Assembly: GCF_030693625.1 (NCBI RefSeq)
Contig: NZ_JAUYAF010000002.1
Coordinates: forward strand, 20,825-84,824
Length of the DNA stretch: 64,000 nt
Direction of reading: 5' to 3'
Source of the DNA: Phenylobacterium sp.
GTDB taxonomy: Bacteria > Pseudomonadota > Alphaproteobacteria > Caulobacterales > Caulobacteraceae
Shown here: piece after piece, positions 1-64,000 of the stretch
Position numbering within the stretch: the stretch's first letter is position 1
Layout: each line of letters begins with the position of its first letter
Program-made: the position numbers and the translations under genes
The notes under the pieces: generated by a model
Told to the model about the DNA's origin: nothing
The model's input: the letters and a program-made list of their open reading frames with translations, nothing else
Databases searched by the model: none

Positions 1-335
1 AGCTGTTCGGCGGGGCGGGCATCGACCAACTCTCCGGCGAGAATGGCTCCGACACCCTCTCAGGTGGGGCCGGCAATGACATCCTGACGGGCGGGAACGG
101 GCCGGACCGCTTTGTCTTCGGCGCTGGTTTCGGCAACGATACGATCACCGACTTCAAAGCGCAGAACGACAGCATCCAGATCGACCACACACTGGTGGGC
201 AGCTTTGGGGACCTGATAAGCCACGCCTCCCAGGTCGGGAGCTCGGTGGTGATCGCGTTGGACGCCGCCCACTCGATCACGCCGCAGGGCGTGATCCTGG
301 CCAGCCTGAGCAGCGGCGACTTCGTCTTCTCCTGA
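1..335 (+). CDS. C-terminal part of an RTX-type calcium-binding protein (5' end outside window)
   Basis: Only the last 110 or so codons are present, read in the frame that starts at base 3 and stops with TGA at 333-335. The visible start carries glycine/aspartate-rich nonapeptide repeats ([27 protein letters not shown]), the calcium-binding RTX pattern. These are followed by the usual end module [15 protein letters not shown]. In this family the end module precedes a C-terminal signal for type I secretion, so the protein is probably secreted and folds on binding calcium outside the cell. Its catalytic or adhesive part lies upstream and cannot be judged. No type I transporter genes are visible in the window. 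Confidence 0.85.
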
Positions 336-346
336 GGACGCCGGAC

Positions 347-368
347 GGGGCGGCCTTGCGGCCGCCCC
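347..368 (+). terminator. Hairpin after the RTX gene
   Basis: Bases 347-355 (GGGGCGGCC) and 360-368 (GGCCGCCCC) form a perfect 9-bp stem with a TTGC loop, 12 bases after the stop codon. There is no T-run after it, so it is a terminator by position and stem strength only. Confidence 0.5.
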
Positions 369-706
369 GCTACCCATCGCGATAGCGGACTTGCCTGCCG
401 GAGGATCGGTGGGGGATCGGACGACTCCCTGTCTCAAAGCGTTGCCAACGCTGACGCCGGCCGTGGCGCAAGGCCGATTTCGTGGCCATCTGCGCGAGAC
501 GACATCCAATAGCTCCTCTGAACTTCGGGTCGGACCGGGACTGTCGCACCAGGCCTGGGAGCTTATGGCCAAGCTGCGCGTTGAGGGTGAGGCGCTTCTA
601 TTCGAAGGCGCATCATTTCTCTCAGTCCCACGCCGCGTTGCAGCAGAGCTCCCCATTCCGAAGCATGTGCATCGGCCCGGCTCCTGCGCTCGAAAAGGTA
701 GAACTC
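369..706. other. Intergenic stretch without a recognised gene
   Basis: No convincing coding sequence is seen here. An open frame that continues into the downstream exported-protein gene covers part of the region, but its translation before the signal peptide is arginine-rich and unlike a protein N-terminus. The promoter of the 707 gene should lie here; no clear -35/-10 pair stands out. Confidence 0.4.
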
Positions 707-1576
707 ATGTTGTCCCTGAAATCCTTATCCGCCGCCGCCGCCTTCGCCCTAGCTCTGTCGCCGGCTCCCGCGGCTCTGGCTCAGAGCAGCAATCAAGAGC
801 GCTTTGGCCAGGTGCTTGAGGCCTTGCTCGGTCAAGGAAGCTCTCTGGACGCCAGGTGGCAGCGCGGCGAAAGGCCGTTGAGCGCGGCTCAGGGTCAGTT
901 TCAGGCGCGGCTCGATGGCGATGTCCGCGCCGGCGCCCTGTCCGCAGGCTCTGCAAACCGGCTGAGGGCGGACTTCTCGAACCTCGTCATGCTTGAGAAC
1001 CAGTATGCCGCTGACGGGCGGTTCACGGCGCAGGAACGCGCCGACCTGGGCGAACGCTATGGCGCCATCACGCAGCGGCTCGACCAGCCCGGTGAGGCTT
1101 ACGACGACACCGGCGCGAGCGTTGCCGACGGCCGGGCGGATTTTGAGTCCAGAGTAAACTCCGCCGTCGCCAGCCGGCGCATCACGCGCACGCAAGGGAC
1201 GCGCTTGCGCGCGGACTACCTGGCCCTGATCCAGCTTGAAGCCAGCATTGCGCGCGACGGCATAAGCGCCCGAGAGCGCGAGGACCTCGACGCGCGTCTG
1301 GACGCCCTGGACGAGCGCATTGGCGACGGCCCCCAGGGCCCCCTTCAGGCGATAAGTCCGCGGGCTCGCCTGGCGGACATCCTCACCGCCGTGGCCGCCA
1401 ATGAGCGATCAGGCGCCATCACGCGGCGAGAGGCGTTGGACATCCGTGAGACGCAAGGCGATCTCGCCCGCCTTGAAGCCGCCTACGCTCGTATGACGGT
1501 GTCGGCCGATGACAGCACATACCTGCTGCGCCGGATCGGAGAGCTGGAAGCCCGCGCCCGCATCAGCCGTCGGTGA
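707..1576 (+). CDS. Exported protein of unknown function with three internal repeats
   Basis: The 289-residue product starts at the ATG at 707, preceded by AAAAGG at a suitable distance and followed by a clear signal peptide (hydrophobic Ala/Leu core, cleavage expected after ALAQ, residue 26). An in-frame extension upstream to 482 looks non-coding. The mature part is charged, without cysteine, and contains three related helical segments at about residues 65-125, 146-205 and 222-282. Each of the first two has a DG-x-(F/I)-(T/S)-A-(Q/R)-ER-x-DL motif, reminiscent of the second half of an EF-hand loop. It is probably periplasmic. Similar repeats occur in uncharacterised Caulobacterales proteins as far as I recall; no function is assigned. 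Confidence 0.75.
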   Translation: MLSLKSLSAAAAFALALSPAPAALAQSSNQERFGQVLEALLGQGSSLDARWQRGERPLSAAQGQFQARLDGDVRAGALSAGSANRLRADFSNLVMLENQYAADGRFTAQERADLGERYGAITQRLDQPGEAYDDTGASVADGRADFESRVNSAVASRRITRTQGTRLRADYLALIQLEASIARDGISAREREDLDARLDALDERIGDGPQGPLQAISPRARLADILTAVAANERSGAITRREALDIRETQGDLARLEAAYARMTVSADDSTYLLRRIGELEARARISRR

Positions 1577-1813
1577 ACCTGGCGGCGCCCCGCGGTTGAG
1601 CCCTATCGCGTCGTTGGAGAAGCGGAGTGACGACCGTCTCTTCCATGGCCGCTGACCCGCGGATGTCCCCGCCAAGGCCGGCGCAGCCAGGGGTCCGGCC
1701 GCCGGAACGGAGCCGCGGCCTTTGACGTTGGTGCGGGACCGGCTCGTCCGGATTGCTCAACGCCACCACGGGCGGCCCGCCGCCGCCTTGGTCAACACCG
1801 CCAGAGACCGCCA

Positions 1814-2662
1814 ATGCTGATCCGAGCCGGCTACCGAATTGGGTTCGACTGCCTGAACCCCATGCCCATCCACCTGCTGCTGAGCGTCCATCCGGACCGC
1901 CGCGCCGACCTGGTGACAGACGACAAGCTGCGCACGGACCCCGGGGCCGAGGTCACCCGTGAACAGGATGCGCTCGGCAACCTGGCCACCCGGGTCCTGG
2001 CGCCCGCCGGACCCATCACCTTCTCCGCGGAGTTCGTCGTTCGCGACAGCGGCCTGCCGGACCGGCTGGCGCCGGGCGCGGGACAGCTTCCCGTGGAGGC
2101 CCTGCCGGTCGACGCCCTGCCCTACCTGCTGCCCAGCCGCTACTGCGAGACCGATCGGCTCGGCGATCTGGCCTGGCGCAACTTCGGCGGTGTCACGCCC
2201 GGCTGGGCGCGGGTGCAGGCGATCTGCGACTATGTCCATGACCGCATCACCTTCGGCTATCACAACGCCCGGCCCACACGCACCGCGGCGGAGGGTCACG
2301 ATGAGCAGGTCGGGGTGTGCCGGGACTTCGCGCACCTGGCCGTCGCCCTGTGCCGCGCCATGAACATCCCGGCCCGCTACTGCACGGGATATCTCGGCGA
2401 TGTCGGCGTGCCTGCCAGCGCGGCTCCGATGGACTTCAGCGCCTGGTTCGAAGCCTATCTGGATGGGGAGTGGTTCACCTTTGACGCCCGCCACAATGTC
2501 CCGCGGATCGGGCGCATCGTGGTCGCCCGAGGCCGCGACGCCGCCGACGTGGCGATCACCCACACCTTCGGCCAAGCCATCCTGACCCAGTTCGAAGTCG
2601 TCACCGAGGAGATCGAGGCGGCGGACACAGGTGAACCGGACGCGCGGATGGCGGCGGCCTGA
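1814..2662 (+). CDS. Transglutaminase-like protein, catalytic His position replaced
   Basis: This 282-residue protein belongs to the bacterial transglutaminase-like family (COG1305 type). An N-terminal beta domain (about 1-110) is followed by the papain-like core. The nucleophile is Cys169 in GVCRDFAHLA and the acid is Asp224 in FTFDARHN. Where the usual HAW motif places histidine the sequence reads DFSAWFEAYL, so Ser209 takes its position. I believe related alphaproteobacterial paralogues show the same change, which may mean altered or lost peptidase activity. The ATG at 1814 gives the family's typical start (MLIRAGYRIGFDC); the upstream AGAG is only a weak ribosome site. It lies just before a DUF2126 / ATP-grasp / transglutaminase operon and probably works with it. 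Confidence 0.85.
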   Translation: MLIRAGYRIGFDCLNPMPIHLLLSVHPDRRADLVTDDKLRTDPGAEVTREQDALGNLATRVLAPAGPITFSAEFVVRDSGLPDRLAPGAGQLPVEALPVDALPYLLPSRYCETDRLGDLAWRNFGGVTPGWARVQAICDYVHDRITFGYHNARPTRTAAEGHDEQVGVCRDFAHLAVALCRAMNIPARYCTGYLGDVGVPASAAPMDFSAWFEAYLDGEWFTFDARHNVPRIGRIVVARGRDAADVAITHTFGQAILTQFEVVTEEIEAADTGEPDARMAAA

Positions 2663-2696
2663 CACTCCGCTCACAGAGCCCCGCTGCCGCTTTTTT
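2651..2696 (+). terminator. Intrinsic terminator whose stem starts inside the last codons
   Basis: GCGGCGGC at 2651-2658 can pair with GCTGCCGC at 2683-2690 (8 bp with one G-U), followed directly by six T at 2691-2696. The left arm contains the final alanine codons and ends just before the TGA of the transglutaminase gene. The loop is long (24 bases), which lowers confidence. Confidence 0.5.
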
Positions 2697-2826
2697 GCGT
2701 CGCCGGCTTCAGGGCACACCTGCGGCGCGCAGCCGGGCTCGCTCTGATTCCGCGCCACGGTAAAGTTCCCCACAATCCTGCCGGGGTGGGCTAAGGCTGG
2801 GCGGCCATCGCCAAGAGGAGACCAAC

Positions 2827-5800
2827 CTGTCGGTCATCGCCGCGCTGAACCATGTCACCCGGTACCGCTACGACCAGCCGGTCGAGCTCGGCCCGCACGT
2901 GGTGCGCCTGCGCCCTGCGCCCCACACCCGCACCTCGATCACCAGCTATTCGCTGAAGATCACGCCGGCGGCGCACTTCATCAACTGGCAGCAGGATCCC
3001 CACGGCAACTGGCTGGCGCGGATCGTCTTCCCCCAACCGACCCGTGAGTGCAGCATCGAGGTGGATCTCACCGCCGAGATGACGGTGGTCAATCCCTTCG
3101 ACTTCTTCGTCGAGCCCTATGCCGAGACCCTGCCGTTCGCCTATCCGCCGGATCTCGCCCAGGACCTGGCGCCCTATCTGGTGGCTGACGACGGCGGGCC
3201 GCTGCTGGACGCCGCGGTCGCCGACCTGCGCCCGGCCGGTCAGGGTACAGTCAACTTCATCGTCGGGCTGAACGCCAAGATCCAGCGCGCCGTCTCGTAT
3301 GTGGTGCGCATGGAGCCGGGGGTGCAGAGCCCCGACGCCACCCTGTCCCTGGGGTCGGGCTCCTGCCGCGACAGCGCCTGGCTGCTGGTCCAGGTTCTCC
3401 GCCGCCTGGGCCTGGCCGCCCGGTTCGTCTCCGGCTACCTGCTGCAGCTGAAGGCCGATATCGATCCGGTCGCGGGACCCATGGGGACCCAGACCGATTT
3501 CACCGACCTGCACGCCTGGGCCGAGGTCTATATTCCGGGGGCGGGTTGGATTGGCCTCGACGCCACCTCGGGCCTGCTGACCGGCGAAGGCCACATCCCG
3601 CTGGCGGCCTCGCCGCACTACAATTCCGCCGCGGCGATCACCGGGGGCGCGAGCCGGCCCGCCGACCATTTCGACTTCGCGATGAGCGTCACGCGGATCG
3701 TCGAGCCGATCCGCATCACCCGTCCCTTCGAGGAGACGGACTGGAGCGCCCTCGACGCCCTGGGCGACCGGGTCGAGGCTGACCTGCAGGCTCAGGACGT
3801 TCGCCTGACGATGGGCGGCGAACCGACCTTCGTCTCCATCGACGACTTCGAGTCCGCCGAATGGAACATCGACGCTTCGGGCCCCACCAAGCCGATCATC
3901 GCCGAGCAGTTGCTGCTGCGGCTGCGCGAACGGTTCGGGACTGGCGGGATGCTCCACTATGGGCAGGGCAAGTGGTATCCGGGGGAGCCCCTGCCGCGCT
4001 GGGCGCTGGGACTCTACTGGCGCCGCGACGGGGTATCGATCTGGCGCGACGGCGAAACGGTTGGCGAGACCCACCGCCCCGCCTCCGTGGCCGACGCCCG
4101 CGGCCTGATCCAGCGCCTGGCGCACCGTCTCGGGATTGATCCCGGCCTCATCCTGCCGGCCCGGGAAGATCCCCTGCTGACGATCAAGACAGAGGCCGAC
4201 CTACCGGCCAATGTCGCGGTCACCGACCATGAGCTGGACGGGACAGACGCCCGCGCGCGCCTGCGCCGCAACCTGGAGGGCGGTCCCTCCAAGACCGTGG
4301 GCTATGTCCTGCCCCTACGTCGCGCCACAGCCAAGGCCGAAGGCGGCGGCTGGCTGAGCGAGGCCTGGGTGTTCCGCCGGGATCGGCTCTACCTGATCGG
4401 CGGCGACAGCCCCATGGGCCTGCGACTGCCGCTGGACAGCCTTCCGGAGGTCGATCCCAAGGACTATCCGCGCATCGTCCCGCGCGACCCCTACGAAGAG
4501 CGCGCGCCCCTGCCCGATTTTGCGGCGCTGGACCTGCCGGACATGATCCCGCCCCGGCCGGCGGGAAAGGGCAAGACGCCGATCGTGCGGACCGCCATCA
4601 CGGTCGAACCCCGTGGCGGCCACCTCTATGTCTTCATGCCACCGCTGGCGCGGGCGGAGGACTACCTCGAACTGGTGGCGCAACTGGACGCCGCGGCCCA
4701 GGACCTGTCGCTTCGCCTTGAAGGCTATCCGCCCCCGGCCGATCCACGCCTGGACGTGTTGAAGGTCACCCCCGACCCCGGGGTGATCGAGGTCAATGTG
4801 CAGCCGGCGGCCACCTGGCGGGAGGCCGTGGAGATCACCACCGGGGTCTATGAGGACGCCCGCGCCTGCCGCCTTGGCGCCGACAAGTTCATGACCGACG
4901 GGCGGCACGCCGGCACCGGCGGCGGGGCCCACGTCGTGGTGGGCGGCGCCACCCCCGATGACTCGCCCTTCCTGCGCCGCCCCGACGTCCTGAAGAGCCT
5001 GCTCATCTACTGGCAGCGCCATCCGTCCCTGTCCTACCTGTTCTCCGGGCTGTTTGTCGGTCCGACCAGCCAGGCGCCCCGGATCGACGAGGCGCGGCAC
5101 GACGCCCTCTACGAACTCGACATCGCCCTGGCCGCCATCCCGGCGCCGGGCAAGAAGACGCCCGCGCCCTGGCTCGTGGACCGGTTGCTGCGAAACCTGC
5201 TCACCGATGTCGGCGGCAACACCCACCGCACCGAAATCTGCATCGACAAGCTCTACTCGCCGGACGGCCCCACAGGCCGACTGGGGCTGCTGGAGTTCCG
5301 CGGCTTCGAGATGCCGCCGGAGGCCCGGATGAGCCTGGCCCAGCACCTGCTGATCCGCGCCCTGATCGCCTGGTTCTGGCGGGAACCCCAGACCGGGCGC
5401 CTGGTGCGCTGGGGCACGGCGCTGCACGACCGCTTCATGCTGCCCCACTTCGTCTGGAACGACTTCCAGGCGGTCCTGGCTGACCTCGGCGGCGCGGGCT
5501 ACGACTTCGACCCGCGCTGGTACGAGGCCCAGCGGGCCTTCCGGTTCCCGGTTCACGGACAGGTCCGGTATGGCGACGTCAGCCTGGAGCTGCGCCATGC
5601 GCTGGAGCCCTGGCACGTGATGGGGGAGGAGAGTTCTGGCTCCGGAACCGTGCGGTTCGTGGACTCCTCGGTTGAGCGGCTGCAGGTCATGGCCGACGGC
5701 TACATCCCCGAGCGGCACATCATCACCTGCAATGGCCGGGCTCTGCCCATGACGCCGACCGGGGTGTCGCTGCAGGCGGTGGCCGGGGTTCGCTACAAGG

Positions 5801-6093
5801 CCTGGAAGCTGCGCAGCGGGCTGCACCCCACTCTGCCGGTGAACGCGCCGCTGACCTTCGACATCCTCGACCGGGCCAACAACCGGTCGCTGGGCGGCTG
5901 CGTCTATCACGTGGCCCATCCCGGAGGCCGGAACTATGATACCTTCCCGGTCAACGCCTACGAAGCCCAGGCCAGGCGTCGGGCGCGCTTCGAGATGCAG
6001 GGTCACAGTCCAGGCGTCCGACGCCTGCCTGCCGACGAACGGAGCGACGAGTTTCCCATGACGCTGGACCTGAGGACCTCGGTTGGCCGCTGA
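2827..6093 (+). CDS. Transglutaminase + DUF2126 protein (probable CTG start)
   Basis: The 1088-residue product joins an N-terminal transglutaminase-like domain to a large C-terminal DUF2126 region. The catalytic residues are Cys180 in [10 protein letters not shown], His229 in [10 protein letters not shown] and Asp245 in GLDATSG. DUF2126 has been grouped with glutamine-synthetase-like amidoligases (Iyer and Aravind's amidoligase work). The family begins M-S-x-x-x-A-L-N-H-V-T. Here that start corresponds to CTG at 2827, six bases after a strong AAGAGGAG; the first ATG/GTG/TTG in frame is GTG at 2899, which would remove conserved residues. The gene ends 11 bases inside the next one, so the two are translationally coupled. 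Likely cytoplasmic, acting with its neighbours in making or trimming an unknown peptide. Confidence 0.88.
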
Positions 6094-8617
6094 CACCACC
6101 ACCGCCGATCGACGGCAGGAGCATCTGGAGCCCACGGCCGCGCGCCGGCTGTCAGGCTGGCTGAAGGGCTACAAACCCCTGACCGGCATTCCGGACGAGC
6201 TGTTCGACGCCCTGGGCCGCCCCCGCGACCACTGGCTGAGCCTGCTTGGGGACTTCGCGGAATATCCCGAGGGCGAGTTCAATAGCCGGTTTGGCCTGGC
6301 CACCCGGCACATCCGCGACACCGGGGTCTCCTACCGCATCTATGGTGAGGAGAGCGAACGCAGCTGGCCGCTTAATCCCCTGCCCCTGATCCTGGGCCAG
6401 AAGGAGTGGGGCGAGATCGCGGCTGGGGTGATCCAGCGGGCCAGGCTGATGGAAGCGCTGCTGGGCGACATCTATGGCGAGGCCAGCCTCGTCGCCGACG
6501 GCTCTATACCGGCCGCCGCCCTCACCGGCAGCATCGACTTCGTGCGCGCCATGCGTGGCGTCAGCCCTCCCGGCGGCCGTCACCTGCAGATATACGCCGC
6601 CGATCTCGGGCGGGGCCCGGACGGCCGCTGGTGGGTGCTCGACGACCGCACCCAGGCCCCCTCCGGAGCCGGCTACGCCCTGGAGAACCGGCTGGTGCTC
6701 AGCCGCGCCTATCCCACCCTCTACAACGCCATGAACGTGGAGCGGCTGGCGCCCTTCTTCGACGCGTTCCGCCGGGGCCTGGCGGCCGCCGCAGACCGCT
6801 CCGACCCCCGCATATGCCTGCTCAGCCCCGGCCCCTTCAGCGAGACCTATTTCGAGCAGGCTCACCTGGCCCGCTACCTGGGGTTCCTGCTGGTGGAGGG
6901 CGACGATCTGGTGGCCCGCGACGGCCGCGTCTATGTGCGCACCATCGCCGGGCTCAAGCGCGCCGATGTGATCCTGCGCCGCGTCGACGCCGATTTCCTC
7001 GATCCCCTTGAGCTCAACAGCGCCTCGCGCCTGGGCACGCCGGGCATGCTGGAGGCGATCCGCTCGGGCGGGGTGGTGGTGCTCAACATGCCGGGTTCCG
7101 GGGTGGCGGAGTCCAAGGCGCTGCTGGGCTTCATGCCCTTGCTGAGCCGCCGGCTGCTGGGTGAGGAGCTTCGCCTGCCCAATGTCGCCACCTGGTGGTG
7201 CGGCCAGCCGCGCGAGCGTGAGATGGTCGAGGCCAACCTCGACCGCCTGGCCATCGCCCCGGCCTTCAACGCGCGCCTCGACACCGGCGGGCTGACCCGG
7301 CCGCAGTTGGTCTCGGACCTGACGCCGGAGGCCCGCGCCATCCTGCTGGCCCAACTTCGCGACCGCCCGGGCGACTTTGTCGGGCAGGAGGTGGTGCGGC
7401 TTTCGACGATGCCGGTGCTCCGCGACGGCCGCCTCGAGCCCGCCCCCTTCGTGCTGCGGGTCTACGCAGCCTGGACGCCGGAAGGCTGGAAGGTCATGCC
7501 CGGCGGCTTCTGCCGCACCTCCGAGCGCCTGGACGTGCGCGCCATCTCCATGGGCGAAGATGCCTGCACCGCCGACGTCTGGGTGATGGACGACAAGCCG
7601 GTGGAGCGCATGACGCTGATGGCCAGCAAGGAAGAGGTGAAGGTCCGGCGGATCCTGGGGCATCTGCCCAGCCGGGCGGCGGACAACCTGTTCTGGCTCG
7701 GCCGCTATCTGGAGCGCGCGGAGGCCACCCTTCGCTTGGCCCGCAGCCTCTGCACGAGCCTGATGGATTCCGAGACCGCTCTGCACACCACCGGTGAGAC
7801 CCTGGCCTGCCTCCAGAAGCTGCTCATCGAATGGGGCGCCCTCGACGAGGAGGCGCTTGGGGCTCCGGCCCTGGAAGCGGCGCGCAACGCCCTCCACGAT
7901 CAGAAGGCCTACGGCTCGGTGATCTATCTGGTGCGCGCCGCCCAGCGCGCGGCGGCCAGCATGCGCGAGCGTCTGTCGGTGGACTTCTGGGCTCTGCTGC
8001 TGAACCTCGAGAAGGAGCTGGCGGAAGGCGCGCAGAACCCGCTGTCCGAAGCCGAAGCCCTGCAACAGATCGAAAGCGCCCTGCAGCTGGTCGCGGCCCT
8101 TTCCGGCCTGTCACAGGAAAATATGAACCGTGTGGCCGGCTGGCGGTTCTTCGATATGGGCCGCCGGATCGAACGCGGCATCAACACCTGCCGCCTGGCC
8201 CACACCCTGGCGCCCGATGAGGCCACCACCGATGACCTGGACCTCTTGCTCGACCTCGCCGACAGCCAGATCACCTACCGGGCCCGCTACCTGGTGGGCC
8301 TGGCCTTGACGCCGGTGCGCGACATGCTGCTGCTCGATCCGTACAACACCCGGTCCCTGGCCTTCCAGGCCCAGACCCTCAAGGACCACCTGGCGGTCCT
8401 GCCCTCGCTGCTGGACGACGGCATGCTGGAGGAACCCAGCCGCATCCTGCTGCCGCTGGCCACCGAGATCGAGACCGCCGACGCCCGCAACCTCACCACC
8501 GCCAAGATGCTGGCGTTCGAGCGCGCGCTCATGGACCTCTCCGGCGCGGTGGCCGACCGTTACTTCCTGCAGGGCGCCAATGCGGTCCCCACCCTGAAGC
8601 TGTCGGCCTTGGCGTGA
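6083..8617 (+). CDS. Circularly permuted ATP-grasp / alpha-E fusion protein
   Basis: The 844-residue protein combines a circularly permuted type-2 ATP-grasp ligase domain (DUF404/DUF407, about residues 1-480) with a helical alpha-E domain (DUF403, about 510-844). The alpha-E domain begins at the typical [20 protein letters not shown] segment. ATP-grasp enzymes of this group are thought to form amide bonds. In many genomes the two parts are separate genes, so this is the fused form. The start is TTG at 6083 with GAGGA about six bases upstream; it overlaps the DUF2126 gene by 11 bases, and its TGA overlaps the GTG of the next transglutaminase gene. The tight coupling marks a three-gene operon. 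Confidence 0.9.
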
Positions 8618-9516
8618 TCTACGGCCTGCGCCATCGCACCACCTACACCTACGAAGACCCGGTGACCTTCGCCCGCTGCGTGCTGCGCCTTACCCCACTG
8701 TCTTCGGCCTCCCAAACCGTCCTGAGCAGCACAGTGTCGGTCACCCCCAAGCCGTCCACCAGCCACGAAGCTGTCGGCCCCTTCGGCGAGAAGACCCTGA
8801 CCGTGGTCCTCGACAACCCGCACCGTGAGTTGATCATCGAGGGCCGCTCCCGGATCGACGTCCACGCGCCGCCCCCGCCGCAGCCGGCCGCCACCCCCCC
8901 ATGGTCGCAGATCCGGGATCAGGCCTATAGGAGCCGCGCCCTGAGCCCCGATGGCCCGGCGACCTTCCTCTATCCAACCCGCCGCACCCCCATCACCCCG
9001 GCGATCACCGAGTATGCCCGCGAGAGCTTCCCCGCCGGCCGGCCCATCCTGGAGGCGGCGGCTGAGTTGATGACCCGGATGCACGCCGAGTTCGTCTACG
9101 ACCCGGAAGCCACGACGGTCTCCACCCCGGCCCCCGAAGCCTTCGCCGCGCGCCACGGGGTCTGCCAGGACTTCGCCCACATCATGATCGCGGGCCTGCG
9201 CGGCCTGGGCTTGCCGGCCGCCTATGTCAGCGGCTATCTCCGAACGATCCCGCCCCCCGGCCGTCCCCGGCTGGAGGGCGCCGACGCCACCCACGCCTGG
9301 GTGTCGCTCTGGTGTGGGGACGTCGCCGGCTGGGTCGGCCTGGATCCCACCAACGCGATTCTCACCCAGAACGACCATATCGTGCTGGCGGTGGGCCGCG
9401 ACTATTCCGACGTCGCGCCCATCGACGGCATCATCCTGGCCCCCGGGGTCCAGACCCTGAAGGTCGAGGTCGACGTCGCTCCGGAAACCGAGGCCGTCGC
9501 CCCCCTCCACCCCTGA
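8614..9516 (+). CDS. Transglutaminase-like protein with intact triad
   Basis: This 300-residue protein has the N-terminal beta domain typical of the family (about 1-110) and a transglutaminase core with all three catalytic residues: Cys184 in HGVCQDFAHI, His227 in THAWVSLW and Asp244 in GLDPTNA. The GTG start at 8614 overlaps the stop of the ATP-grasp gene (GTGA). It lacks a signal peptide and should be cytoplasmic. Together with the two upstream genes it forms the standard ligase-plus-peptidase cluster whose product is not known. The proteasome-like Anbu gene that often accompanies such clusters is not present here. Confidence 0.9.
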   Translation: MIYGLRHRTTYTYEDPVTFARCVLRLTPLSSASQTVLSSTVSVTPKPSTSHEAVGPFGEKTLTVVLDNPHRELIIEGRSRIDVHAPPPPQPAATPPWSQIRDQAYRSRALSPDGPATFLYPTRRTPITPAITEYARESFPAGRPILEAAAELMTRMHAEFVYDPEATTVSTPAPEAFAARHGVCQDFAHIMIAGLRGLGLPAAYVSGYLRTIPPPGRPRLEGADATHAWVSLWCGDVAGWVGLDPTNAILTQNDHIVLAVGRDYSDVAPIDGIILAPGVQTLKVEVDVAPETEAVAPLHP

Positions 9517-9583
9517 GCCCCGCCTCGAGCTGGGTTAAGTCCGGCCGTCACCGATGTCGCGCAAATGCCACGCGCTCGCACCC

Positions 9584-9622
9584 GATAATGCGAACCGCTC
9601 GCCATTGTGTTGATAATGCGAA
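9584..9622 (+). promoter_or_regulatory. Repeated iron-box-like motif GATAATGCGAA
   Basis: The 11-mer GATAATGCGAA occurs at 9584-9594 and again at 9612-9622. The first copy is part of an imperfect palindrome, AATGCGA (9587-9593) facing TCGCCATT (9599-9606). This resembles Fur-type operators, but no intact gene follows on the plus strand; only a short membrane-like reading frame without a start codon lies between it and 9701. It may be the remains of an iron-regulated promoter. Confidence 0.3.
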
Positions 9623-9686
9623 TTCCTCCTCGCGCACTGGATCGCGGGCCTGGCCGTGCCGGTGATCTATGCCGCCCACCGGCTGA

Positions 9687-10427
9687 TCAGTCGGCGGCGA
9701 TGAGGATAAAGCTCACATTGTCCGGTGCCTGACGGGCCAGGGTCGTCGCCAGCAGCCAGTCGGCCGAGGCGGCCAGGTCGTGGCGGTCGATCCCCGCCAG
9801 CTCGTCCTCGGTGACGCAGGCGGTCAGGCCATCGGAACACAGCACAAAGAGGTCGCCGGCCTGGATGGGAGCGAAGCGGCGGTCCAGGTCGATGGAGGGC
9901 GCAGATCCCACCGCGCGGGTGATGACGTGGGCGCTGGGATGGGATTTGCGGCGGGCCTCGGGCAAGGCGCCCCCGTCCACCAGTTCCTGCACCACGCTGT
10001 GGTCGCGGGTGATCGCCGACACTGTCCCTTGCCGCAGGTGATAGGCGCGGCTGTCGCCGGCCCAGAGGCAGGCATAGTGGCCCTCATGGGCCAGCAGGGT
10101 CACCACCGTCGATCCGCTGGTCGCGCCCGAGGCCGCCTGTTCGGCGAACAGCTCGGCGTTCACCCGGCGCACCTCGCCCTCGATGTCGGCGATGCAGGCA
10201 TAGCCCGAGGCGCCGTGCTCCACGTGGGACAGGGCTTCGATCAGCCGGCTGGCGGCGACATCGCCGGCCTGGTGCCCGCCCATGCCGTCGGCCACGGCCC
10301 ACAGGGTTTGGGCCCCGCACTCCAGCAGGCGGTCTTCGTTGACCGTGCGCCGGCGGCCGGCGTGGCTGCGGGAAACTGAGCGGAATCTCAGGGGCGAGGC
10401 TTCCGGCGATTGGGCCAGGGCGCTCAC
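9687..10427 (-). CDS. PP2C-type Ser/Thr protein phosphatase
   Basis: The 246-residue product is a compact PP2C phosphatase. It has the metal-binding motif ADGMGGH near residue 45, the preceding RTVNEDR segment, the GDSRAYHLR motif with TRDHSVVQ, and the C-terminal SDGLTACV and APDNVSFI motifs. It should remove phosphate from serine/threonine using two metal ions. The GTG start at 10427 overlaps the stop of the FHA gene (GTGA); a longer in-frame extension overlaps the FHA gene and is not expected to be translated. With the upstream kinase and FHA protein it forms a kinase/reader/phosphatase set like PpkA-Fha-PppA of type VI secretion systems. Confidence 0.9.
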   Translation of the reverse strand: MSALAQSPEASPLRFRSVSRSHAGRRRTVNEDRLLECGAQTLWAVADGMGGHQAGDVAASRLIEALSHVEHGASGYACIADIEGEVRRVNAELFAEQAASGATSGSTVVTLLAHEGHYACLWAGDSRAYHLRQGTVSAITRDHSVVQELVDGGALPEARRKSHPSAHVITRAVGSAPSIDLDRRFAPIQAGDLFVLCSDGLTACVTEDELAGIDRHDLAASADWLLATTLARQAPDNVSFILIAAD

Positions 10428-11425
10428 CGGGCCTCGGGGTCCGTCGCGCGGCTGTAGGCCTCGGCGAAGGCGCGCCGCAGGGCGTCGTCCTGAGTTCCCT
10501 CGGCGCGGCTGGTGAGGGCCGCGTGGCGGCGATTGTGGATGTCCCAGCATACGGCCTGGCGGCTGCGAAGCATGGAGCCTTGCGACTTGGCTTCCGCTTC
10601 GATGGTCTCCGGCGCGAAGCTCTGCAGGACGACCTCGGCCGCGGCGTCCGCGCCCCGGGCCAGGGCCGCGAGGTGCTGGTTCAGATCCTCGAAGGAGGCG
10701 CGCACCGCCTCTGCGTCCGACAGGAAGGCCGCGTCGCCGCCGGTCAGCAGGTCCTGCGCCACCTTGCGGGTGGGCGCCCACTTGAACGGGTTGTTCTGGG
10801 CCGCCCGGATGGTGGTGCGCTCCAGCTCGTGGTCGCCCTTGAAGCGGGCGCGATCGGCCATCAGCGTGGCCAGGCCGATCACCGTCTGTTGGTAGATGGC
10901 CCCCAACCGCCGCATGAGGTCGGTGGGGTCCTCCGAAGAGAGGGCTGAGGCGTCCAGCTTGGCGCCGTCGCAGAAGGCTTCCAGCAGGGAGGCGTCGCGA
11001 TGGGGCGACGGCGCGGCCGGCGGGTCGGTCCAGGTGGCCGGCAGGGGAGTCACCTGGGCCGCCAGGGGCGCGTGCAGGGTCGTGGCCAGGCCGGCGTCGG
11101 CGACCTCGTCGTTGGGCGCCTCCTCCACCAGGATGGTGAAGGCGCCCAGCCGCAGGCTCTGGCGGGCGCTTATCTCCACCGGCAGGTCGCGCGGCGCGCG
11201 CGCACCGTCGGCCAGGAAGGTCCCGTTGGTGCTGGTGTCCTTCAGCAGCAGCCGGCCGTCGACCATCTCCAGGCTGCAGTGCAGACGCGACAGCGTGCCG
11301 TCGGGATCGGGCAGGGCCCAGTCGGCCGAGACGTCACGGCCGATGGTGACCGGAAGGTCGGCGATCAGCCGCCCCTCGATCTGCTCGAAGGGCTGATCCT
11401 TGTGGAACAGGCGACAGATGTACAT
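10424..11425 (-). CDS. FHA-domain protein with TagH-like C-terminal region
   Basis: The 333-residue protein has an N-terminal FHA phosphothreonine-binding domain (about 20-110; TIGRDVSADWALPD, SRLHC, and TSTNGTFL near residue 80). A linker with a TLHAP threonine site follows. The C-terminal region from about residue 165 resembles the type VI secretion protein TagH: GLATLMADRARFKGD, a QNNPFKWAP-type NPFK motif, then the AVRASFEDLNQHLAAL segment. It probably reads phosphorylation by the upstream kinase. It starts at ATG 11425, eight bases after the kinase stop, and overlaps the phosphatase gene. The TagH similarity was judged by eye from memory of the family. Confidence 0.82.
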   Translation of the reverse strand: MYICRLFHKDQPFEQIEGRLIADLPVTIGRDVSADWALPDPDGTLSRLHCSLEMVDGRLLLKDTSTNGTFLADGARAPRDLPVEISARQSLRLGAFTILVEEAPNDEVADAGLATTLHAPLAAQVTPLPATWTDPPAAPSPHRDASLLEAFCDGAKLDASALSSEDPTDLMRRLGAIYQQTVIGLATLMADRARFKGDHELERTTIRAAQNNPFKWAPTRKVAQDLLTGGDAAFLSDAEAVRASFEDLNQHLAALARGADAAAEVVLQSFAPETIEAEAKSQGSMLRSRQAVCWDIHNRRHAALTSRAEGTQDDALRRAFAEAYSRATDPEAR

Positions 11426-11433
11426 CGTCCCCC

Positions 11434-13203
11434 CTACGCTGAGCGTCGCGGCCAGGCGGGATCGAAGGGCGTGCCCACGGCGCTGGAGGGCTGGACCGGC
11501 GCGGGCTTGGGCTGCGCCTCGGCGACCGTCGGCGCGATGCGGGTCTCGTCCAGGGCGCGCGGGCCGCCCGAGGGGCGCTCGGCCGCCTCCAGACGTTCCT
11601 GCACCGCGGTGGCGAACAGGTTGAAGCCGTCGAAGAGCTCGCCGAACTCATCCTTGCGGCCGTGGGAGATGCGGAAATCCAGGTCGCCCATGGTGGCGTC
11701 CCGCAGGGCCTGCTTCAGGCGGCGCACGGGGGCGGCCAGCATCTTGGCCAGGGTGAAGCTGATCATCCCCACCACCAGCAGGATCAGGGTGCTGAGCGCC
11801 AGCATCAGGTTGCGCGAGGTGTCGGCGGCGGCCTGCAGCTCGGCCTTACTGATGCTGACCTCGATCATGCCGAACTTGCGGTCGGCATAGAGGATGGGAT
11901 GGACGAAGCGGAAGCCGTCGCGTCCGTCATCCAGCTTGATGTCAGTCACCGTCACGTGGCGGTTGCGCTGCACCACCACCTCACCCACGGGCGGGCGATA
12001 GCGGGCGCCCAGCAGCTTGGGATCGCTGGCGCCCCGGATGATCCCCTCGGCGTCCACCATGGTCATCCAGCGTACGGACTGGTCCTTGGCGGCGGCGGCG
12101 ATGAAGGCCTGGATCGGGGTCCAGTCCTGCTCCATCGGCAGGGCGGCCGAGTTCTCCACCGACGGCAGGGCGGCGTTGCTGGCCACGAAGGCCGAGATCG
12201 AGGAGCCCGACGCCAGCGCCATGCGCTCCATGGCGCGGTACTGGCGATCGAGCACGGCGCTGACGCTGATGGCCAGGGCGATCGCGGTGACCGCCACCAT
12301 GCCCAGGGTCAAGCGGATCTGCAGGGGCAGGTACTTACGGCGCGCCGAGTCCTCGGCGTGCACGGCTTCATAGGCCTTGGCCTCGCGGGCCAGGGCGCGG
12401 GCCAGTTCCGCGCCGTCGGCGAACCGCCGCTCGGGACGTTTGGCCAGCAGCTTCTCGACGATGAAGCGCAGGCCGCCGGGGCAGCCCGGCTCCACGGTGG
12501 CGATGGAGGGCGGGTTCTGCTGGGTGATCTGGAGGGCGAGCGTCGCGGCGCTGGTCCCGGAAAAGGCCTGCTTGCCGGTGATCAGCTCGTATAGCACCAC
12601 CCCCACCGAGAACAGGTCGGAGCGGCCGTCCACCACCTGGCCCAGGGCCTGCTCGGGACTCATGTAGCGCGGCGTGCCCAGCACCTGGCCGATCTGGGTG
12701 CGGACGTGTTCCTGATCCGTGAAGGCGGCGTCCTCGGCGACCCGGGCGATCCCGAAGTCGAGGATCTTGATGGAGGTTCCGTCCCGGCCCAGCATGATGT
12801 TGGAGGGCTTGATGTCCCGGTGCACGACGCCCGACAGGTGGGCGTAGCTCAGGGCCGCGGCCAGCTGGCCGCCGATGGCCAGGACGCGGTCGCCGGAGAG
12901 CTGGCCTTCCCGAGCCAGCACCTGGTCGAGGGACTCCCCCTCCAGCAGCTCCATGGCGATGTAGGGATATCCGTCGGCCTCGCCGACGTCGTAGATCGTA
13001 ACGATGGACGGGTGGGCCAGCGCGCCGGCGGCCTTGGCCTCCCGCAGGAAGCGCATCGCATATTCGGCATTGCGCCGGTATTCCTGCTTCAGCAGCTTGA
13101 TGGCCAGCACCCGGTCGATGCTGGGATCATGGGCGCGCCAGACCTCCGCCATGGCGCCCTCGCCAATGCGTTCGCGAAGCTCGTAACGACCGATCAGGCG
13201 CAT
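11434..13203 (-). CDS. Membrane Ser/Thr protein kinase with extracytoplasmic sensor and HAMP domain
   Basis: The product from ATG 13203 is 589 residues, with GGAGGG upstream; the open frame extends 17 codons further but that part is not kinase-like. The Hanks-type kinase domain covers about residues 5-265, with the glycine loop IGEGAMAEV, a lysine in AIKLLK, the catalytic HRDIKPSN and DFGIA. Next come a membrane helix near 300-322, a periplasmic region of roughly 130 residues that looks like a Cache-type sensor, and a second membrane helix near 455-477. A HAMP-like segment and a proline-rich tail follow. A kinase with HAMP is uncommon. It heads the operon with the FHA protein and the PP2C phosphatase, its likely partners. 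Confidence 0.9.
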   Translation of the reverse strand: MRLIGRYELRERIGEGAMAEVWRAHDPSIDRVLAIKLLKQEYRRNAEYAMRFLREAKAAGALAHPSIVTIYDVGEADGYPYIAMELLEGESLDQVLAREGQLSGDRVLAIGGQLAAALSYAHLSGVVHRDIKPSNIMLGRDGTSIKILDFGIARVAEDAAFTDQEHVRTQIGQVLGTPRYMSPEQALGQVVDGRSDLFSVGVVLYELITGKQAFSGTSAATLALQITQQNPPSIATVEPGCPGGLRFIVEKLLAKRPERRFADGAELARALAREAKAYEAVHAEDSARRKYLPLQIRLTLGMVAVTAIALAISVSAVLDRQYRAMERMALASGSSISAFVASNAALPSVENSAALPMEQDWTPIQAFIAAAAKDQSVRWMTMVDAEGIIRGASDPKLLGARYRPPVGEVVVQRNRHVTVTDIKLDDGRDGFRFVHPILYADRKFGMIEVSISKAELQAAADTSRNLMLALSTLILLVVGMISFTLAKMLAAPVRRLKQALRDATMGDLDFRISHGRKDEFGELFDGFNLFATAVQERLEAAERPSGGPRALDETRIAPTVAEAQPKPAPVQPSSAVGTPFDPAWPRRSA

Positions 13204-13289
13204 TCCGCTTAACCCTCCGCCTGACGCCAGGGGCGCATGGCTCTTCGCCAGCAACCTAAGGCGGAGTCGTTAAGGGGTGGTTGGCCGAA

Positions 13290-13739
13290 TCAGGGCTTGG
13301 CGCGCACGGCGCCGCGGATGCGGACCGCGCGGGCCAGGTCGCGCTGGATCAGCGCATTGCCCGGATCCAGCTGGCTTGCCTGGGACAACAGGGCCACGGC
13401 CCGGTCGATGGCCCCGCGATTGAGCTGCTCCAGCCCCTGGGCGCGCAGCTGGGCGGCGCGGGCTGCATTGGCCCCCGGCTTGGGGGTGACGTCAGGGGCG
13501 GCGGGGCGGGGGGCGGCGGGCTTCGCCACCGGCGCCTGGGGCGACGGGCGAGGGGCGGCCGGACGCGGAGCGGCCGCGGGCCTGGAGCCGTCGGGGTTGG
13601 GGATGGGCGCCATCTTGCCATAGCCGCGCGCCGGGTCGGTCGCCGAGTCGGGCGTGGCGGCGGTGGGGCCGCTCGCGCAGGCGCTGAGCGCCAGGGCCGC
13701 GGCGAGCAGCACGAGGGGGAGCATCGGGGAGCGGGTCAT
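13290..13739 (-). CDS. Small lipoprotein with a TPR-like C-terminus
   Basis: The 149-residue product has a lipoprotein signal (hydrophobic stretch ending in the LSAC lipobox near residue 20). A long Pro/Ala-rich linker (about 35-95) leads to a C-terminal helical pair resembling one TPR unit (AQGLEQLNRGAIDRAVALL ... DPGNALIQRDLA). The ATG at 13739 overlaps the stop of the upstream EAL gene (ATGA), so expression is coupled to it. It is probably anchored in the outer or inner membrane; the partner is unknown. Confidence 0.7.
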   Translation of the reverse strand: MTRSPMLPLVLLAAALALSACASGPTAATPDSATDPARGYGKMAPIPNPDGSRPAAAPRPAAPRPSPQAPVAKPAAPRPAAPDVTPKPGANAARAAQLRAQGLEQLNRGAIDRAVALLSQASQLDPGNALIQRDLARAVRIRGAVRAKP

Positions 13740-15370
13740 GCGGAGCGGCGGCTTTCGGCGGCTTTCAGGCGTGGACGGGGCGCGGCGACGCGCCAGGCGG
13801 GGGGATCGCGGACCAGACGGCGGAAGGCTTCGCCGGTCAGAGGCTTGGAAAAGTAATAACCCTGGAAAACGTTGCATCCGAGGTCATGCAGGGTCTGGAC
13901 CTCCTCGGCGGTCTCGACGCCCTCGGCCAGGATCAGCAGGTCGAGACCCCGGCCGAGCTCGATCAGGGCCTTACAGATGGCGCGGCTGTCGCGCCGGCTC
14001 TCTATCTGGGTGACGAATTCCCGGTCGATCTTCAGTTTGTCGAAGGGCAGGTTCTTGAGGTAGCTCAGGCTAGAGTAGCCGCTGCCGAAGTCGTCGATGG
14101 CCAGGCTGACCCCCATGGCTCGCAGGTCGCCGAACAGGCGCAGGGTGCCGGTGGCGTCGGCCATGGTGGCCGTCTCGGTAAGCTCCAACTCCAAGGCCCG
14201 GGGGCTGAGGCCATGGCGCTTGAGGGTCCGCTCCACCTTCCCCACCAGGCCAGGATCCAGCAGCTGACGGGCCGACAGGTTCACCGCCACCTTGAGATCG
14301 GCCAGCCCCTCGTCCTGCCACAGCCGGGCCTCGCGGCACGCGGCGTTCAGGACCCAGAGGCCATAGCTGTCGCTGAGGCCCATCCGCTCGACGATGGGGA
14401 TGAAGCGCGCCGGCGAGATCGGACCCAGGCTGGGGTGATCCCAGCGCAGCAGCGCCTCGGCCCCGATAATCCGACCCGCCGCCAGGTCCACCACGGGCTG
14501 GAAGACCATGGTGAGCTGATCGTCGGCGATCGCCCGGGTCAGGCCCTGCTCCAGGGTGAAGGCCTCCCGCGCGATCTCGGCCGAAGGCGGCTCGGGCAGG
14601 GTGAGGTCGCCGGTCCGGGAAGTCTCGGGCCGCGCCAGGCCGGCGGTGACCCGCAGCAGAAGCTGGCCCGCGTCGTTCCCGTCGCGGGGGAAACTGACCG
14701 CCCCGGCCTCCACGGTGGGGGTGAGCAGGGTCGCGCCATCCGCCAGTTCCTGGCCGGCGACATAGACGATCGCGCGGAATTCCCTCGACGAGGCCTCCAG
14801 GTCGGGGGGGCCGCGGAACCAGACGGCGAAGCAGTCGCGGTCGATCTGGGCGATGACGTGGGCGGCGCTGGTGGCCGCGGTGAGCCGCAGGGCGAAGCGC
14901 TTCAGGGCCGAGTTGGCGGCGGCCAGGTCGAAGGCCGCGAGGCGGTCGAAGTCGGCGAACCGGATCGCGCCCAGCAGCCTCGGGCCGCAGTCGTGCGCGA
15001 TGTCGGCGTGGATTTCCTCCGCCAGGGGCTCGCGGGTCGGCATGCCGGTGGTGGGATGGATGTTGGCGGCGCGATGCTTGAGCGCGTCGAAGCGGTGTCC
15101 CAGCTCCCTGAGCAGATGGGGCAGGCTGCGTGTGGAGCCACCCTCGAACAGCCGCGCCGCCAGCCGCTCGGCCAGCACGACCTGGCTGACGACCCGGGCG
15201 AGGAGGATCGCGCCTCCGGCGAGCAGGGCGGTCGCTGCGGCGGGGTGCAGGGTCCCTGCGACGCCCCCCGAAAGCCCCACCGTCAACAGGGCGACGGACG
15301 CCGGAATAGCGACGGCGTTCGAGATCGACCACCGGCGCGCCGGGGCTTCGAAGCCGCTCTTGACCGTCAT
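13736..15370 (-). CDS. Membrane EAL-domain protein with degenerate GGDEF domain
   Basis: The 544-residue protein has two N-terminal membrane helices (about 15-35 and 42-65). A GGDEF-like region follows (about 105-255) in which the active-site motif is absent; the equivalent place reads QIDRDCFAVWF. The C-terminal EAL domain (about 275-525) keeps EALLRW, NLSARQL, DDFGSGYSSLSYLKNLP with the following lysine-containing FDKLKID, and AEGVET. These residues fit an active cyclic-di-GMP phosphodiesterase. The degenerate GGDEF part may bind nucleotide as a regulator or act as a dimer module. It is followed without a gap by the small lipoprotein gene. Confidence 0.88.
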   Translation of the reverse strand: MTVKSGFEAPARRWSISNAVAIPASVALLTVGLSGGVAGTLHPAAATALLAGGAILLARVVSQVVLAERLAARLFEGGSTRSLPHLLRELGHRFDALKHRAANIHPTTGMPTREPLAEEIHADIAHDCGPRLLGAIRFADFDRLAAFDLAAANSALKRFALRLTAATSAAHVIAQIDRDCFAVWFRGPPDLEASSREFRAIVYVAGQELADGATLLTPTVEAGAVSFPRDGNDAGQLLLRVTAGLARPETSRTGDLTLPEPPSAEIAREAFTLEQGLTRAIADDQLTMVFQPVVDLAAGRIIGAEALLRWDHPSLGPISPARFIPIVERMGLSDSYGLWVLNAACREARLWQDEGLADLKVAVNLSARQLLDPGLVGKVERTLKRHGLSPRALELELTETATMADATGTLRLFGDLRAMGVSLAIDDFGSGYSSLSYLKNLPFDKLKIDREFVTQIESRRDSRAICKALIELGRGLDLLILAEGVETAEEVQTLHDLGCNVFQGYYFSKPLTGEAFRRLVRDPPAWRVAAPRPRLKAAESRRSA

Positions 15371-15552
15371 ATGGTCGCCAATCCTGCCGGAATCCTCGTG
15401 ACCCGTTTAGCGTGTGAGGATTAATCGATCATGGGCGGGGCGGGATTATCTGCCCTGCCGGCGGCTGCGGACCTGAGATCAAGAGGGTAGAACCCCGCCG
15501 CGGGTGCGGATTGGCCGCCCACCGCTGTCGTCTCCATTCGGGGTGAAGCCGC

Positions 15553-15999
15553 TTGGCAAGTCGCTATGGCCTCGAGATCCGCGCCGCCGACAGCGTCGAC
15601 GCGCCGGGGATCACAGAACTGCTGCAGGCGGCGGGGCTGTTGGCCGCCGCCGCCTTGGCCGCGCGGCTGGAGCGGCTGAAGGCTGAGCGCGCCACGATCC
15701 TGCTGGCCATCGAGTGGGGGCCGCCCAGCGGGCTCATCGTCTTCCACGCCCGCCAGACCCTGCTGGCCGATCTCCCCTGCGCCTTCGTCAGCACCTTGGT
15801 GGTCGGACCCGACGCGCGTCGCCGCGGGATCGGACGGCTGTTGTTGAAGGCCGCCTCCCAGGCGGCCCGAAGCGCCGGCTGTGGCGAGCTGCACATATCG
15901 GTTCCCGAGGGCCAGGCAGGCCTGCGCGCCTTTTGCCAGGCGACGGGTTTCGATGAGCAGGACGCAGGCTTCGTGCGCCCGCTGCGCAAGCGGAACTGA
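15553..15999 (+). CDS. GNAT-family N-acetyltransferase
   Basis: This 148-residue protein has the GNAT fold pattern. The acetyl-CoA pyrophosphate loop is in RRRGIGRLLL (about residues 93-102), preceded by the beta-strand STLVVGPDA and followed by helix SQAARSAGC and strand ELHISV. The substrate is unknown. An in-frame TGA at 15544-15546 leaves TTG at 15553 as the only reasonable start, and GGGTGAAG lies just upstream. It stands alone, convergent with the acyl-CoA synthetase gene, whose stop is only three bases away. Confidence 0.8.
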   Translation: MASRYGLEIRAADSVDAPGITELLQAAGLLAAAALAARLERLKAERATILLAIEWGPPSGLIVFHARQTLLADLPCAFVSTLVVGPDARRRGIGRLLLKAASQAARSAGCGELHISVPEGQAGLRAFCQATGFDEQDAGFVRPLRKRN

Positions 16000-16002
16000 C
16001 GC

Positions 16003-17574
16003 CTAGATCGCCCGGGCGCGGCCCTCCCAGTAGGGCGCGCGAACCTTGTTCCGCTGGATCTTGCCGGCCTCGGAACGCGGCAGGCTGGTGGCGAAGTCGA
16101 TCTGGCGGGGGATCTTGAACTTGGCCAGATTGGCGTGGGCGAAGGCCAGAATCTCCTGCTTCAGGGCCTCGCTGGGCTCATAGCCGGCCTTGAGCTGGAT
16201 CACCGCGCGAACCTCCTCGCCGCGTTCGTCGTGGGGCACGCCCACCGTGCAGGTGTCCTCGACGGCCGGGTGCTTGATCAGCTCGTTGTCCACCTCCTGC
16301 GGGTAGATATTGACCCCGCCGGCGATGATGGTCTCGGCGTTGCGGCCGGTGAGGAACAGGTAGTCGTCCTCGTCGAAATAGCCGATGTCACCCATTGTGA
16401 AATAGCCGTCGCGGCGGTTGGCCTCGGTCTTGGCGTCGTCCTTGAAGTAGTCGAATCCCCCCTGGATATCGAGGCGCATATAGATGGCGCCGGCGACACC
16501 GACAGGACATTCCTCGCCGGCCTCGTCCAGGATGCGCGCGGCGTGCGGCGCGGGCCGTTTGCCCACCGTGCCCGGCTTCCTCAGCCATTCCTCGGAGCTC
16601 ACCACAAAGCCGACGCCACCCTCGGAACCGGCGTAGTATTCGTTCAGCACCGGCCCCCACCAGGCGATGATGGCGTGTTTCACCTCGGGCGGACACGGCG
16701 CCGCGCCATGGGTGATCTTGCGCAGGGAGCTGAGGTCGTAGCGCCCCCTCACCTCCTCCGGCAGGGCCAGCAGGCGCTGGAACATGATCGGCACGAAGTG
16801 GCCCCGCGTGATCTTGAAGTCCTCGATGGTCTTCAGGACCAGTTCGGACTCCCACTTATCCATCAGCACGGTGGGCACCCCGTTGGTCAGGGCGCGGCGC
16901 ACATCTCCAGCCAGGGGCGCGGCGTGATAGGCCGGGCCGGTGCAGAGGTGGATGTCGGTCTCGCGGTCATAGGTCTTGTCATGGCCCGGCACGACCGCCT
17001 GCGGCTTGTGCACCCCCTTGGGCCGCCCGGTGGTGCCTGACGAGTAGAGCATGGTGTAGCCGCGCACAGGATCGTCGATGTCGACGGGGGAGAACCGGGC
17101 CAGGGCCGCCTCGTACCTGACGAAGCTCGGCAGGTCCCCACCGATGGCCACCTTCAGCCCCAGGTTCGGGCACTGGCCGGCCGCCGCCACCGCGGTGGCC
17201 ACATCAGCGTCGGCGAACAGGGCCTTGGCCTCGCAGTTTTCGATGATGTAGGCGATCTCGTCGGCGGTCAGGTGCCAGTTTACCGGGCTCATGCGCACCC
17301 CCACCCGCAGGGCGGCGAACAACACGTCGGCGAACTCCACCCGGTTGGAGCACAACAGGGCGATGGAGTCCCCGGGACCCAGCCCCTGCTCCCGCAGCAG
17401 GCGGGCGATCCGGTTGGCGTTGGCGTTGAGGTCAGCGAAGGTCCGCGTGCGGCCGTTCAGCTCATGGACCGCCACCTTGTCGGGCTGCACCTGCGCCCAG
17501 ACGGCGGGCGCCATCCCGACCTCGATCGCCGCGTTCAGGCGCGATTCCAGATCGCCAACCGAAGCCTGGCTCAT
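16003..17574 (-). CDS. AMP-binding acyl-CoA synthetase
   Basis: The 523-residue enzyme belongs to the acyl-adenylate-forming family: it activates a carboxylic acid with ATP and joins it to CoA. Motifs seen are YSSGTTGRPKGV (P-loop), YYAGSEGG, GYFTMGDIGYFDEDDYLFLTGR and the C-terminal catalytic-lysine region PRSEAGKIQRNKV. The second ATG of a pair (17574 rather than 17580) is preferred because GGGGAG then lies eight bases upstream. The acid used cannot be told; short- or medium-chain or aromatic acids are possible. It diverges from the giant repeat protein gene. Confidence 0.88.
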   Translation of the reverse strand: MSQASVGDLESRLNAAIEVGMAPAVWAQVQPDKVAVHELNGRTRTFADLNANANRIARLLREQGLGPGDSIALLCSNRVEFADVLFAALRVGVRMSPVNWHLTADEIAYIIENCEAKALFADADVATAVAAAGQCPNLGLKVAIGGDLPSFVRYEAALARFSPVDIDDPVRGYTMLYSSGTTGRPKGVHKPQAVVPGHDKTYDRETDIHLCTGPAYHAAPLAGDVRRALTNGVPTVLMDKWESELVLKTIEDFKITRGHFVPIMFQRLLALPEEVRGRYDLSSLRKITHGAAPCPPEVKHAIIAWWGPVLNEYYAGSEGGVGFVVSSEEWLRKPGTVGKRPAPHAARILDEAGEECPVGVAGAIYMRLDIQGGFDYFKDDAKTEANRRDGYFTMGDIGYFDEDDYLFLTGRNAETIIAGGVNIYPQEVDNELIKHPAVEDTCTVGVPHDERGEEVRAVIQLKAGYEPSEALKQEILAFAHANLAKFKIPRQIDFATSLPRSEAGKIQRNKVRAPYWEGRARAI

Positions 17575-17947
17575 ATCCATTCTCCCCGCCCGGCATTGAG
17601 CAGCCGGTTCGGCGTCATCTTCCGGAACCCTGCGCGATGACGCAACGGCAATCCGCAACCGCGGGCGATTGAACCGGACTTCGGACCGCAACCTGTCGTT
17701 GGGAAAAAACTGCGGAGGTCGGCAAATCCTGCCACGGCCAAGGCTGCGACATTCCACGTATTCGATTGTTTTTGAACGATTTCTCTCATGGCGGTCGGAC
17801 AGGCACAGCCCTTGCAACCACGGTTAACGGGCGCGGTCGCGACGCCCGCGTAAGGGCTCGCATGCAGGGACACGGCAGACAGAAGGACCGCACGGCGCGC
17901 CATGGCGCCCCTCGCCGCGTCTTGTCCGCCGGGGCGGGACCCGCAGC
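17575..17947. other. 373-base divergent intergenic region with a sigma-54-like promoter
   Basis: The region separates the acyl-CoA synthetase gene (minus) from the giant repeat-protein gene (plus). It holds an AT-rich patch around 17755-17790 and a good -24/-12 type promoter at 17802-17816. A short open frame at 17766-17951 ends over the ATG of the repeat-protein gene but has no ribosome site and unconvincing composition, so it is not called as a gene. Confidence 0.5.
17801..17816 (+). promoter_or_regulatory. Sigma-54-type promoter candidate for the octapeptide-repeat gene
   Basis: The sequence AGGCACAGCCCTTGCA matches the RpoN consensus TGGCACG-N4-TTGC(A/T) at nearly every position. The invariant GG (17802-17803) and GC (17814-17815) are exactly ten bases apart. 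Transcription would start near 17827, leaving a leader of about 120 bases. No activator site was recognised upstream. Confidence 0.5.
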
Positions 17948-20900
17948 ATGACCTCCATTGTCTCCTCCTACACCCCGGCCCAGATCGCCGGCCTGTCGCG
18001 GCAGGAACTGGAGGCCCTGACCCGCGCCGACATGGCGGCGCTGAGCTTCAGCCAGATCGGCGCCCTGACGGCGACGGGTATGGAGGCCCTGTCGGGCGAA
18101 CAGCTTCAGGCCCTGTCCACCAAGCAGGTGACCGCGCTGGCGGCCACCCAGATCCGGGCGCTGTCCACCAGTCAGATCGTCTTCAGCGCCGCCCAGCTGG
18201 CGGCGTTCAACGGGACCCAGTTCCAGGGCTTTGAAGCCGAGGACATCGCGGCCTTCACCACGACCCAGATCCGGGGCCTTACCGCTCGCGAACTCTCAGC
18301 GGCGACCGCGGACCAGGTCGACGCCTTCTCCGCCACCCAGATCGCGGCGATGAGCGCCACCCAGATCCGGGGCTTCACGGCCACCGAGGTCGCGGGTCTC
18401 GACGATCAGCAGTTCGCCGCCTTGAGCGCGGGCCAGGTGGGCGCCCTTACCCCGACCCAGATCAAGGCCCTCAGCACCACACAGGTCGCGGCGCTCAGCA
18501 CCACCCAGGTCAAGGGCCTGACCGCAGCCGGACTGGAGGCGATGACCGCCACCCAGGTCAGCGCCCTGACGCCCGAACAGATTCCCGCCATATCCGCCGG
18601 CGGCTTCCTGGGCTTCACCGGCGCCGATATCGCCAGCTTCAGCAGCGAACAGCTTGGCGCCCTGACGCCCACCCAGATGGGGCGTCTGTCGACCCCGCAG
18701 GTCCGCGGCCTGACCGCGAGCCAAGTGGCAGGCTTGGCCGACGCCCAGCTCTCCGCCGTCACCACCGCCGGGATGGCGGCCTTCACAGCCAGCCAGGCTG
18801 CGGCCTTCACCCAGGCCCAAGTCGCGGCGCTCGCCACCACCCAGATCAAGGGCCTCTCTCCGGTGGCCGTGGGCGCGCTCTCCGCCGATCAGATCGATGG
18901 CCTGTCCGCCGGCCAGATGGCGGCGCTTTCGGTGACCCAGCTGCGAGGCTTCGACGCAGCCGACACCGCCTCCCTGGACGCCGCCCAGCTCGGCGCCCTG
19001 AGCACCCTCCAGACGGGAGCTTTCAACGCCACCCAGATTCAGGCGCTGAGCCCCGAGCAGCTCGCTTCGCTCACCACGACCCAGATCAAGGGGCTCACCG
19101 CCGCCCAGATGACGGCGATGACACCGACCCAGATCGGCGCTTTCACGGTCACCCAGATTCCCGATCTGACGGTCGCCGGCCTCTCCGGCCTCACGGCGGC
19201 CAATATGGCTGGCCTGAGCACCGAGCAGTTGGGCGCCCTGAGCTCGGGCCAGATCAGCAAGCTATCGGCCATGCAGGTGCGCGGGCTGACGGCGACCCAG
19301 ATTCCCGCCCTGGCCGACACCCAACTGGCCGCGCTGACCGCCGGCGGGATGGCGGGGCTCACCCCCACCCAGGTGGCGGCGTTCAGCGAAACCCAGATCG
19401 CGGCCCTGACCACCACCCAGGTCCGGGGCCTGTCAGCCGCCGCCGTCGGCGCCCTGTCCGAAGCCCAGGTCCAGGCCATGTCGGTGAGCCAGGTCGGGGC
19501 GCTCACCGCCACCCAAGTGCGGGGCCTGACGGCCACCGGGGCCGGCGCCCTGACCTCAGACCAGTTGGCGGCGCTGAGCAGCGTCCAGGTGGCCAACCTT
19601 TCGGTCACGGCGATCACCAGCCTGACCGAGACAGATATAGGCGCCCTGACGACCACCCAGGTGCGAGCCCTTAGCGCTGGCCAGATCGGCAGCCTCTCCC
19701 CCACCCAGGCGGCCGGCCTACAGGTGACCCAGCTCGCCATGCTGAGCGCACTGCAGATGAAGGGTATCGCGGCCGCCGACCTGAGCACCCTGACCGCCGA
19801 GCAGATGGCGGCCTTCTCCACCACCCAGATCGCGGCGCTTGGCGCGGGCCAAGTCCAGGCCCTGACCTCCGCCCAGGTGGCCGGTCTGAGCACCACCCAG
19901 GTGGGTGGCATGGCGGCCACTCAGATCGCCGCCTTCACCTCCGCCCAGGTCGAGGCCCTGGCCTCCACCCAGCTCGCCGCCATGACACCGGGCGCTTTCA
20001 CGGGCCTCACCGCCACCAATATGGCCCAGCTGCGCACCGAACAGCTGGGAGCGCTCACCATCACTCAGATCACCAGGCTGTCGGTCTCGCAGCTCCAGGC
20101 CCTGGGCGACACCCAGATCGCTGGCCTGGCCGACACCCAGCTCACCGCCCTGACGGCCCCGGAACTGGCGTCCCTGTCGGGAACCCAGGTGGCGGCCTTC
20201 ACCCAGCAGCAGATCGCGGCGCTAACCACCACCCAAATCCGCGGCCTCACCGCCACCAGCCTCGGCTCGTTGACGCCTGAGCAGATCGGCGCGCTGTCGA
20301 GCACCCAGCTTCAGGCCCTCACCACCGCCCAGCTCAAGGGGTTCACCACCACCGAGGCGGCGTCCCTGACCACTGCCCAGTTCGCCGCCCTGTCGGAGAC
20401 CCAGGTGGCGGCCCTGTCGGCCAACGTCATCGGCGGCTTGACCCTCGACGAGGTGGCGGGCCTGAGCACCAGCCACCTGGCGGGCCTGTCCACGGCTCAG
20501 GTGGGGGCGCTGTCGGAGGAGCAGGTCGCGGTCCTGTCGACCACCCAGCTCGGCGCCCTGGGCGCCACCCAGATGCGAGGCCTGACCAGCGAGGCCCTGG
20601 CGGCCCTCACCGCCAGTCAGTTCGCCACCTTCTCGGCCACTCAGATGGCGGCCCTGACCGCCAACCAGATCAGGGGCTTCACCGGCGACGAGATCGACGA
20701 CATGACGTCCGAGCAGCTGGCCGGCCTCACGGCGGCGCAGCTCACCGGCCTTTCGGCCACGGCCATGGCGGCCCTGTCCACCACCGACGTCGCGGCGCTG
20801 ACCGCCACCCAGATCAAGGGCTTGGCGGCCACCACACTGGCGGCCTTCTCTTCGGAGCAGCTCGGGGCGCTATCGACCACCCAGATCCAGACCTTGAGCG

Positions 20901-23698
20901 TCGCCCAGGTCAGGGCGTTCACCCAGGAACAGGCCGGAGCCCTCACCACCGACCAGATCGCGGCCCTGCACACCACCCAGGTGGCGGCCCTGAGCACGAC
21001 GGCCCTCGCCGGCCTCACCCCCGGGGACATCGCGGGCCTGGCCCCCACCCAGATCGGGGCGATGGTGGCCGCCCAGATTCAAGCCTTGTCCGGCGATCAG
21101 ATCCAGGCCCTGACCACCACCCAGATCGCGGGCTTCACCGCCCTCCAGCTCAAGGGCCTCACCGCCACCTCCCTGGGCGCCCTCAGCGTCTCCCAGTTCG
21201 CCGCCCTCTCGGCTAGCCAGATCGGTTCCCTGACCTCGGCCGCCATCGGCGGGTTGAGCGTCGAGCAGGTCGAGGCCCTGACCACCACCCAGCTGGACGC
21301 CTTCAAGACCACCGGGATCGCCGGCTTCACTGACGCCCAGGTCGCCGCCATGAGCGAGGCGCAGATTGCCAGCCTGGAAGCCAGCCAGATCGGCGCCCTG
21401 ACCACCACGGCGATGGCCGGCCTGACCGCCGCCGAGATCGGAGCCCTGACGGACAGCCAGATCGCCGCCCTGTCGGCCACGCAGCTGGCGGCGCTCTCGG
21501 CCGAGCAGCTGCAGGGCTTCTCGGCCTCGCAGCTGGACAACCTGACCACCAGGCAGGTGGCGGGCCTCAACGCCACCAACCTCGGCGCCCTCTCCAATGA
21601 GCAGATCGCCGCCCTGACGCCCTCGCAGATCGCGGCGCTCAGCGCTACGGCGGTGGGCGGCCTGACCCCGACGCAGGTCGCGGCCCTGACCGACACCCAG
21701 ATTGACGCCCTGAAGGCGGCCAGCGTCGGCGGCCTGACCTCGACCCAGGTGGCGGCCATGACTGACGGGCAGATCGCCGGGCTGGCGGCGACGCAGATCG
21801 CCGCGCTCAGCGCCAGCGCGGTCACGGGCCTGAGCGCCGCAGATATCGGCGCGCTCACCACGACCCAGGTCGCCGCGCTCAGCGCCACCCAGATGGGCGC
21901 CCTGTCGGACGATCAGGTCGACGGGTTCGACGCCACACAGCTTCGCGGCCTGAGCGCCAAGCAGATCGCCGGACTGTCCACCACAGCCATCTCGGGCCTG
22001 GCGCCGGAGAGTGTCGCAGCCTTCACCACCACCCAGGTCTCGGCCCTGGCCGCCACCCAGGTCGCCGCCCTGACCGCCGCGGATGTGCAGGCCATGACGG
22101 CCGCCCAGATCGCGGCCCTGTCGGTCTCAGGGGTCGCCGGGCTGGCCGACACCCAGGTGGCCGCCCTGAACGCCACCCAGATGGCGGCCTTCACCCCCAC
22201 CGAGATCGCCGCCTTGACCGCCACAGCGGTCTCGGGGCTGACGGCCACCCAGATCGCCGGACTCTCGAAGGAACAGTTGGCTGCGATGACCCCGGGTCAG
22301 ATCGCCGCCATCTCCACCACCAGCATCGTCGGCCTCACCCCCACCGAGATCGCGGGCCTCAGCCTCACCCAGTTCGGCAGCCTGACCCCCACCCAGGTGG
22401 GAGCCTTCACCCCCACTCAGGTGGCGTCGCTGACCGCGGCCCAGGTGGCGGCCCTGACGCCGGCTGAGGTCGGCGGCTTGACCCCGACCCACATCGCGGC
22501 CCTGACCCCGACCCAGTTCGCCGCCCTCAGCCCCACCCAGCTGGCCGCCATGTCGACGACGGGCATCACCGGCCTGACCTCGACCGAGATCGCGGGCCTG
22601 ACGAGGACCCAGCTCACCAGCTTCACCGCCACCCAGATCGGCGCCCTGACCTCGACCCAGTTCGCGACGCTGAGCCAGACCCAGCTCGCCGACCTGACGG
22701 CCACCGAGATCAGTGGCCTGACCGCCACCCACGTCGCCAGCCTGACTCCCACCCAGATCGCGGCGATGACCACCACCCATATCGCGGCCCTGTCGGCGAG
22801 CGGCGTGTCGGGCCTGACCGCCGATCAGATCCCGGCCCTGTCGGCGACCCAGATCGCCGCCTTCACCGCCACCGAGGTCGCCGCCCTTTCGGCCGGCGCC
22901 ATCTCCGGCCTGTCGACCGAGGACATCACCGGCCTGACCTCGACCCAGTTCGCGGCCCTGACGCCGGAACAGGTCCGCGCGCTCTCCACCACCCAGGTGG
23001 CGGGGCTGGGGACCACCCAGGTCGGCCTGTTGGACGCCTCGGACGTGCGCAGCCTGACGCCCACCCAGATCGCGGCCCTGACCTCCACCGGGTTCGCCGC
23101 GCTGACCCCGACCCAGATCCAGGCCCTGTCGGCCGCCGGGATCACCGGCCTGACCGAGGAACAGATCACCCAGATGACCCTGACCCAGCTCGGCGGCCTG
23201 ACCACCGAGCAGATCGGGGCGCTCACCACCACGGAAATCGGCTATCTCACCGCCGCCGGACTGGCGGCCATGACGGTCACCCAGCTCAGCGGCCTGGTGC
23301 GAATGCAGCTGCGGGCCTTGAGTGAGAGCCAGTTCGATGCGCTGACCGAGACCCAGGTGGCCTCCTTCAGCGGGACCCAGATCGCCAACCTGGAGTCCAC
23401 CGACCTCAACAGCTTCGAACCCACCCAGTTCGAGGCCCTGACCTCGACCCAGGTGGGATCGCTGACACCTACCCAGCTCAACAGCCTGAACGCGACGATG
23501 ATGTCGTCCTTCACGGACCGGCAGCTGGTGGGCCTGACCGTCACCCAGGTGGCTAGCCTCTCGATCACCAGCATCAGCGCCCTGACGCCCCGCGAACTGA
23601 TGGCCCTGAACGGCACCCAGATCGACGCCTTCACCCCGACCCAGATGGCCAGCATCACGCCCGAGCAGTTGGCCGCCATGCAGGCCGGTTCGTCCTGA
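17948..23698 (+). CDS. Giant protein made of 238 octapeptide repeats, unknown function
   Basis: The 1916-residue protein parses completely as MTSIVSS, 238 units of eight residues (one, residues 72-78, has seven) and MQAGSS. The consensus unit is L-(T/S)-x-T-Q-(I/V)-x-(A/G). Position 1 is almost always Leu, Phe, Met or Ile, and position 5 is Gln in about 70% of units; the others carry Asp, Glu, Gly, Ala, Asn or Ser there, often as two neighbouring units. There is no cysteine or tryptophan and very little charge. No signal peptide, membrane helix or anchor is seen. The (T/S)-x-x-Q spacing resembles helix capping, so short helices stacked as a solenoid are one possibility; a beta-solenoid with two or three units per turn is another. 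A structural, adhesive or surface role is a guess. The start is ATG 17948 with only weak GGGAC upstream. Confidence 0.9.
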   Translation: MTSIVSSYTPAQIAGLSRQELEALTRADMAALSFSQIGALTATGMEALSGEQLQALSTKQVTALAATQIRALSTSQIVFSAAQLAAFNGTQFQGFEAEDIAAFTTTQIRGLTARELSAATADQVDAFSATQIAAMSATQIRGFTATEVAGLDDQQFAALSAGQVGALTPTQIKALSTTQVAALSTTQVKGLTAAGLEAMTATQVSALTPEQIPAISAGGFLGFTGADIASFSSEQLGALTPTQMGRLSTPQVRGLTASQVAGLADAQLSAVTTAGMAAFTASQAAAFTQAQVAALATTQIKGLSPVAVGALSADQIDGLSAGQMAALSVTQLRGFDAADTASLDAAQLGALSTLQTGAFNATQIQALSPEQLASLTTTQIKGLTAAQMTAMTPTQIGAFTVTQIPDLTVAGLSGLTAANMAGLSTEQLGALSSGQISKLSAMQVRGLTATQIPALADTQLAALTAGGMAGLTPTQVAAFSETQIAALTTTQVRGLSAAAVGALSEAQVQAMSVSQVGALTATQVRGLTATGAGALTSDQLAALSSVQVANLSVTAITSLTETDIGALTTTQVRALSAGQIGSLSPTQAAGLQVTQLAMLSALQMKGIAAADLSTLTAEQMAAFSTTQIAALGAGQVQALTSAQVAGLSTTQVGGMAATQIAAFTSAQVEALASTQLAAMTPGAFTGLTATNMAQLRTEQLGALTITQITRLSVSQLQALGDTQIAGLADTQLTALTAPELASLSGTQVAAFTQQQIAALTTTQIRGLTATSLGSLTPEQIGALSSTQLQALTTAQLKGFTTTEAASLTTAQFAALSETQVAALSANVIGGLTLDEVAGLSTSHLAGLSTAQVGALSEEQVAVLSTTQLGALGATQMRGLTSEALAALTASQFATFSATQMAALTANQIRGFTGDEIDDMTSEQLAGLTAAQLTGLSATAMAALSTTDVAALTATQIKGLAATTLAAFSSEQLGALSTTQIQTLSVAQVRAFTQEQAGALTTDQIAALHTTQVAALSTTALAGLTPGDIAGLAPTQIGAMVAAQIQALSGDQIQALTTTQIAGFTALQLKGLTATSLGALSVSQFAALSASQIGSLTSAAIGGLSVEQVEALTTTQLDAFKTTGIAGFTDAQVAAMSEAQIASLEASQIGALTTTAMAGLTAAEIGALTDSQIAALSATQLAALSAEQLQGFSASQLDNLTTRQVAGLNATNLGALSNEQIAALTPSQIAALSATAVGGLTPTQVAALTDTQIDALKAASVGGLTSTQVAAMTDGQIAGLAATQIAALSASAVTGLSAADIGALTTTQVAALSATQMGALSDDQVDGFDATQLRGLSAKQIAGLSTTAISGLAPESVAAFTTTQVSALAATQVAALTAADVQAMTAAQIAALSVSGVAGLADTQVAALNATQMAAFTPTEIAALTATAVSGLTATQIAGLSKEQLAAMTPGQIAAISTTSIVGLTPTEIAGLSLTQFGSLTPTQVGAFTPTQVASLTAAQVAALTPAEVGGLTPTHIAALTPTQFAALSPTQLAAMSTTGITGLTSTEIAGLTRTQLTSFTATQIGALTSTQFATLSQTQLADLTATEISGLTATHVASLTPTQIAAMTTTHIAALSASGVSGLTADQIPALSATQIAAFTATEVAALSAGAISGLSTEDITGLTSTQFAALTPEQVRALSTTQVAGLGTTQVGLLDASDVRSLTPTQIAALTSTGFAALTPTQIQALSAAGITGLTEEQITQMTLTQLGGLTTEQIGALTTTEIGYLTAAGLAAMTVTQLSGLVRMQLRALSESQFDALTETQVASFSGTQIANLESTDLNSFEPTQFEALTSTQVGSLTPTQLNSLNATMMSSFTDRQLVGLTVTQVASLSITSISALTPRELMALNGTQIDAFTPTQMASITPEQLAAMQAGSS
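17969..23677 (+). repeat. 24-base / 8-residue tandem repeat array with a 34-unit super-period
   Basis: The array contains 238 diverged 24-base units in one frame. Irregular units recur at a fixed distance. Pairs or groups starting at 19166, 19982 and 20798 (LTVAGLSG/LTAANMAG/LSTEQLGA and counterparts) are each 816 bases, or 34 units, apart. Other markers repeat with the same spacing: units 65/99/133, 69/103/137 and 76/110/144. The earliest copy (from 18590) is only 24 units before the next, as if ten units were lost or later added. The pattern fades in the last third. Confidence 0.85.
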
Positions 23699-23727
23699 TC
23701 CAGGCCGCTGAGGCCTGAGGTCGCGCT

Positions 23728-24450
23728 CTAGGCGCCCGCGGCCACCCCCGCTGCGGCGTCCTGCTCGATCAGCACCAGGGCCTCCAGCATCAGCTCGCGC
23801 ATCGCCCGGCTGGCGCCCTCGGCGTCGCCGGCCAGGATGGCGTCGGAGACCTTCTGGTGGTCGGCGATGCTCGCCAGACGGACGCCCTTGCGCCGGTTGG
23901 TCAGGCGGATGGAGGTGCGCAGGGCGACGTCGATCAGGTCGCGCATCTGGGCCAGGAAGCGGTTGCCGCTGGCCCGCAGGATAGCGACGTGGAAGGCGAT
24001 GTCGGACTCCAGCGGATCATCCTCGCCCCGCTCGGCGGCCTTCATGCGATCCAGCCCCGCGATGATCGCGGCCTTGGCCTCGTCGCTGGCCAGGCGCGCG
24101 GCCATGGAAGCGGCCATGGGCTCGATGGCGAGGCGAACCTGGGTGAACTCCAGCAGCAGGGTCGGCGAGAACTTGCGCTGCAGGAACCAGCGCAGCACGT
24201 CGGGATCCAGCAGGTTCCAGTTGGTCTCCGGCTCCACCCAGGTGCCCTGGCGCGGACGGGCGTTGAGCAGGCCCTTGGTGGTCAGCATCTTGACCGCCTC
24301 GCGCAGCACGCTACGGCTCACCCCCAGGCGCTTGCACAGCTCGGCCTCGATGGGGAACGGGTTCTGCGCGCCATAGACGCCGCAGACGATCTCCTGGCCC
24401 AGGCGCTGGACGATGTCGTGGGTGAAGCTACGGCCGTGGGTGGTCCTCAT
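23728..24450 (-). CDS. FCD/FadR-type GntR-family transcriptional regulator
   Basis: The 240-residue protein has an N-terminal winged helix-turn-helix (about 10-75; EAELCKRLGVSRSVLREAVKMLTTKGLL) and a C-terminal all-helical FCD ligand domain (about 95-225). The FCD domain contains the acidic/histidine metal-binding residues of the family (DIAFHVAILRASGN, then the IADHQKVSDAI histidine). Such regulators usually respond to sugar acids or other carboxylates. The gene is not next to an obvious catabolic operon: the giant repeat gene lies downstream and the nitrate genes upstream. Its target is therefore unknown. Start at ATG 24450; no strong ribosome site is seen. Confidence 0.88.
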   Translation of the reverse strand: MRTTHGRSFTHDIVQRLGQEIVCGVYGAQNPFPIEAELCKRLGVSRSVLREAVKMLTTKGLLNARPRQGTWVEPETNWNLLDPDVLRWFLQRKFSPTLLLEFTQVRLAIEPMAASMAARLASDEAKAAIIAGLDRMKAAERGEDDPLESDIAFHVAILRASGNRFLAQMRDLIDVALRTSIRLTNRRKGVRLASIADHQKVSDAILAGDAEGASRAMRELMLEALVLIEQDAAAGVAAGA

Positions 24451-24562
24451 CGGCGGATCGCCGGCGCGTCGCGCGCGACCAGGTCAGCGTGCGAAATGAG
24501 ACACCTCCAGGCCCGCAGCTTGGGTGCGGTCCTGAAAGCATGTTCCAGCTTTGCCCTGACGG

Positions 24563-25336
24563 TCAAGCGCGCAGGGCTTGGACGTTTTCTTGCTGCGCCT
24601 GCAGGAAGGCGCCGGGCGCCAGGGCGGTGACATCGCCCACCACGATCATCACCGGTCCCGCGCCGGTGGCCGCGGCCAGGGCCGGCAGGCACTCAAGCGA
24701 CCCGCTGCTGAACCGCGCATCGGGGCTCCCGACATTCTCCATCACCGCCACCGGCGTGGTGGACGCGCGGCCCGCCGCGATCAGCCGGGCGCGGATCTGC
24801 TCAGCGGCGGCCCCGCCCATATAGATGGCCAGGGTGGTCTCCGGATCGCCCGCGCCGTCCCAGTCGGCCACCAGCCTGCCCGCCGTCAGGGTGGCGGTGG
24901 CGAACACCACGCGGCGCGCCAGGCCGCGGTGGGTCAGGGGGAAGTCGAACTGTGCGGCGCCCGCGCAGGCGGTGGTGACGCCCGGCACGATCTCCACGGC
25001 CACGCCGTGGGACTTCAGGAACGCGCTCTCCTCCCCCACCCGGCCGAAGATCGAGGGATCGCCCCCCTTCAGCCGAACAACCTTCAGGCCGCGCCGCGTC
25101 AGGCGCAGCATCAGGCGGTTGATCGTGTCCTGCGCCATGCTGGTCCGTCCCGCCCGCTTGCCGGTCTGGATGCGGATACAGTTGGCCGGCGCCAGGTCGA
25201 GGATATCGGCGCCGACCAGGGCGTCATAGAGCAGGGCCTGGGCGCCCTGGACCGCCCGCAGGGCGCGCACCGTCATCAGGTCGGCGGGTCCGGGACCCGC
25301 GCCCACCAGCTGCACCTGACCGAGATCATGCGGCAT
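24563..25336 (-). CDS. cobA: Uroporphyrinogen-III C-methyltransferase
   Basis: The 257-residue enzyme adds two methyl groups from S-adenosylmethionine to uroporphyrinogen III, giving precorrin-2, the precursor of siroheme. Family motifs are present: LVGAGPGPADLMTVRAL at the N-terminus, YDALVG, RLKGGDPSIFGR and EIVPGVTTACAGAA. The start at 25336 is fixed by AAGGAG seven bases upstream and by the typical N-terminus; longer frames run into the nitrate reductase gene. It overlaps the end of nasA by 11 bases and is the last gene of the nitrate operon, where it serves the siroheme need of nitrite reductase NirB. Confidence 0.92.
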   Translation of the reverse strand: MPHDLGQVQLVGAGPGPADLMTVRALRAVQGAQALLYDALVGADILDLAPANCIRIQTGKRAGRTSMAQDTINRLMLRLTRRGLKVVRLKGGDPSIFGRVGEESAFLKSHGVAVEIVPGVTTACAGAAQFDFPLTHRGLARRVVFATATLTAGRLVADWDGAGDPETTLAIYMGGAAAEQIRARLIAAGRASTTPVAVMENVGSPDARFSSGSLECLPALAAATGAGPVMIVVGDVTALAPGAFLQAQQENVQALRA

Positions 25337-28004
25337 CCTGGGTCTCCTTGAGGATGTTGAGGGCGGCGATACGTCGGGCGATCTCGGGGCGGCAGGAGCC
25401 GCAGTTGGTCCCGGCTCCCGTCGTCGCGCCGATGGCCTCGACGGTGGCGGCGCCGCCTCGGACGGCGTCGTCAATGGTGCGGGTTCCCACCTTCAGGCAG
25501 GCGCAGACGGTGGGGCCCTTGTCGATCACCGGGCCGGGCGGGCGTCCGAACAGCAGGGTGGCCCGCGCGGCGGCCGGCAGCGCCTCCTGCTCGAACAGAT
25601 CCGCCAGCCATTCGCGGGGCGGCAGGGCGCCGCCGGTGGCCATGAACAACACCCGCTCCAGCCGATCGCCGGAGATCCAGGCGTCTCGCCGCGCGCCTGT
25701 GCCCGGGTCGCCGTAGCTCAGCAGCTCGCCCACCGGCTCACCGATCCAGCGACGCAGGGCCTCGCGCTCGTCCTCGTCCCCGCGCCCGGCGAACTCGTGC
25801 AGCGTGCAGGCGGTCTGCGGGATGCGCCGCCAGATCAGGTCCGCGCCCTGCGGCGAGGCGAACCCCTTGCGGTCGATCAGGAAGCCCTTCCAGGTCTCGC
25901 GATAGGCCCGCACCCGGGCCGGCGTGTGCTTGAACTCGGGCTGGCCGGAGGTGGCGTCGACACTGGGCGCGATCAGCGTGTTGGACCGGCCGGACGGGGC
26001 GTAGGCCTTGGTCCAGTGGATGGGCATGAAGATCCCGCCTCGCCGCTGACGATCGGTCATCCGGGCGATGGCCACCGCCTCGCCGCGCACCGTCTGGACG
26101 CGGGTCAGGACACCCTCGGTCACCCCCACGGCGGCGGCGTCCTCGGGGTGGATTTCCACGAAGGGCTCCGGCGCATGGCGCCACAGGTCGGCGGCGAGGC
26201 CGGTGCGGGTCATGGTGTGCCACTGGTCACGGATACGGCCGGTATTGAGCGACAGGGGGAAGGCCGGATCACAGGCGGTGGCGGGCCCTTTGGACGCCAC
26301 CGCCATCATGTTGGCCCGGCCATCGGGCGTCTGAAAACGCCCATCGGTGAACAGCCGCGGCGTGCCCAGGCGGTCAGCGCCCACCGGCCACTGCACGGGG
26401 GCCAACTCGTCATAGTCCGCCTGGGACAGGCCCACGAGACCCGAGAGGTTCAGGGTGCGGGAAAGGTTCTCGAAGGCGGTCAGCCGGGTCCATTCGCGGA
26501 AGACGCTGGCCGGTCTCGCCCAGGAAAAGGCGTCGCCAAAGCCCATGGCGTCGGCCACCTCGGCGATGATCCGCCAGTCGGCCTTGGCCTGGCCGGGAGC
26601 GGGAAACAGGGCCCGCTGGCGCGAGATTCGGCGTTCGGAATTGGTGACCGTGCCGTCCTTCTCGCCCCAGGCCAGGGCCGGCAGCTTCACGTGAGCGAAG
26701 GCCATGGTGTCGGTGTCGGCCATGCAGTCGGAGACGACGACGAAGGGGCACTTGGCCAGCGCCTCGCGCACCCGTCCTGCGTCAGGCATGCTGACGGCCG
26801 GATTGGTGGCCATCACCCAGATGGCCTTGATGCGCCCGTCATGGACGGCCTCGAACATGTCGACCGCCTTGAGGCCGGGCTTGGGGGAGGTCTTCGGCGC
26901 GCCCCAGAAGCGGGCCACGCGGGCCACGTCGTCCGGGGCGAAGTCCATGTGGCCGGCCAGGGTGTTGGCCATGCCGCCCGTCTCGCGACCGCCCATGGCG
27001 TTGGGCTGGCCGGTGATGGAGAAGGGGCAGGCGCCGGGCTTGCCGATCCGCCCGGTCGCCAGGTGCGCATTGAGGATCGCCAGCCCCTTGGCCACGCCCT
27101 GGGCCGACTGGTTGGCGCCCATGGAGAACAGGCTGACCGTCTTGGGCGTGTCGGCGAACATCTGGAAGAAGGTCTGAAGGTCGGCCAGGTCGAGCCCGCA
27201 GTCGGCGGCCACGGCGGCAGGCGACTGGTCGGCCTGGGCGAGTTCGGCTTCCACGCTGGCGAAGCCGTTGACGTGTTCAGCGATGAAGCTGCGGTCGATG
27301 GCTCCGCGACCGATGAGGTCAGCCAGCAGGCCGTTCCACAGGCGCACGTCCATCTGCGGCGCGAGGGCCAAGTGCAGGTCGGCCACCTCGGCGGTGTCGG
27401 TGCGGCGCGGGTCGATGACCACGTGCTTCTGGCCCCGGGCGCGTTGGGCCTCCATGCGCCGGAACAGCACCGGATGAGTCCAGGCCGCATTGTGGCCGCT
27501 GAACACCACCAGGTCTGCGAGGTCGAGGTCCTCGTAGCAGCCGGGCGCCAGGTCGGCGCCGAAGGCCTGCTTGTGGGCCGCCACCGCAGAGGCCATGCAA
27601 AGCCGCGAATTGGTGTCGATATTCCCCGAGCCGATGAAGCCCTTCATCAGCTTGTTGGCGACGTAGTAGTCCTCGGTCAGCAGCTGGCCCGAGACGTAGA
27701 AGGCCACCGAGTCCGGGCCATAGCGAGCGATGGTCTGGCTGAATCTGCGGGCCACCAGGCCGGTGGCCTCGCTCCAACCCACCTCGCGTTCGCCGATCAT
27801 GGGGCTGAGCAGGCGGCCCTCCAGACCCACCGTGGCCCCCAGCGTCGAACCCTTCGAACAGAGCCTACCTTCATTGGCCGGGTGGGCGACGTCGCCGCTC
27901 ACCGCCAGGCTGCGCGCCTGGGCCACCACGCCCGAGACGCCGCAGCCCACACCACAATAGGGGCAGGTGGTCTTGACGGCGGGGACGAGGGAACCGTCGG
28001 CCAC
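25326..28004 (-). CDS. nasA: Assimilatory nitrate reductase, molybdenum catalytic subunit
   Basis: The 892-residue molybdopterin enzyme reduces nitrate to nitrite in the cytoplasm. The N-terminal 4Fe-4S motif reads CPYCGVGCGV with the later CSKGSTLG cysteine. Molybdopterin-binding regions follow, including SRLCMASAVAAHKQAFG and the C-terminal SLNTGRIRDQWHTMTRTG segment. The C-terminus (about 830-892) carries an extra BFD-like 2Fe-2S domain with CACLKVG and CGSCRPEIA, as in the Klebsiella NasA type. The start is GTG at 28004, four bases after the nirD stop. It is encoded with nirBD, cobA and a nitrate transporter, so the role is nitrogen assimilation. Confidence 0.95.
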   Translation of the reverse strand: MADGSLVPAVKTTCPYCGVGCGVSGVVAQARSLAVSGDVAHPANEGRLCSKGSTLGATVGLEGRLLSPMIGEREVGWSEATGLVARRFSQTIARYGPDSVAFYVSGQLLTEDYYVANKLMKGFIGSGNIDTNSRLCMASAVAAHKQAFGADLAPGCYEDLDLADLVVFSGHNAAWTHPVLFRRMEAQRARGQKHVVIDPRRTDTAEVADLHLALAPQMDVRLWNGLLADLIGRGAIDRSFIAEHVNGFASVEAELAQADQSPAAVAADCGLDLADLQTFFQMFADTPKTVSLFSMGANQSAQGVAKGLAILNAHLATGRIGKPGACPFSITGQPNAMGGRETGGMANTLAGHMDFAPDDVARVARFWGAPKTSPKPGLKAVDMFEAVHDGRIKAIWVMATNPAVSMPDAGRVREALAKCPFVVVSDCMADTDTMAFAHVKLPALAWGEKDGTVTNSERRISRQRALFPAPGQAKADWRIIAEVADAMGFGDAFSWARPASVFREWTRLTAFENLSRTLNLSGLVGLSQADYDELAPVQWPVGADRLGTPRLFTDGRFQTPDGRANMMAVASKGPATACDPAFPLSLNTGRIRDQWHTMTRTGLAADLWRHAPEPFVEIHPEDAAAVGVTEGVLTRVQTVRGEAVAIARMTDRQRRGGIFMPIHWTKAYAPSGRSNTLIAPSVDATSGQPEFKHTPARVRAYRETWKGFLIDRKGFASPQGADLIWRRIPQTACTLHEFAGRGDEDEREALRRWIGEPVGELLSYGDPGTGARRDAWISGDRLERVLFMATGGALPPREWLADLFEQEALPAAARATLLFGRPPGPVIDKGPTVCACLKVGTRTIDDAVRGGAATVEAIGATTGAGTNCGSCRPEIARRIAALNILKETQDAA

Positions 28005-28007
28005 GCC

Positions 28008-28355
28008 CTAGCCTCCGACCACGCCCAGCATCAGGCGGCCGTCCACCACCTCCAGGGGAACCACCGGCGCGCAGCCGTGACCCTTGTCGGCGCCGGTCCC
28101 TTCGCCGGTGGCCAGGTCGATGACCCGGCCGTGCAGGGGGCAGGTCACCGACTGGCCGTGCACGATCCCCTGGCTGAGGGGGCCGCCCTTGTGCGGGCAC
28201 CTGTCCATCAGGGCGAAGACCGCGCCGTCGCCGGTGCGGAAGATGGCGATGTCACCCCGAGGGCTGGGGACCCGACGGGCGCCCCGGCGCGGGACGTCGG
28301 TCACGGCGCCCACGTCGGTCCAGAGGATGGCGGGCTCCTTCACGAGCGCGTTCAT
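28008..28355 (-). CDS. nirD: Nitrite reductase small subunit, Rieske type
   Basis: This 115-residue protein has the Rieske-like 2Fe-2S fold with both ligand pairs: CPHKGGPLS (about residue 53) and CPLHGRVIDL (about residue 72). It is the small partner of NirB in NADH-dependent nitrite reduction to ammonium. The ATG at 28355 overlaps the nirB stop, and the nasA GTG follows its stop by three bases. The length is normal for the family. Confidence 0.93.
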   Translation of the reverse strand: MNALVKEPAILWTDVGAVTDVPRRGARRVPSPRGDIAIFRTGDGAVFALMDRCPHKGGPLSQGIVHGQSVTCPLHGRVIDLATGEGTGADKGHGCAPVVPLEVVDGRLMLGVVGG

Positions 28356-30811
28356 GCAGGTTCGAACTCCAGGCGGCGGCTAAGCGGGTTGAACTCTTCG
28401 GTGTGACGGCCCGCCACTCGCTCCGCCCAGGGATCGATGCGGGAGAAGCGCTGCGAATAGGAGAAGCGGTCGTAGAGCGCCCGGCGGTTGTCAGGGTCGG
28501 CGATCGCCGCCTTGATGCTGTCGAGGCCGACCCGGTCCATCCACTTGTAGATCCGCTCCAGGTACCAGCCCTCCTCGCGGTAGAGCTGCACCACGGCGCA
28601 GATGGTCCACATCGCCTCCTCCTCGGTGGCGACCTTGGTGAGGATCTCGGTTCCGCGGATATGCAGGCCCGCGGCGCCGCCCACATGGATCTCGTAGCCG
28701 CTATCGACGCAGATCACGCCGACGTCCTTGCAGGTGGCCTCGGCGCAGTTGCGAGGACAGCCCGACACTGCGAGCTTGACCTTGGCGGGGGTCCAGGACC
28801 CCCACATGAACTTCTCCAGCCGCATGCCGAGACCGGTGGAGTCCTGGGTCCCGAAGCGGCACCAGTCGGAGCCGACGCAGGTCTTCACCGTGCGCAGCCC
28901 CTTGGCGTAGGCGTGTCCCGAGACCATGCCCGCCGCATTGAGGTCGGCCCAAACCGCCGGCAGGTCGTCCTTCTTGACCCCGAGCAGGTCGATCCGCTGG
29001 CCGCCCGTGACCTTGACCGCCGGGATGGCGAACTTGTCGGCCACGTCGGCGATGGCGCGTAGTTCGTCGGGCGTGGTCATCCCGCCCCACATGCGCGGCA
29101 CAACGGAATAGGTCCCGTCCTTCTGGATGTTGGCGTGGACGCGCTCGTTGATGAAGCGCGACTGCTTGTCGTCCTGGTAGTCTCCCGGCCAGGCGCAGAT
29201 CAGGTAGTAGTTGAGCGCGGGCCGGCAGGAGGCGCAGCCGTCCGGGGTCGTCCATTCCAGGGCCTGGTGGATGGCGGGCATGGACTTCAGCCGGCCATCG
29301 ACGATAGCCCGGCGGACCACGTCGTGGGTGTGGCTGGTGCACTTGCACATCGGGGCTGGGCCGGTCTGGACCTGGAAGCCATCGCCGAGGGTCAGCTTTA
29401 GCAGCTTTTCCACCAGCGGGGTGCACGACCCGCACGAGGCCGAGGCCTTGGTGAGCCCGCGCACGGCGTCCAGGGTGGTGAGCCCCTGGGCGGTGATGGC
29501 TCCGGTGATCTGCCCCTTGCACACGCCGTTGCAGCCGCAGACCTCCTGGTCGTCGGACATGGCCGCAACGGCCGCACTAGGGTCCAGGCCCGACAGACCC
29601 TCCGTGATGGCCTGGCCGAAGATCAGGGTCTCGCGGATGCCGCTGACATCGGCGCCCTGGCGCATGAGGTCGAAGTACCAGCCGCCGTCGGCGGCGTCGC
29701 CGAACAGCACCGCGCCGGCCACCTTGCCGTTTTCGAGAACGACGCGCTTGTAGACGCCACGACCCGCGTCACGGAACACGATGTCCTCGCAACCCTCCCC
29801 GCCCGCGAACGCCCCGGCGGAGAAGACGTCCACGCCTGACACCTTCAGCCGGGTCGAGAGCATGGAGCCGCCATAGGCGCTGCCTTCGTCGCCGGTGAGC
29901 GCCGCCGCCAGGGTCTTGCACATGTCCCAGATGGGGGCCACCAGGCCGTAGGCCACGCCCCGGTGTTCGGCGCATTCCCCCACCGCATAGATGTCCGGAT
30001 CGTCGGTGCGCATCTGGTCATCGACCACGACGCCGCGCGCCACACCAATGCCGGCGGCCTTGGCGAGCGCCGTATTGGGCCGGATGCCCACGGCCATGAC
30101 CAGAACGCTGCAGGGCAGCACCCGGTCGTCCGACAGCTTCAGGCCGCTTACCTTGCCGTCTTCGCCCAGGATGGCTTCGGACTGGGCCGAGAGCACCGTC
30201 TCCACGCCGCGCAGAGCCAGGGCCTCGGTGAGCAGGAAGCCCGCGGCGCTGTCGAGCTGACGCTCCATCAGCACGTCCATCAGGTGGACGACGGTGGCCT
30301 TCATGCCGCGCTTGGCCAGGCCATAGGCGGCCTCCAGGCCCAGCAGGCCCCCGCCGATCACCACGGCCGCGCCACCAGCGTCGGCGGCGGCGACCATCTG
30401 CTCCACGTCATCCAGGTCGCGGAAGGTGACGACGCCCTTCAGGTCAGCGCCCGGGAGCGGCAGGCGGACGGGGTCCGAGCCGCTGGCCAGGATCAACCGG
30501 TCGTAGGGTACCGAAAGACCGCCCTGCGCCGTCACTGTCTTGGTCACCCGGTCGATGCCGGTGACCGCGCGGCCGGCGTGCAGGGTGATGGCGTTGTCGC
30601 GGTACCAAGCCTCGTCATTGATGACGATGTCGTCGAAGGCCTTCTCCCCCGCCAGCACCGGCGAGAGCATGATGCGGTTGTAGTTCACCCGCGGCTCGGC
30701 GCCGAAGATGGTGATCTCGTAGCGATCAGCATCGCGCTTGAGGATGTCCTCCACCACCCGGCACCCCGCCATACCGTTGCCGATGACGACGAGCTTCTGC
30801 TTGGCTTGCAT
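28352..30811 (-). CDS. nirB: Assimilatory nitrite reductase large subunit
   Basis: The 819-residue protein reduces nitrite to ammonium with NAD(P)H. It contains an N-terminal FAD/NAD oxidoreductase part (VVIGNGMAGCR; second nucleotide motif VVIGGGLLGLEAAYG). Two BFD-like 2Fe-2S cysteine clusters follow (CGCNGVCKG ... CGSCTPLVE; CKCTSHTHDVV ... CASCRPALN). The C-terminal sulfite/nitrite reductase domain has the siroheme/4Fe-4S cysteines in CVGSDWC and SGCPRNCAEATC. Two ATGs, at 30817 and 30811, are possible; the second gives better spacing to GAGGG. The gene follows the transporter by about 12 bases in the same operon. Confidence 0.95.
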   Translation of the reverse strand: MQAKQKLVVIGNGMAGCRVVEDILKRDADRYEITIFGAEPRVNYNRIMLSPVLAGEKAFDDIVINDEAWYRDNAITLHAGRAVTGIDRVTKTVTAQGGLSVPYDRLILASGSDPVRLPLPGADLKGVVTFRDLDDVEQMVAAADAGGAAVVIGGGLLGLEAAYGLAKRGMKATVVHLMDVLMERQLDSAAGFLLTEALALRGVETVLSAQSEAILGEDGKVSGLKLSDDRVLPCSVLVMAVGIRPNTALAKAAGIGVARGVVVDDQMRTDDPDIYAVGECAEHRGVAYGLVAPIWDMCKTLAAALTGDEGSAYGGSMLSTRLKVSGVDVFSAGAFAGGEGCEDIVFRDAGRGVYKRVVLENGKVAGAVLFGDAADGGWYFDLMRQGADVSGIRETLIFGQAITEGLSGLDPSAAVAAMSDDQEVCGCNGVCKGQITGAITAQGLTTLDAVRGLTKASASCGSCTPLVEKLLKLTLGDGFQVQTGPAPMCKCTSHTHDVVRRAIVDGRLKSMPAIHQALEWTTPDGCASCRPALNYYLICAWPGDYQDDKQSRFINERVHANIQKDGTYSVVPRMWGGMTTPDELRAIADVADKFAIPAVKVTGGQRIDLLGVKKDDLPAVWADLNAAGMVSGHAYAKGLRTVKTCVGSDWCRFGTQDSTGLGMRLEKFMWGSWTPAKVKLAVSGCPRNCAEATCKDVGVICVDSGYEIHVGGAAGLHIRGTEILTKVATEEEAMWTICAVVQLYREEGWYLERIYKWMDRVGLDSIKAAIADPDNRRALYDRFSYSQRFSRIDPWAERVAGRHTEEFNPLSRRLEFEPA

Positions 30812-30822
30812 GATCATCACCC

Positions 30823-32046
30823 TCAGACCCGGACCGGAGTGGAGTCGGCGGGCGCCAGGGTCGGCCAGACCGCGCGCCAGTGGTTCTTCAGGCCGGCCAG
30901 CGCCACCAGGGCGAAGACCGCCAGAGCCGCGAAGCCGAGGAAGCCGAACTGGTAGGTCCCGGCCATCTTCTTGGCGAGGCCAAGGGTGGAGGCCAGATAG
31001 AAGCCGCCGATCCCGCCGGTCATGCCGATCAGGCCGGTCATCACCCCGATCTCTTTGCGGAACCGCTGGGGGGCCAGCTGGAACACCGCCCCGTTGCCGG
31101 CGCCCAGAGCCGACATGCAGAGCATCAGGACCGCGAAGGCCAACCAGACATTGGGCATCTGGAAGCTGGCGGTGGCCAGGCCAAAGGCCGCGAAGCCCAG
31201 CACCACGATCAGGGTCCGAACCCCGCCGAACCGGTCGGCCAACGCCCCGCCCACCGGCCGGATGAAGGAGCCCGCGAAGACGCAGGCGGCGGTGAAGAAG
31301 CCGGCCTTCACCGGATCGATGCCATATTCGGAGTTGAAGTAGATGGTGAGCGAGGAGGAGAGGCCCACGAAGCCGCCGAAGGTGACGCTGTAGAGCAGCA
31401 TCAGCCACCAGGCGTCGGCCACCTTCAGGACGTCGAGATACTCCGAGAACTTCTTGGGTTCGGGCTGCTCGGGCGCGTCCTTGGCCATCAGCAGATAGAC
31501 CACGAAGGCGACGGCCAGCGGTATGATCGCCAGGCCGATGACATTGCTCCAGCCGAAGGTCTTGGCCAGCATCGGCGCGAACAGGGCCGCCAGGGCGGTG
31601 CCCGAGTTGCCGGCGCCGGCGATGCCGAGCGCCAGGCCCTGGTGTTCCTGCGGATACCACCGGCTGGCCAGCGGCAGGGCCACGGCGAAGGAGGCGCCGG
31701 CGACGCCCAGCAGGACGCCCAGAACCAGCACCTGCTGATAGTTGTGCACCCCCAGCAGCCAGGCGGCGCCCAGGCCGGTGATCACGATGCTCTGGCCGAT
31801 CAGGCCGGTGCGCTTGGGGCCGATGCGGTCGACCATGACGCCCGCCACCAGCCGCAGCAGCGCGCCCGCCAGCACCGGAATCGCCACCATCAGGCCCTTC
31901 TGGGCGGGATCGAGATTGAAGTCCTTGGCGATGGCCACGCCCAGCGGGCCCAGCAGGACCCAGACCATGAAGCTGAAGTCGAAATAGAGGAAGGCGGCGA
32001 ACAGGGTGGGCGTGTGGCCCGACTTGAGGAAGGAGCGGCTCAACAT
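30823..32046 (-). CDS. narK: MFS nitrate/nitrite transporter
   Basis: The 407-residue membrane protein belongs to the nitrate/nitrite porter family, with about twelve hydrophobic segments. Family features are the N-terminal LYFDFSFMVWVLLGPLG, the nitrate signature GIAGAGNSGTA in helix 5, and GAGNGAVFQLAPQRF with GMTGGIGGF in the second half. It should import nitrate for NasA. The start ATG at 32046 is chosen because the frame upstream reads as non-membrane, arginine-rich sequence lying in the probable regulatory leader. GAGG lies about ten bases upstream. Confidence 0.92.
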   Translation of the reverse strand: MLSRSFLKSGHTPTLFAAFLYFDFSFMVWVLLGPLGVAIAKDFNLDPAQKGLMVAIPVLAGALLRLVAGVMVDRIGPKRTGLIGQSIVITGLGAAWLLGVHNYQQVLVLGVLLGVAGASFAVALPLASRWYPQEHQGLALGIAGAGNSGTALAALFAPMLAKTFGWSNVIGLAIIPLAVAFVVYLLMAKDAPEQPEPKKFSEYLDVLKVADAWWLMLLYSVTFGGFVGLSSSLTIYFNSEYGIDPVKAGFFTAACVFAGSFIRPVGGALADRFGGVRTLIVVLGFAAFGLATASFQMPNVWLAFAVLMLCMSALGAGNGAVFQLAPQRFRKEIGVMTGLIGMTGGIGGFYLASTLGLAKKMAGTYQFGFLGFAALAVFALVALAGLKNHWRAVWPTLAPADSTPVRV

Positions 32047-32270
32047 GGAACTGAAACCTCGGATGAACGAGAGCGGCGGCATCGCCGTTGGGGTGACCGC
32101 ATCCGAGCGGTCGTCTCGATCAGCCGCGAACGTCGTTGTCCGTGGGCCTGTCCTCATGACGCACCGCAACATGACCGCTGTCAGCCGCGGCGGCGCGATC
32201 CCAGGGCGGTTGGGCGGCAGCGCCTATTTCGCAGGCGCCGCAAAATCAACGCTGGTTAAAAACTAGGCGA
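32047..32270 (-). promoter_or_regulatory. Leader region of the nitrate structural genes, likely NasT antitermination target
   Basis: The 224 bases between nasS and the transporter gene contain two RNA hairpins on the minus strand. One is at 32239-32219 (GGCGCCT / AGGCGCT, seven-base loop). The other is at 32112-32095 (GACCGC-TCGGAT-GCGGTC), a perfect six-base stem with a six-base loop having G at loop position 4. ANTAR proteins such as NasT bind paired hexaloop hairpins with A at 1 and G at 4; here position 1 is T and a second canonical hairpin was not found. Position and gene context are the main support. Confidence 0.45.
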
Positions 32271-33326
32271 CTAGCCGGCGTCGAAGGTCGTGCCGTCAAA
32301 CAGCGGGGCCGGATTCACAAGGACCGGCGCGCCGAGGCCGGTGGTCCCCAAGGCCTCCAGCGCGAGGGCGGGACGGTAGACCGAGGCGATCAGGGCTTGG
32401 GCGTCCAGGTCCCCGTCGACCTGTTTCCAACGCCGCATCTGGGTGAGGAACCACTGGGCATGCTCCAGGCGCGGAACACAGGCCCCCTCGCGGTGGAAGA
32501 TCAACTCCTCGCCGAGCGCCGGACGAATCGCCTCGGCCGCCGCACCGACATATTCAGGCTGGGCCAGCAGCGCCGCCAACTCGTCCCTGTTGTCCGCGAC
32601 ATCGCACCAGGCCTGGGCCCGGACCAGGGCCCGCAGCAGGGGCGCAAGACGATCGTCGTCGGCGAACTCCGCCCGCGCCCCGAGCACCTTGTCGGGGCCC
32701 CCTGGCCAGAACTGGGAGGTGCGCAGGGCGACACGGCCCAGGCCGCCCCGGGTCGCCACCGTGTTCCACGGCGCGCCGACGCACACCCCGTCCACCTGGC
32801 CGGTGCGCAGCTGCTCCACCATGCGTGGCGGCGGCGTCACCACCAGCCGCACGTCGCGGTCGAGGTCGACCCCCGCCTCCGCCAGCCAGTAGCGCAGCGC
32901 GTAGTTGTGCATCGAATAGGTGAAGACCACCGCGAAGGTCAGCGGCGGCTCGCCGGCCGCGCGGCGTTGGCCGATGAAGGCCGCCAGTCCGGCGGCGATC
33001 TCCTGCAGGCTCTCGGCCCCGGCCGGGAGGGCCAGGCTCAGTCGGTTGGACAGGGTCACGCCTGCGCCGTTCACCGCCAGGGCCAGGGGGGCGATCATCG
33101 GCGCCACGGGACCCCCGGCGCCGGCCGTGGCCGCCAGGGCCATGGGGGCCAGCATATGGGCGGCGTCGAGGGCGCCCACCGTGACCTTGTCGCGGATGGT
33201 CGCCCAGGAGGCCTCCCGGCTCAGGGTCACATCCAGGCCCTCGCCGGCGAAGAAGCCCTTGGCCTCCGCCGCCACGAGAGGCGCGCAGTCGGTCAGGGGA
33301 ATGAACCCCAGGGTCAGGCTGCTCAC
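32271..33326 (-). CDS. nasS: Nitrate-sensing protein of the NasS/NrtA family
   Basis: The 351-residue protein resembles the substrate-binding component of nitrate ABC transporters. Typical motifs are GFIPLTDCAPLVAAEAKGFF, an ASWATIRDKV segment and a HMLAPMALA region. It lacks a signal peptide, so it should be cytoplasmic. In the NasS-NasT system NasS holds NasT inactive until nitrate or nitrite binds. The GTG start at 33326 overlaps the nasT stop (GTGA), which fits a two-protein switch made in fixed ratio. Confidence 0.9.
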   Translation of the reverse strand: MSSLTLGFIPLTDCAPLVAAEAKGFFAGEGLDVTLSREASWATIRDKVTVGALDAAHMLAPMALAATAGAGGPVAPMIAPLALAVNGAGVTLSNRLSLALPAGAESLQEIAAGLAAFIGQRRAAGEPPLTFAVVFTYSMHNYALRYWLAEAGVDLDRDVRLVVTPPPRMVEQLRTGQVDGVCVGAPWNTVATRGGLGRVALRTSQFWPGGPDKVLGARAEFADDDRLAPLLRALVRAQAWCDVADNRDELAALLAQPEYVGAAAEAIRPALGEELIFHREGACVPRLEHAQWFLTQMRRWKQVDGDLDAQALIASVYRPALALEALGTTGLGAPVLVNPAPLFDGTTFDAG

Positions 33327-33901
33327 GATGCGTCCCCCTTCAGCACGCCCGCGAAGGCCAGCAGATCGGTGGCCACCGCACCGAGCGGCCGGCCGGTGTC
33401 CATGGCCAGTTTGCGCAGCAGCTTGTAGGCGGCGTCCTCGTCCAGGCCGCGCTCCTTCATCAAGAGACCCTTGGCGCGGTCCACCACCTTGCGGGACTCC
33501 AGGTTGGCCTTGGCCTTGGCCAGGTCCCCGCGCAGCTGCTGCATCAGCGAGAACCGGGTCATGGCCACTTCCAGGATCGGCCGCACCCGCGCCGGCGCCA
33601 GGCCATCGACGATATAGGCCGCCACCCCGGCCCGGATCGCCTGCTCGGCGAGGCCGGGCTCGGAGCGGTCGGCGAACATCACCACCGGGCGCGGATTGGT
33701 CTCACCGGCTTCGCGCAGGCTCTCGAGCGTGTCGCGGTCGGCGCTGTCGCAGGCCACCACGATGATGTCAGGTGAGAAGCTCGCCGCCTCGGCGGCGTCG
33801 AACTGGGCGCTCTGGCGCACCTCCAGCGGGTCGACGCCATCCAGCCCCTCGGCCACCAGCGCCGCCCGGGCGGGGTCGGGATCTATGACAAGAACGCGCA
33901 T
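33323..33901 (-). CDS. nasT: ANTAR-domain antitermination regulator
   Basis: The 192-residue protein has a receiver-like N-terminal domain (about 1-120; VLVIDPD, VVACDSAD, VVMFADRS) and a C-terminal ANTAR RNA-binding domain (about 130-185; SRKVVDRAKGLLMKERGLDEDAAYKLLRKLA, a typical ANTAR helix set). It is expected to bind leader RNA of the downstream nitrate genes and prevent termination when released by NasS. It is co-translated with nasS, and mobA lies about 100 bases upstream on the same strand. Confidence 0.92.
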   Translation of the reverse strand: MRVLVIDPDPARAALVAEGLDGVDPLEVRQSAQFDAAEAASFSPDIIVVACDSADRDTLESLREAGETNPRPVVMFADRSEPGLAEQAIRAGVAAYIVDGLAPARVRPILEVAMTRFSLMQQLRGDLAKAKANLESRKVVDRAKGLLMKERGLDEDAAYKLLRKLAMDTGRPLGAVATDLLAFAGVLKGDAS

Positions 33902-34002
33902 GGGGCTCTGCTAACCGCGAAGCCCGGCCAAGACGCCACCCGTGTCGCGCCAATCGCCCAAGGCGCAGCCGAGACGCCTGTTTTCAGGGCAAACATCGCA
34001 AG

Positions 34003-34566
34003 TCATTTGGGCGCCTTGGGCCGATCGGGCTCGCCCGTCAGGCGATCACGCTCTTGCGGGGTATTGGCGCCTCGCAGCCGAGGAAGCAGCTCGGGGTCCA
34101 GCGCCACCTGGATCAACCCCGCCCGCTCCACGAACCGCCGCAGCGGCCAGTCGGCCTGGGCGTCCCCAGGAACCGCCGCCAGATCGAGCACCATGGGCAG
34201 AGGCTGCGCCTCGAACGCCGCGCCCGGCGCCTCGGCCGCCAGGAGGGGCGCAAGGTCCTCCGGGCGGATCGTCGGCGCATCGACCGCCAACACCAGCACC
34301 CGCCCCACCTGGTCGCCCAACAGAGCCACGCCCGCCAGCACCCCGGCCACCGGCCCGCTCAGCGGCGTGGGATCAGGCGCCCGGGGCAGGCCGAACTCGC
34401 CATCGCCCGCCGACACCACCACCGTGGCCCCCACCGAGCGCGCCAGCTCGGCCACCCGGTCGACGGCGCGGCGGCCATCCCACAGCTGCGCGGCCTTGTC
34501 CGTCCCCATCCGACGGGACGCCCCGCCAGTCAGGATGATCGCGCCGAGGGTTGGGGGGGTGCTCAT
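34003..34566 (-). CDS. mobA: Molybdenum cofactor guanylyltransferase
   Basis: The 187-residue protein has the nucleotidyltransferase start of MobA ([18 protein letters not shown]). A short central region follows with [10 protein letters not shown] and the metal-binding aspartate segment VLAVDAPTI. It attaches GMP to molybdopterin, giving the bis-MGD cofactor needed by nitrate reductase NasA. The start at 34566 (MSTPPTLG) is preferred over a longer frame to 34602. Standing first in the nitrate island, it suggests cofactor supply is tied to nitrate use. Confidence 0.88.
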
Positions 34567-34659
34567 GGGCGGACCGATGGAGCGGCCGCGCCCCGAGGTC
34601 AACGCCGGAGCCTCAAATCGCGATTGACTGCGAACGGCGCCCGCCCGAGAGAGTTGGCC

Positions 34660-35178
34660 ATGGCGAACCTAGTCCTCAGCGTAATCGGCAGCGACCGCCC
34701 CGGTCTGACCCAGGCCCTGGCGGCCGCCGTGCTCTCGGCCGGCGGAAACTGGCTGGAAAGCCATCTCAGCCGCCTCGGCGGACTTTATGTCGGCTCCGTG
34801 CTGGTGGAGGCCGACGACCTCGAAGCCCTGCGCGCGGCCGTGCAGGCTGTGGACGCCCATGGGCTGGAGGTCCGCATCGCGCCTGCTCTCGAGGCCCCGA
34901 TCGCCGGCGGGGAGGAGGTGCTCTTCGCCCTGGTCGGCCAGGACCGGCTGGGCATCGTGCACCAGGTGACGGCGATCCTCAGCCGGCTGGAGGTCAATAT
35001 CGAGACCTTCGAGACCCGCATCAGCGCCGAGCCCCATTCGGGCGGCGCCCTGTTCCATCTCGACGCCCGCCTGCGCCTGCCGCCGACCCTGACCGCGCAG
35101 GATGTCCAGGCCGCCCTGGAGGCCATCTCGGCCGAGATCATGGTCGATATCAGCCTCGCCCCCGCCACAGCGCGCTAA
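34660..35178 (+). CDS. ACT-domain protein, GcvR-like
   Basis: The 172-residue protein consists of two ACT domains (about 3-75 and 85-165). They begin with the matching motifs [14 protein letters not shown] and [13 protein letters not shown]. This arrangement is that of glycine-cleavage regulator GcvR and related ligand-sensing proteins. The ligand and partner are unknown here. The start at ATG 34660 has GAGAGAG upstream; the frame extends far 5' over mobA in antisense and is not believed there. Confidence 0.85.
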
Positions 35179-35210
35179 ACCTGATTGCGTTGGATCTGCC
35201 CCCGGCGCGT

Positions 35211-36113
35211 CTACCGGCTCGAGGCCTGACGTCGAGCCACGAGCAGGGCGCCTTCCAGGCCGGAATGGTCGAGGGCCGGGGTCCGCAGGTAGTCGGGCCC
35301 TGCGATCATGGGCGCGCCATAGTCGCCCATCGCGGTCTTCAACGCGGCGGCCACCGCGTCCACCAAGCCCGGCGTCGACATCACCCCGCCCCCCAGCACG
35401 ATGCAGCGCGGCGACCAGGCGAGGGCCAGACTGGCGCAGAGCTGGGCGAGATAGTCGGCGGCCAGCGCCTTGAGGTCGGGGCGTTCGGCCAGGGTCTCGC
35501 CGGCCGCCAGCCGCCGTCCCAGCGCCGGCCCCGCCGTCAGCCCTTCGGCGCAGTCGGTGTGGAAAGGACAGGCGCTGGGGGTGGTGTCGTCCAGACGGCG
35601 GTGCAGTCGCAGGTGTCCGATTTCCGGATGCAGGGCGCCTTTCAGGGTCCGCCCTTCCAAGCATAGCGCCCCGCCGATACCGGAGCCCACGGTGACATAG
35701 GCCACGGCGTCCAGGCCCCTCGCCGCGCCGATGGCCTGCTCGGCGATCGCCGCGGCGGCCACATCGGTCTCCACCACCACCGGCGCGCCGAGGCGCTGCG
35801 CCAGGGCGGCGGCGAGGTTGAAGCCGCTCCAGTGCGGCTTGGGGGTCGGCAGCATCAGACCGCGGTCCGGCGAGGCGGGATCGACAATCAGGGGTCCGAA
35901 GCTGGCCAGGCCAATGGCGGCGAGCGTGTCGCCCGGCCTCAGGTCGGCCTGGATTGCGCCCACCAGGTCGATCACCGCCTGTTGCGGGGTGGTCGTCGCG
36001 AACCGATGGGTCGGGACATCAAGGGCGGCTTGCCGATCTGCGTCCGCCGTCGCCACCCGGCAGAGAATCTTCGTGCCGCCCGTCTCAATGGCGGCGATCA
36101 GGGGGCGGGTCAT
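35211..36113 (-). CDS. ROK-family sugar kinase, fructokinase-like
   Basis: The 300-residue kinase starts at ATG 36113 with GGAGG five bases upstream. ROK motifs are present: the N-terminal phosphate loop AAIETGGTKILC, the GSGIGGAL segment, and the zinc-binding GH-x(n)-CPFHTDCAEGL motif with the final AGPALG. That CPxHxxCxEGL form is typical of bacterial fructokinases of the ROK family. It should phosphorylate fructose (or a close sugar) with ATP. It stands alone, with a small palindrome directly upstream of its ribosome site. Confidence 0.85.
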   Translation of the reverse strand: MTRPLIAAIETGGTKILCRVATADADRQAALDVPTHRFATTTPQQAVIDLVGAIQADLRPGDTLAAIGLASFGPLIVDPASPDRGLMLPTPKPHWSGFNLAAALAQRLGAPVVVETDVAAAAIAEQAIGAARGLDAVAYVTVGSGIGGALCLEGRTLKGALHPEIGHLRLHRRLDDTTPSACPFHTDCAEGLTAGPALGRRLAAGETLAERPDLKALAADYLAQLCASLALAWSPRCIVLGGGVMSTPGLVDAVAAALKTAMGDYGAPMIAGPDYLRTPALDHSGLEGALLVARRQASSR

Positions 36114-36122
36114 GCGGGCCTC

Positions 36123-36135
36123 CGTGACGGTCACG
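36123..36135. promoter_or_regulatory. Palindrome CGTGACGGTCACG upstream of the sugar kinase gene
   Basis: Two perfect six-base arms flank a single G, immediately upstream of the GGAGG ribosome site of the kinase gene. It could be an operator; the binding protein is not known. Confidence 0.3.
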
Positions 36136-36615
36136 TGGCAATGACCTCTGCCCGCGATACTCAAGGTCAAAACTTGGTCGCCCGCGGCCCACGGCGCAAT
36201 GATCTTTCCACCAAACCGGGCGCTCGCCACGGTCGCGGGCGCAGATGCGAGATGTGGAAGTCGCGCGGCGGTATTCGGCCGACCCTCGCCGCCCGCGACA
36301 CAGGCTCACGCTCCCCGTGATAGGTTTTGAGAACCCGCGCCGGTTGAACCCTTCGTCTTGATGGGTTTCACAACTCAAGTTCGCTGAGCGATTTCTACCC
36401 AAACTGAGTACAGGTCTCCGCCGAAGCCGACGCGGCTGGGCTGACGGGCCTAGCTTGGAGGTCCGCGCGACCGGTCTCCCACGCTTGAATCCAGCGCTAT
36501 CGCGACTGAATTTCAAATAGAATCCCTTCTGTTGCGAGCCTGGATCCCGACAGCATCGAACATGATCAGCGGGATTGTCGGTCGCGGCTCTCATGCCGCT
36601 TTGCAAAGGTGTAAT

Positions 36616-36636
36616 ATTCGCCTTTACTCGGCGAAT
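36616..36636. promoter_or_regulatory. Inverted repeat ATTCGCC-N7-GGCGAAT upstream of the XRE gene
   Basis: Seven-base arms at 36616-36622 and 36630-36636 lie 58 bases before the GTG start of the XRE regulator gene in an AT-rich patch. This is a natural place for an autoregulatory operator. Confidence 0.35.
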
Positions 36637-36694
36637 CTTGAACGCGCGCCGGCGGCCCCACCGAGCGCGCGCCGTGGTTGAGGAGAACAGGACT

Positions 36695-37117
36695 GTGCCG
36701 GAGCTATCCAACAAGACCCCGGACCCGATGGACGTCGCCCTGGGTGCTGCGGTTCGTATCCGCAGGCGAACGATCGGCATGTCGCAGGAGGCCCTGGCCG
36801 AACAGTGCGGCGTCAGCTTCCAGCAAATTCAAAAATATGAGAACGGCGCGAACCGCATTTCCTTCTCGCGCCTGGTGCAGATAGCCCGCGCGCTGCGATG
36901 CCGCGTCGTGGACCTGATGGACGTCCTAGACACCCCCGGGCACGACGCCGTGGGAGACCTGGACCTGCTGTCGCGCATGCGCACGCCAGGCGCCCTGGAA
37001 CTTCTGGCCGCATTCGAGAAACTGCCGCAGGACGCACGCGCCTCCCTCGTCAGCTTCATGCGCGCCCTTACTGGCCCGGACGGCAGCCTGCGCAGCAAGC
37101 AGAAGGAAATGGCGTAG
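36695..37117 (+). CDS. XRE-family helix-turn-helix regulator
   Basis: The product from GTG 36695 is 140 residues; AGGAG lies nine bases upstream. The helix-turn-helix (about 15-70) reads MDVALGAAVRIRRRTIGMSQ, then EALAEQCGVSFQQIQKYENG and RISFSRL. It belongs to a set of alphaproteobacterial XRE proteins common in Rhizobiales and Caulobacterales. The C-terminal part is short and helical, with no recognised ligand domain. The targets are unknown; the inverted repeat upstream may be its own operator. Confidence 0.85.
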   Translation: MPELSNKTPDPMDVALGAAVRIRRRTIGMSQEALAEQCGVSFQQIQKYENGANRISFSRLVQIARALRCRVVDLMDVLDTPGHDAVGDLDLLSRMRTPGALELLAAFEKLPQDARASLVSFMRALTGPDGSLRSKQKEMA

Positions 37118-37157
37118 GGACCCTGTCCGACTGACTGATTGTGGCTGGCGAGCCCGA

Positions 37158-37781
37158 TCAGCTCTCGGCCAGAACCTTGTCGATGACGGCTCTCGCCTCG
37201 GGGCCTGCCCAGTCGGCGCCCCCGGCGAGGCGGGCGCGCTCCACCCCATCCTTGCCGAAGATCACCGTGGTGGGCATGCCGACGGCCGCTGGCTTGAAGT
37301 CGTAGGGGAGCTTCAGCTTGGGATCCCGGTAGAAGACCAGGGGCGCGTGCTTGGCGATGAACAGGCGCGCCTTCTCGGCGTCCCGCTCCCCATCGACGCT
37401 GACGGCCACCACGGCCACCGGCTGACCCTCATAGGCCGCCGCCAGCTTGGCCAGGGTGGGCATCTCGATCACGCAGGGACCACACCAGGTGGCCCACAGA
37501 TTGACCACCACGACCTTGCCCTTGAAGTCGGCCAGCCGCACCGGCTTGCCGTCGGCGTCCTGGAAGCTGGTGGCCGGCGCGGGGCCGGCCTCTGCTGGGA
37601 AGATGAGCTTGGCCATCTCGCCCTTGGCGAGACTCTTCAGGCTGGTTGTCTGGCGGGGGTTTATGGATGCCTGCGCCATGATGTAGACAACCGCCGCGAC
37701 GCCCAGCAGGGCGACGCCCCAGAGCGCGCCTTTCAGGAGGCCCGATTTGGGCTTCGACGTCTCCTCGGGTGCTTGGCTCAT
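37158..37781 (-). CDS. Membrane-anchored TlpA/ResA-type thioredoxin
   Basis: The 207-residue protein has a short cytoplasmic N-terminus, one membrane helix (about 18-40) and a periplasmic thioredoxin domain. The redox motif is WCGPC ([18 protein letters not shown]) and the cis-proline is in VGMPTTV. It probably reduces disulfides in the periplasm, for example in cytochrome c assembly. The ATG at 37781 has GGAG nine bases upstream. Its start codon overlaps, on the opposite strand, the start codon of argH (CATG at 37779-37782). Confidence 0.88.
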
Positions 37782-39198
37782 GTCCGACGACTCCACTCAC
37801 GGTTCTGACGCGCCCGCATCTGGCCAGGCCATGTGGGGCGGGAGGTTCAGCGCGAAACCCGCCGAACTGATGCAGGCGATCAACGTCTCCATCGGGTTCG
37901 ACAAGCGCCTGGCGCCGCAGGACCTGGCGGGGTCCCGCGCGCACGCGGCGATGTTGCGCAAGCAAGGCGTCATTACAAGCGCCGACGAGCAGGCGATCCA
38001 GGGTGGACTGCAGGCCATCGAGGCCGAGATGGCCGCCGGGACCTTCCCCTATCGCGACGAGTTCGAGGACATCCACATGAACGTGGAGGCCCGACTGCGG
38101 GAGCTGATCGGGCCGGTGGCCGGCCGCCTGCACACCGCCCGCTCGCGCAACGACCAGGTGGCGGTCGATTTCCGCCTATGGGTCCGGGACGCCTGCGACC
38201 GCACCATCGCCCAGCTGCGCGCTCTCCAGGAGGCCCTTGTCCTCAAGGCCGAGGCCCACGCTGAGACCCTGATGCCGGGCTTCACCCACCTGCAGCCGGC
38301 TCAGCCCGTCACCTTCGGCCACCACCTGATGGCCTATGTGGAGATGTTCGGCCGCGACGCCGGGCGCTTCGCCGATGCGCGCCGCCGGATGAACGAGTGC
38401 CCCCTGGGCGCGGCCGCCCTGGCTGGCTCGCCCTTCCCCATCGACCGTGACGCCACGGCCCAGGCGCTCGGCTTCGACCGCCCCACCGCCAATTCGCTGG
38501 ACAGCGTTTCGGACCGCGACTTCGCCCTGGAGGCCTTGGCCGCGGGCACGCTGGCGGCCATCCACCTGTCACGTCTGGCCGAGGAGATCGTCATCTGGAT
38601 GACGCCGCAATTCGGCTTCATCAAGCTGACAGACGCCTTCACCACCGGCTCCTCGATCATGCCGCAGAAGAAGAACCCGGACGCCGCCGAGCTGGTGCGC
38701 GCCAAGACCGGCCGGCTGATGGGCTCGTTCACCCAGCTCGCCGTGGTGATGAAGGGCCTGCCGCTGGCCTATTCCAAGGACATGCAGGAGGACAAGGTCC
38801 CCACCTTCGACGCCTTCGACGCCCTGGAGCTGTCCCTGGCCGCCATGGCCGGGATGGTGGAGGATATGGAGCCGGTCTCGGCCAGGATGGCGGCGGCCGC
38901 CGGCGCGGGGTTCTCCACCGCAACCGACCTCGCCGACTGGCTGGTGCGCACCCTCGACATGCCCTTCCGCGACGCTCACCATGTGACGGGCGCGGCGGTG
39001 AAACGGGCCGAGCAGCTTGGCTGTGATCTCTCCGACCTGCCGCTCAAGGAGCTTCAGGCCCTGTCGCAGGGGATCACCGCCGAGGTCTACGACGTTCTCA
39101 CCCCACGGGCTTCCGCCGGGAGCCGCAAAAGCTACGGCGGCGCCGCGCCGGACCAGGTTCGCGCCCAAGTCGCGCGTTGGAAGGATATGCTGAAATGA
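37780..39198 (+). CDS. argH: Argininosuccinate lyase
   Basis: The 472-residue enzyme splits argininosuccinate into arginine and fumarate, the last step of arginine synthesis. Signature motifs are [18 protein letters not shown] and the catalytic loop [12 protein letters not shown]. The ATG at 37780 gives the expected N-terminus before MWGGRFS; a later ATG at 37831 is possible. No clear ribosome site precedes 37780, so a leaderless or weakly started message is likely. The lipoprotein gene lptM follows with an ATGA overlap. Confidence 0.93.
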
Positions 39199-39479
39199 CC
39201 CTTCGCCCCCTCGTGCTGATCGGCGCGCTCGCGCTCTCCGCCACCGCTCTGTCGGGCTGCGGCAAGATGGGTGAGCTGGAACGCCCCGGCCCCATCGGCC
39301 AAGCCCGCTCCGGCTCCGACGCTGGGTCCGCGCCGATGCGCTCGATCCGCACCGTCGATCCCCGCGACCGCAACTCCGATCCGGCGCCCCAGCGCACCGA
39401 GCCGATTGAGAGCACCAACGACCCCATGGCCAGCGGGCCGCAGGGCGCCATCCCCGACCCCTACGCCCGCCCGCGATGA
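39195..39479 (+). CDS. lptM: Small lipoprotein, LptM-like
   Basis: The 94-residue protein has a lipoprotein signal ending in LSGC near residue 20, followed by [11 protein letters not shown] and a hydrophilic tail. Short lipoproteins of this form between argH and lysA (or before dapF) match LptM/YifL, a helper of LptD-LptE maturation in the outer membrane. The tail is longer than in E. coli. It overlaps both argH and lysA by four bases. Confidence 0.7.
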
Positions 39480-40750
39480 ACCACTTCGAGCTGTCGGGAG
39501 GCGAGCTCGCCTGCGAGGACGTTGGGCTGACCACGATCGCGCAAGCTGTCGGCACGCCAGTCTATGTCTATTCCACCGCCACCCTGGAGCGGCACTATAC
39601 GGTGTTGCGCGACGCCCTGGTGAACGAGGGCCTGGGCGACCCGCTGATCGCCTTCGCCGTGAAGTCCAACTCAAATGTGGCCGTGCTGCGCACCCTGGGC
39701 AATCTGGGCGCGGGCGCGGACACGGTTTCCGAAGGCGAGATTCGCCGGGCGCTGGCGGCCGGCATCCCGGGTGAACGCATCGTCTTCTCCGGGGTCGGCA
39801 AGACCGAGGGCGAGATCGCCTTCGCCCTCAAGCGCGGGGTCGGCGAGATCAATGTCGAGTCCGAGCCCGAGATGCACATGGCGTCCAGGGTCGCCCAGTC
39901 GCTGGGAACCCGCGCCACGATCGCCATCCGCGTGAACCCGGACGTCTCGGCCGGCGGACACGCCAAGATCTCCACCGGAAAGTCCGACAACAAGTTCGGC
40001 GTCTCCTTCTCCGAGGCCGAGCGCCTCTACGCCCAGGCCTCCAACAACGCGGGCCTGAAGCCGGTGGGCGTCACCTGCCACATCGGCAGCCAGATCACCC
40101 ATCTGGCGCCGCTGGAGGAAGCCTTCGTCAAGATGCGCGGCCTCGTGGAGCGGCTGCGCGGCGAGGGGCTGGCGGTCGAGCGCCTGGACCTCGGCGGCGG
40201 GCTCGGCGTGCCCTATTTCAACATGCCGACGCCGGCGAGCCCGGCCGACTATGCGGCCATGATCGCCCGGACCATGAGGGGTCTGGACGTCCAGTTCGCC
40301 TTCGAGCCCGGCCGCATGATCTGCGCCAACGCCGGGATCCTGCTGTCGAGGGTGCAGCATATCCACGAGCGGCCCGAGGGGCGGAAGTTCGCGGTGCTGG
40401 ACGCGGCCATGAACGACCTGATCCGGCCGGCCATGTACGACGCCTATCACGACATCCGGCCGGTGAAGCCCCGCGCCGGAGATCCCGTCACCTATGATGT
40501 GGTGGGTCCGATCTGCGAGACCGGCGACACCTTCACCCGCGACCGCGACCTGCCCCGCCTAGCGGCCGGCGATCTGGTGGCCTTCATGAGCGCGGGCGCC
40601 TACGGGGCGGTGATGTCGAGCGAATACAACAGCCGCCTGCTGGTTCCCGAGGTGCTGGTGAACGGCGACAGGTTCGCCGTCATCCGCCCACGTCCTACCT
40701 ATGAGGACATGCTGGCCCGCGACGCCATGCCCGACTGGCTGGAGGCCTGA
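39476..40750 (+). CDS. lysA: Diaminopimelate decarboxylase
   Basis: The 424-residue PLP enzyme converts meso-diaminopimelate to lysine. The PLP lysine lies in IAFAVKSNSN (about residue 63). Other motifs are the CHIGSQI segment, the glycine loop DLGGGLGVPY, the EPGRMICANAG site and the C-terminal YDVVGPICETGD cysteine. The ATG overlaps the lptM stop. The trio argH-lptM-lysA is a common alphaproteobacterial unit. Confidence 0.95.
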   Translation: MNHFELSGGELACEDVGLTTIAQAVGTPVYVYSTATLERHYTVLRDALVNEGLGDPLIAFAVKSNSNVAVLRTLGNLGAGADTVSEGEIRRALAAGIPGERIVFSGVGKTEGEIAFALKRGVGEINVESEPEMHMASRVAQSLGTRATIAIRVNPDVSAGGHAKISTGKSDNKFGVSFSEAERLYAQASNNAGLKPVGVTCHIGSQITHLAPLEEAFVKMRGLVERLRGEGLAVERLDLGGGLGVPYFNMPTPASPADYAAMIARTMRGLDVQFAFEPGRMICANAGILLSRVQHIHERPEGRKFAVLDAAMNDLIRPAMYDAYHDIRPVKPRAGDPVTYDVVGPICETGDTFTRDRDLPRLAAGDLVAFMSAGAYGAVMSSEYNSRLLVPEVLVNGDRFAVIRPRPTYEDMLARDAMPDWLEA

Positions 40751-40764
40751 CGGGCGCCCGGAAC

Positions 40765-40793
40765 CCCAAGGCCTCGGCCCTTGTTCCCTTGGG
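40765..40793 (+). terminator. Hairpin between lysA and the small membrane protein gene
   Basis: CCCAAGG (40765-40771) pairs with CCTTGGG (40787-40793), 15 bases after the lysA stop. There is no T-run, so its efficiency as a terminator is doubtful. Confidence 0.35.
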
Positions 40794-40812
40794 TGACCTA
40801 GGAGGTCCCCCT

Positions 40813-41025
40813 ATGAGTACGCGTCTCTATATCGCCGCCGTTCTTAGCCTGATGGTCGCCGGCGTTCTGTTCGGCATCGGCGCCATTCCGGTCTTGATGA
40901 TCCCGGCCCTGTCGGCGAAGGCCAATCTGCTCCTGCCCATCGTTGTGGTGCTGTCGATCGTCCTGACCCCGCCGATCGCCTGGAAGCTTGCGCCGAAGCT
41001 GCGCGCCACGCCCCATCGGCCCTAG
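40813..41025 (+). CDS. Small two-helix membrane protein, unknown function
   Basis: The 70-residue protein starts at ATG 40813 after a strong GGAGG. Two hydrophobic segments (about 5-33 and 38-58) suggest a hairpin in the inner membrane with a basic C-terminus. It matches no family I recognise. It ends one base before the convergent hpt stop codon. Confidence 0.65.
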   Translation: MSTRLYIAAVLSLMVAGVLFGIGAIPVLMIPALSAKANLLLPIVVVLSIVLTPPIAWKLAPKLRATPHRP

Positions 41026-41026
41026 G

Positions 41027-41548
41027 TCAGTCCAGCGCCCCGATATAGGGCAGCCCGCGAAGAGCGCCGGCGGCGTCCATGCCATAGCCCACCAGGTAGC
41101 GGGCGGGCGCTTCCCAGGCCACGAAGTCCGGCACGATGGCCCTGGGCGTCGGCCAGGGCTTGGAGGCGAAGACGGCGGTGAAGGCGCGCGCCGCGCCGGC
41201 GTCGCGAACCAGGCGGCTGGCTTCAGACAGCGACAGGCCGGTGTCGATGACGTCGTCGATGATCAGGGCGGTGCGGCCCGACAACGGCCGCTGCAGGTCG
41301 GCGCGCACCTCGCACCGGCCCAGGCTGGCGCGCTCGTCGCCGTAGGAGGCCAGCCACAGGGCGTCGAAGCGGACATGCCGGCCAAGGCGCGACAGGGCCC
41401 GCGTCAGGTCCGAGGCGAACCACAGGCCTCCGGTCAACAGGCACACGGCCACGGTGTCGTCGTCGATCGCCGGCGCGATCTGCGCGGCCAGGGCGGCGAC
41501 CCGGCGGGCGACCTCTTCCTCCGACAGCAGGACGACCGGATCAGCCAT
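41027..41548 (-). CDS. hpt: Hypoxanthine-type phosphoribosyltransferase
   Basis: The 173-residue enzyme joins a purine base to PRPP for salvage. The PRPP-binding motif reads ALIIDDVIDTGLS (about residues 95-107). The early CLLTGGLWFASDL loop and the LVGYGMD segment near the end are typical of hypoxanthine/guanine phosphoribosyltransferases. The ATG at 41548 lies eight bases inside the end of the upstream zinc-ribbon gene, so the two are coupled. Confidence 0.88.
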   Translation of the reverse strand: MADPVVLLSEEEVARRVAALAAQIAPAIDDDTVAVCLLTGGLWFASDLTRALSRLGRHVRFDALWLASYGDERASLGRCEVRADLQRPLSGRTALIIDDVIDTGLSLSEASRLVRDAGAARAFTAVFASKPWPTPRAIVPDFVAWEAPARYLVGYGMDAAGALRGLPYIGALD

Positions 41549-42437
41549 GGGGCTCCAGGGCGTAGGGGCTGTCGGACGACAGGGGCTTGGCCTCCACCGG
41601 CGCGGGGCCGTGAGACGCCGCAGGCGCATGGGGCGCCTCGGCCTCCGCCGCACCGCGCAGGGCGTGTTCCGGCGCCGGGTGAGCAGGCACAGGGACCTTG
41701 GCCTTGGTCTTCTTGCCCTTGGACTTGGCGGTGTCGGGCGCGAAGGAGATCTGCAGGTCGTGGGCCGAGGTCGGCGGGTCGAGGATCGCCAGGGCGAAGT
41801 GGCGGGTTTCGCCGGGGGGCACTACCGGGTCGGCGGGCCGGGCGATCTTGGTGACGATGGTCTTGCCGGCCTTGTTGAGCAGCTCGATCTTCAGGGGCGG
41901 GGTGACGATGGCGTGGTCTTCGACATTGCGGATCATGCCTGAGATGGACAGGGCCGCGTGTCCGTCCTGCAGGGCCGGTTCGGCCCGCGAGCCCTCGATC
42001 ACCAGGCCAAGGGTGTTCACCGGCAGCCCTGCGAGGGCATAGGCCTTGGCCGAGCCCGGCATGATCTTGACCACATCGACCCGGAACACGACGGCCAGGC
42101 CGACGATGATGGCGAGCGTTGCGGCCATACCAGCCCAGACGATGCCGTGGGTGGCGGCCTCGCGCACCTTGCGCGTGTTCTCCACCTTGGCGCGGATCAC
42201 CTTGGGCAGTTCGGCGCCGGGCAGGTCACTCAGCGCGGCGGGTTCCTCGGCCTGAGGTTCGAAGGGATCGCGGGCGACCGCGCCCTCCTCAGCCGAGACG
42301 TCCAGTTCCAGGGTCGCCTCGCGGTGGGCCGTCCAGCGGTGGCCACAGGAGGCGCACTTCACCGCGCGGCCCTCCGGGGCGATCTTGCGATCGTCCACGA
42401 AATAGCTGGTGGCGCACTCTGGACAGGTCAGGATCAT
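41541..42437 (-). CDS. MJ0042-type zinc-ribbon membrane protein with DUF3426 domain
   Basis: The 298-residue protein starts with an MJ0042 zinc ribbon (CPECATSY ... CASCGHRW, four cysteines). It then has an acidic linker, one membrane helix (about 98-122) and a periplasmic DUF3426 region (about 125-230), ending in an Ala/Pro-rich tail. Proteins of this build sit next to ftsE in many alphaproteobacteria; their role is not known. It diverges from ftsE and overlaps hpt. Confidence 0.85.
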   Translation of the reverse strand: MILTCPECATSYFVDDRKIAPEGRAVKCASCGHRWTAHREATLELDVSAEEGAVARDPFEPQAEEPAALSDLPGAELPKVIRAKVENTRKVREAATHGIVWAGMAATLAIIVGLAVVFRVDVVKIMPGSAKAYALAGLPVNTLGLVIEGSRAEPALQDGHAALSISGMIRNVEDHAIVTPPLKIELLNKAGKTIVTKIARPADPVVPPGETRHFALAILDPPTSAHDLQISFAPDTAKSKGKKTKAKVPVPAHPAPEHALRGAAEAEAPHAPAASHGPAPVEAKPLSSDSPYALEPHG

Positions 42438-42509
42438 GACGGCGGAACGGGTCTCGTAACCGGGGCTGTTGTTCTGGAGCGTCGCCGCCCTGGGACGGTC
42501 GGCGGTTCT

Positions 42510-42525
42510 GGAGGATTCGTCCTCC
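42510..42525 (+). promoter_or_regulatory. UUCG-tetraloop hairpin upstream of ftsE
   Basis: GGAGGA-TTCG-TCCTCC forms a perfect six-base stem with the very stable UUCG loop if transcribed on the plus strand. It lies 211 bases before ftsE in the 299-base divergent region, which otherwise shows nothing clear. It could be a structured leader or a short terminator. Confidence 0.3.
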
Positions 42526-42736
42526 GGTCCCCATGCCGACGCGAACTGTTATCGCGATTCCTAGCACGCGGGCCTTGCCAAAACCCAAATCCCTGGCAGC
42601 GGCCGATCGTCCGGGTGGGAGATTCGCCCATCAGGCGAGCGCTGCGCAAGCTTGACCCAGGGACGGCGGCGCATGCGGAGGGTGGCCGCCGGTTCTGCTG
42701 GCGCATCGACCGGGCTTAGGGTAGCCGGGAAGGCCG

Positions 42737-43462
42737 ATGTCCAGACAGCCGCATGACGAACAGGCGCTCGACGCCGATGACGCCATCCTGGCCTTCGACG
42801 ACGTGTCGATGCGCTACGGTCGCGGGCCGGAGACGTTGAAAGACCTGACTTTTTCCCTGGAACCCGGCTCCTTCCATTTCCTCACCGGGGCTTCCGGGGC
42901 GGGCAAGAGTTCGCTGCTGAAGCTGATCTATCTGGCCGCCAAGCCCTCCAAGGGCCTGATGCACCTGTTTGGCCAGGACGTGTCGACGGTCCCTCCCAAG
43001 CAGCAGCCGATGCTGCGGCGGCGGATCGGGGTGGTGTTCCAGGAATTTCGCCTGCTCGACCACATGAGCGCCTTCGACAACGTCGCCCTGCCCCTGCGCA
43101 TCGCCGGTCGCAAGCCCGACAGCTACCGGCAGGACGTCGCCGAACTGCTGGCCTGGGTGGGTCTGCGCAGCCGCATGCACGCCATGCCCGCGACCCTGGC
43201 CGGAGGCGAGAAGCAGAGGCTGGCGATCGCGCGCGCGGTGGTCAATCGCCCCGACATCCTGCTGGCCGATGAACCGACGGGGAATGTCGATCATGAGATG
43301 GGCCTGCGCATCCTGCGCCTGTTCGTGGAGCTGAACCGCCTGGGCACCACTGTGCTGATCGCCACCCACGACCAGGATCTGGTGGCGCGGTCGGGCAAGC
43401 CGGTTCTGCACCTGGAGGACGGCCGCCTGACTCAGCTGGGCCCCATCGGAGGCGCGTCATGA
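42737..43462 (+). CDS. ftsE: Cell division ATP-binding protein
   Basis: The 241-residue ABC ATPase works with FtsX at the division site, where it controls peptidoglycan hydrolases. Walker A reads GASGAGKSS, the signature [14 protein letters not shown] and Walker [13 protein letters not shown], followed by the switch histidine in IATHDQDL. The N-terminus has about 20 extra acidic residues. Its end overlaps the ftsX start (ATGA). Confidence 0.95.
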
Positions 43463-44349
43463 GCGACTTCGATCCTGGTCGCTGGAAGCCCGCCCCCTTC
43501 CTTCCCGAGACCGACGCCCGCGACGGCTCGCTGATCTTCGTGGTGGCGACGCTCTGCTTCCTGGCCTGCCTGACGGCGCTGACCGTGCTCGCCACCGACC
43601 GGGCCGCCCGGGGCTGGAGCGACCAGCTCACCGGCCAGGCCACCGTCATCGTTCGCGCCAAGGGCTCCGAGACCCCCGACAGCGCCGCCGCCCGCGCCGC
43701 CGAGGCCCTGTCGGGCCTGCCCGGGGTCGGCGAGGTCCGGGCCCTGGAGAAGGAGAAGGCAGAGGCCCTCATCGCCCCCTGGCTTGGCGACACCGCCGAC
43801 CTGGACGACCTGCCGGTGCCGCGCCTCGTCGCCGTGGACCTCGACCCCAAGGCGCCGGCAACCCCGCAGAGCCTGGACAAGGCCCTGAAGGCCCAGGGCC
43901 TGGACGCGGTCGTCGACGATCACTCCATCTGGCTGAAGGACATTCAGCGCGCGGCCGGCATCGCCCGCTGGATCGGGGTGGGGGTGTTCGTCCTGATCGC
44001 GGCGGCCGCAGGCGCCGTGGTGGCCTTCGCCACCCGCGCAGGCCTCACCGCGCGGCACGAGGTGGTGGAGGTGCTGCACCTGGCCGGGGCCGAGGACACC
44101 TTCATCGCGCGCCTGTTCCAGATGCGGTTTGCGCGCATGGCGGCCCTGGCGGGCTTGTTTGGCGCCGGCGGCGCGGCGATCATGGGGGCGATACTGCGCC
44201 TCATGGGAGGGGGCCAAGGCTTGACCCCGGTGCTGCCTATCGTCTGGACCGATCTGCTGGCCGTCCTGCCCTGCCCCGTGGCGGCGGGTCTGGTGGCGGC
44301 GGTGGCCGCGCGTCTCACCGCCCAGTCCCTGATCGCGAAGATGACATGA
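43459..44349 (+). CDS. ftsX: Cell division membrane protein
   Basis: The 296-residue protein has one N-terminal membrane helix (about 25-45), a periplasmic domain (about 50-165) and three C-terminal helices, the FtsX layout. The segment ARHEVVEVLHLAGAEDTFIARLFQ is typical of the cytoplasmic loop. It couples FtsE ATP hydrolysis to cell-wall hydrolases outside. It overlaps ftsE and the next gene by four bases each. Confidence 0.93.
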   Translation: MSDFDPGRWKPAPFLPETDARDGSLIFVVATLCFLACLTALTVLATDRAARGWSDQLTGQATVIVRAKGSETPDSAAARAAEALSGLPGVGEVRALEKEKAEALIAPWLGDTADLDDLPVPRLVAVDLDPKAPATPQSLDKALKAQGLDAVVDDHSIWLKDIQRAAGIARWIGVGVFVLIAAAAGAVVAFATRAGLTARHEVVEVLHLAGAEDTFIARLFQMRFARMAALAGLFGAGGAAIMGAILRLMGGGQGLTPVLPIVWTDLLAVLPCPVAAGLVAAVAARLTAQSLIAKMT

Positions 44350-44963
44350 GAAGCCTAGCCGCCATCCTGCTGGCCGCCTTCATCTGGACGGTGGGCCTGC
44401 TCTCCTTCACCGCCCGGATCGAGAATTCCACCCCCATGCCCGCGCCGCCGCGCGCCGATGGCATCGTGGCCCTGACCGGCGCGGGGTCCAACGAGCGGCT
44501 GGCCGCCGCCGTCAGTCTGCTCGAGGACGGCAAGGCCCAGCGGATGCTGGTCTCCGGGGTCAATCCGGAGGCCAGCCGCGAGGACATCCGCACCGTCAGC
44601 AAGGCGGTTCGCCGGCTCTATGACTGCTGCGTCGACCTGGATTTCACGGCCGCCGACACGGTGGGCAACGCCCGGGAGACGGCCGACTGGGCCAACAACC
44701 TGCGCTACAAGAGCCTGATCGTGGTCACCGCCGACTATCACATGCCCCGCGCCATGCTGGAGCTTCGGGCCGCCATGCCCGACATCGACCTGCGGCCCTA
44801 TCCGGTGGTCACCAAGGTGGTGAACGCCAAGCGCTGGTGGCGCACCAGCGGCGGGGCGCGCTTGATGATCCTTGAATATTCCAAGTATCTGGCGATCCTC
44901 GGCCGCGAGGCCGTCCGGAAGCTGGGGCCAAGCGACGCGCCGGCCCAAGACAAGAAGGCCTGA
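44346..44963 (+). CDS. DUF218 (YdcF/SanA-like) membrane protein
   Basis: The 205-residue protein has an N-terminal membrane helix (about 3-22). A DUF218 domain follows with GIVALTGAG near residue 40, RMLVSG, the conserved NARETADWA and VTADYHMPRAMLEL. Members are thought to act on the cell envelope, but no reaction is proven. Four-base overlap with ftsX and a two-base gap to the acyltransferase gene place it in the ftsEX operon. Confidence 0.87.
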   Translation: MRSLAAILLAAFIWTVGLLSFTARIENSTPMPAPPRADGIVALTGAGSNERLAAAVSLLEDGKAQRMLVSGVNPEASREDIRTVSKAVRRLYDCCVDLDFTAADTVGNARETADWANNLRYKSLIVVTADYHMPRAMLELRAAMPDIDLRPYPVVTKVVNAKRWWRTSGGARLMILEYSKYLAILGREAVRKLGPSDAPAQDKKA

Positions 44964-44965
44964 TC

Positions 44966-45718
44966 TTGCAGAAGCTCCGCTCCCTGACCTTCGCCGTGGT
45001 GTTCTACGCCTGGTCGGTCTTCGTCTCCCTGGTGATCCTCACCCCGCTTCTCATCGCCCCGCGCAGCTGGACGGCGGCGACCTTCGGACTCTGGAGCCGA
45101 GGCATCCGCCTGCTGCTGAAGGTGATCGCCGGCATTGAGGTCGAGGTGCGGGGCCGCGAATTCATGCCCACCACGGCGGCCCTGGTGGCCCCCAAGCACC
45201 AGTCGATGTTCGACGTCTTCTCCCAGTTCTCCCTGTTGCCGGACGCCTGTTTCGTCACCAAGAAGGAGCTGCTGATGATCCCCTTCTTCGGCTGGTTCGC
45301 CATGAAGGCCACCATGATCAGCGTCGACCGCGCAGGGCATGCCACGGCGCTGCGAAAGCTGGTCCGGGACGCCAAGGACCGCTTCAAGATTCCGCGCCAG
45401 CTGGTGATCTTCCCGGAGGGCACCCGGGGCGAGCCCGGCGCGCCCGGCGACTACAAGCCCGGCATCGCGGCCCTCTATCGCGAGCTCGAACTGCCGGTCT
45501 ATCCGATGGCCACCAACGCCGGGGTCCACTGGTCGCGCAAGGGTTTCAACCTGACGCCGGGGACCATCGTCTTCGAGTATCTGGAGCCGATCCCGCCCGG
45601 CCTGAAACGCGGCGAGTTCATGCGCACCCTGGAGGAGCGGATCGAGGCGGCAACCGCCAAGCTGCTCAGTGAAGATCCCGCCTATCGGCCTCAACCAGCG
45701 CCAGCAATCGCGCCATGA
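44966..45718 (+). CDS. plsC: 1-acyl-sn-glycerol-3-phosphate acyltransferase (PlsC-like)
   Basis: The 250-residue membrane enzyme has an N-terminal hydrophobic segment (about 7-30). The acyltransferase motifs are the H-x4-D site in APKHQSMFD, the FPEGTRG motif and a VYPMATNAG segment. It adds the second acyl chain to lysophosphatidic acid in phospholipid synthesis. The start is TTG at 44966, two bases after the previous stop. The last 53 bases overlap the convergent ChaC gene. Confidence 0.88.
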   Translation: MQKLRSLTFAVVFYAWSVFVSLVILTPLLIAPRSWTAATFGLWSRGIRLLLKVIAGIEVEVRGREFMPTTAALVAPKHQSMFDVFSQFSLLPDACFVTKKELLMIPFFGWFAMKATMISVDRAGHATALRKLVRDAKDRFKIPRQLVIFPEGTRGEPGAPGDYKPGIAALYRELELPVYPMATNAGVHWSRKGFNLTPGTIVFEYLEPIPPGLKRGEFMRTLEERIEAATAKLLSEDPAYRPQPAPAIAP

Positions 45719-46205
45719 TCACGTCGTGGACGCCCTCGGCCCGAAGGTGCTCCACCAGGTCGCGCAGGTAGTCGACATTCTTGCCCGACAGGCCGGTGGC
45801 CCCCGCGATCAGCTCGGCCTGGCGCTCCAGGCTCAGCGCGCCTGCCCACTGCGGGTGCCGCGTGTCGGACAGGAAGACCAGTGTCTCAACGCGGCGGCCG
45901 TCGGCGAGGCGGACATGGGCGCTGCTTTCCACATAGGTCTCCGTGGGCTGCTCGCGCTCCCGCAGATAGGCGTAGACCTCGTCCCAGTCGCCTTCCGCCA
46001 CCCGGTAGGCCGCACCGCGCACCGCACCGCCGGGGGCGAGACCCAAGACCAGGCCCGGGCGTTCATAGGTGCCCCGGTGGTGGACGGAATAGATGCAGAA
46101 GGCGCGGCGGCGGCCATGTAGGGTGGCGCTCTGGCGTTCGACGTATGCGAAGCCAGGCCGCCACATCAACGACCCGTAACCGAAAACCCAACGCTCAACA
46201 GACAT
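45666..46205 (-). CDS. ChaC-type gamma-glutamylcyclotransferase
   Basis: The 179-residue protein has the substrate-binding motif VFGYGSLMWRPGF at the N-terminus, followed by HRGTYERPGLVLGL and a YVES segment that may include the catalytic glutamate. ChaC enzymes split glutathione into 5-oxoproline and Cys-Gly. The ATG at 46205 shares CATG (46203-46206) with the divergent DUF2125 gene, and no ribosome site precedes it. Its 3' end overlaps plsC. Confidence 0.87.
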   Translation of the reverse strand: MSVERWVFGYGSLMWRPGFAYVERQSATLHGRRRAFCIYSVHHRGTYERPGLVLGLAPGGAVRGAAYRVAEGDWDEVYAYLREREQPTETYVESSAHVRLADGRRVETLVFLSDTRHPQWAGALSLERQAELIAGATGLSGKNVDYLRDLVEHLRAEGVHDVIMARLLALVEADRRDLH

Positions 46206-47268
46206 GGCCCGCCGTTCAAAGACCCCCGAAGCTCCCCCTGTGCCCGATCCGGAACCCGCCCGCAAACCGCGAAGGTTCTGGCTCTATGCGCCGTTCATCG
46301 TCCTGCTGCTCGCCGCGGCGGGATGGACAGCCCTGTGGCTGCAGGTGCGCGGCCAAGCCGCAACCCGCATGGACACCGCCGTCAGCGAACTTCGCAAGGC
46401 CGGTTACGAAGTCACCTGGAAGGACCGCTCGCTCGGCGGCTACCCCTTCCGTCTCGACGTGGTGCTGACCGACGCCCGCATCCGCGAGCCCGGCGGGTGG
46501 TCGATCGCCACGCCCAGGCTGGAGGCCGAGGCCTTCCTCTACTCCCTGGGTCACTGGGTCACGGCGGCGCCCGAGGGCCTGACCCTGACCCGCCCCGTCG
46601 GGGGGCCGGTGGAGGTGCGCGGCGAACTGCTGCGCGCCAGCCTCAGCGGTCTCGACAAGCGTCCCCCCAGCTTCTCCTTCGAAGGCCGCAAGCTGGCCTT
46701 CGCGCCCGGCGCCGGGGCCCAGCCCTTTGGGCTGTCGGCCGCCGATAAGGTGGAGATGCACCTGCGCCCCGGCCCCGACGACCAGGGCGCCATCCTGTTC
46801 AAGGTCGACAACGGCAAGGCCCAGCTCAGCGGCCTGTTCGCTCAGCTGGCCGGCGACAAGCCGGTGTCCATCGTCTGGGATTCCATCCTCACCCGGATGA
46901 GCGGCTTCAAGGGCCAGACCTGGCCCGACGCCGTGCGGGCCTGGAGCAGCGGCGGGGGCCTTATCCAGGTGCGGCAGGCCGGCGTCACAGCCGGCGACGC
47001 CCTGATCGGCGCCCAGGCCGGTCAGCTTGGGGTCGGCTATGACGGCCGCCTGGTGGGATCGATGGACGTCACCCTGCGCCAGGCGCCCCGCGCGCTCGCC
47101 GCCATGGCCGCGACGGGGACCCTGCCGCCGGAAACGGCGCTCGCCGCCGCCGCCGTGGCCGCCGCCCGTGAGGACAGCGCCTCGGTGGCCCGCGCGACCC
47201 TCACCTTCGAGGCCGGGCGCATGACCCTGGGCCCCGTGGCGATCGGCGCCTCACCCCGCGTCTACTGA
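46204..47268 (+). CDS. DUF2125 protein, membrane-anchored
   Basis: The 354-residue protein has a basic proline-rich cytoplasmic start, one membrane helix (about 26-48) and a long periplasmic region of the DUF2125 type: a beta-rich fold starting with SLGGYPFRLDVVLTDARI and containing FSFEGRKLAFAP. The function of the family is unknown. The start ATG at 46204 overlaps the ChaC start on the other strand and has no ribosome site, which suggests leaderless messages. Confidence 0.82.
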   Translation: MARRSKTPEAPPVPDPEPARKPRRFWLYAPFIVLLLAAAGWTALWLQVRGQAATRMDTAVSELRKAGYEVTWKDRSLGGYPFRLDVVLTDARIREPGGWSIATPRLEAEAFLYSLGHWVTAAPEGLTLTRPVGGPVEVRGELLRASLSGLDKRPPSFSFEGRKLAFAPGAGAQPFGLSAADKVEMHLRPGPDDQGAILFKVDNGKAQLSGLFAQLAGDKPVSIVWDSILTRMSGFKGQTWPDAVRAWSSGGGLIQVRQAGVTAGDALIGAQAGQLGVGYDGRLVGSMDVTLRQAPRALAAMAATGTLPPETALAAAAVAAAREDSASVARATLTFEAGRMTLGPVAIGASPRVY

Positions 47269-47291
47269 TGCTGGGCCAGCCGAACGCCACT

Positions 47292-47314
47292 CCGCCGCCC
47301 TCTCCCGGCGGCGG
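47292..47314. terminator. Hairpin between convergent genes
   Basis: CCGCCGCC (47292-47299) and GGCGGCGG (47307-47314) form a perfect eight-base stem with a seven-base loop, placed between the ends of the DUF2125 and HAD genes. It can act in both directions, though it has no T-run. Confidence 0.5.
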
Positions 47315-47331
47315 GTCGGGCCCTTCTTCGC

Positions 47332-47982
47332 CTATTTGACCGCCCGCAGGGCGCCGGCCAGTTCGTCCGGGGCGGCGCAGAGGGCGTGGGCGCCCGCCTG
47401 CACGAGCTCTGCCTCCGACCCGTACCCCCACAGCACGCCCAGGGCCGCCATGCCGTTCTGGCGGGCGGCGATGATGTCATAGCTGCGGTCGCCGACCATG
47501 ATCGCCTTGGCCGGGTCAATGCCCAGGGTGGTGATCATATGGGCGATGAGGTCGGCCTTGTCCTCGAACTGTCCGTCGGGATGGGCGCCGTAGACGCCTG
47601 CCAGATAGTGGCTGAACCCGAAGTGATCGGCCACGGCTTGCGCGAAGGGCTGGGATTTGGCGGTGCAGATGAACACCCGTCCCGCATAGGCCTCGCGCAG
47701 TTCGGCCAACGCCTCCAGGATCCCCGGATAAACCGCCGCCTCCTTGAGGCCGCGCTGCGCGACATAGGCGCGGTAGAGGCGCACGCCCTCCTCCATGTCC
47801 CCATCGTCGCCCAGCAGGCGCCGGAACGAGACGCGGATCGGCGGGCCGATCATCGAGAGCAGGTCGTCATCTGGCGGAATCTCGCGGCCCATCGCGGTCA
47901 GCGCTACGCGCACTCCGGCGAGGATGCCGGGGGCTGGATCGGTCAGGGTTCCGTCGAGGTCGAGCAGAAGGGTGGGGGCCAT
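47332..47982 (-). CDS. HAD-family phosphatase, phosphoglycolate phosphatase-like
   Basis: The 216-residue enzyme has the HAD motifs LLDLDGTLTDPAPGI (nucleophile Asp), FICTAKSQ, the lysine in ADLIAHMI-preceding FEDKADL, and MVGDRSYDI. Its alpha-helical cap (about 18-85) is that of the Gph/PpaX group. The substrate may be phosphoglycolate or another small phosphate ester. The start ATG at 47982 has no clear ribosome site. Confidence 0.85.
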   Translation of the reverse strand: MAPTLLLDLDGTLTDPAPGILAGVRVALTAMGREIPPDDDLLSMIGPPIRVSFRRLLGDDGDMEEGVRLYRAYVAQRGLKEAAVYPGILEALAELREAYAGRVFICTAKSQPFAQAVADHFGFSHYLAGVYGAHPDGQFEDKADLIAHMITTLGIDPAKAIMVGDRSYDIIAARQNGMAALGVLWGYGSEAELVQAGAHALCAAPDELAGALRAVK

Positions 47983-48111
47983 GTCGACAGCTAGACCACC
48001 GGGCCTTTGCCCGGCAACCGGTTTCCTGTGCAACTTTATTGCGGCAGACCGCCCTATTGCGCGGGGCCACGCGATGACTTAAGCGCCGAACCTTCGTTTT
48101 CGGGGGACAAA

Positions 48112-48918
48112 ATGGCCGACGCCGATCCCAAGCTTGCCGCACCGTCGCTGGACGCCGTGCGCGCGCGCCTGGACGAGATCGACGCCAACCTGCTGGCCCT
48201 GGTCGATGAGCGCGCCGGTCTGGCCAAGCACGTGGCCGCCGCCAAGCAGGCGGCCGGCGACGGCGACAAGTTCGCCCTGCGGCCTGGCCGCGAGACGGCC
48301 CTCCTGCGACGCCTGCTGGCCAAGGAGCGCACGGCGGCGAGGCCAAGCCTCGTCGTCCGCATCTGGCGCGAGCTGATCGGCGACAGCCTCTCGCGCCAGG
48401 GACCCTTCCACATCAATGTCTGGGGCGGCAAGGAGCCGGCCCGGTCCGTCGAGCTGGCGCGTCACCGCTTTGGCGCCGCCCCGCCGCTGCGCACCCTGGC
48501 CAAGCCCGAAGAGGCCCTGGCCGCGGCCAAGACCCTGGGCGGGGTCGGGGTCCTGGCGCTGGCGTCGGACACCCCCTGGTGGGGCCGCCTGCTGGCCGAT
48601 CCCAAGCTGCAGGTGTTCGCCGCCCTCCCCTGCCTCGCCGCCTGGGGTCCGATGACGGCGCTCGCCGTCGCCGAGGTCGAGGTCGAGCCCACTGGTGATG
48701 ACCGCACCTTCTGGGTCACCGACGCCCCCGGGTCCGCCGCCGCCATTGAGGAGACCCTGGGCCGGGACGGGGTGGTGGGCGACCTGATCGCCGAGGTCGG
48801 CGGGCTGAAGCTCTTCGCCCTGATCGGCTTCTACCAGGCCGGCGACGAACGCCTGGCCCGCGCGCCGGGGCGCCTTTCCGGGGTGATCGGGGCTGCGCCC
48901 GCCCCGCTGGACGTGTAA
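48112..48918 (+). CDS. Chorismate mutase with C-terminal extension
   Basis: The 268-residue protein has an AroQ-type chorismate mutase domain at the N-terminus (about 10-95; VRARLDEIDANLLALVDERA, then the LRPGRETALLRRLL helix). It converts chorismate to prephenate for phenylalanine and tyrosine. The remaining 170 residues are not catalytic in any way I recognise; they resemble the part that follows the mutase in P-protein-like enzymes. It is directly followed by hisC and tyrC. Start ATG 48112 with GGGGGA upstream. Confidence 0.85.
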   Translation: MADADPKLAAPSLDAVRARLDEIDANLLALVDERAGLAKHVAAAKQAAGDGDKFALRPGRETALLRRLLAKERTAARPSLVVRIWRELIGDSLSRQGPFHINVWGGKEPARSVELARHRFGAAPPLRTLAKPEEALAAAKTLGGVGVLALASDTPWWGRLLADPKLQVFAALPCLAAWGPMTALAVAEVEVEPTGDDRTFWVTDAPGSAAAIEETLGRDGVVGDLIAEVGGLKLFALIGFYQAGDERLARAPGRLSGVIGAAPAPLDV

Positions 48919-48950
48919 GAGGCGGGCCTCATCCCCGCTTGAAGCGTCCC

Positions 48951-50072
48951 ATGTCCGACACCGTCCTCGACCGCGCCAAGGCCCAGCGGCCCACGCCGAA
49001 GCCCGGCATCCTCGACATCGCCTGCTATGTTCCCGGCAAGGCCAAGGTCGAGGGCATCGAACATCCGCTGAAGCTCTCGGCCAACGAGAACATCCTCGGC
49101 TGCAGCCCGGACGCCAAGGCCGCCTTCGCCGGCGCCATCGACCTGCTGCACATGTACCCCGACGGCCGCACCACGATCCTGCGAACCGCCATCGCGCAGA
49201 AGTACGGCCTGGAGCCTGAGCGTCTGATCTTCGGCTGCGGCTCGGACGAGATTTTCCAGCTGCTGAACCAGACCTTCCTCGAACCCGGCGACAACATCGT
49301 CCAGGGCGAGTTCGGCTTCGGCGCCTACGCCATCGGCGCGCGGGCCTGCGGCGCGACCGTGAAGCTGGCCAAGGAGGTCAACCACCGCGTCGACGTCGAC
49401 AACCTGCTGGCCGAGGTGGACGACCGCACCCGCCTGGTGTTCGTCGCCAACCCCGGCAACCCCACCGGCACCTGGATCACCGGCGAAGAGATCCGCCGCC
49501 TTCACGCCGGCCTGGCCCCCAGCGTCGTGCTGGTGCTGGACGGCGCCTATGCGGAGTTCGTCGCGGACCCGGCCTTCGAGGACGGCATGTCCATGGTGCG
49601 CGAGTTCGAGAACGTGGTGGTGACCCGCACCTTCTCCAAGCTGCACGGCCTGGCCGCCCTGCGGGTGGGCTGGGCCTATATGCCGGTGGAGATGGCCGAC
49701 GCGCTCGACCGCATCCGCCTGCCGTTCAACGTCAACATCCCGGCCCAGGTGGCGGCCGTCGCGGCGCTGGGGGACGACGACTTCCAGGCCCGCTCCCTGG
49801 CCCTGGTGGAGCAGTGGCGACCCTATCTCATCCAGCAGCTGGGCGGCCTGGGCCTCGAACCCGTGCCCTCGGCGGCCAACTTCGTACTGGTGGGCTTCCC
49901 CAAGACGCCGGGCAAGACCGCCAAGGAGGCCGAGGCGTTCCTGGCGTCGAAGGGGATCATTGTTCGCGGGGTGGGCGGCTACGGCCTGCCGGACCACCTG
50001 CGGATCACCATCGGCCTCGAAGACCACAACCGCGCCGTGGTCGACGCGCTCACCGCCTTCGTGAAATCCTGA
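48951..50072 (+). CDS. hisC: Histidinol-phosphate / aromatic aminotransferase
   Basis: The 373-residue PLP enzyme is of the HisC type: LSANENILGCSP near the N-terminus, FGCGSDEIFQLL, the NPGNPTGTW motif, and the PLP lysine in TRTFSKLHGLAALRVGW. It aminates imidazole-acetol phosphate in histidine synthesis. Placed between chorismate mutase and tyrC, it may also act on prephenate or aromatic keto acids. Its stop overlaps the tyrC start as TGATG. Confidence 0.92.
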   Translation: MSDTVLDRAKAQRPTPKPGILDIACYVPGKAKVEGIEHPLKLSANENILGCSPDAKAAFAGAIDLLHMYPDGRTTILRTAIAQKYGLEPERLIFGCGSDEIFQLLNQTFLEPGDNIVQGEFGFGAYAIGARACGATVKLAKEVNHRVDVDNLLAEVDDRTRLVFVANPGNPTGTWITGEEIRRLHAGLAPSVVLVLDGAYAEFVADPAFEDGMSMVREFENVVVTRTFSKLHGLAALRVGWAYMPVEMADALDRIRLPFNVNIPAQVAAVAALGDDDFQARSLALVEQWRPYLIQQLGGLGLEPVPSAANFVLVGFPKTPGKTAKEAEAFLASKGIIVRGVGGYGLPDHLRITIGLEDHNRAVVDALTAFVKS

Positions 50073-51004
50073 TGGGCGAGATCCTCTTCCCCCGCATGGC
50101 GGTGATCGGCTGCGGCCTGATCGGCTCCTCGGTCATCCTGGCGGCCCGCGAGGCGGGCGCCGTGGGCGAGGTCATCGTCGCCGACCTCAGCGAGGCGCAC
50201 CGCGCCCGCATCGTCGAGCTGGGCTATGCCGACAAGGTCACCGGCGACATCGCGCAGGCGGTGAAGGACGCCGACCTGGTGGTCTTCGCGGTTCCCGTGC
50301 TGGCCATGGGTGACGCCGCCAAGGCCGCCGCGCCGGCCATGAAGCCCGGCGCCATCGTCACCGACGTCGGCTCGGTGAAGGGCTCGGTGGCCGCCGCCCT
50401 GACCGCGGCCCTGCCCGACAACGTCTTCATCGTGCCGGGCCACCCGATCGCCGGCACCGAGCACTCGGGTCCCGACGCCGGCTTCGCCGAGCTGTTCCAG
50501 AGCCGCTGGGTGATCCTGACACCGCAGCCGCGGCAGGACGACGCCTACCTGGAGGCGGTCAGCCAGCTTTCGGAGTTCTGGCGGGCGCTGGGGGCGAATG
50601 TTGAATTGATGGACGATAGGCACCACGACCTGGTGCTGGCCGTCACCAGCCACCTGCCCCACCTGATCGCCTACAACATCGTCGGCACCGCCGCCGACAT
50701 GGAGGAGGTCACCCAGGCTGAGGTGATGAAGTATTCGGCGGGGGGCTTCCGCGACTTCACGCGTATCGCGGCGTCCGATCCCACCATGTGGCGCGATGTT
50801 TTCGTGGCCAACAAGGAGGCGGTGCTGGAAATCCTTGGCCGCTTTACTGAGGACCTGCAAGCTCTGTCCCGGCAGATACGCTGGGGGGAGAGCGACAAGC
50901 TGTTCGAGCTCTTCACCCGCACCCGAGAGATCCGCCGCGGCATCATCGCGGCCGGCCAGGAAAGCGCCGAACCCAACTTCGGCCGCGACCGCGGCAAGCA
51001 CTGA
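50072..51004 (+). CDS. tyrC: Prephenate/arogenate dehydrogenase
   Basis: The 310-residue NAD-binding enzyme (VIGCGLIGSSVILAA) oxidises prephenate or arogenate on the way to tyrosine. Family motifs are VTDVGSVKGSV, PGHPIAGTEHSG and the HHDLVLAVTSHLPHLIAY segment near the centre. The ATG shares a base with the hisC stop. Whether prephenate or arogenate is preferred cannot be read from the sequence. Confidence 0.92.
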   Translation: MGEILFPRMAVIGCGLIGSSVILAAREAGAVGEVIVADLSEAHRARIVELGYADKVTGDIAQAVKDADLVVFAVPVLAMGDAAKAAAPAMKPGAIVTDVGSVKGSVAAALTAALPDNVFIVPGHPIAGTEHSGPDAGFAELFQSRWVILTPQPRQDDAYLEAVSQLSEFWRALGANVELMDDRHHDLVLAVTSHLPHLIAYNIVGTAADMEEVTQAEVMKYSAGGFRDFTRIAASDPTMWRDVFVANKEAVLEILGRFTEDLQALSRQIRWGESDKLFELFTRTREIRRGIIAAGQESAEPNFGRDRGKH

Positions 51005-51025
51005 TCAGGCGGCCGGGGGGCGCGC

Positions 51026-52129
51026 ATGCCGGACCTTCTGACCAGCGTCGATCTCATGCTGCGGGGCGGCGCCTGCCTGCTGCTGGTGCTGGTGGCGGTC
51101 CTGCTGCTCCGCGACCACCGGCGGGCGCAGGCCGCGCGCCTGGGCGCCCTGTTCGCCCTGAGCGCCGCGGCCTTCGCGGTGTCCTCGGCCAGCGCCCTTG
51201 AAGGCCGGCTCGGGATCGTCGCCTTTCCCATCGAGGCCCTGACGGCCGGCGGCAACCTGGCCTTCTGGCTGTTCGCGCGGGCGCTGTTCGATGACGGCTT
51301 CCGGCTGCGGTCCTGGCATGGGGCGACCTGGGTGCTGATCGTCGCCGTCGGCCTGTTCGAGGCCCTGGCCCTGGGTCCGGAGATGACACCGGTGGCATGG
51401 GCGGTGCGCGGGTTCCTCGTCCTGGAGTCCCTGGGCCTGGGCCTGCTGGCGGCGGGTCAGACCCTGGCCTCGTGGCCGGCCGACCTGGTGGAGCCGCGCC
51501 GCCGCGTGCGGCCGTTCGTGATCGGCGCCGCCGCGGGGTTCATCGCCCTGAACGCCCTGTCCGATGTCCTGGGTCCTCGTCCGGCGAGCCCCGATGTCGG
51601 CAGCCTGATCCAGGCCCTGGCCCTGGCGCTCATCGCCCTGGCGGTGGCCGCGGCGCTGCTGCAGGTGACGGCGAGCGGTTGGCTGACCCCGGCCGCCAGT
51701 CCGGCGTCCGGCCTCGCCCATTCCGTGGAACCGGCCGACCAGAGCCTGGCCGCGGCCCTGGACCACGCCATGAGCTTCGACCGGGCCTATCGGCGCGAAG
51801 GCCTGACCATCGGCCGGCTGGCCGAGATGCTGGGGGCGCCCGAGTACCGGCTGCGGCGGCTGATCAATCAGGGACTGGGCCACCGCAACTTCAACAGCTA
51901 CCTGAACGGCTACCGGATCGCCGAGGCCAAGGCCGCCCTGGCCGACCGCGCACAGGACGCGACGCCCATCCTGACCATCGCCCTGGACACGGGGTTCAAC
52001 TCCCTGGGACCCTTCAACCGGGCCTTCCGGGCCGACACCGGTGTCACCCCTAGCGACTTCCGGCGCGCCACCGCCGATTCCGGAATCGGCCAGCCAGACT
52101 TCAAAACCGGCGCGAACGCCACCTCCTGA
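51026..52129 (+). CDS. Membrane AraC-type transcriptional regulator
   Basis: The 367-residue protein has about six or seven hydrophobic helices in its first 215 residues and a C-terminal AraC DNA-binding domain (about 255-350; EGLTIGRLAEMLGAPEYRLRRLIN, then LDTGFNSLGPFNRAFRADTGVTPSDFR). Such membrane-bound AraC proteins are common in Caulobacterales. The signal and targets are unknown; the serine hydrolase gene downstream on the same strand may be one. Confidence 0.85.
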   Translation: MPDLLTSVDLMLRGGACLLLVLVAVLLLRDHRRAQAARLGALFALSAAAFAVSSASALEGRLGIVAFPIEALTAGGNLAFWLFARALFDDGFRLRSWHGATWVLIVAVGLFEALALGPEMTPVAWAVRGFLVLESLGLGLLAAGQTLASWPADLVEPRRRVRPFVIGAAAGFIALNALSDVLGPRPASPDVGSLIQALALALIALAVAAALLQVTASGWLTPAASPASGLAHSVEPADQSLAAALDHAMSFDRAYRREGLTIGRLAEMLGAPEYRLRRLINQGLGHRNFNSYLNGYRIAEAKAALADRAQDATPILTIALDTGFNSLGPFNRAFRADTGVTPSDFRRATADSGIGQPDFKTGANATS

Positions 52130-52167
52130 GGCGGCAGACGAGGGGTCGAACCCTTCGGAGCTCCTCA

Positions 52168-53568
52168 ATGAACATCCAACACCTGCGCCCCCTGCTGCTG
52201 ATCGCGGCGGCGGCCCCCCTCGCCGGCTGCGGCGCCCTGAGCGGCGCGGCCCACGTCGCCACCGGCCTAACCAGCCACCAGCTCTGCTCGGCCACCTTCG
52301 TCTCGGGCCTCGACCCGCAGGTCATCCGCCGCGAGGCGATCGATCCGGACCTGGGCCCGGCGCATTTCCTGGTCCGCCACGACGTCGACCGGGCCAACCG
52401 CGCCGTGACCGCGAGCCTGGCGGGCTTCGCGCCCAGCCGCGCCGTCCATCGCGGCGCCGCGGGCTGCCTGGTGCTGCGCGGCGCAGCCCCGCCGCCTCCG
52501 CCGACAAGACCCGCCATCACCGCTCCGGTCCCCCCCCCCCTGGAGACCGCCGCGACGTCACCCGCCATCGAGGCCGCCCTGGACCGCGCCTTCGCCGAGC
52601 CGGCCCGGCCGGCCCTGCGACAGACCAAGGCCGTCGTGATCCTGCACCGGGGCAGGATCGTCGGCGAACGCTACGCGGCCGGCTATGGGGTCGATACGCC
52701 GATCACGGGCTGGTCCATGACCAAGTCGGTGACCAACGCCCTGCTGGGGGTGCTGGTGGCCCAGGGCAAGGTCTCGGTGCAGGGGCCCGCCCCCGTGGCC
52801 GCCTGGGCCGCCCCGAGCGACCCTCGCCACGCAATCTCCATCGACAACCTGTTGCGGATGAACAGCGGCCTGGCCCTGGGCCAGTCCCTCACCGCCAGCC
52901 CCTGGAGCGCCTTCGACCCCTCGGCCCGGATCTTGTTCGCCGAGCGGGACAAGGCGCGAGCCGCCGTCGCCGCGCCCTTGAAGGCGGTGCCCGGAACCGA
53001 CTGGACCTATGCCGACGCCAGCACGCTGATCCTCTCGCGCATCCTCCGCGACCAGGCCGGCGGCGACCAGGCCGGCGGCGACCAGGACGCTCTGCTGGCC
53101 TTCGCTCACCGCGACCTGTTCGACAGGCTGGGCCTGGAGCACGCCACCCTGGAGCTGGACGCCACCGGCACGCCGCTGGGCTCCACGCACATGTGGGCCA
53201 GCGCCCGGGACTGGGCGCGGCTGGGGCAGCTCTATCTCGATGACGGCAAGGTCAGGGGAGAGCAGATCCTGCCCAAGGGTTGGGCGGACTATTCCGCCCG
53301 CCCGACCGTCGGCAGCGAGGCCGTGGGCTATGGCGCCGGCTTTTGGACCAATCGGGGGTCGGGAGAGGGGGTGCGGCGGCGTATCGCCTGGGGCATGCCG
53401 GCCGACGCCTTCATGGCCCGCGGCCACCACGGCCAGTACGTGATCGTGGTCCCCTCGGCCCGGCTGGTGGTGGTGCGGCTAGGGACCACCCCCACCCCGA
53501 CCAGCGACATGGAGACCGTGGCCCGGCTGGTGGGCGAGGTCATCGCCGCCACGTCTGCGCCGAACTAG
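52168..53568 (+). CDS. Serine hydrolase / class C beta-lactamase-like lipoprotein
   Basis: The 466-residue protein has a lipoprotein signal ending in LAGC (about residue 21). A small N-terminal domain (about 25-110) and a Pro-rich linker (about 110-125) lead to a beta-lactamase/penicillin-binding-like domain. The nucleophile motif is SMTK (S-x-x-K), the second motif TYADAS corresponds to YxN/YxS, and the third is ARGHHGQYV (HHG instead of KTG). This group is usually esterase or peptidase rather than a true beta-lactamase. Two features stand out: an 11-C run encodes the linker, and two 15-base repeats at 53050-53079 encode DQAGG twice. Start ATG 52168, GGAG eight bases upstream. Confidence 0.88.
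   Translation: MNIQHLRPLLLIAAAAPLAGCGALSGAAHVATGLTSHQLCSATFVSGLDPQVIRREAIDPDLGPAHFLVRHDVDRANRAVTASLAGFAPSRAVHRGAAGCLVLRGAAPPPPPTRPAITAPVPPPLETAATSPAIEAALDRAFAEPARPALRQTKAVVILHRGRIVGERYAAGYGVDTPITGWSMTKSVTNALLGVLVAQGKVSVQGPAPVAAWAAPSDPRHAISIDNLLRMNSGLALGQSLTASPWSAFDPSARILFAERDKARAAVAAPLKAVPGTDWTYADASTLILSRILRDQAGGDQAGGDQDALLAFAHRDLFDRLGLEHATLELDATGTPLGSTHMWASARDWARLGQLYLDDGKVRGEQILPKGWADYSARPTVGSEAVGYGAGFWTNRGSGEGVRRRIAWGMPADAFMARGHHGQYVIVVPSARLVVVRLGTTPTPTSDMETVARLVGEVIAATSAPN
52530..52540 (+). repeat. Run of eleven C inside the serine hydrolase gene
   Basis: The homopolymer falls in the Pro-rich linker (VPPPL) between the lipoprotein N-terminal part and the hydrolase domain. Slippage by one base would cut off the catalytic domain, so this is a possible on/off site or a sequencing-error site. 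The present length keeps the frame open. Confidence 0.85.
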
Positions 53569-53654
53569 GAGGCGCTGGCGGCGCGCGCCTGACCCGAAGG
53601 CGCGCGTTCCGGGTAGGGTGGGCCGCGACACCCGATTCGACAAAAGGACGACCC

Positions 53655-53984
53655 ATGAACGGCTACGCCTGGCTCGGCATCGCCATCGTCTGCGAGGTGA
53701 TCGCCACCACGGCGCTGAAGGCGTCGGACGGGTTCTCCAAGACCCTTCCGTCGATCATTTCGGCCGGGGGCTACGGGGTGGCCTTCTACGCCCTGTCCCA
53801 CTCCATGAAGACGGTGCCGGTGGGGGTCGGCTACGCTATCTGGTCGGGGATCGGGATCGTGCTGATCACCCTGCTGGCCTGGGTGGTCTTCAAGCAGAAG
53901 CTCGACCTGCCCGCGGTGGTGGGCATGGGGATGATCCTGGCCGGGGTGCTGGTGATCAACCTCTATTCGAAGGCGGTGGTGTAG
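53655..53984 (+). CDS. Small multidrug resistance (SMR) transporter
   Basis: The 109-residue protein has four membrane helices and the SMR hallmark glutamate in IAIVCEVIATTALKAS (residue 14). The GVGYAIWSGIGI signature lies in helix 3. It exports cationic drugs or small guanidinium-type compounds by proton exchange; the EmrE-like form is more likely than Gdx/SugE from helix 1. Start ATG 53655 after AAAAGGA. Confidence 0.9.
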   Translation: MNGYAWLGIAIVCEVIATTALKASDGFSKTLPSIISAGGYGVAFYALSHSMKTVPVGVGYAIWSGIGIVLITLLAWVVFKQKLDLPAVVGMGMILAGVLVINLYSKAVV

Positions 53985-53986
53985 CC

Positions 53987-54024
53987 CTTTCCTCCCCCTT
54001 ACGCTTCGCTAAACGGGAGGAAAG
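53987..54024. repeat. REP-like palindrome, copy 1, at a convergent gene end
   Basis: CTTTCCTCCC (53987-53996) and GGGAGGAAAG (54015-54024) form a ten-base stem around an 18-base loop that itself contains ACGCTTCGCT. It lies between the stops of the SMR and pectate lyase genes and probably serves as a two-way terminator. A close relative is found at 56706-56748. Confidence 0.65.
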
Positions 54025-54027
54025 ACG

Positions 54028-55626
54028 CTAGCCGCCGTCTACCGCGCTGATGAGAACCCCCATGTTCTTGATGAAGGCTGAGGTGGAGACACCCATCACC
54101 GGCGTGGCCGTCGGATAGGGCGAGGTGTCGAAGTCGTCGCCCACATGGGTCTGGGAATAGTCGCCTGGGGTTGGCGTCTTGGGACCCGGGCCCTTGTAGG
54201 GATGGCTGGCAGCGAGCAGGGGCGTGGGCCAATAGCCCTCGGTGTTCAGGTCGGCCACCAGCCTGGCGACGGTCTCGGGGCTGGCCTTGAGCGACGCCAT
54301 CGTCCCCCCGCCATTGAGGTCGGAGGTGGCGAAATCCTGGCTGGCGAAGAAGCGCGGCAGGGCCCCCTTGTGGGTCAGGGGAGAGTTCGCCGCCACCCTG
54401 TCCGGCGGGGTCGCCTTCAGCGCCGCATAGCGGGCGCGGAGCTCATCCAGCTTCACGAGCCGGAAGGCGCTGTAGTGGGCCAGGCTCTTGTCCGGATCGC
54501 CGTCCGCATAGTAGGCGCCGTTGACCACATTGGACCCGCGCCGGTGGACATAGAGCGGCCGGTCGGTCCCGATCTCCAGGAAGGTCGGATGGGTGCGGCC
54601 GTCCGGCCGGGGCCTGGGCAGGGCGACCTTGGCGAGCCAGGTGAGGGCCTCGGGGACGCGGGCCAGATACTTGGGATCGCCGGTGAGTTCGTAGAAGGTC
54701 ATCAGCTGGGCGGTGTTGACCGCCGTGGTGTGGGTGGTCAGGGCCAGGGGCTCATAGCTGCGCGCGGCGGCGGGCTTCAGGTCGTCGACCCGGTGCTGCA
54801 AGCCCCAGCCGGCCTGGGGGGCCGGCTGCTGGGTGATGAGGAAGACGTCCATGGCGCGGCGGATGGCGGGGCCCACGCGGGGATCGCCCAGGGTCTGGGC
54901 CACCATGACCAGGAACTTGATGTTCTCCCCGGCCACATCGTCATTGAAGGTGATGTGGCCGGTGTAGTCGGCCCCATGCTTGGTGAACGGCCGCCCCGCG
55001 GGCCAGCGCTGCGGCCAGCCGCCGTTGGGATATTGGCTGTTCAGGACGAAATCCAGCGCCCGGTCCAGGGCCGCTTTGAACCGGGGATCGCGCTTCTCGA
55101 GATAGATGCGCAGCAGGAACTGCATGGCCTCCGAGGAGCCCGCGTCGTCAAAGGTGGCGTTGCCCCAGTCGTGCTGGAATTCCTCCATCCGCCAGGCGTT
55201 GGCCCCGATGGTGGCGTACCATTTCGCCTTGGCCGCCTCGCCGCCGAAGTCGATCAGGTAGTTCCAGCCGCCGGTGGGCAGCTGGCCCGCCATCAGGCAC
55301 TCGGCGGCCTGGGTGGCGGCGGCGTAGTAGGCCTCGTCGCCGGTGGCGTGATAGGCGTCGAGGAACAGGTGGCCCACCGTGCCGGTTCCCGGCGGCTGCA
55401 CCCAGACCTGGGTGGCGCTGGCCTCCAGCTCCCCCCAGCGGCGCGAGAAGTCGGGCAGGTAGGACCAGACATAGCCCCCATGCACCGCGGCCTTGTCGGT
55501 CATGAAGGCGGTGGCGCGAGTCATGGCGGCCAGGACCTGGGCGCGGCTCGGAGCAGGTGCGGCGGCGGCCGGAAGCGCCAGGGCGCCGGCCACGCCGGCG
55601 AGAATGACCCGTCGGGTCGTAAGCAT
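54028..55626 (-). CDS. Pectate lyase, polysaccharide lyase family 10
   Basis: The 532-residue protein has a twin-arginine-type signal (TTRRVILAG with a hydrophobic core, cleavage after about residue 25). Its helical toroid domain has PL10 motifs: QLPTGGWNYLID, NSQYPNGGWPQRWP, and HITFNDDVAGEN with the catalytic aspartate region. It should cleave polygalacturonate by beta-elimination in the periplasm or outside. The ATG at 55626, with GGGAGG six bases upstream, is chosen over a longer frame to 55821 because it gives the signal peptide at the N-terminus. A plant-material habitat is suggested. Confidence 0.88.
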   Translation of the reverse strand: MLTTRRVILAGVAGALALPAAAAPAPSRAQVLAAMTRATAFMTDKAAVHGGYVWSYLPDFSRRWGELEASATQVWVQPPGTGTVGHLFLDAYHATGDEAYYAAATQAAECLMAGQLPTGGWNYLIDFGGEAAKAKWYATIGANAWRMEEFQHDWGNATFDDAGSSEAMQFLLRIYLEKRDPRFKAALDRALDFVLNSQYPNGGWPQRWPAGRPFTKHGADYTGHITFNDDVAGENIKFLVMVAQTLGDPRVGPAIRRAMDVFLITQQPAPQAGWGLQHRVDDLKPAAARSYEPLALTTHTTAVNTAQLMTFYELTGDPKYLARVPEALTWLAKVALPRPRPDGRTHPTFLEIGTDRPLYVHRRGSNVVNGAYYADGDPDKSLAHYSAFRLVKLDELRARYAALKATPPDRVAANSPLTHKGALPRFFASQDFATSDLNGGGTMASLKASPETVARLVADLNTEGYWPTPLLAASHPYKGPGPKTPTPGDYSQTHVGDDFDTSPYPTATPVMGVSTSAFIKNMGVLISAVDGG

Positions 55627-55750
55627 CTGCAGCCTCCCTGGCGTTGCGGTCATCATGACACCGGTGTCAGACGACGCAACCATCCGCGCAGCTTGATTTC
55701 CGCATGGGAATGATAGGTTGCCTGGAGAAAATGGTCCCAGGGAAGCCAGC

Positions 55751-56701
55751 ATGATCGACCCGGCGGCGCGCGCCCGCTTCGAGGCCCGCGTGATTGAAGG
55801 TGGAGATGGCGACGACGCCAAACGGTTGGCCGCATCCCTCCGGGCGGGCGGCGCGGCCCAGTCCGATCTGGCGGCGCTGCTGGTCCATGCCGCGACCGCG
55901 GCGCCGGAGAAGCTGGTCCTGATCTATGATGGGGCCACCGAGGGCTGGCTGGGGGTCGCTCCGCGCGGGCCGATGATCGAGGCCCACGGCGCCCCCGAGC
56001 CCATCCCTGCCGCCTTCTGGGACAGCTTCTGGAGCCTCGTGGACGACCCGGTCGCCAACCTCGACGCCGGAGAGGTCACGGTCCGCACCGCCGCCCTGGC
56101 CGGAACCCTGCCTGACCTGCAAGGCCGCGTGGCCAGGTGCGCCGGGCTCTATCCCGGTGTCTCCGCCGCCGCCGCCACCGGCTATCCCAAGCCCTTCACC
56201 CTGGAGGCCCTGGCCCGGTGCCCGGCGGGATCGCTGGGGGCGGAGTTCCATGACCTGATCGTCGACAACGGCTTCGACCTGGAGGTTCTGGACCGAGAAG
56301 CGCTGGGCCTGGCCGACATGCCCGCGCCGCTGGACTACCTCAACGCCCGCATCCTGCAGTGCCACGATCTCTGGCACCTCCTGGCCGGCTACCGGACCAC
56401 CGCCCTGCACGAGGTGGCGATCTCGGGCTTCCAGATGGCCCAGTTCGGCCACCACTACTCCTCGATGTTCCTGGGAATGGTCACCAGCAAGATCGCTCTG
56501 GGCCAGGCCGAGGCCCTACCCCTGTTCCTGGACACCATCCTGAGCGCCTGGACCCACGGCCGGCGGAGCCCGCCTCTGATCGGCCTGGACTGGGAGCGCC
56601 TCTGGGACCAGCCCGCCGACGCAATCCGCGCCGCCACCGGTGTCAGCCTCTATGTCTCGCCCTATCCGGCGGATCTGTTCGAGCAGATGCGGGCGGCGTG
56701 A
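55751..56701 (+). CDS. Coq4-family protein (ubiquinone biosynthesis)
   Basis: The 316-residue protein carries the Coq4 zinc-site motif H-D-x-x-H-x(11)-E, seen as CHDLWHLLAGYRTTALHE (about residues 205-222). It is followed by FQMAQFGHHYSSMFLG, typical of the family. The N-terminal 130 residues are less conserved. Coq4 proteins take part in ubiquinone head-group chemistry. Start ATG 55751 with GGAAG upstream; the gene diverges from the pectate lyase gene. Confidence 0.83.
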   Translation: MIDPAARARFEARVIEGGDGDDAKRLAASLRAGGAAQSDLAALLVHAATAAPEKLVLIYDGATEGWLGVAPRGPMIEAHGAPEPIPAAFWDSFWSLVDDPVANLDAGEVTVRTAALAGTLPDLQGRVARCAGLYPGVSAAAATGYPKPFTLEALARCPAGSLGAEFHDLIVDNGFDLEVLDREALGLADMPAPLDYLNARILQCHDLWHLLAGYRTTALHEVAISGFQMAQFGHHYSSMFLGMVTSKIALGQAEALPLFLDTILSAWTHGRRSPPLIGLDWERLWDQPADAIRAATGVSLYVSPYPADLFEQMRAA

Positions 56702-56705
56702 CGTC

Positions 56706-56748
56706 CCTTTTCCTCCCCCGTTCCGCTCCGCTTCACAGGGGAGGAAGG
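56706..56748. repeat. REP-like palindrome, copy 2, at a convergent gene end
   Basis: TTCCTCCCC (56710-56718) pairs with GGGGAGGAA (56738-56746), with CC/GG further out. The loop contains GTTCCGCTCCGCTTC. It lies between the ends of the Coq4-like and DinG-like genes and resembles the element at 53987-54024 in stem and loop. Confidence 0.65.
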
Positions 56749-56749
56749 T

Positions 56750-59542
56750 TCAAGTCCCCAGGAACTCCGCCGTCGCCTCGATGGCCTCCACCAGGCCGAG
56801 ACGTTCGATCTTCACCCCCTCCGGCAGGCCGGAGAACAGGCGGGTGGGGGCCGCAGCGTCGAGCATGACGAAGACCCCCTTGTCATCGGCGCGGCGGATG
56901 AGGCGGCCGAAGGCCTGGCTGATGCGGTTGCGGGCGACGCTGTCGTCATAGGACTTGCCGCCGAAGCGGACCCGGCGGGCCTTGTGCAGGATGTCGGGCC
57001 GGGGCCAGGGCACGCGGTCGAAGACCAGCAGCCGCAGGGAGCGGCCCGGCACATCGACCCCGTCCCGGACCGCGTCGGTGCCCAGCAGGCAGCTGTCCTG
57101 CTCGGCCCGGAAGATGTCCACCAGGGCGCCGACCTCCAGGGGATCGACGTGCTGGGCGTAGAGGGCCAGGCCCTTGTCGGAAAGCGGGGCGGCGATCCGC
57201 TCGTGGACGGCGCGCAGGCGGCGGATGGCGGTGAACAGACCGACGCCACCGCCGCCCGCGGCCAGGAACAGCTCACGCATGGCGGCGGCCACCTGGCGCG
57301 GGTCGTCGCGGCCGACGTCTGTGACCACGAAGGCCCGGGCGTTGGTCTCGTAGTCGAAGGGTGAGGCCAGGCGCAGGGTCTTGGGCCGGTCGGGCAGGCG
57401 CGCGGCGCCGGTGCGCATTTCGGCGAGCGCGAAAGGATCGGCCAGGGTGCTATCGGCCAGGGTCGCGCTGGTGACCAGCACCCCGTGGGCCGGGGCGATG
57501 ACGGCTTTGGTCAGGGGCTCGGTGGGATCAACCCAGTGGCGGCGGCAGGCGGCGTCCACCACGCGGCCATAGAGGAAGGTGGCGTCGAACCAGTCGACGA
57601 AGTCGGGGTCGTCCTCGGCGTCCTCGTCGATGGCGCGCAGCATGGAGCGCCAGGCCGGCAGGGTCATGCGGGCGCGCCGATCCAGGCCGCGCAGAGCCCC
57701 TTCAATACGCGCCCGGTCGCCGGGCGGCAGGGTGGCGGCCTCGTCGTCCAGCACGTCCTCAAGGTGTCGGGCGAGCGCCAGCAGGGGCGCCTCGATGGCG
57801 GCCAGGGCCGAGGCGGCGGCGCGCGCGGTCTCGCGCACCAGGTCCAGCGCCGGCCGGGCGGCGCACTCCATGCCCACCTCCGACGGCGCGGCCCGCGCCC
57901 GGAGCTGCTCGATGATGGCCACCACGAAGTGCTCGATGGGCCCCATTGGATTGACCTCGCCATTGGGCGAGGCCACGCGGCCCGACCAGCCCTCGCCCGG
58001 CAGGGCGGCGGCGGCGCGGGTGGCGTCCACCAGGGCGCGCTTGGCGTCGTCGCGATCCCCCAGCACCTCCATGAGGCGGGCCTCAAGGCCCCGACCCCGG
58101 CGGCCCCGGCCCTCCGGCCCCCGGATCCAGCGGCGCAGCTCGGCGGACTCCGCCCCCGACAGGGCGGCGGCGAAGGCCGCGTCGGCGGCGTCGAACAGGT
58201 GGTGGCCCTCGTCGAAGACGATGCGCTTGAGCTGGGTGGTCTCGCCATCAGCCTTGGAGCCCCGCGCGGCCCGGGCGCCGTCGAAGGCGGCCTGGGTCAG
58301 GACCAGGGCGTGGTTGGCGATGACGATGTCGGCGCGGCGCGAGCCCCGCACCGCCTTTTCCACGAAACAGCTGCGGTAGTGGGCGCAGCCGGCGTGGATG
58401 CATTCACCGCGCCGGTCCACCAGGTTGGCGGCGCTGGCCTGGCCCACCGGCGGGATGGCGAACAGGGTGGGCAGCCAGGCGGGGAAGTCGCCGCCGGTCA
58501 TGTCGCCGTCGCGGGTGGCGCGCACCCAGCGCGCCGTCAGGGCCAGGCCGATCAGGTCGGCCCCACCGAGTTGGGCGGTGTTGGCCTGGTCCTGAAAGTT
58601 CAGCAGGCAGAGATAGTTTTCTCGCCCCTTGCGGACCACGGCCTTTTTCGCGCGGACCTTGGGGTCGGGATAGATGGCGTGGCTCTCGCGCTCGATCTGA
58701 CGCTGCAGGGCGCGGGTATAGGTGGAGATCCAGACGGCGGGGCCGTTGGCCTCGGCCCACAGGGAGGCGGGCGCCAGGTAGCCCAGGGTCTTGCCGACGC
58801 CGGTGCCGGCCTCGGCCAGCATCATGCGCGGCTCGCCCTCCTTCTCGCGCGGGGAGAAGGCGAAGGCGGCCTCGGCGGCGAACTCGGCCTGGGTGGGCCG
58901 GGCCTCGTCCAGGCCAGCCTGGCGCAGCAGGTCAGTGAGGCGCTGGGCGGCGGCCTCGGGCGCGATGGGACGGGAGCCGGCCTCGCCGGGCGGCGCCTGT
59001 TCCTCCCACTCCGACACGCGGGTCCACACGTCCATGCCCGAGCCCCGGAAGGCGTTGCCCACGGGGGCCGATCGCAGGGCGCCGATCACCGCGCCGCCCC
59101 AGGCCCAGCCGGCGCGGGCCAGGGTCTCGCCGATGGCCAGGGCCTCTTCGCGCGACGGCTCAGGCGTCAGGGCCAGTTCGGCCAACAGGACGTGGCAGGC
59201 CTCGCGCAGCACCTTGGCCTGTTCGGCCGCGCCCTTGGGCTCGGGCAGGCCGAGCGCCAGGGCCAGGCCCGCCGCCGAAGGGGCGCAGAAGCGGGCCGGC
59301 CGCACGAAGGCGAACAGCTCCAGGGCGTCGAACAGGCCCTGTGACCGGGCGGGCGAATGCACCCCCAGCCGCTTGGCGGTCATGCCCGCATGGGCCACCA
59401 GGACCGGGCCGTGCTCGAAGAGATCGCGGGCCTCGGGCGCCCGGATCAGCTGCGCCCGCGACGCATCTGCCGCCGCGGCGCGGGGGCCGGGCAGGACGAC
59501 GAGGGCGGGGGCCAGATCGAGACTCGGGGCAAGGGCGTTCAC
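56750..59542 (-). CDS. DinG-like ATP-dependent DNA helicase
   Basis: The 930-residue protein is an XPD/DinG-type superfamily-2 helicase. Walker A reads AEAGTGVGKTLGYL (about residue 243). Four cysteines that can hold an iron-sulfur cluster follow (YLCLLN ... CIHAGCAHYRSC), then the DEGH box in IVFDEGHHLFDAAD. C-terminal helicase motifs include LGTDAVRDGVDVPG and SQAFGRLIRRADD. A 230-residue N-terminal region precedes the helicase core. It probably unwinds damaged or R-loop DNA. The start is GTG 59542, with a LexA-like box 27 bases upstream. Confidence 0.9.
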   Translation of the reverse strand: MNALAPSLDLAPALVVLPGPRAAAADASRAQLIRAPEARDLFEHGPVLVAHAGMTAKRLGVHSPARSQGLFDALELFAFVRPARFCAPSAAGLALALGLPEPKGAAEQAKVLREACHVLLAELALTPEPSREEALAIGETLARAGWAWGGAVIGALRSAPVGNAFRGSGMDVWTRVSEWEEQAPPGEAGSRPIAPEAAAQRLTDLLRQAGLDEARPTQAEFAAEAAFAFSPREKEGEPRMMLAEAGTGVGKTLGYLAPASLWAEANGPAVWISTYTRALQRQIERESHAIYPDPKVRAKKAVVRKGRENYLCLLNFQDQANTAQLGGADLIGLALTARWVRATRDGDMTGGDFPAWLPTLFAIPPVGQASAANLVDRRGECIHAGCAHYRSCFVEKAVRGSRRADIVIANHALVLTQAAFDGARAARGSKADGETTQLKRIVFDEGHHLFDAADAAFAAALSGAESAELRRWIRGPEGRGRRGRGLEARLMEVLGDRDDAKRALVDATRAAAALPGEGWSGRVASPNGEVNPMGPIEHFVVAIIEQLRARAAPSEVGMECAARPALDLVRETARAAASALAAIEAPLLALARHLEDVLDDEAATLPPGDRARIEGALRGLDRRARMTLPAWRSMLRAIDEDAEDDPDFVDWFDATFLYGRVVDAACRRHWVDPTEPLTKAVIAPAHGVLVTSATLADSTLADPFALAEMRTGAARLPDRPKTLRLASPFDYETNARAFVVTDVGRDDPRQVAAAMRELFLAAGGGGVGLFTAIRRLRAVHERIAAPLSDKGLALYAQHVDPLEVGALVDIFRAEQDSCLLGTDAVRDGVDVPGRSLRLLVFDRVPWPRPDILHKARRVRFGGKSYDDSVARNRISQAFGRLIRRADDKGVFVMLDAAAPTRLFSGLPEGVKIERLGLVEAIEATAEFLGT

Positions 59543-59842
59543 GCGTTCTGACTAGCGGATTTTCCGGCGAAACGGAACGGGAACGAACACCCCGCGGCCT
59601 TAGCCTGAAAATCGACGCTTCCATGGTCCGCCGGCGGGATCATGATCACCTCCGCACCCCCTCATCAGTATTGGGACGAGGGGAACATGACGCGCCAGAA
59701 GGTGCTAGTTCTCTAACTGGCCAACTCGGCCTTGGATTCTCCCGTGGTCGCGGCCGGGGGGAACGGGCGCGGTGTTGAGGCATTGGGACTCGGTAATGAT
59801 CGGCATTGCGCGTCCGCCCGTTTGTGCGCCTCGTATCCCCCA
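59543..59842. other. 300-base divergent intergenic region
   Basis: The region holds the LexA-like box at 59569-59584 near the helicase gene and otherwise no gene. A nine-codon open frame at 59687 with GAGGGG upstream is too short to judge. The promoter of the downstream lipoprotein gene must lie in its right half. Confidence 0.4.
59569..59584 (-). promoter_or_regulatory. LexA-like box before the DinG-like helicase gene
   Basis: On the minus strand the motif reads GTTCCCGTTCCGTTTC, i.e. GTTC-N7-GTTT, one base from the alphaproteobacterial SOS box GTTC-N7-GTTC. The identical 16-mer lies before the Lhr-like helicase gene at 60630-60645. Confidence 0.45.
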
Positions 59843-60610
59843 ATGAAACACATCTTGATCCTCCCCCTCCTTGGGCTTCTCGCCGCCTGCAGCACCCCCA
59901 CCCAGCCCACAGGGATGCTGTCGACCTATGACGGCCTGGCGGTGAAGCCGGGCGCGGTGCGGGCCATTGTCTCGGACCGGAAAGACGAGGCGGCCCTGGC
60001 GGCGGTGCGCAGCGTGGCGCTGACGCCGACCCTGGTGGCCGAGGACACCGCGGCCTGGATGTCGCCGCTAGAGCGGACCACCCTGTTGCGGGAGATCGAC
60101 GCCCAGCTCTGTTTCGAGATGTCGGAACGCTACGAGATCGCCGCTCCGGACGGCGTGGCCGACGCCAAGGTTCGCGCCATCCTCAGCCATGTGCGGGCGA
60201 CGGGTCGGGTCAGTTCAGCGGCCTCGGCGGCGGCGGGCTTCTTCATTCCCGGCCCCATCGGCCTGCGCGCGCCGGGCACGCTTGGCGGCCTCGGTGTCGA
60301 GGCCGAGATGGTGGCCGCCGACGGCAAGCAGCTGGCGGCGATCACCTGGACGCGCCAGGGCATGGCGGTGGGGACCGACAACCCGTCCCTGAGCCGCATC
60401 GGCGACGCCATGCAGTTCGCCGAGCCCTTCGCCGACGACGCGGCCAAGGCCATGACCGCCACCGACCGCAAGCCCATCAAGATCGCCAAGCCCGACCCCT
60501 GCGCCCAGTACGGCTCGCGGGTGCGGGTGGAGGGCATGGCGGCCAAGTTCGCCACCGGCCTCTATGTGCCGCAGATGAGCGGAGCCAAGGCCGACAGCCC
60601 CCAGCCCTGA
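59843..60610 (+). CDS. DUF3313-type lipoprotein
   Basis: The 255-residue protein starts at ATG 59843 with a lipoprotein signal ending in LLAAC (about residue 16). The rest matches the DUF3313 style: YDGLAVKPGA near the mature N-terminus, DAQLCFEMSERYEI, and a glycine-rich FFIPGPIGLRAPG stretch. Its role is unknown; it is probably held in the outer membrane. The frame upstream of 59843 is not believed because the signal begins here. Confidence 0.78.
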   Translation: MKHILILPLLGLLAACSTPTQPTGMLSTYDGLAVKPGAVRAIVSDRKDEAALAAVRSVALTPTLVAEDTAAWMSPLERTTLLREIDAQLCFEMSERYEIAAPDGVADAKVRAILSHVRATGRVSSAASAAAGFFIPGPIGLRAPGTLGGLGVEAEMVAADGKQLAAITWTRQGMAVGTDNPSLSRIGDAMQFAEPFADDAAKAMTATDRKPIKIAKPDPCAQYGSRVRVEGMAAKFATGLYVPQMSGAKADSPQP

Positions 60611-60629
60611 GTGCGGCGCCTTTGCGCGT

Positions 60630-60645
60630 GAAACGGAACGGGAAC
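60630..60645 (+). promoter_or_regulatory. LexA-like box before the Lhr-like helicase gene
   Basis: GAAACGGAACGGGAAC is identical to the motif at 59569-59584. It ends 17 bases before the ATG at 60663; a TATAGG element just after it could be a -10 box, so LexA binding would block the promoter. Confidence 0.45.
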
Positions 60646-60662
60646 ATGCTATAGGGCCAGGG

Positions 60663-63137
60663 ATGGCCGAAGACGCGGGCGCCGCCCCTCCCCTCCTGCC
60701 CCCGAGGTTCGCGGCCTGGTTTGCAGACCGCGGCTGGAGCGCGCGCGAACACCAGCTGGAGATGGTCGCCAAGGGCCGCGCCGGGCGCGACGCGCTGCTG
60801 ATCGCGCCCACCGGGGGCGGCAAGACTCTGGCGGGCTTCCTGCCCAGCCTGATCGAGCTGGCCGAGCGGCCGCCGGCCAATACGCCGCGCGGGATCCACA
60901 CCCTCTACATCTCGCCGCTCAAGGCGCTGGCGGTCGACGTCGAGCGTAACCTGATGGCGCCGATCCTCCAGATGGGCCTGCCTATCGTCGCCGAGAGCCG
61001 CACCGGCGACACGGGCCAAGCGCGCCGCCAGCGCCAGCGGATCAAGCCGCCGGATATCCTGCTGACCACGCCGGAACAGCTGGCCCTGTTCTGCGCCTGG
61101 GAGGGGGCCCGGCTCTATTTCGAGGACCTGGCCTGCGTCATCGTCGACGAGATCCATGCCATCCACGCCTCCAAGCGCGGCGACCTGCTGGCGCTGGATC
61201 TGGCGCGGCTGCAGACCTTCGCGCCGAGGATGCGGCGGGTGGGCCTTTCGGCGACCGTGGACGATCCCGACGTGATCCGCCGCTGGCTGGGCTGCGCTCC
61301 GCCGGAAGCGGCGAACCAGGTCGACCTGGTGCGGGGGCCCGGCGGGGCGGCGCCAATCGTCGACATGCTGTTGGCACAGGGCCGGGTTCCGTGGGCGGGC
61401 CACACCGCCCAGCACGCCATGCCCGAGGTCTATGAGGCCATCAAGCAGGCCCGCACGGCGCTGGTCTTCGTCAACACGCGCTTCCAGGCGGAGTTCGCCT
61501 TTCAGGAGCTCTGGAAACTGAACGACGATGATCTGCCCATCGCCCTGCACCACGGCAGCCTGGCCGCTGAGCAGAGGCGCAAGGTGGAGGCGGCCATGGC
61601 GCGGGGCGAACTGCGCGCCGTCGTCTGCACCTCGACCCTGGACCTCGGCATCGACTGGGGCGACGTGGACCTGGTCATCCAGCTCGCTTCGCCCAAGGGC
61701 GCGAGCCGCATGGTGCAGCGGATCGGACGGGCCAACCACCGGCTGGACGAGCCGAGCCGGGCGCTGTTCGTGCCGGCCAACCGTTTCGAGATGCTGGAAT
61801 GCCAGGCGGCCCGCGAGGCCATCGCCGAGAACAGGTTCGACGGCGACCCGGCCCGCACCGGAGCGCTGGACGTCCTGGCCCAGCACGTCATGGGCTGCGC
61901 CTGTTCCGAACCCTTCGACCTGCTGCAGCTCTATGACGAACTGGTCACCGCCGGCCCCTATCGCGACCTGGCCTGGGAGGATTTCGAGGCCGTGGTCGAT
62001 TTCGTCTCCACCGGCGGCTACGCCCTGAAGACCTACGACCGCTTTCGCCGGATCGTGAAGGGCCAGGACGGCCGGTGGCGGGTGCGCGACCAGGCGACCG
62101 CCCAGCGCCACCGGATGAATGTCGGCGCCATCCTCTCGCCCGCAGTGCTGGCGGTGCGCATCGCCATGGGCAAGCGCCTGACCGGCGGGCGCAAGATCGG
62201 CGAGGTGGAGGAGGGCTATGTGGAGATGCTGGAGCCCGGCGACACCTTCATCTTCGCAGGCCAGGTCTGGTCCCTGGCGGCGGTGACGGGGCTCGATGTC
62301 CTGGTGCGGCCGGCCATGGGCAAGGACCCGAAGATGCCCTCCTGGGGCGGTTCGAAGTTCGCCCTGTCGACCTTCCTGGCCAAGCGGGTGCGCGAGCTGA
62401 TGTTCGATGAGACCCACTGGAAGGTGCTGCCCAACGACGTGCGCGAATGGCTGGAGATCCAGAAGGACCGTTCGCTGATCGTGAAGGAGGAGGAGCTGCT
62501 GCTGGAGACCTTCCCGCGTGGGAAGCGCAACTTCATCGTCTGCTACCCCTTTGAAGGCCGCCTGGCCCACACGACCCTCGCCATGCTGCTGACTCGGCGG
62601 CTGGAGCGGATGGGCGCCGCGCCCCTGGGGTTTGTCTGCAACGACTATGCGGTGGCGGTCTGGGCGCTGAACCCGCTGGACAGACTCGATTTCGACGAAC
62701 TGTTCGCCCAGGACATGCTGGGGGACGACCTGGAATCCTGGTTGTCGGAGAGCTTCATGATGAAGCGCGCCTTCAAGGGCTGTGCGATCATCTCAGGCCT
62801 TATCGAGCGGCGATTCCCAGGCGAGCAGCAGAAGTCCGGACGGCAAGTGACCTTCTCCACCGACCTCATCTACGATGTGCTGCGGCGCCACCAGCCCGAC
62901 CACCTGTTGCTGCGCTGCGCCCGCGAGGACGCGGCCACCGGCCTGATCGACGTGGCGCGGCTGGGGCAGTTGCTGGCGCGCATCCAGGGCAAGATCCGCC
63001 ATGCGGCGCTGGACCACCTGTCGCCCTTCTCGGTCCCCATCCTGCTGGAGATCGGCAAGGAGCGGACCCCGGGCGCCGCCGGCGAGATGATCCTGGCCGA
63101 GGCCGAGAGCGACCTGATCGCCGAGGCCATCGCATGA
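60663..63137 (+). CDS. Ligase-associated DEXH-box helicase (Lhr-like)
   Basis: The 824-residue superfamily-2 helicase has Walker A APTGGGKTLAG (about residue 42), ISPLKALAVD, DEIHAIHASKRGD, GLSATV, then STLDLGIDWGDVD and QRIGRANHRLDE. The C-terminal part contains the winged-helix/core region of Lhr proteins. Members are named ligase-associated because they are often encoded with a DNA ligase and an exonuclease; here only the PdeM gene accompanies it (ATGA overlap). It probably acts in repair of damaged or crosslinked DNA. Confidence 0.92.
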   Translation: MAEDAGAAPPLLPPRFAAWFADRGWSAREHQLEMVAKGRAGRDALLIAPTGGGKTLAGFLPSLIELAERPPANTPRGIHTLYISPLKALAVDVERNLMAPILQMGLPIVAESRTGDTGQARRQRQRIKPPDILLTTPEQLALFCAWEGARLYFEDLACVIVDEIHAIHASKRGDLLALDLARLQTFAPRMRRVGLSATVDDPDVIRRWLGCAPPEAANQVDLVRGPGGAAPIVDMLLAQGRVPWAGHTAQHAMPEVYEAIKQARTALVFVNTRFQAEFAFQELWKLNDDDLPIALHHGSLAAEQRRKVEAAMARGELRAVVCTSTLDLGIDWGDVDLVIQLASPKGASRMVQRIGRANHRLDEPSRALFVPANRFEMLECQAAREAIAENRFDGDPARTGALDVLAQHVMGCACSEPFDLLQLYDELVTAGPYRDLAWEDFEAVVDFVSTGGYALKTYDRFRRIVKGQDGRWRVRDQATAQRHRMNVGAILSPAVLAVRIAMGKRLTGGRKIGEVEEGYVEMLEPGDTFIFAGQVWSLAAVTGLDVLVRPAMGKDPKMPSWGGSKFALSTFLAKRVRELMFDETHWKVLPNDVREWLEIQKDRSLIVKEEELLLETFPRGKRNFIVCYPFEGRLAHTTLAMLLTRRLERMGAAPLGFVCNDYAVAVWALNPLDRLDFDELFAQDMLGDDLESWLSESFMMKRAFKGCAIISGLIERRFPGEQQKSGRQVTFSTDLIYDVLRRHQPDHLLLRCAREDAATGLIDVARLGQLLARIQGKIRHAALDHLSPFSVPILLEIGKERTPGAAGEMILAEAESDLIAEAIA

Positions 63138-63865
63138 GCGCGCTCGCCCAACCCCGCCACGTCTATGCCTGGGCGCCCAGCCCCTGCGGGGGCCTACGCA
63201 CGACGCTGTCGGGCGCGGCGGTGACCTTCCGCGCCAGCGGGGCGCTGTGGATCGAAGCCGACCAGATGCTGGTGGTGGCCGACCTGCACCTGGAGAAGGG
63301 CAGCGCCTATGCCGCGCGCGGCCAGATGCTGCCGCCCTACGACACCCGCGACACCCTGAGGCGCCTGACCGCCGAGATCGTCGCGACCCGTCCGGCCGCC
63401 GTGGTGCTGCTGGGGGACACCTTCCATGACCGCGCCTCGGAGGAACGGCTGGCGGCCGACGACGCCGAGCAGCTTCGGACCCTGGCCGGCCTCACCCGCC
63501 TGATCTGGGTGATCGGCAACCACGACGCTGACGGGCCCCAGGCCCTGCCCGGCGAAGTGGCCGACGAACTGACCGTGGCGGGCCTGAAGCTTCGGCACGA
63601 GCCCCAGGCGGGCCCGCAGCCGGGCGAGGTGGCGGGGCATCTGCATCCCTGCGCCAAGGTGACGGCCTCGCGGGGCACGGTACGGCGGCGCTGCTTCGTG
63701 ACCGACGGCGAGCGCCTCGTGGCGCCCGCCTTCGGGGCCTATGCCGGGGGGCTGAGCATTCGAGACCCGGCGTTCTCGGGGCTGTTCGCCCGTGACCCGC
63801 TTTGCGGCGCCCTGGGGACCGGCCGTGTGCACGCGGTGGGCTGGCGCTCGGTGGTCGGCGACTAG
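63134..63865 (+). CDS. pdeM: Ligase-associated metallophosphoesterase
   Basis: The 243-residue protein is a calcineurin-like phosphoesterase with VVADLHLEKG, LLGDTFHDR, VIGNHDADGP and VAGHLHPCAKV, which supply the two-metal site. It is the endonuclease partner named PdeM in ligase-associated clusters. The C-terminus (VHAVGWRSVVGD) looks complete. Its TAG stop (63863-63865) is formed by a TA target site plus the first G of the following insertion element. Confidence 0.9.
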   Translation: MSALAQPRHVYAWAPSPCGGLRTTLSGAAVTFRASGALWIEADQMLVVADLHLEKGSAYAARGQMLPPYDTRDTLRRLTAEIVATRPAAVVLLGDTFHDRASEERLAADDAEQLRTLAGLTRLIWVIGNHDADGPQALPGEVADELTVAGLKLRHEPQAGPQPGEVAGHLHPCAKVTASRGTVRRRCFVTDGERLVAPAFGAYAGGLSIRDPAFSGLFARDPLCGALGTGRVHAVGWRSVVGD

Positions 63866-64000
63866 AGCATTCTGCGACCTGATTGAATCGTTGGGGATTC
63901 CCAGGGCCCGCGGATTCTGATTCAAGCTCTGTGCTGGTGACGGAGGCTGGCACCTATGAGCAAGGCGCTGTCAGTTGATCTTCGTGAGCGTGTGATCGGC
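63865..64000 (+). mobile_element. Left end of an IS630-type insertion element
   Basis: After the TA at 63863-63864 (the usual IS630 target) a terminal sequence begins with GAGCATTCTGCGACC, followed by a transposase start 90 bases on. The GATTGAATC and GATTCAAGCTC segments at 63879-63938 form a partial inverted pair. The right end is outside the window. Confidence 0.65.
63956..64000 (+). CDS. IS630-family transposase, N-terminal fragment
   Basis: Only 15 codons are present before the window ends (MSKALSVDLRERVIG). This is the typical start of the helix-turn-helix region of IS630 transposases in alphaproteobacteria. CGGAGG lies about nine bases before the ATG. The catalytic DDE part is beyond the window. 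Confidence 0.75.
   Translation, partial: MSKALSVDLRERVIG

Follow-up and report, generated by a model that had tools for sequence, protein, structure and literature searches.

A 238-octad ALTTAQ repeat protein of Phenylobacterium and the putative glycosylation and export of its family as screw-like rods

A reading frame of Phenylobacterium sp. that consists almost wholly of octapeptide codons raises the question of which family such a protein belongs to, how it may fold, and where it may act. The frame lies in a window of 64,000 nucleotides (the whole stretch of DNA that was analysed) and encodes 1,916 amino acids from its ATG to its stop codon, which divide without remainder into a start of seven residues, 238 octads, of which only the ninth has seven residues, and an end of six residues, in agreement with the pure eight-residue array described in the original prediction. 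The features referred to below are as follows:

17948..23698, + strand: PF20080 ALTTAQ repeat protein, 238 octads, 1,916 aa (Pfam match and gapless orthologues)
17948..17968, + strand: seven-residue start MTSIVSS (start codon position common to two orthologues)
18161..18181, + strand: seven-residue octad LSTSQIV, residues 72–78 (octad division)
18422..19141, + strand: 30 octads modelled by AF2 (mean pLDDT 94.9)
23678..23695, + strand: six-residue end MQAGSS (identical in the orthologues L038 and L039)

Among the 238 octads, position 1 is L, F, M, or I in 235, position 2 is T or S in 198, position 4 is T in 118, position 5 is Q in 165, position 6 is I, V, L, M, or F in 231, and position 8 is A or G in 196. 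The protein contains neither cysteine nor tryptophan, and it has 467 serine and threonine, 110 acidic (D+E), and 42 basic (K+R) residues; as had been claimed, no signal or anchor is visible on reading the sequence. Because the DNA tandem-repeat rows within the array are only 60–90% matched (62–63% for the two longest), the array is not the product of a recent DNA duplication.

The array had been said to fit no solenoid family that could be named, and a profile search had been set beforehand as the test that could refute this. The search matched the ALTTAQ repeat, PF20080, a model of 38 residues, in 70 stretches with an E-value of 3.8e-248 and 801.3 bits against a cut-off of 26.4, which refutes the claim of an unnamed family; since the protein belongs to PF20080, the argument for novelty of the family fails, and the window protein is a new member of an already named family. 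The PF20080 match carried no function. The HeliScrew4 chain (PDB 9zem) likewise matches the window protein in phmmer searches (E 9e-16 and 4e-16), in an alignment spanning 108 residues with octads of the L-T/S-x-x-Q/K-I type, and is thus made of the same type of repeat, but it differs in its length of 120 residues and in being apparently designed, to judge from its name. Four further Pfam models exceeded their cut-offs (LRR_EndoS, 75.8 bits; CAAP1, 73.3; DUF4351, 26.7; SAM_3, 25.4) and were set aside as leucine-pattern or low-complexity matches, far under 801 bits. Leucine-rich repeat proteins turned up weakly in the PDB sequence search, and an NCBIfam search returned nothing credible for the window protein. 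No paper was found on the ALTTAQ repeat or on HeliScrew4 by name.

The expectation of loosely named relatives in other alphaproteobacteria proved correct, some of them being recorded as "heme utilization protein" or "ICE nucleation protein". The plasmid collection holds 57 matching records, and both of these names occur, together with "hypothetical protein", among the 40 plasmid matches listed. Three arrays are found in the same genome as the window: that of the window itself on contig C38, one on C40 in an open frame of 2,499, and one on C82 in an open frame of 812. Counting this genome in each case, arrays occur in 11 of 60 near relatives (36 genomes of the genus and 24 of the order), 10 of them above the family cut-off; PF20080 is patchy in the class (6 of 385 genomes), and arrays were detected in 25 of 398 genomes of the phylum. 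In genomes of family f198 (loci L163–L175), open frames reach 6,436 aa, one genome holds 779 candidate stretches, and some of the giant arrays have type I secretion system (T1SS) genes directly upstream. No record of the phage collection matches the array. Foldseek matched the array model to the viral protein A0A6J7X2V1, from an uncultured phage of the Caudovirales, with 42% of 108 aligned columns identical, which suggests that similar octads may occur in phages.

The window array is a real, conserved gene. Two orthologues from Phenylobacterium metagenome-assembled genomes (MAGs; loci L038 and L039), both from a single genome-contig scan with an atypical segment as query that returned five loci, align with it along its full length of 1,916 aa and need no gaps (identities of 82.5 and 83.1%), and dN/dS values of 0.22 and 0.23, respectively, indicate purifying selection on the array. 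The three genes start with ATG, TTG, and GTG at one shared position, and the seven-residue octad has seven residues in both orthologues; a site like it, LTPSQISFSAAQ, is present in the relative G031. Octad number and order are fixed in three genomes, and the array is therefore unlike a freely expanding repeat. Downstream of the array, the contigs of the window, L038, and L039 are collinear over the compared stretch. An AMP-ligase gene upstream of the window array (16003–17817) is absent from that place in the contigs of L038 and L039, which appears to be a local insertion or loss. The neighbours of the window array encode this AMP-ligase, a GntR regulator, a tetrapyrrole methylase, and a molybdopterin oxidoreductase; tblastn queries for GT41 glycosyltransferase, array-type T1SS, and flagellar genes found none by the array within the 64 kb, the closest T1SS-like match in the window being an ABC protein at 33% identity (42734–43444). 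In G031, a window-type array (L026, contig C10) is split over two frames near its 3' end, at about 8168–8219, and this is either an assembly error or a decayed copy.

Structure prediction bears out the suggestion of a solenoid of short helices, at about one five-residue helix per octad. In the AF2 model of 30 octads, for which eight window segments served as the alignment, 29 helices of at least four residues, mostly of five, are predicted, and the same helix pattern is predicted for the N-terminal 250 aa (pLDDT 85.4; five models, 69.8–85.4), except that one helix, at the seven-residue octad (residues 66–74), is longer and that the chain is looser around residues 206–224. Such a model is compatible with helix capping by the T/S residues. 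A known solved fold was sought and rejected: TM-scores to the query did not exceed 0.36 among the best 50 of 412 matches in a PDB library ending on 8 April 2026, where mesothelin occupied the top rows, nor 0.34 among the matches listed for viral models. The designed-looking 9zem, which this library may not contain, was not among these best 50 of 412.

The net charge of the window array recurs with a period of 3.42 octads, a strength reached by none of 1,000 shuffles, and the two halves of the array give periods of 3.405 (0/1,000 shuffles) and 3.435 (1/1,000). The same period is widely shared: in 27 of 28 arrays, a set that includes four near-copies (24 arrays without them) and some arrays cut by contig ends, the strongest net-charge period lies at 3.36–3.48, and in 26 of these 27 it exceeds all 100 shuffles. 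This set omits L108 (G200) and L162 (G612), which have 13–15 octads in larger frames, as well as L024, L030, L033, L037, L041, and arrays fetched later; the only array within it to depart from this range, G010a, peaks at 4.33. The phase difference between basic and acidic residues averages −177 degrees (R 0.77, n = 28), the basic phase being taken at the acid period as sought within 3.30–3.56, and acidic and basic stripes thus lie mostly on opposite faces across the arrays. Taken by themselves, the basic residues are significantly periodic in 17 of the 28 arrays, including G261c, where the basic stripe is near the acidic one. Single features may fall off this period, for example G at position 8 in the window array (4.87) and acidic residues in the Cereibacter array (4.84), and basic residues alone peak at 6–8 in several arrays. 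From the charge pattern we infer that one period corresponds to one turn of the solenoid, which would take up about 27 residues and carry charge on two opposite faces.

The paralogous array on C40 is followed by a gene for a TPR-containing GT41 glycosyltransferase (Pfam Glyco_transf_41, E 3.1e-82), the order being FlbT and FlaF upstream of the array and then the GT41, an FkbM methyltransferase, a UXS-like epimerase, and flagellins. GT41 enzymes in general are widespread, being present in all 30 genomes of the genus that were tested and in 118 of the 385 of the class, but those close to the C40 enzyme occur together with arrays. An identity of 59% or more to that enzyme is reached by a GT41 in 9 of the 10 near relatives whose arrays exceed the cut-off and in none of the other 50, all further matches lying at 43% or below; within the genus, this amounts to 9 of 10 array genomes vs. 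0 of 26 array-free genomes (Fisher 1e-7, kinship not corrected). Similarly, the three best matches outside the own genome among the 385 class genomes (683–780 bits, 50–52% identity; the next at 402 bits) come from G261, G329, and G234, all among the five further genomes of this sample that have arrays, and the GT41 gene is next to the array in G261 and 4–6 kb from it in G234 and G329. In the reverse direction, 1 of the 29 class-sample GT41 loci outside the own genome (that of G261) has an array within 1.5 kb, and 26 of the 29 have neither an array within this distance nor a PF20080 match in the genome. In plasmids, a GT41 gene is present in the fetched flank of 12 of 20 loci and absent from 8, the 20 having been chosen by hand from the 57 records and including the near-copies L032/L036, L128/L129, and L035/L134. 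The TPR proteins adjoining arrays in Pseudomonas and in a betaproteobacterial MAG are also GT41 enzymes. Among the 15 of 25 array genomes of the phylum sample that were read, GT41 genes were seen near the array in four (of the clade described below in G772 and G754, of other kinds in G473 and G531), and none was seen near the array in the other 11; within the genus, seven of the arrays read, as well as L038 and L039, had no GT41 in their fetched flanks.

Most of the enzymes encoded beside arrays belong to a single clade. In a tree of 71 enzymes, 30 array-neighbour GT41s from Alpha-, Beta-, and Gammaproteobacteria form one branch (SH-aLRT 100), outside which fall 36 unlinked enzymes, 4 more distant ones, and the G473 enzyme; the linked label was assigned by hand from the gene neighbourhood, and the unlinked enzymes, which were selected for their resemblance to the one from Phenylobacterium, are not a random sample of GT41. 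A first tree of 55 enzymes gave the same split (28 array neighbours, 27 others), and the enzymes of G772 and G754, found later, fell within the clade. The near-copies L017/L028 and L128/L129 were kept in the trees as linked, and L036 (a copy of L032), six re-fetched copies, and L143 (for which the chosen frame is not a GT41) were omitted. When two rows from one G531 frame were added, the clade remained with a support of 84, and the G473 and G531 enzymes grouped outside it; in total, 30 of 32 array-neighbour GT41 reading frames belong to the clade, the exceptions being G473 and G531 (both f198). In G531 (L177, contig C92), a frame of 2,032 aa about 2 kb from a giant array contains at least two GT41 stretches and a partial further match. 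Nine other strong GT41s of the genus (L148–L156; eight from array-free genomes and one from G031) lie outside the array clade, and a GT41 on contig C74 of the own genome resembles them.

In the PDB, the kin of the array-linked enzyme are the OGT 110 kDa subunit (E 1.4e-99) and XcOGT (E 6e-85), and one His and one Lys, which we take to be catalytic, match in the aligned stretch shown. The content of potential acceptor residues also differs with linkage: serine and threonine at octad positions 2–4 have a median of 2.02 per octad in linked vs. 1.65 in unlinked arrays (14 vs. 14, p 0.0007; after thinning, 12 vs. 12, p 0.004). The window array has 1.67, as in the unlinked set; the lowest value, 1.00, is that of G022, which has an array and no clade GT41, and the unlinked L042 has a high value of 2.26.

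T1SS genes (ABC and HlyD) are found by the arrays of Cereibacter, Pseudoroseomonas, two Pseudomonas, the betaproteobacterial MAG, G234, G329, and G772, and by those of the f198 genomes G468, G473, G503, and G506; in a fifth f198 genome, G477, HlyD is the only one of these genes in view. Judged by neighbour genes, relatives in other genera would qualify as T1SS substrates and the window copy would not. A peptidase C39 domain is absent from both array-linked ABC proteins tested. The C-termini of arrays read by eye end in AALFL (Cereibacter), SALFL (Pseudoroseomonas), NALFM (G234), and NSLFL (G329), and ends of this type are a possible C-terminal signal. Flagellar genes, in turn, lie by the arrays of C40, G026, G017, Pseudorhizobium, Rhizobium 11515TR, and Rhodovastum, and no locus with both T1SS and flagellar genes was seen among those read. 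Neither kind of gene was detected in the fetched flanks of the GT41-linked Phenylobacterium loci L019, L022, L024, L025, and L029 or of the linked loci L102, L124, L125, L128, L129, and L159. An array-linked T1SS was sought in Phenylobacterium and not found; the best genus match to the array-linked ABC protein (261 bits, 32%) is in the array-free G034, and the genus appears to be without close kin of this protein. On the Cereibacter plasmids (L032, L036), the array-GT41-T1SS block adjoins rfbA, a KDO-8-phosphate synthase gene, and two sulfotransferase genes, which suggests that the block is part of a surface-polysaccharide island.

Taken as a whole, these observations are best explained, at a probability of about 0.53, by a family of glycosylated, exported, screw-like rods. 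Each octad would form one short helix and about 3.42 octads (27 residues) one turn, so that the 238 octads of the window protein would make about 70 screw turns with an acidic stripe on one face and a basic stripe on the opposite face. The Ser/Thr-rich octads would be made in the cytoplasm and O-glycosylated there by the OGT-like GT41, mostly of one clade, that is encoded beside the array in many lineages; the rod would then leave the cell through a type I secretion system encoded nearby, the flagellar apparatus being a possible route in some lineages, and rods may pack side by side through their opposite charge stripes into a surface or matrix layer. Because no glycosyltransferase or secretion gene lies near the window copy, its glycosylation and export would be an extrapolation from its relatives, the nearest candidate partner being the GT41 by the C40 paralogue.

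The main rival concerns the window copy itself, which shares the octad, period, and stripes of the linked arrays but has the Ser/Thr content of unlinked ones. It may stay in the cytoplasm as an unglycosylated rod or scaffold, for example a ruler or a solenoid that binds other proteins, with glycosylation and export confined to the GT41-linked paralogues; we consider this possible, if doubtful. The missing adjacent GT41 and export genes, the 1.67 Ser/Thr per octad, and the constant length in three genomes speak for it, but the octad, the 3.42 period, and the opposite stripes are common to the window and linked arrays, and the linked GT41 on C40 in the same genome could act in trans. A second reading places the enzyme and not the array in question, the adjacency being co-residence in glycan islands in which the target of the GT41 is flagellin or some other protein. 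Some of the same islands do carry sulfotransferases, UXS, FkbM, and flagellins, and the f198 array-neighbour GT41s are of another lineage; it is nonetheless unlikely, given one clade across three classes whose adjacency is kept in differing islands and the absence of the clade GT41 from all 26 array-free genus genomes.

A third reading, in which the arrays are glycoproteins associated with the flagellum and leave the cell through its export apparatus, appears quite improbable. The position of the C40 paralogue between FlbT-FlaF and GT41-FkbM-UXS-flagellins, like pieces in G026 and G017, and the flagellar genes in Pseudorhizobium, Rhizobium 11515TR, and Rhodovastum favour it, but no flagellar query matched in five other linked Phenylobacterium loci, T1SS genes take this place in eight linked loci from other genera, and the window copy is not in a flagellar locus. 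A role in ice nucleation or heme uptake, taken from the annotations of plasmid homologues, is scarcely credible, as the AF2 model consists entirely of short helices and is not a beta-solenoid. In addition, neither the Pfam ice-nucleation repeat (presumably PF00818) nor the TPS/haemagglutination domain (presumably PF05860) is among the seven families that the Pfam search listed at E-values of up to 10, and the ice-nucleation and heme/TPS exoprotein labels were rejected.

The glycosylated, exported rod has partial parallels among known systems. The HMW1 adhesin is beta-helical, and serine-rich repeat proteins are Gram-positive, depend on other enzymes and another export system, and are not known to contain an octad solenoid. 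HMW1C, a GT41 member that modifies HMW1 before export, resembles the proposed system in being a cytoplasmic partner of a large exported protein, but its modification is N-linked, an AAD domain replaces the TPRs, and export is by two-partner secretion (PMC3983070). FlmG of Caulobacter combines TPRs with a glycosyltransferase and, while still in the cytoplasm, attaches O-linked sugars to a filament protein that is then exported, with the difference that its substrate is flagellin (PMC7591256); the more distant GT41s of Phenylobacterium, outside the array clade, may be given the putative label FlmG-like. The Ser/Thr repeats of serine-rich repeat proteins are O-glycosylated and exported by a dedicated system, the accessory Sec, and in both respects resemble the proposed rod (PMC6973325). 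Among glycosylated exported repeat proteins, what would set this system apart is its clade of GT41 enzymes, together with a charge period that most of the arrays have in common. The array, its names, the GT41 pairing, the export neighbours, and the 3.4-octad period are absent from the papers searched, which were mostly open-access and included no bioRxiv preprints. Only tentatively can it be proposed that these elements make up an unrecognised glycosylation-export system, in which 3.4-octad screws, served by a dedicated GT41 clade and by T1SS or flagellar export, would pack through their stripes into sugar-coated surface sheets.

To our knowledge, few bacterial OGT relatives have known targets, and an OGT-like clade tied to one repeat would provide a concrete enzyme-substrate pair; if true, the pairing would explain a family that is now filed under misleading names. 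With one predicted helix per octad and a regular charge pattern, the rod would for these reasons be a natural template for designed screws. Within this family, the window array counts as conserved yet unlinked. On the minus strand of 17948–23698, several long antisense open reading frames of up to 293 aa are present, which are probably by-products of a repetitive GC-rich array and not genes, and elsewhere in the window a perfect 15-bp tandem repeat of 2.6 copies occurs at 53048–53086.
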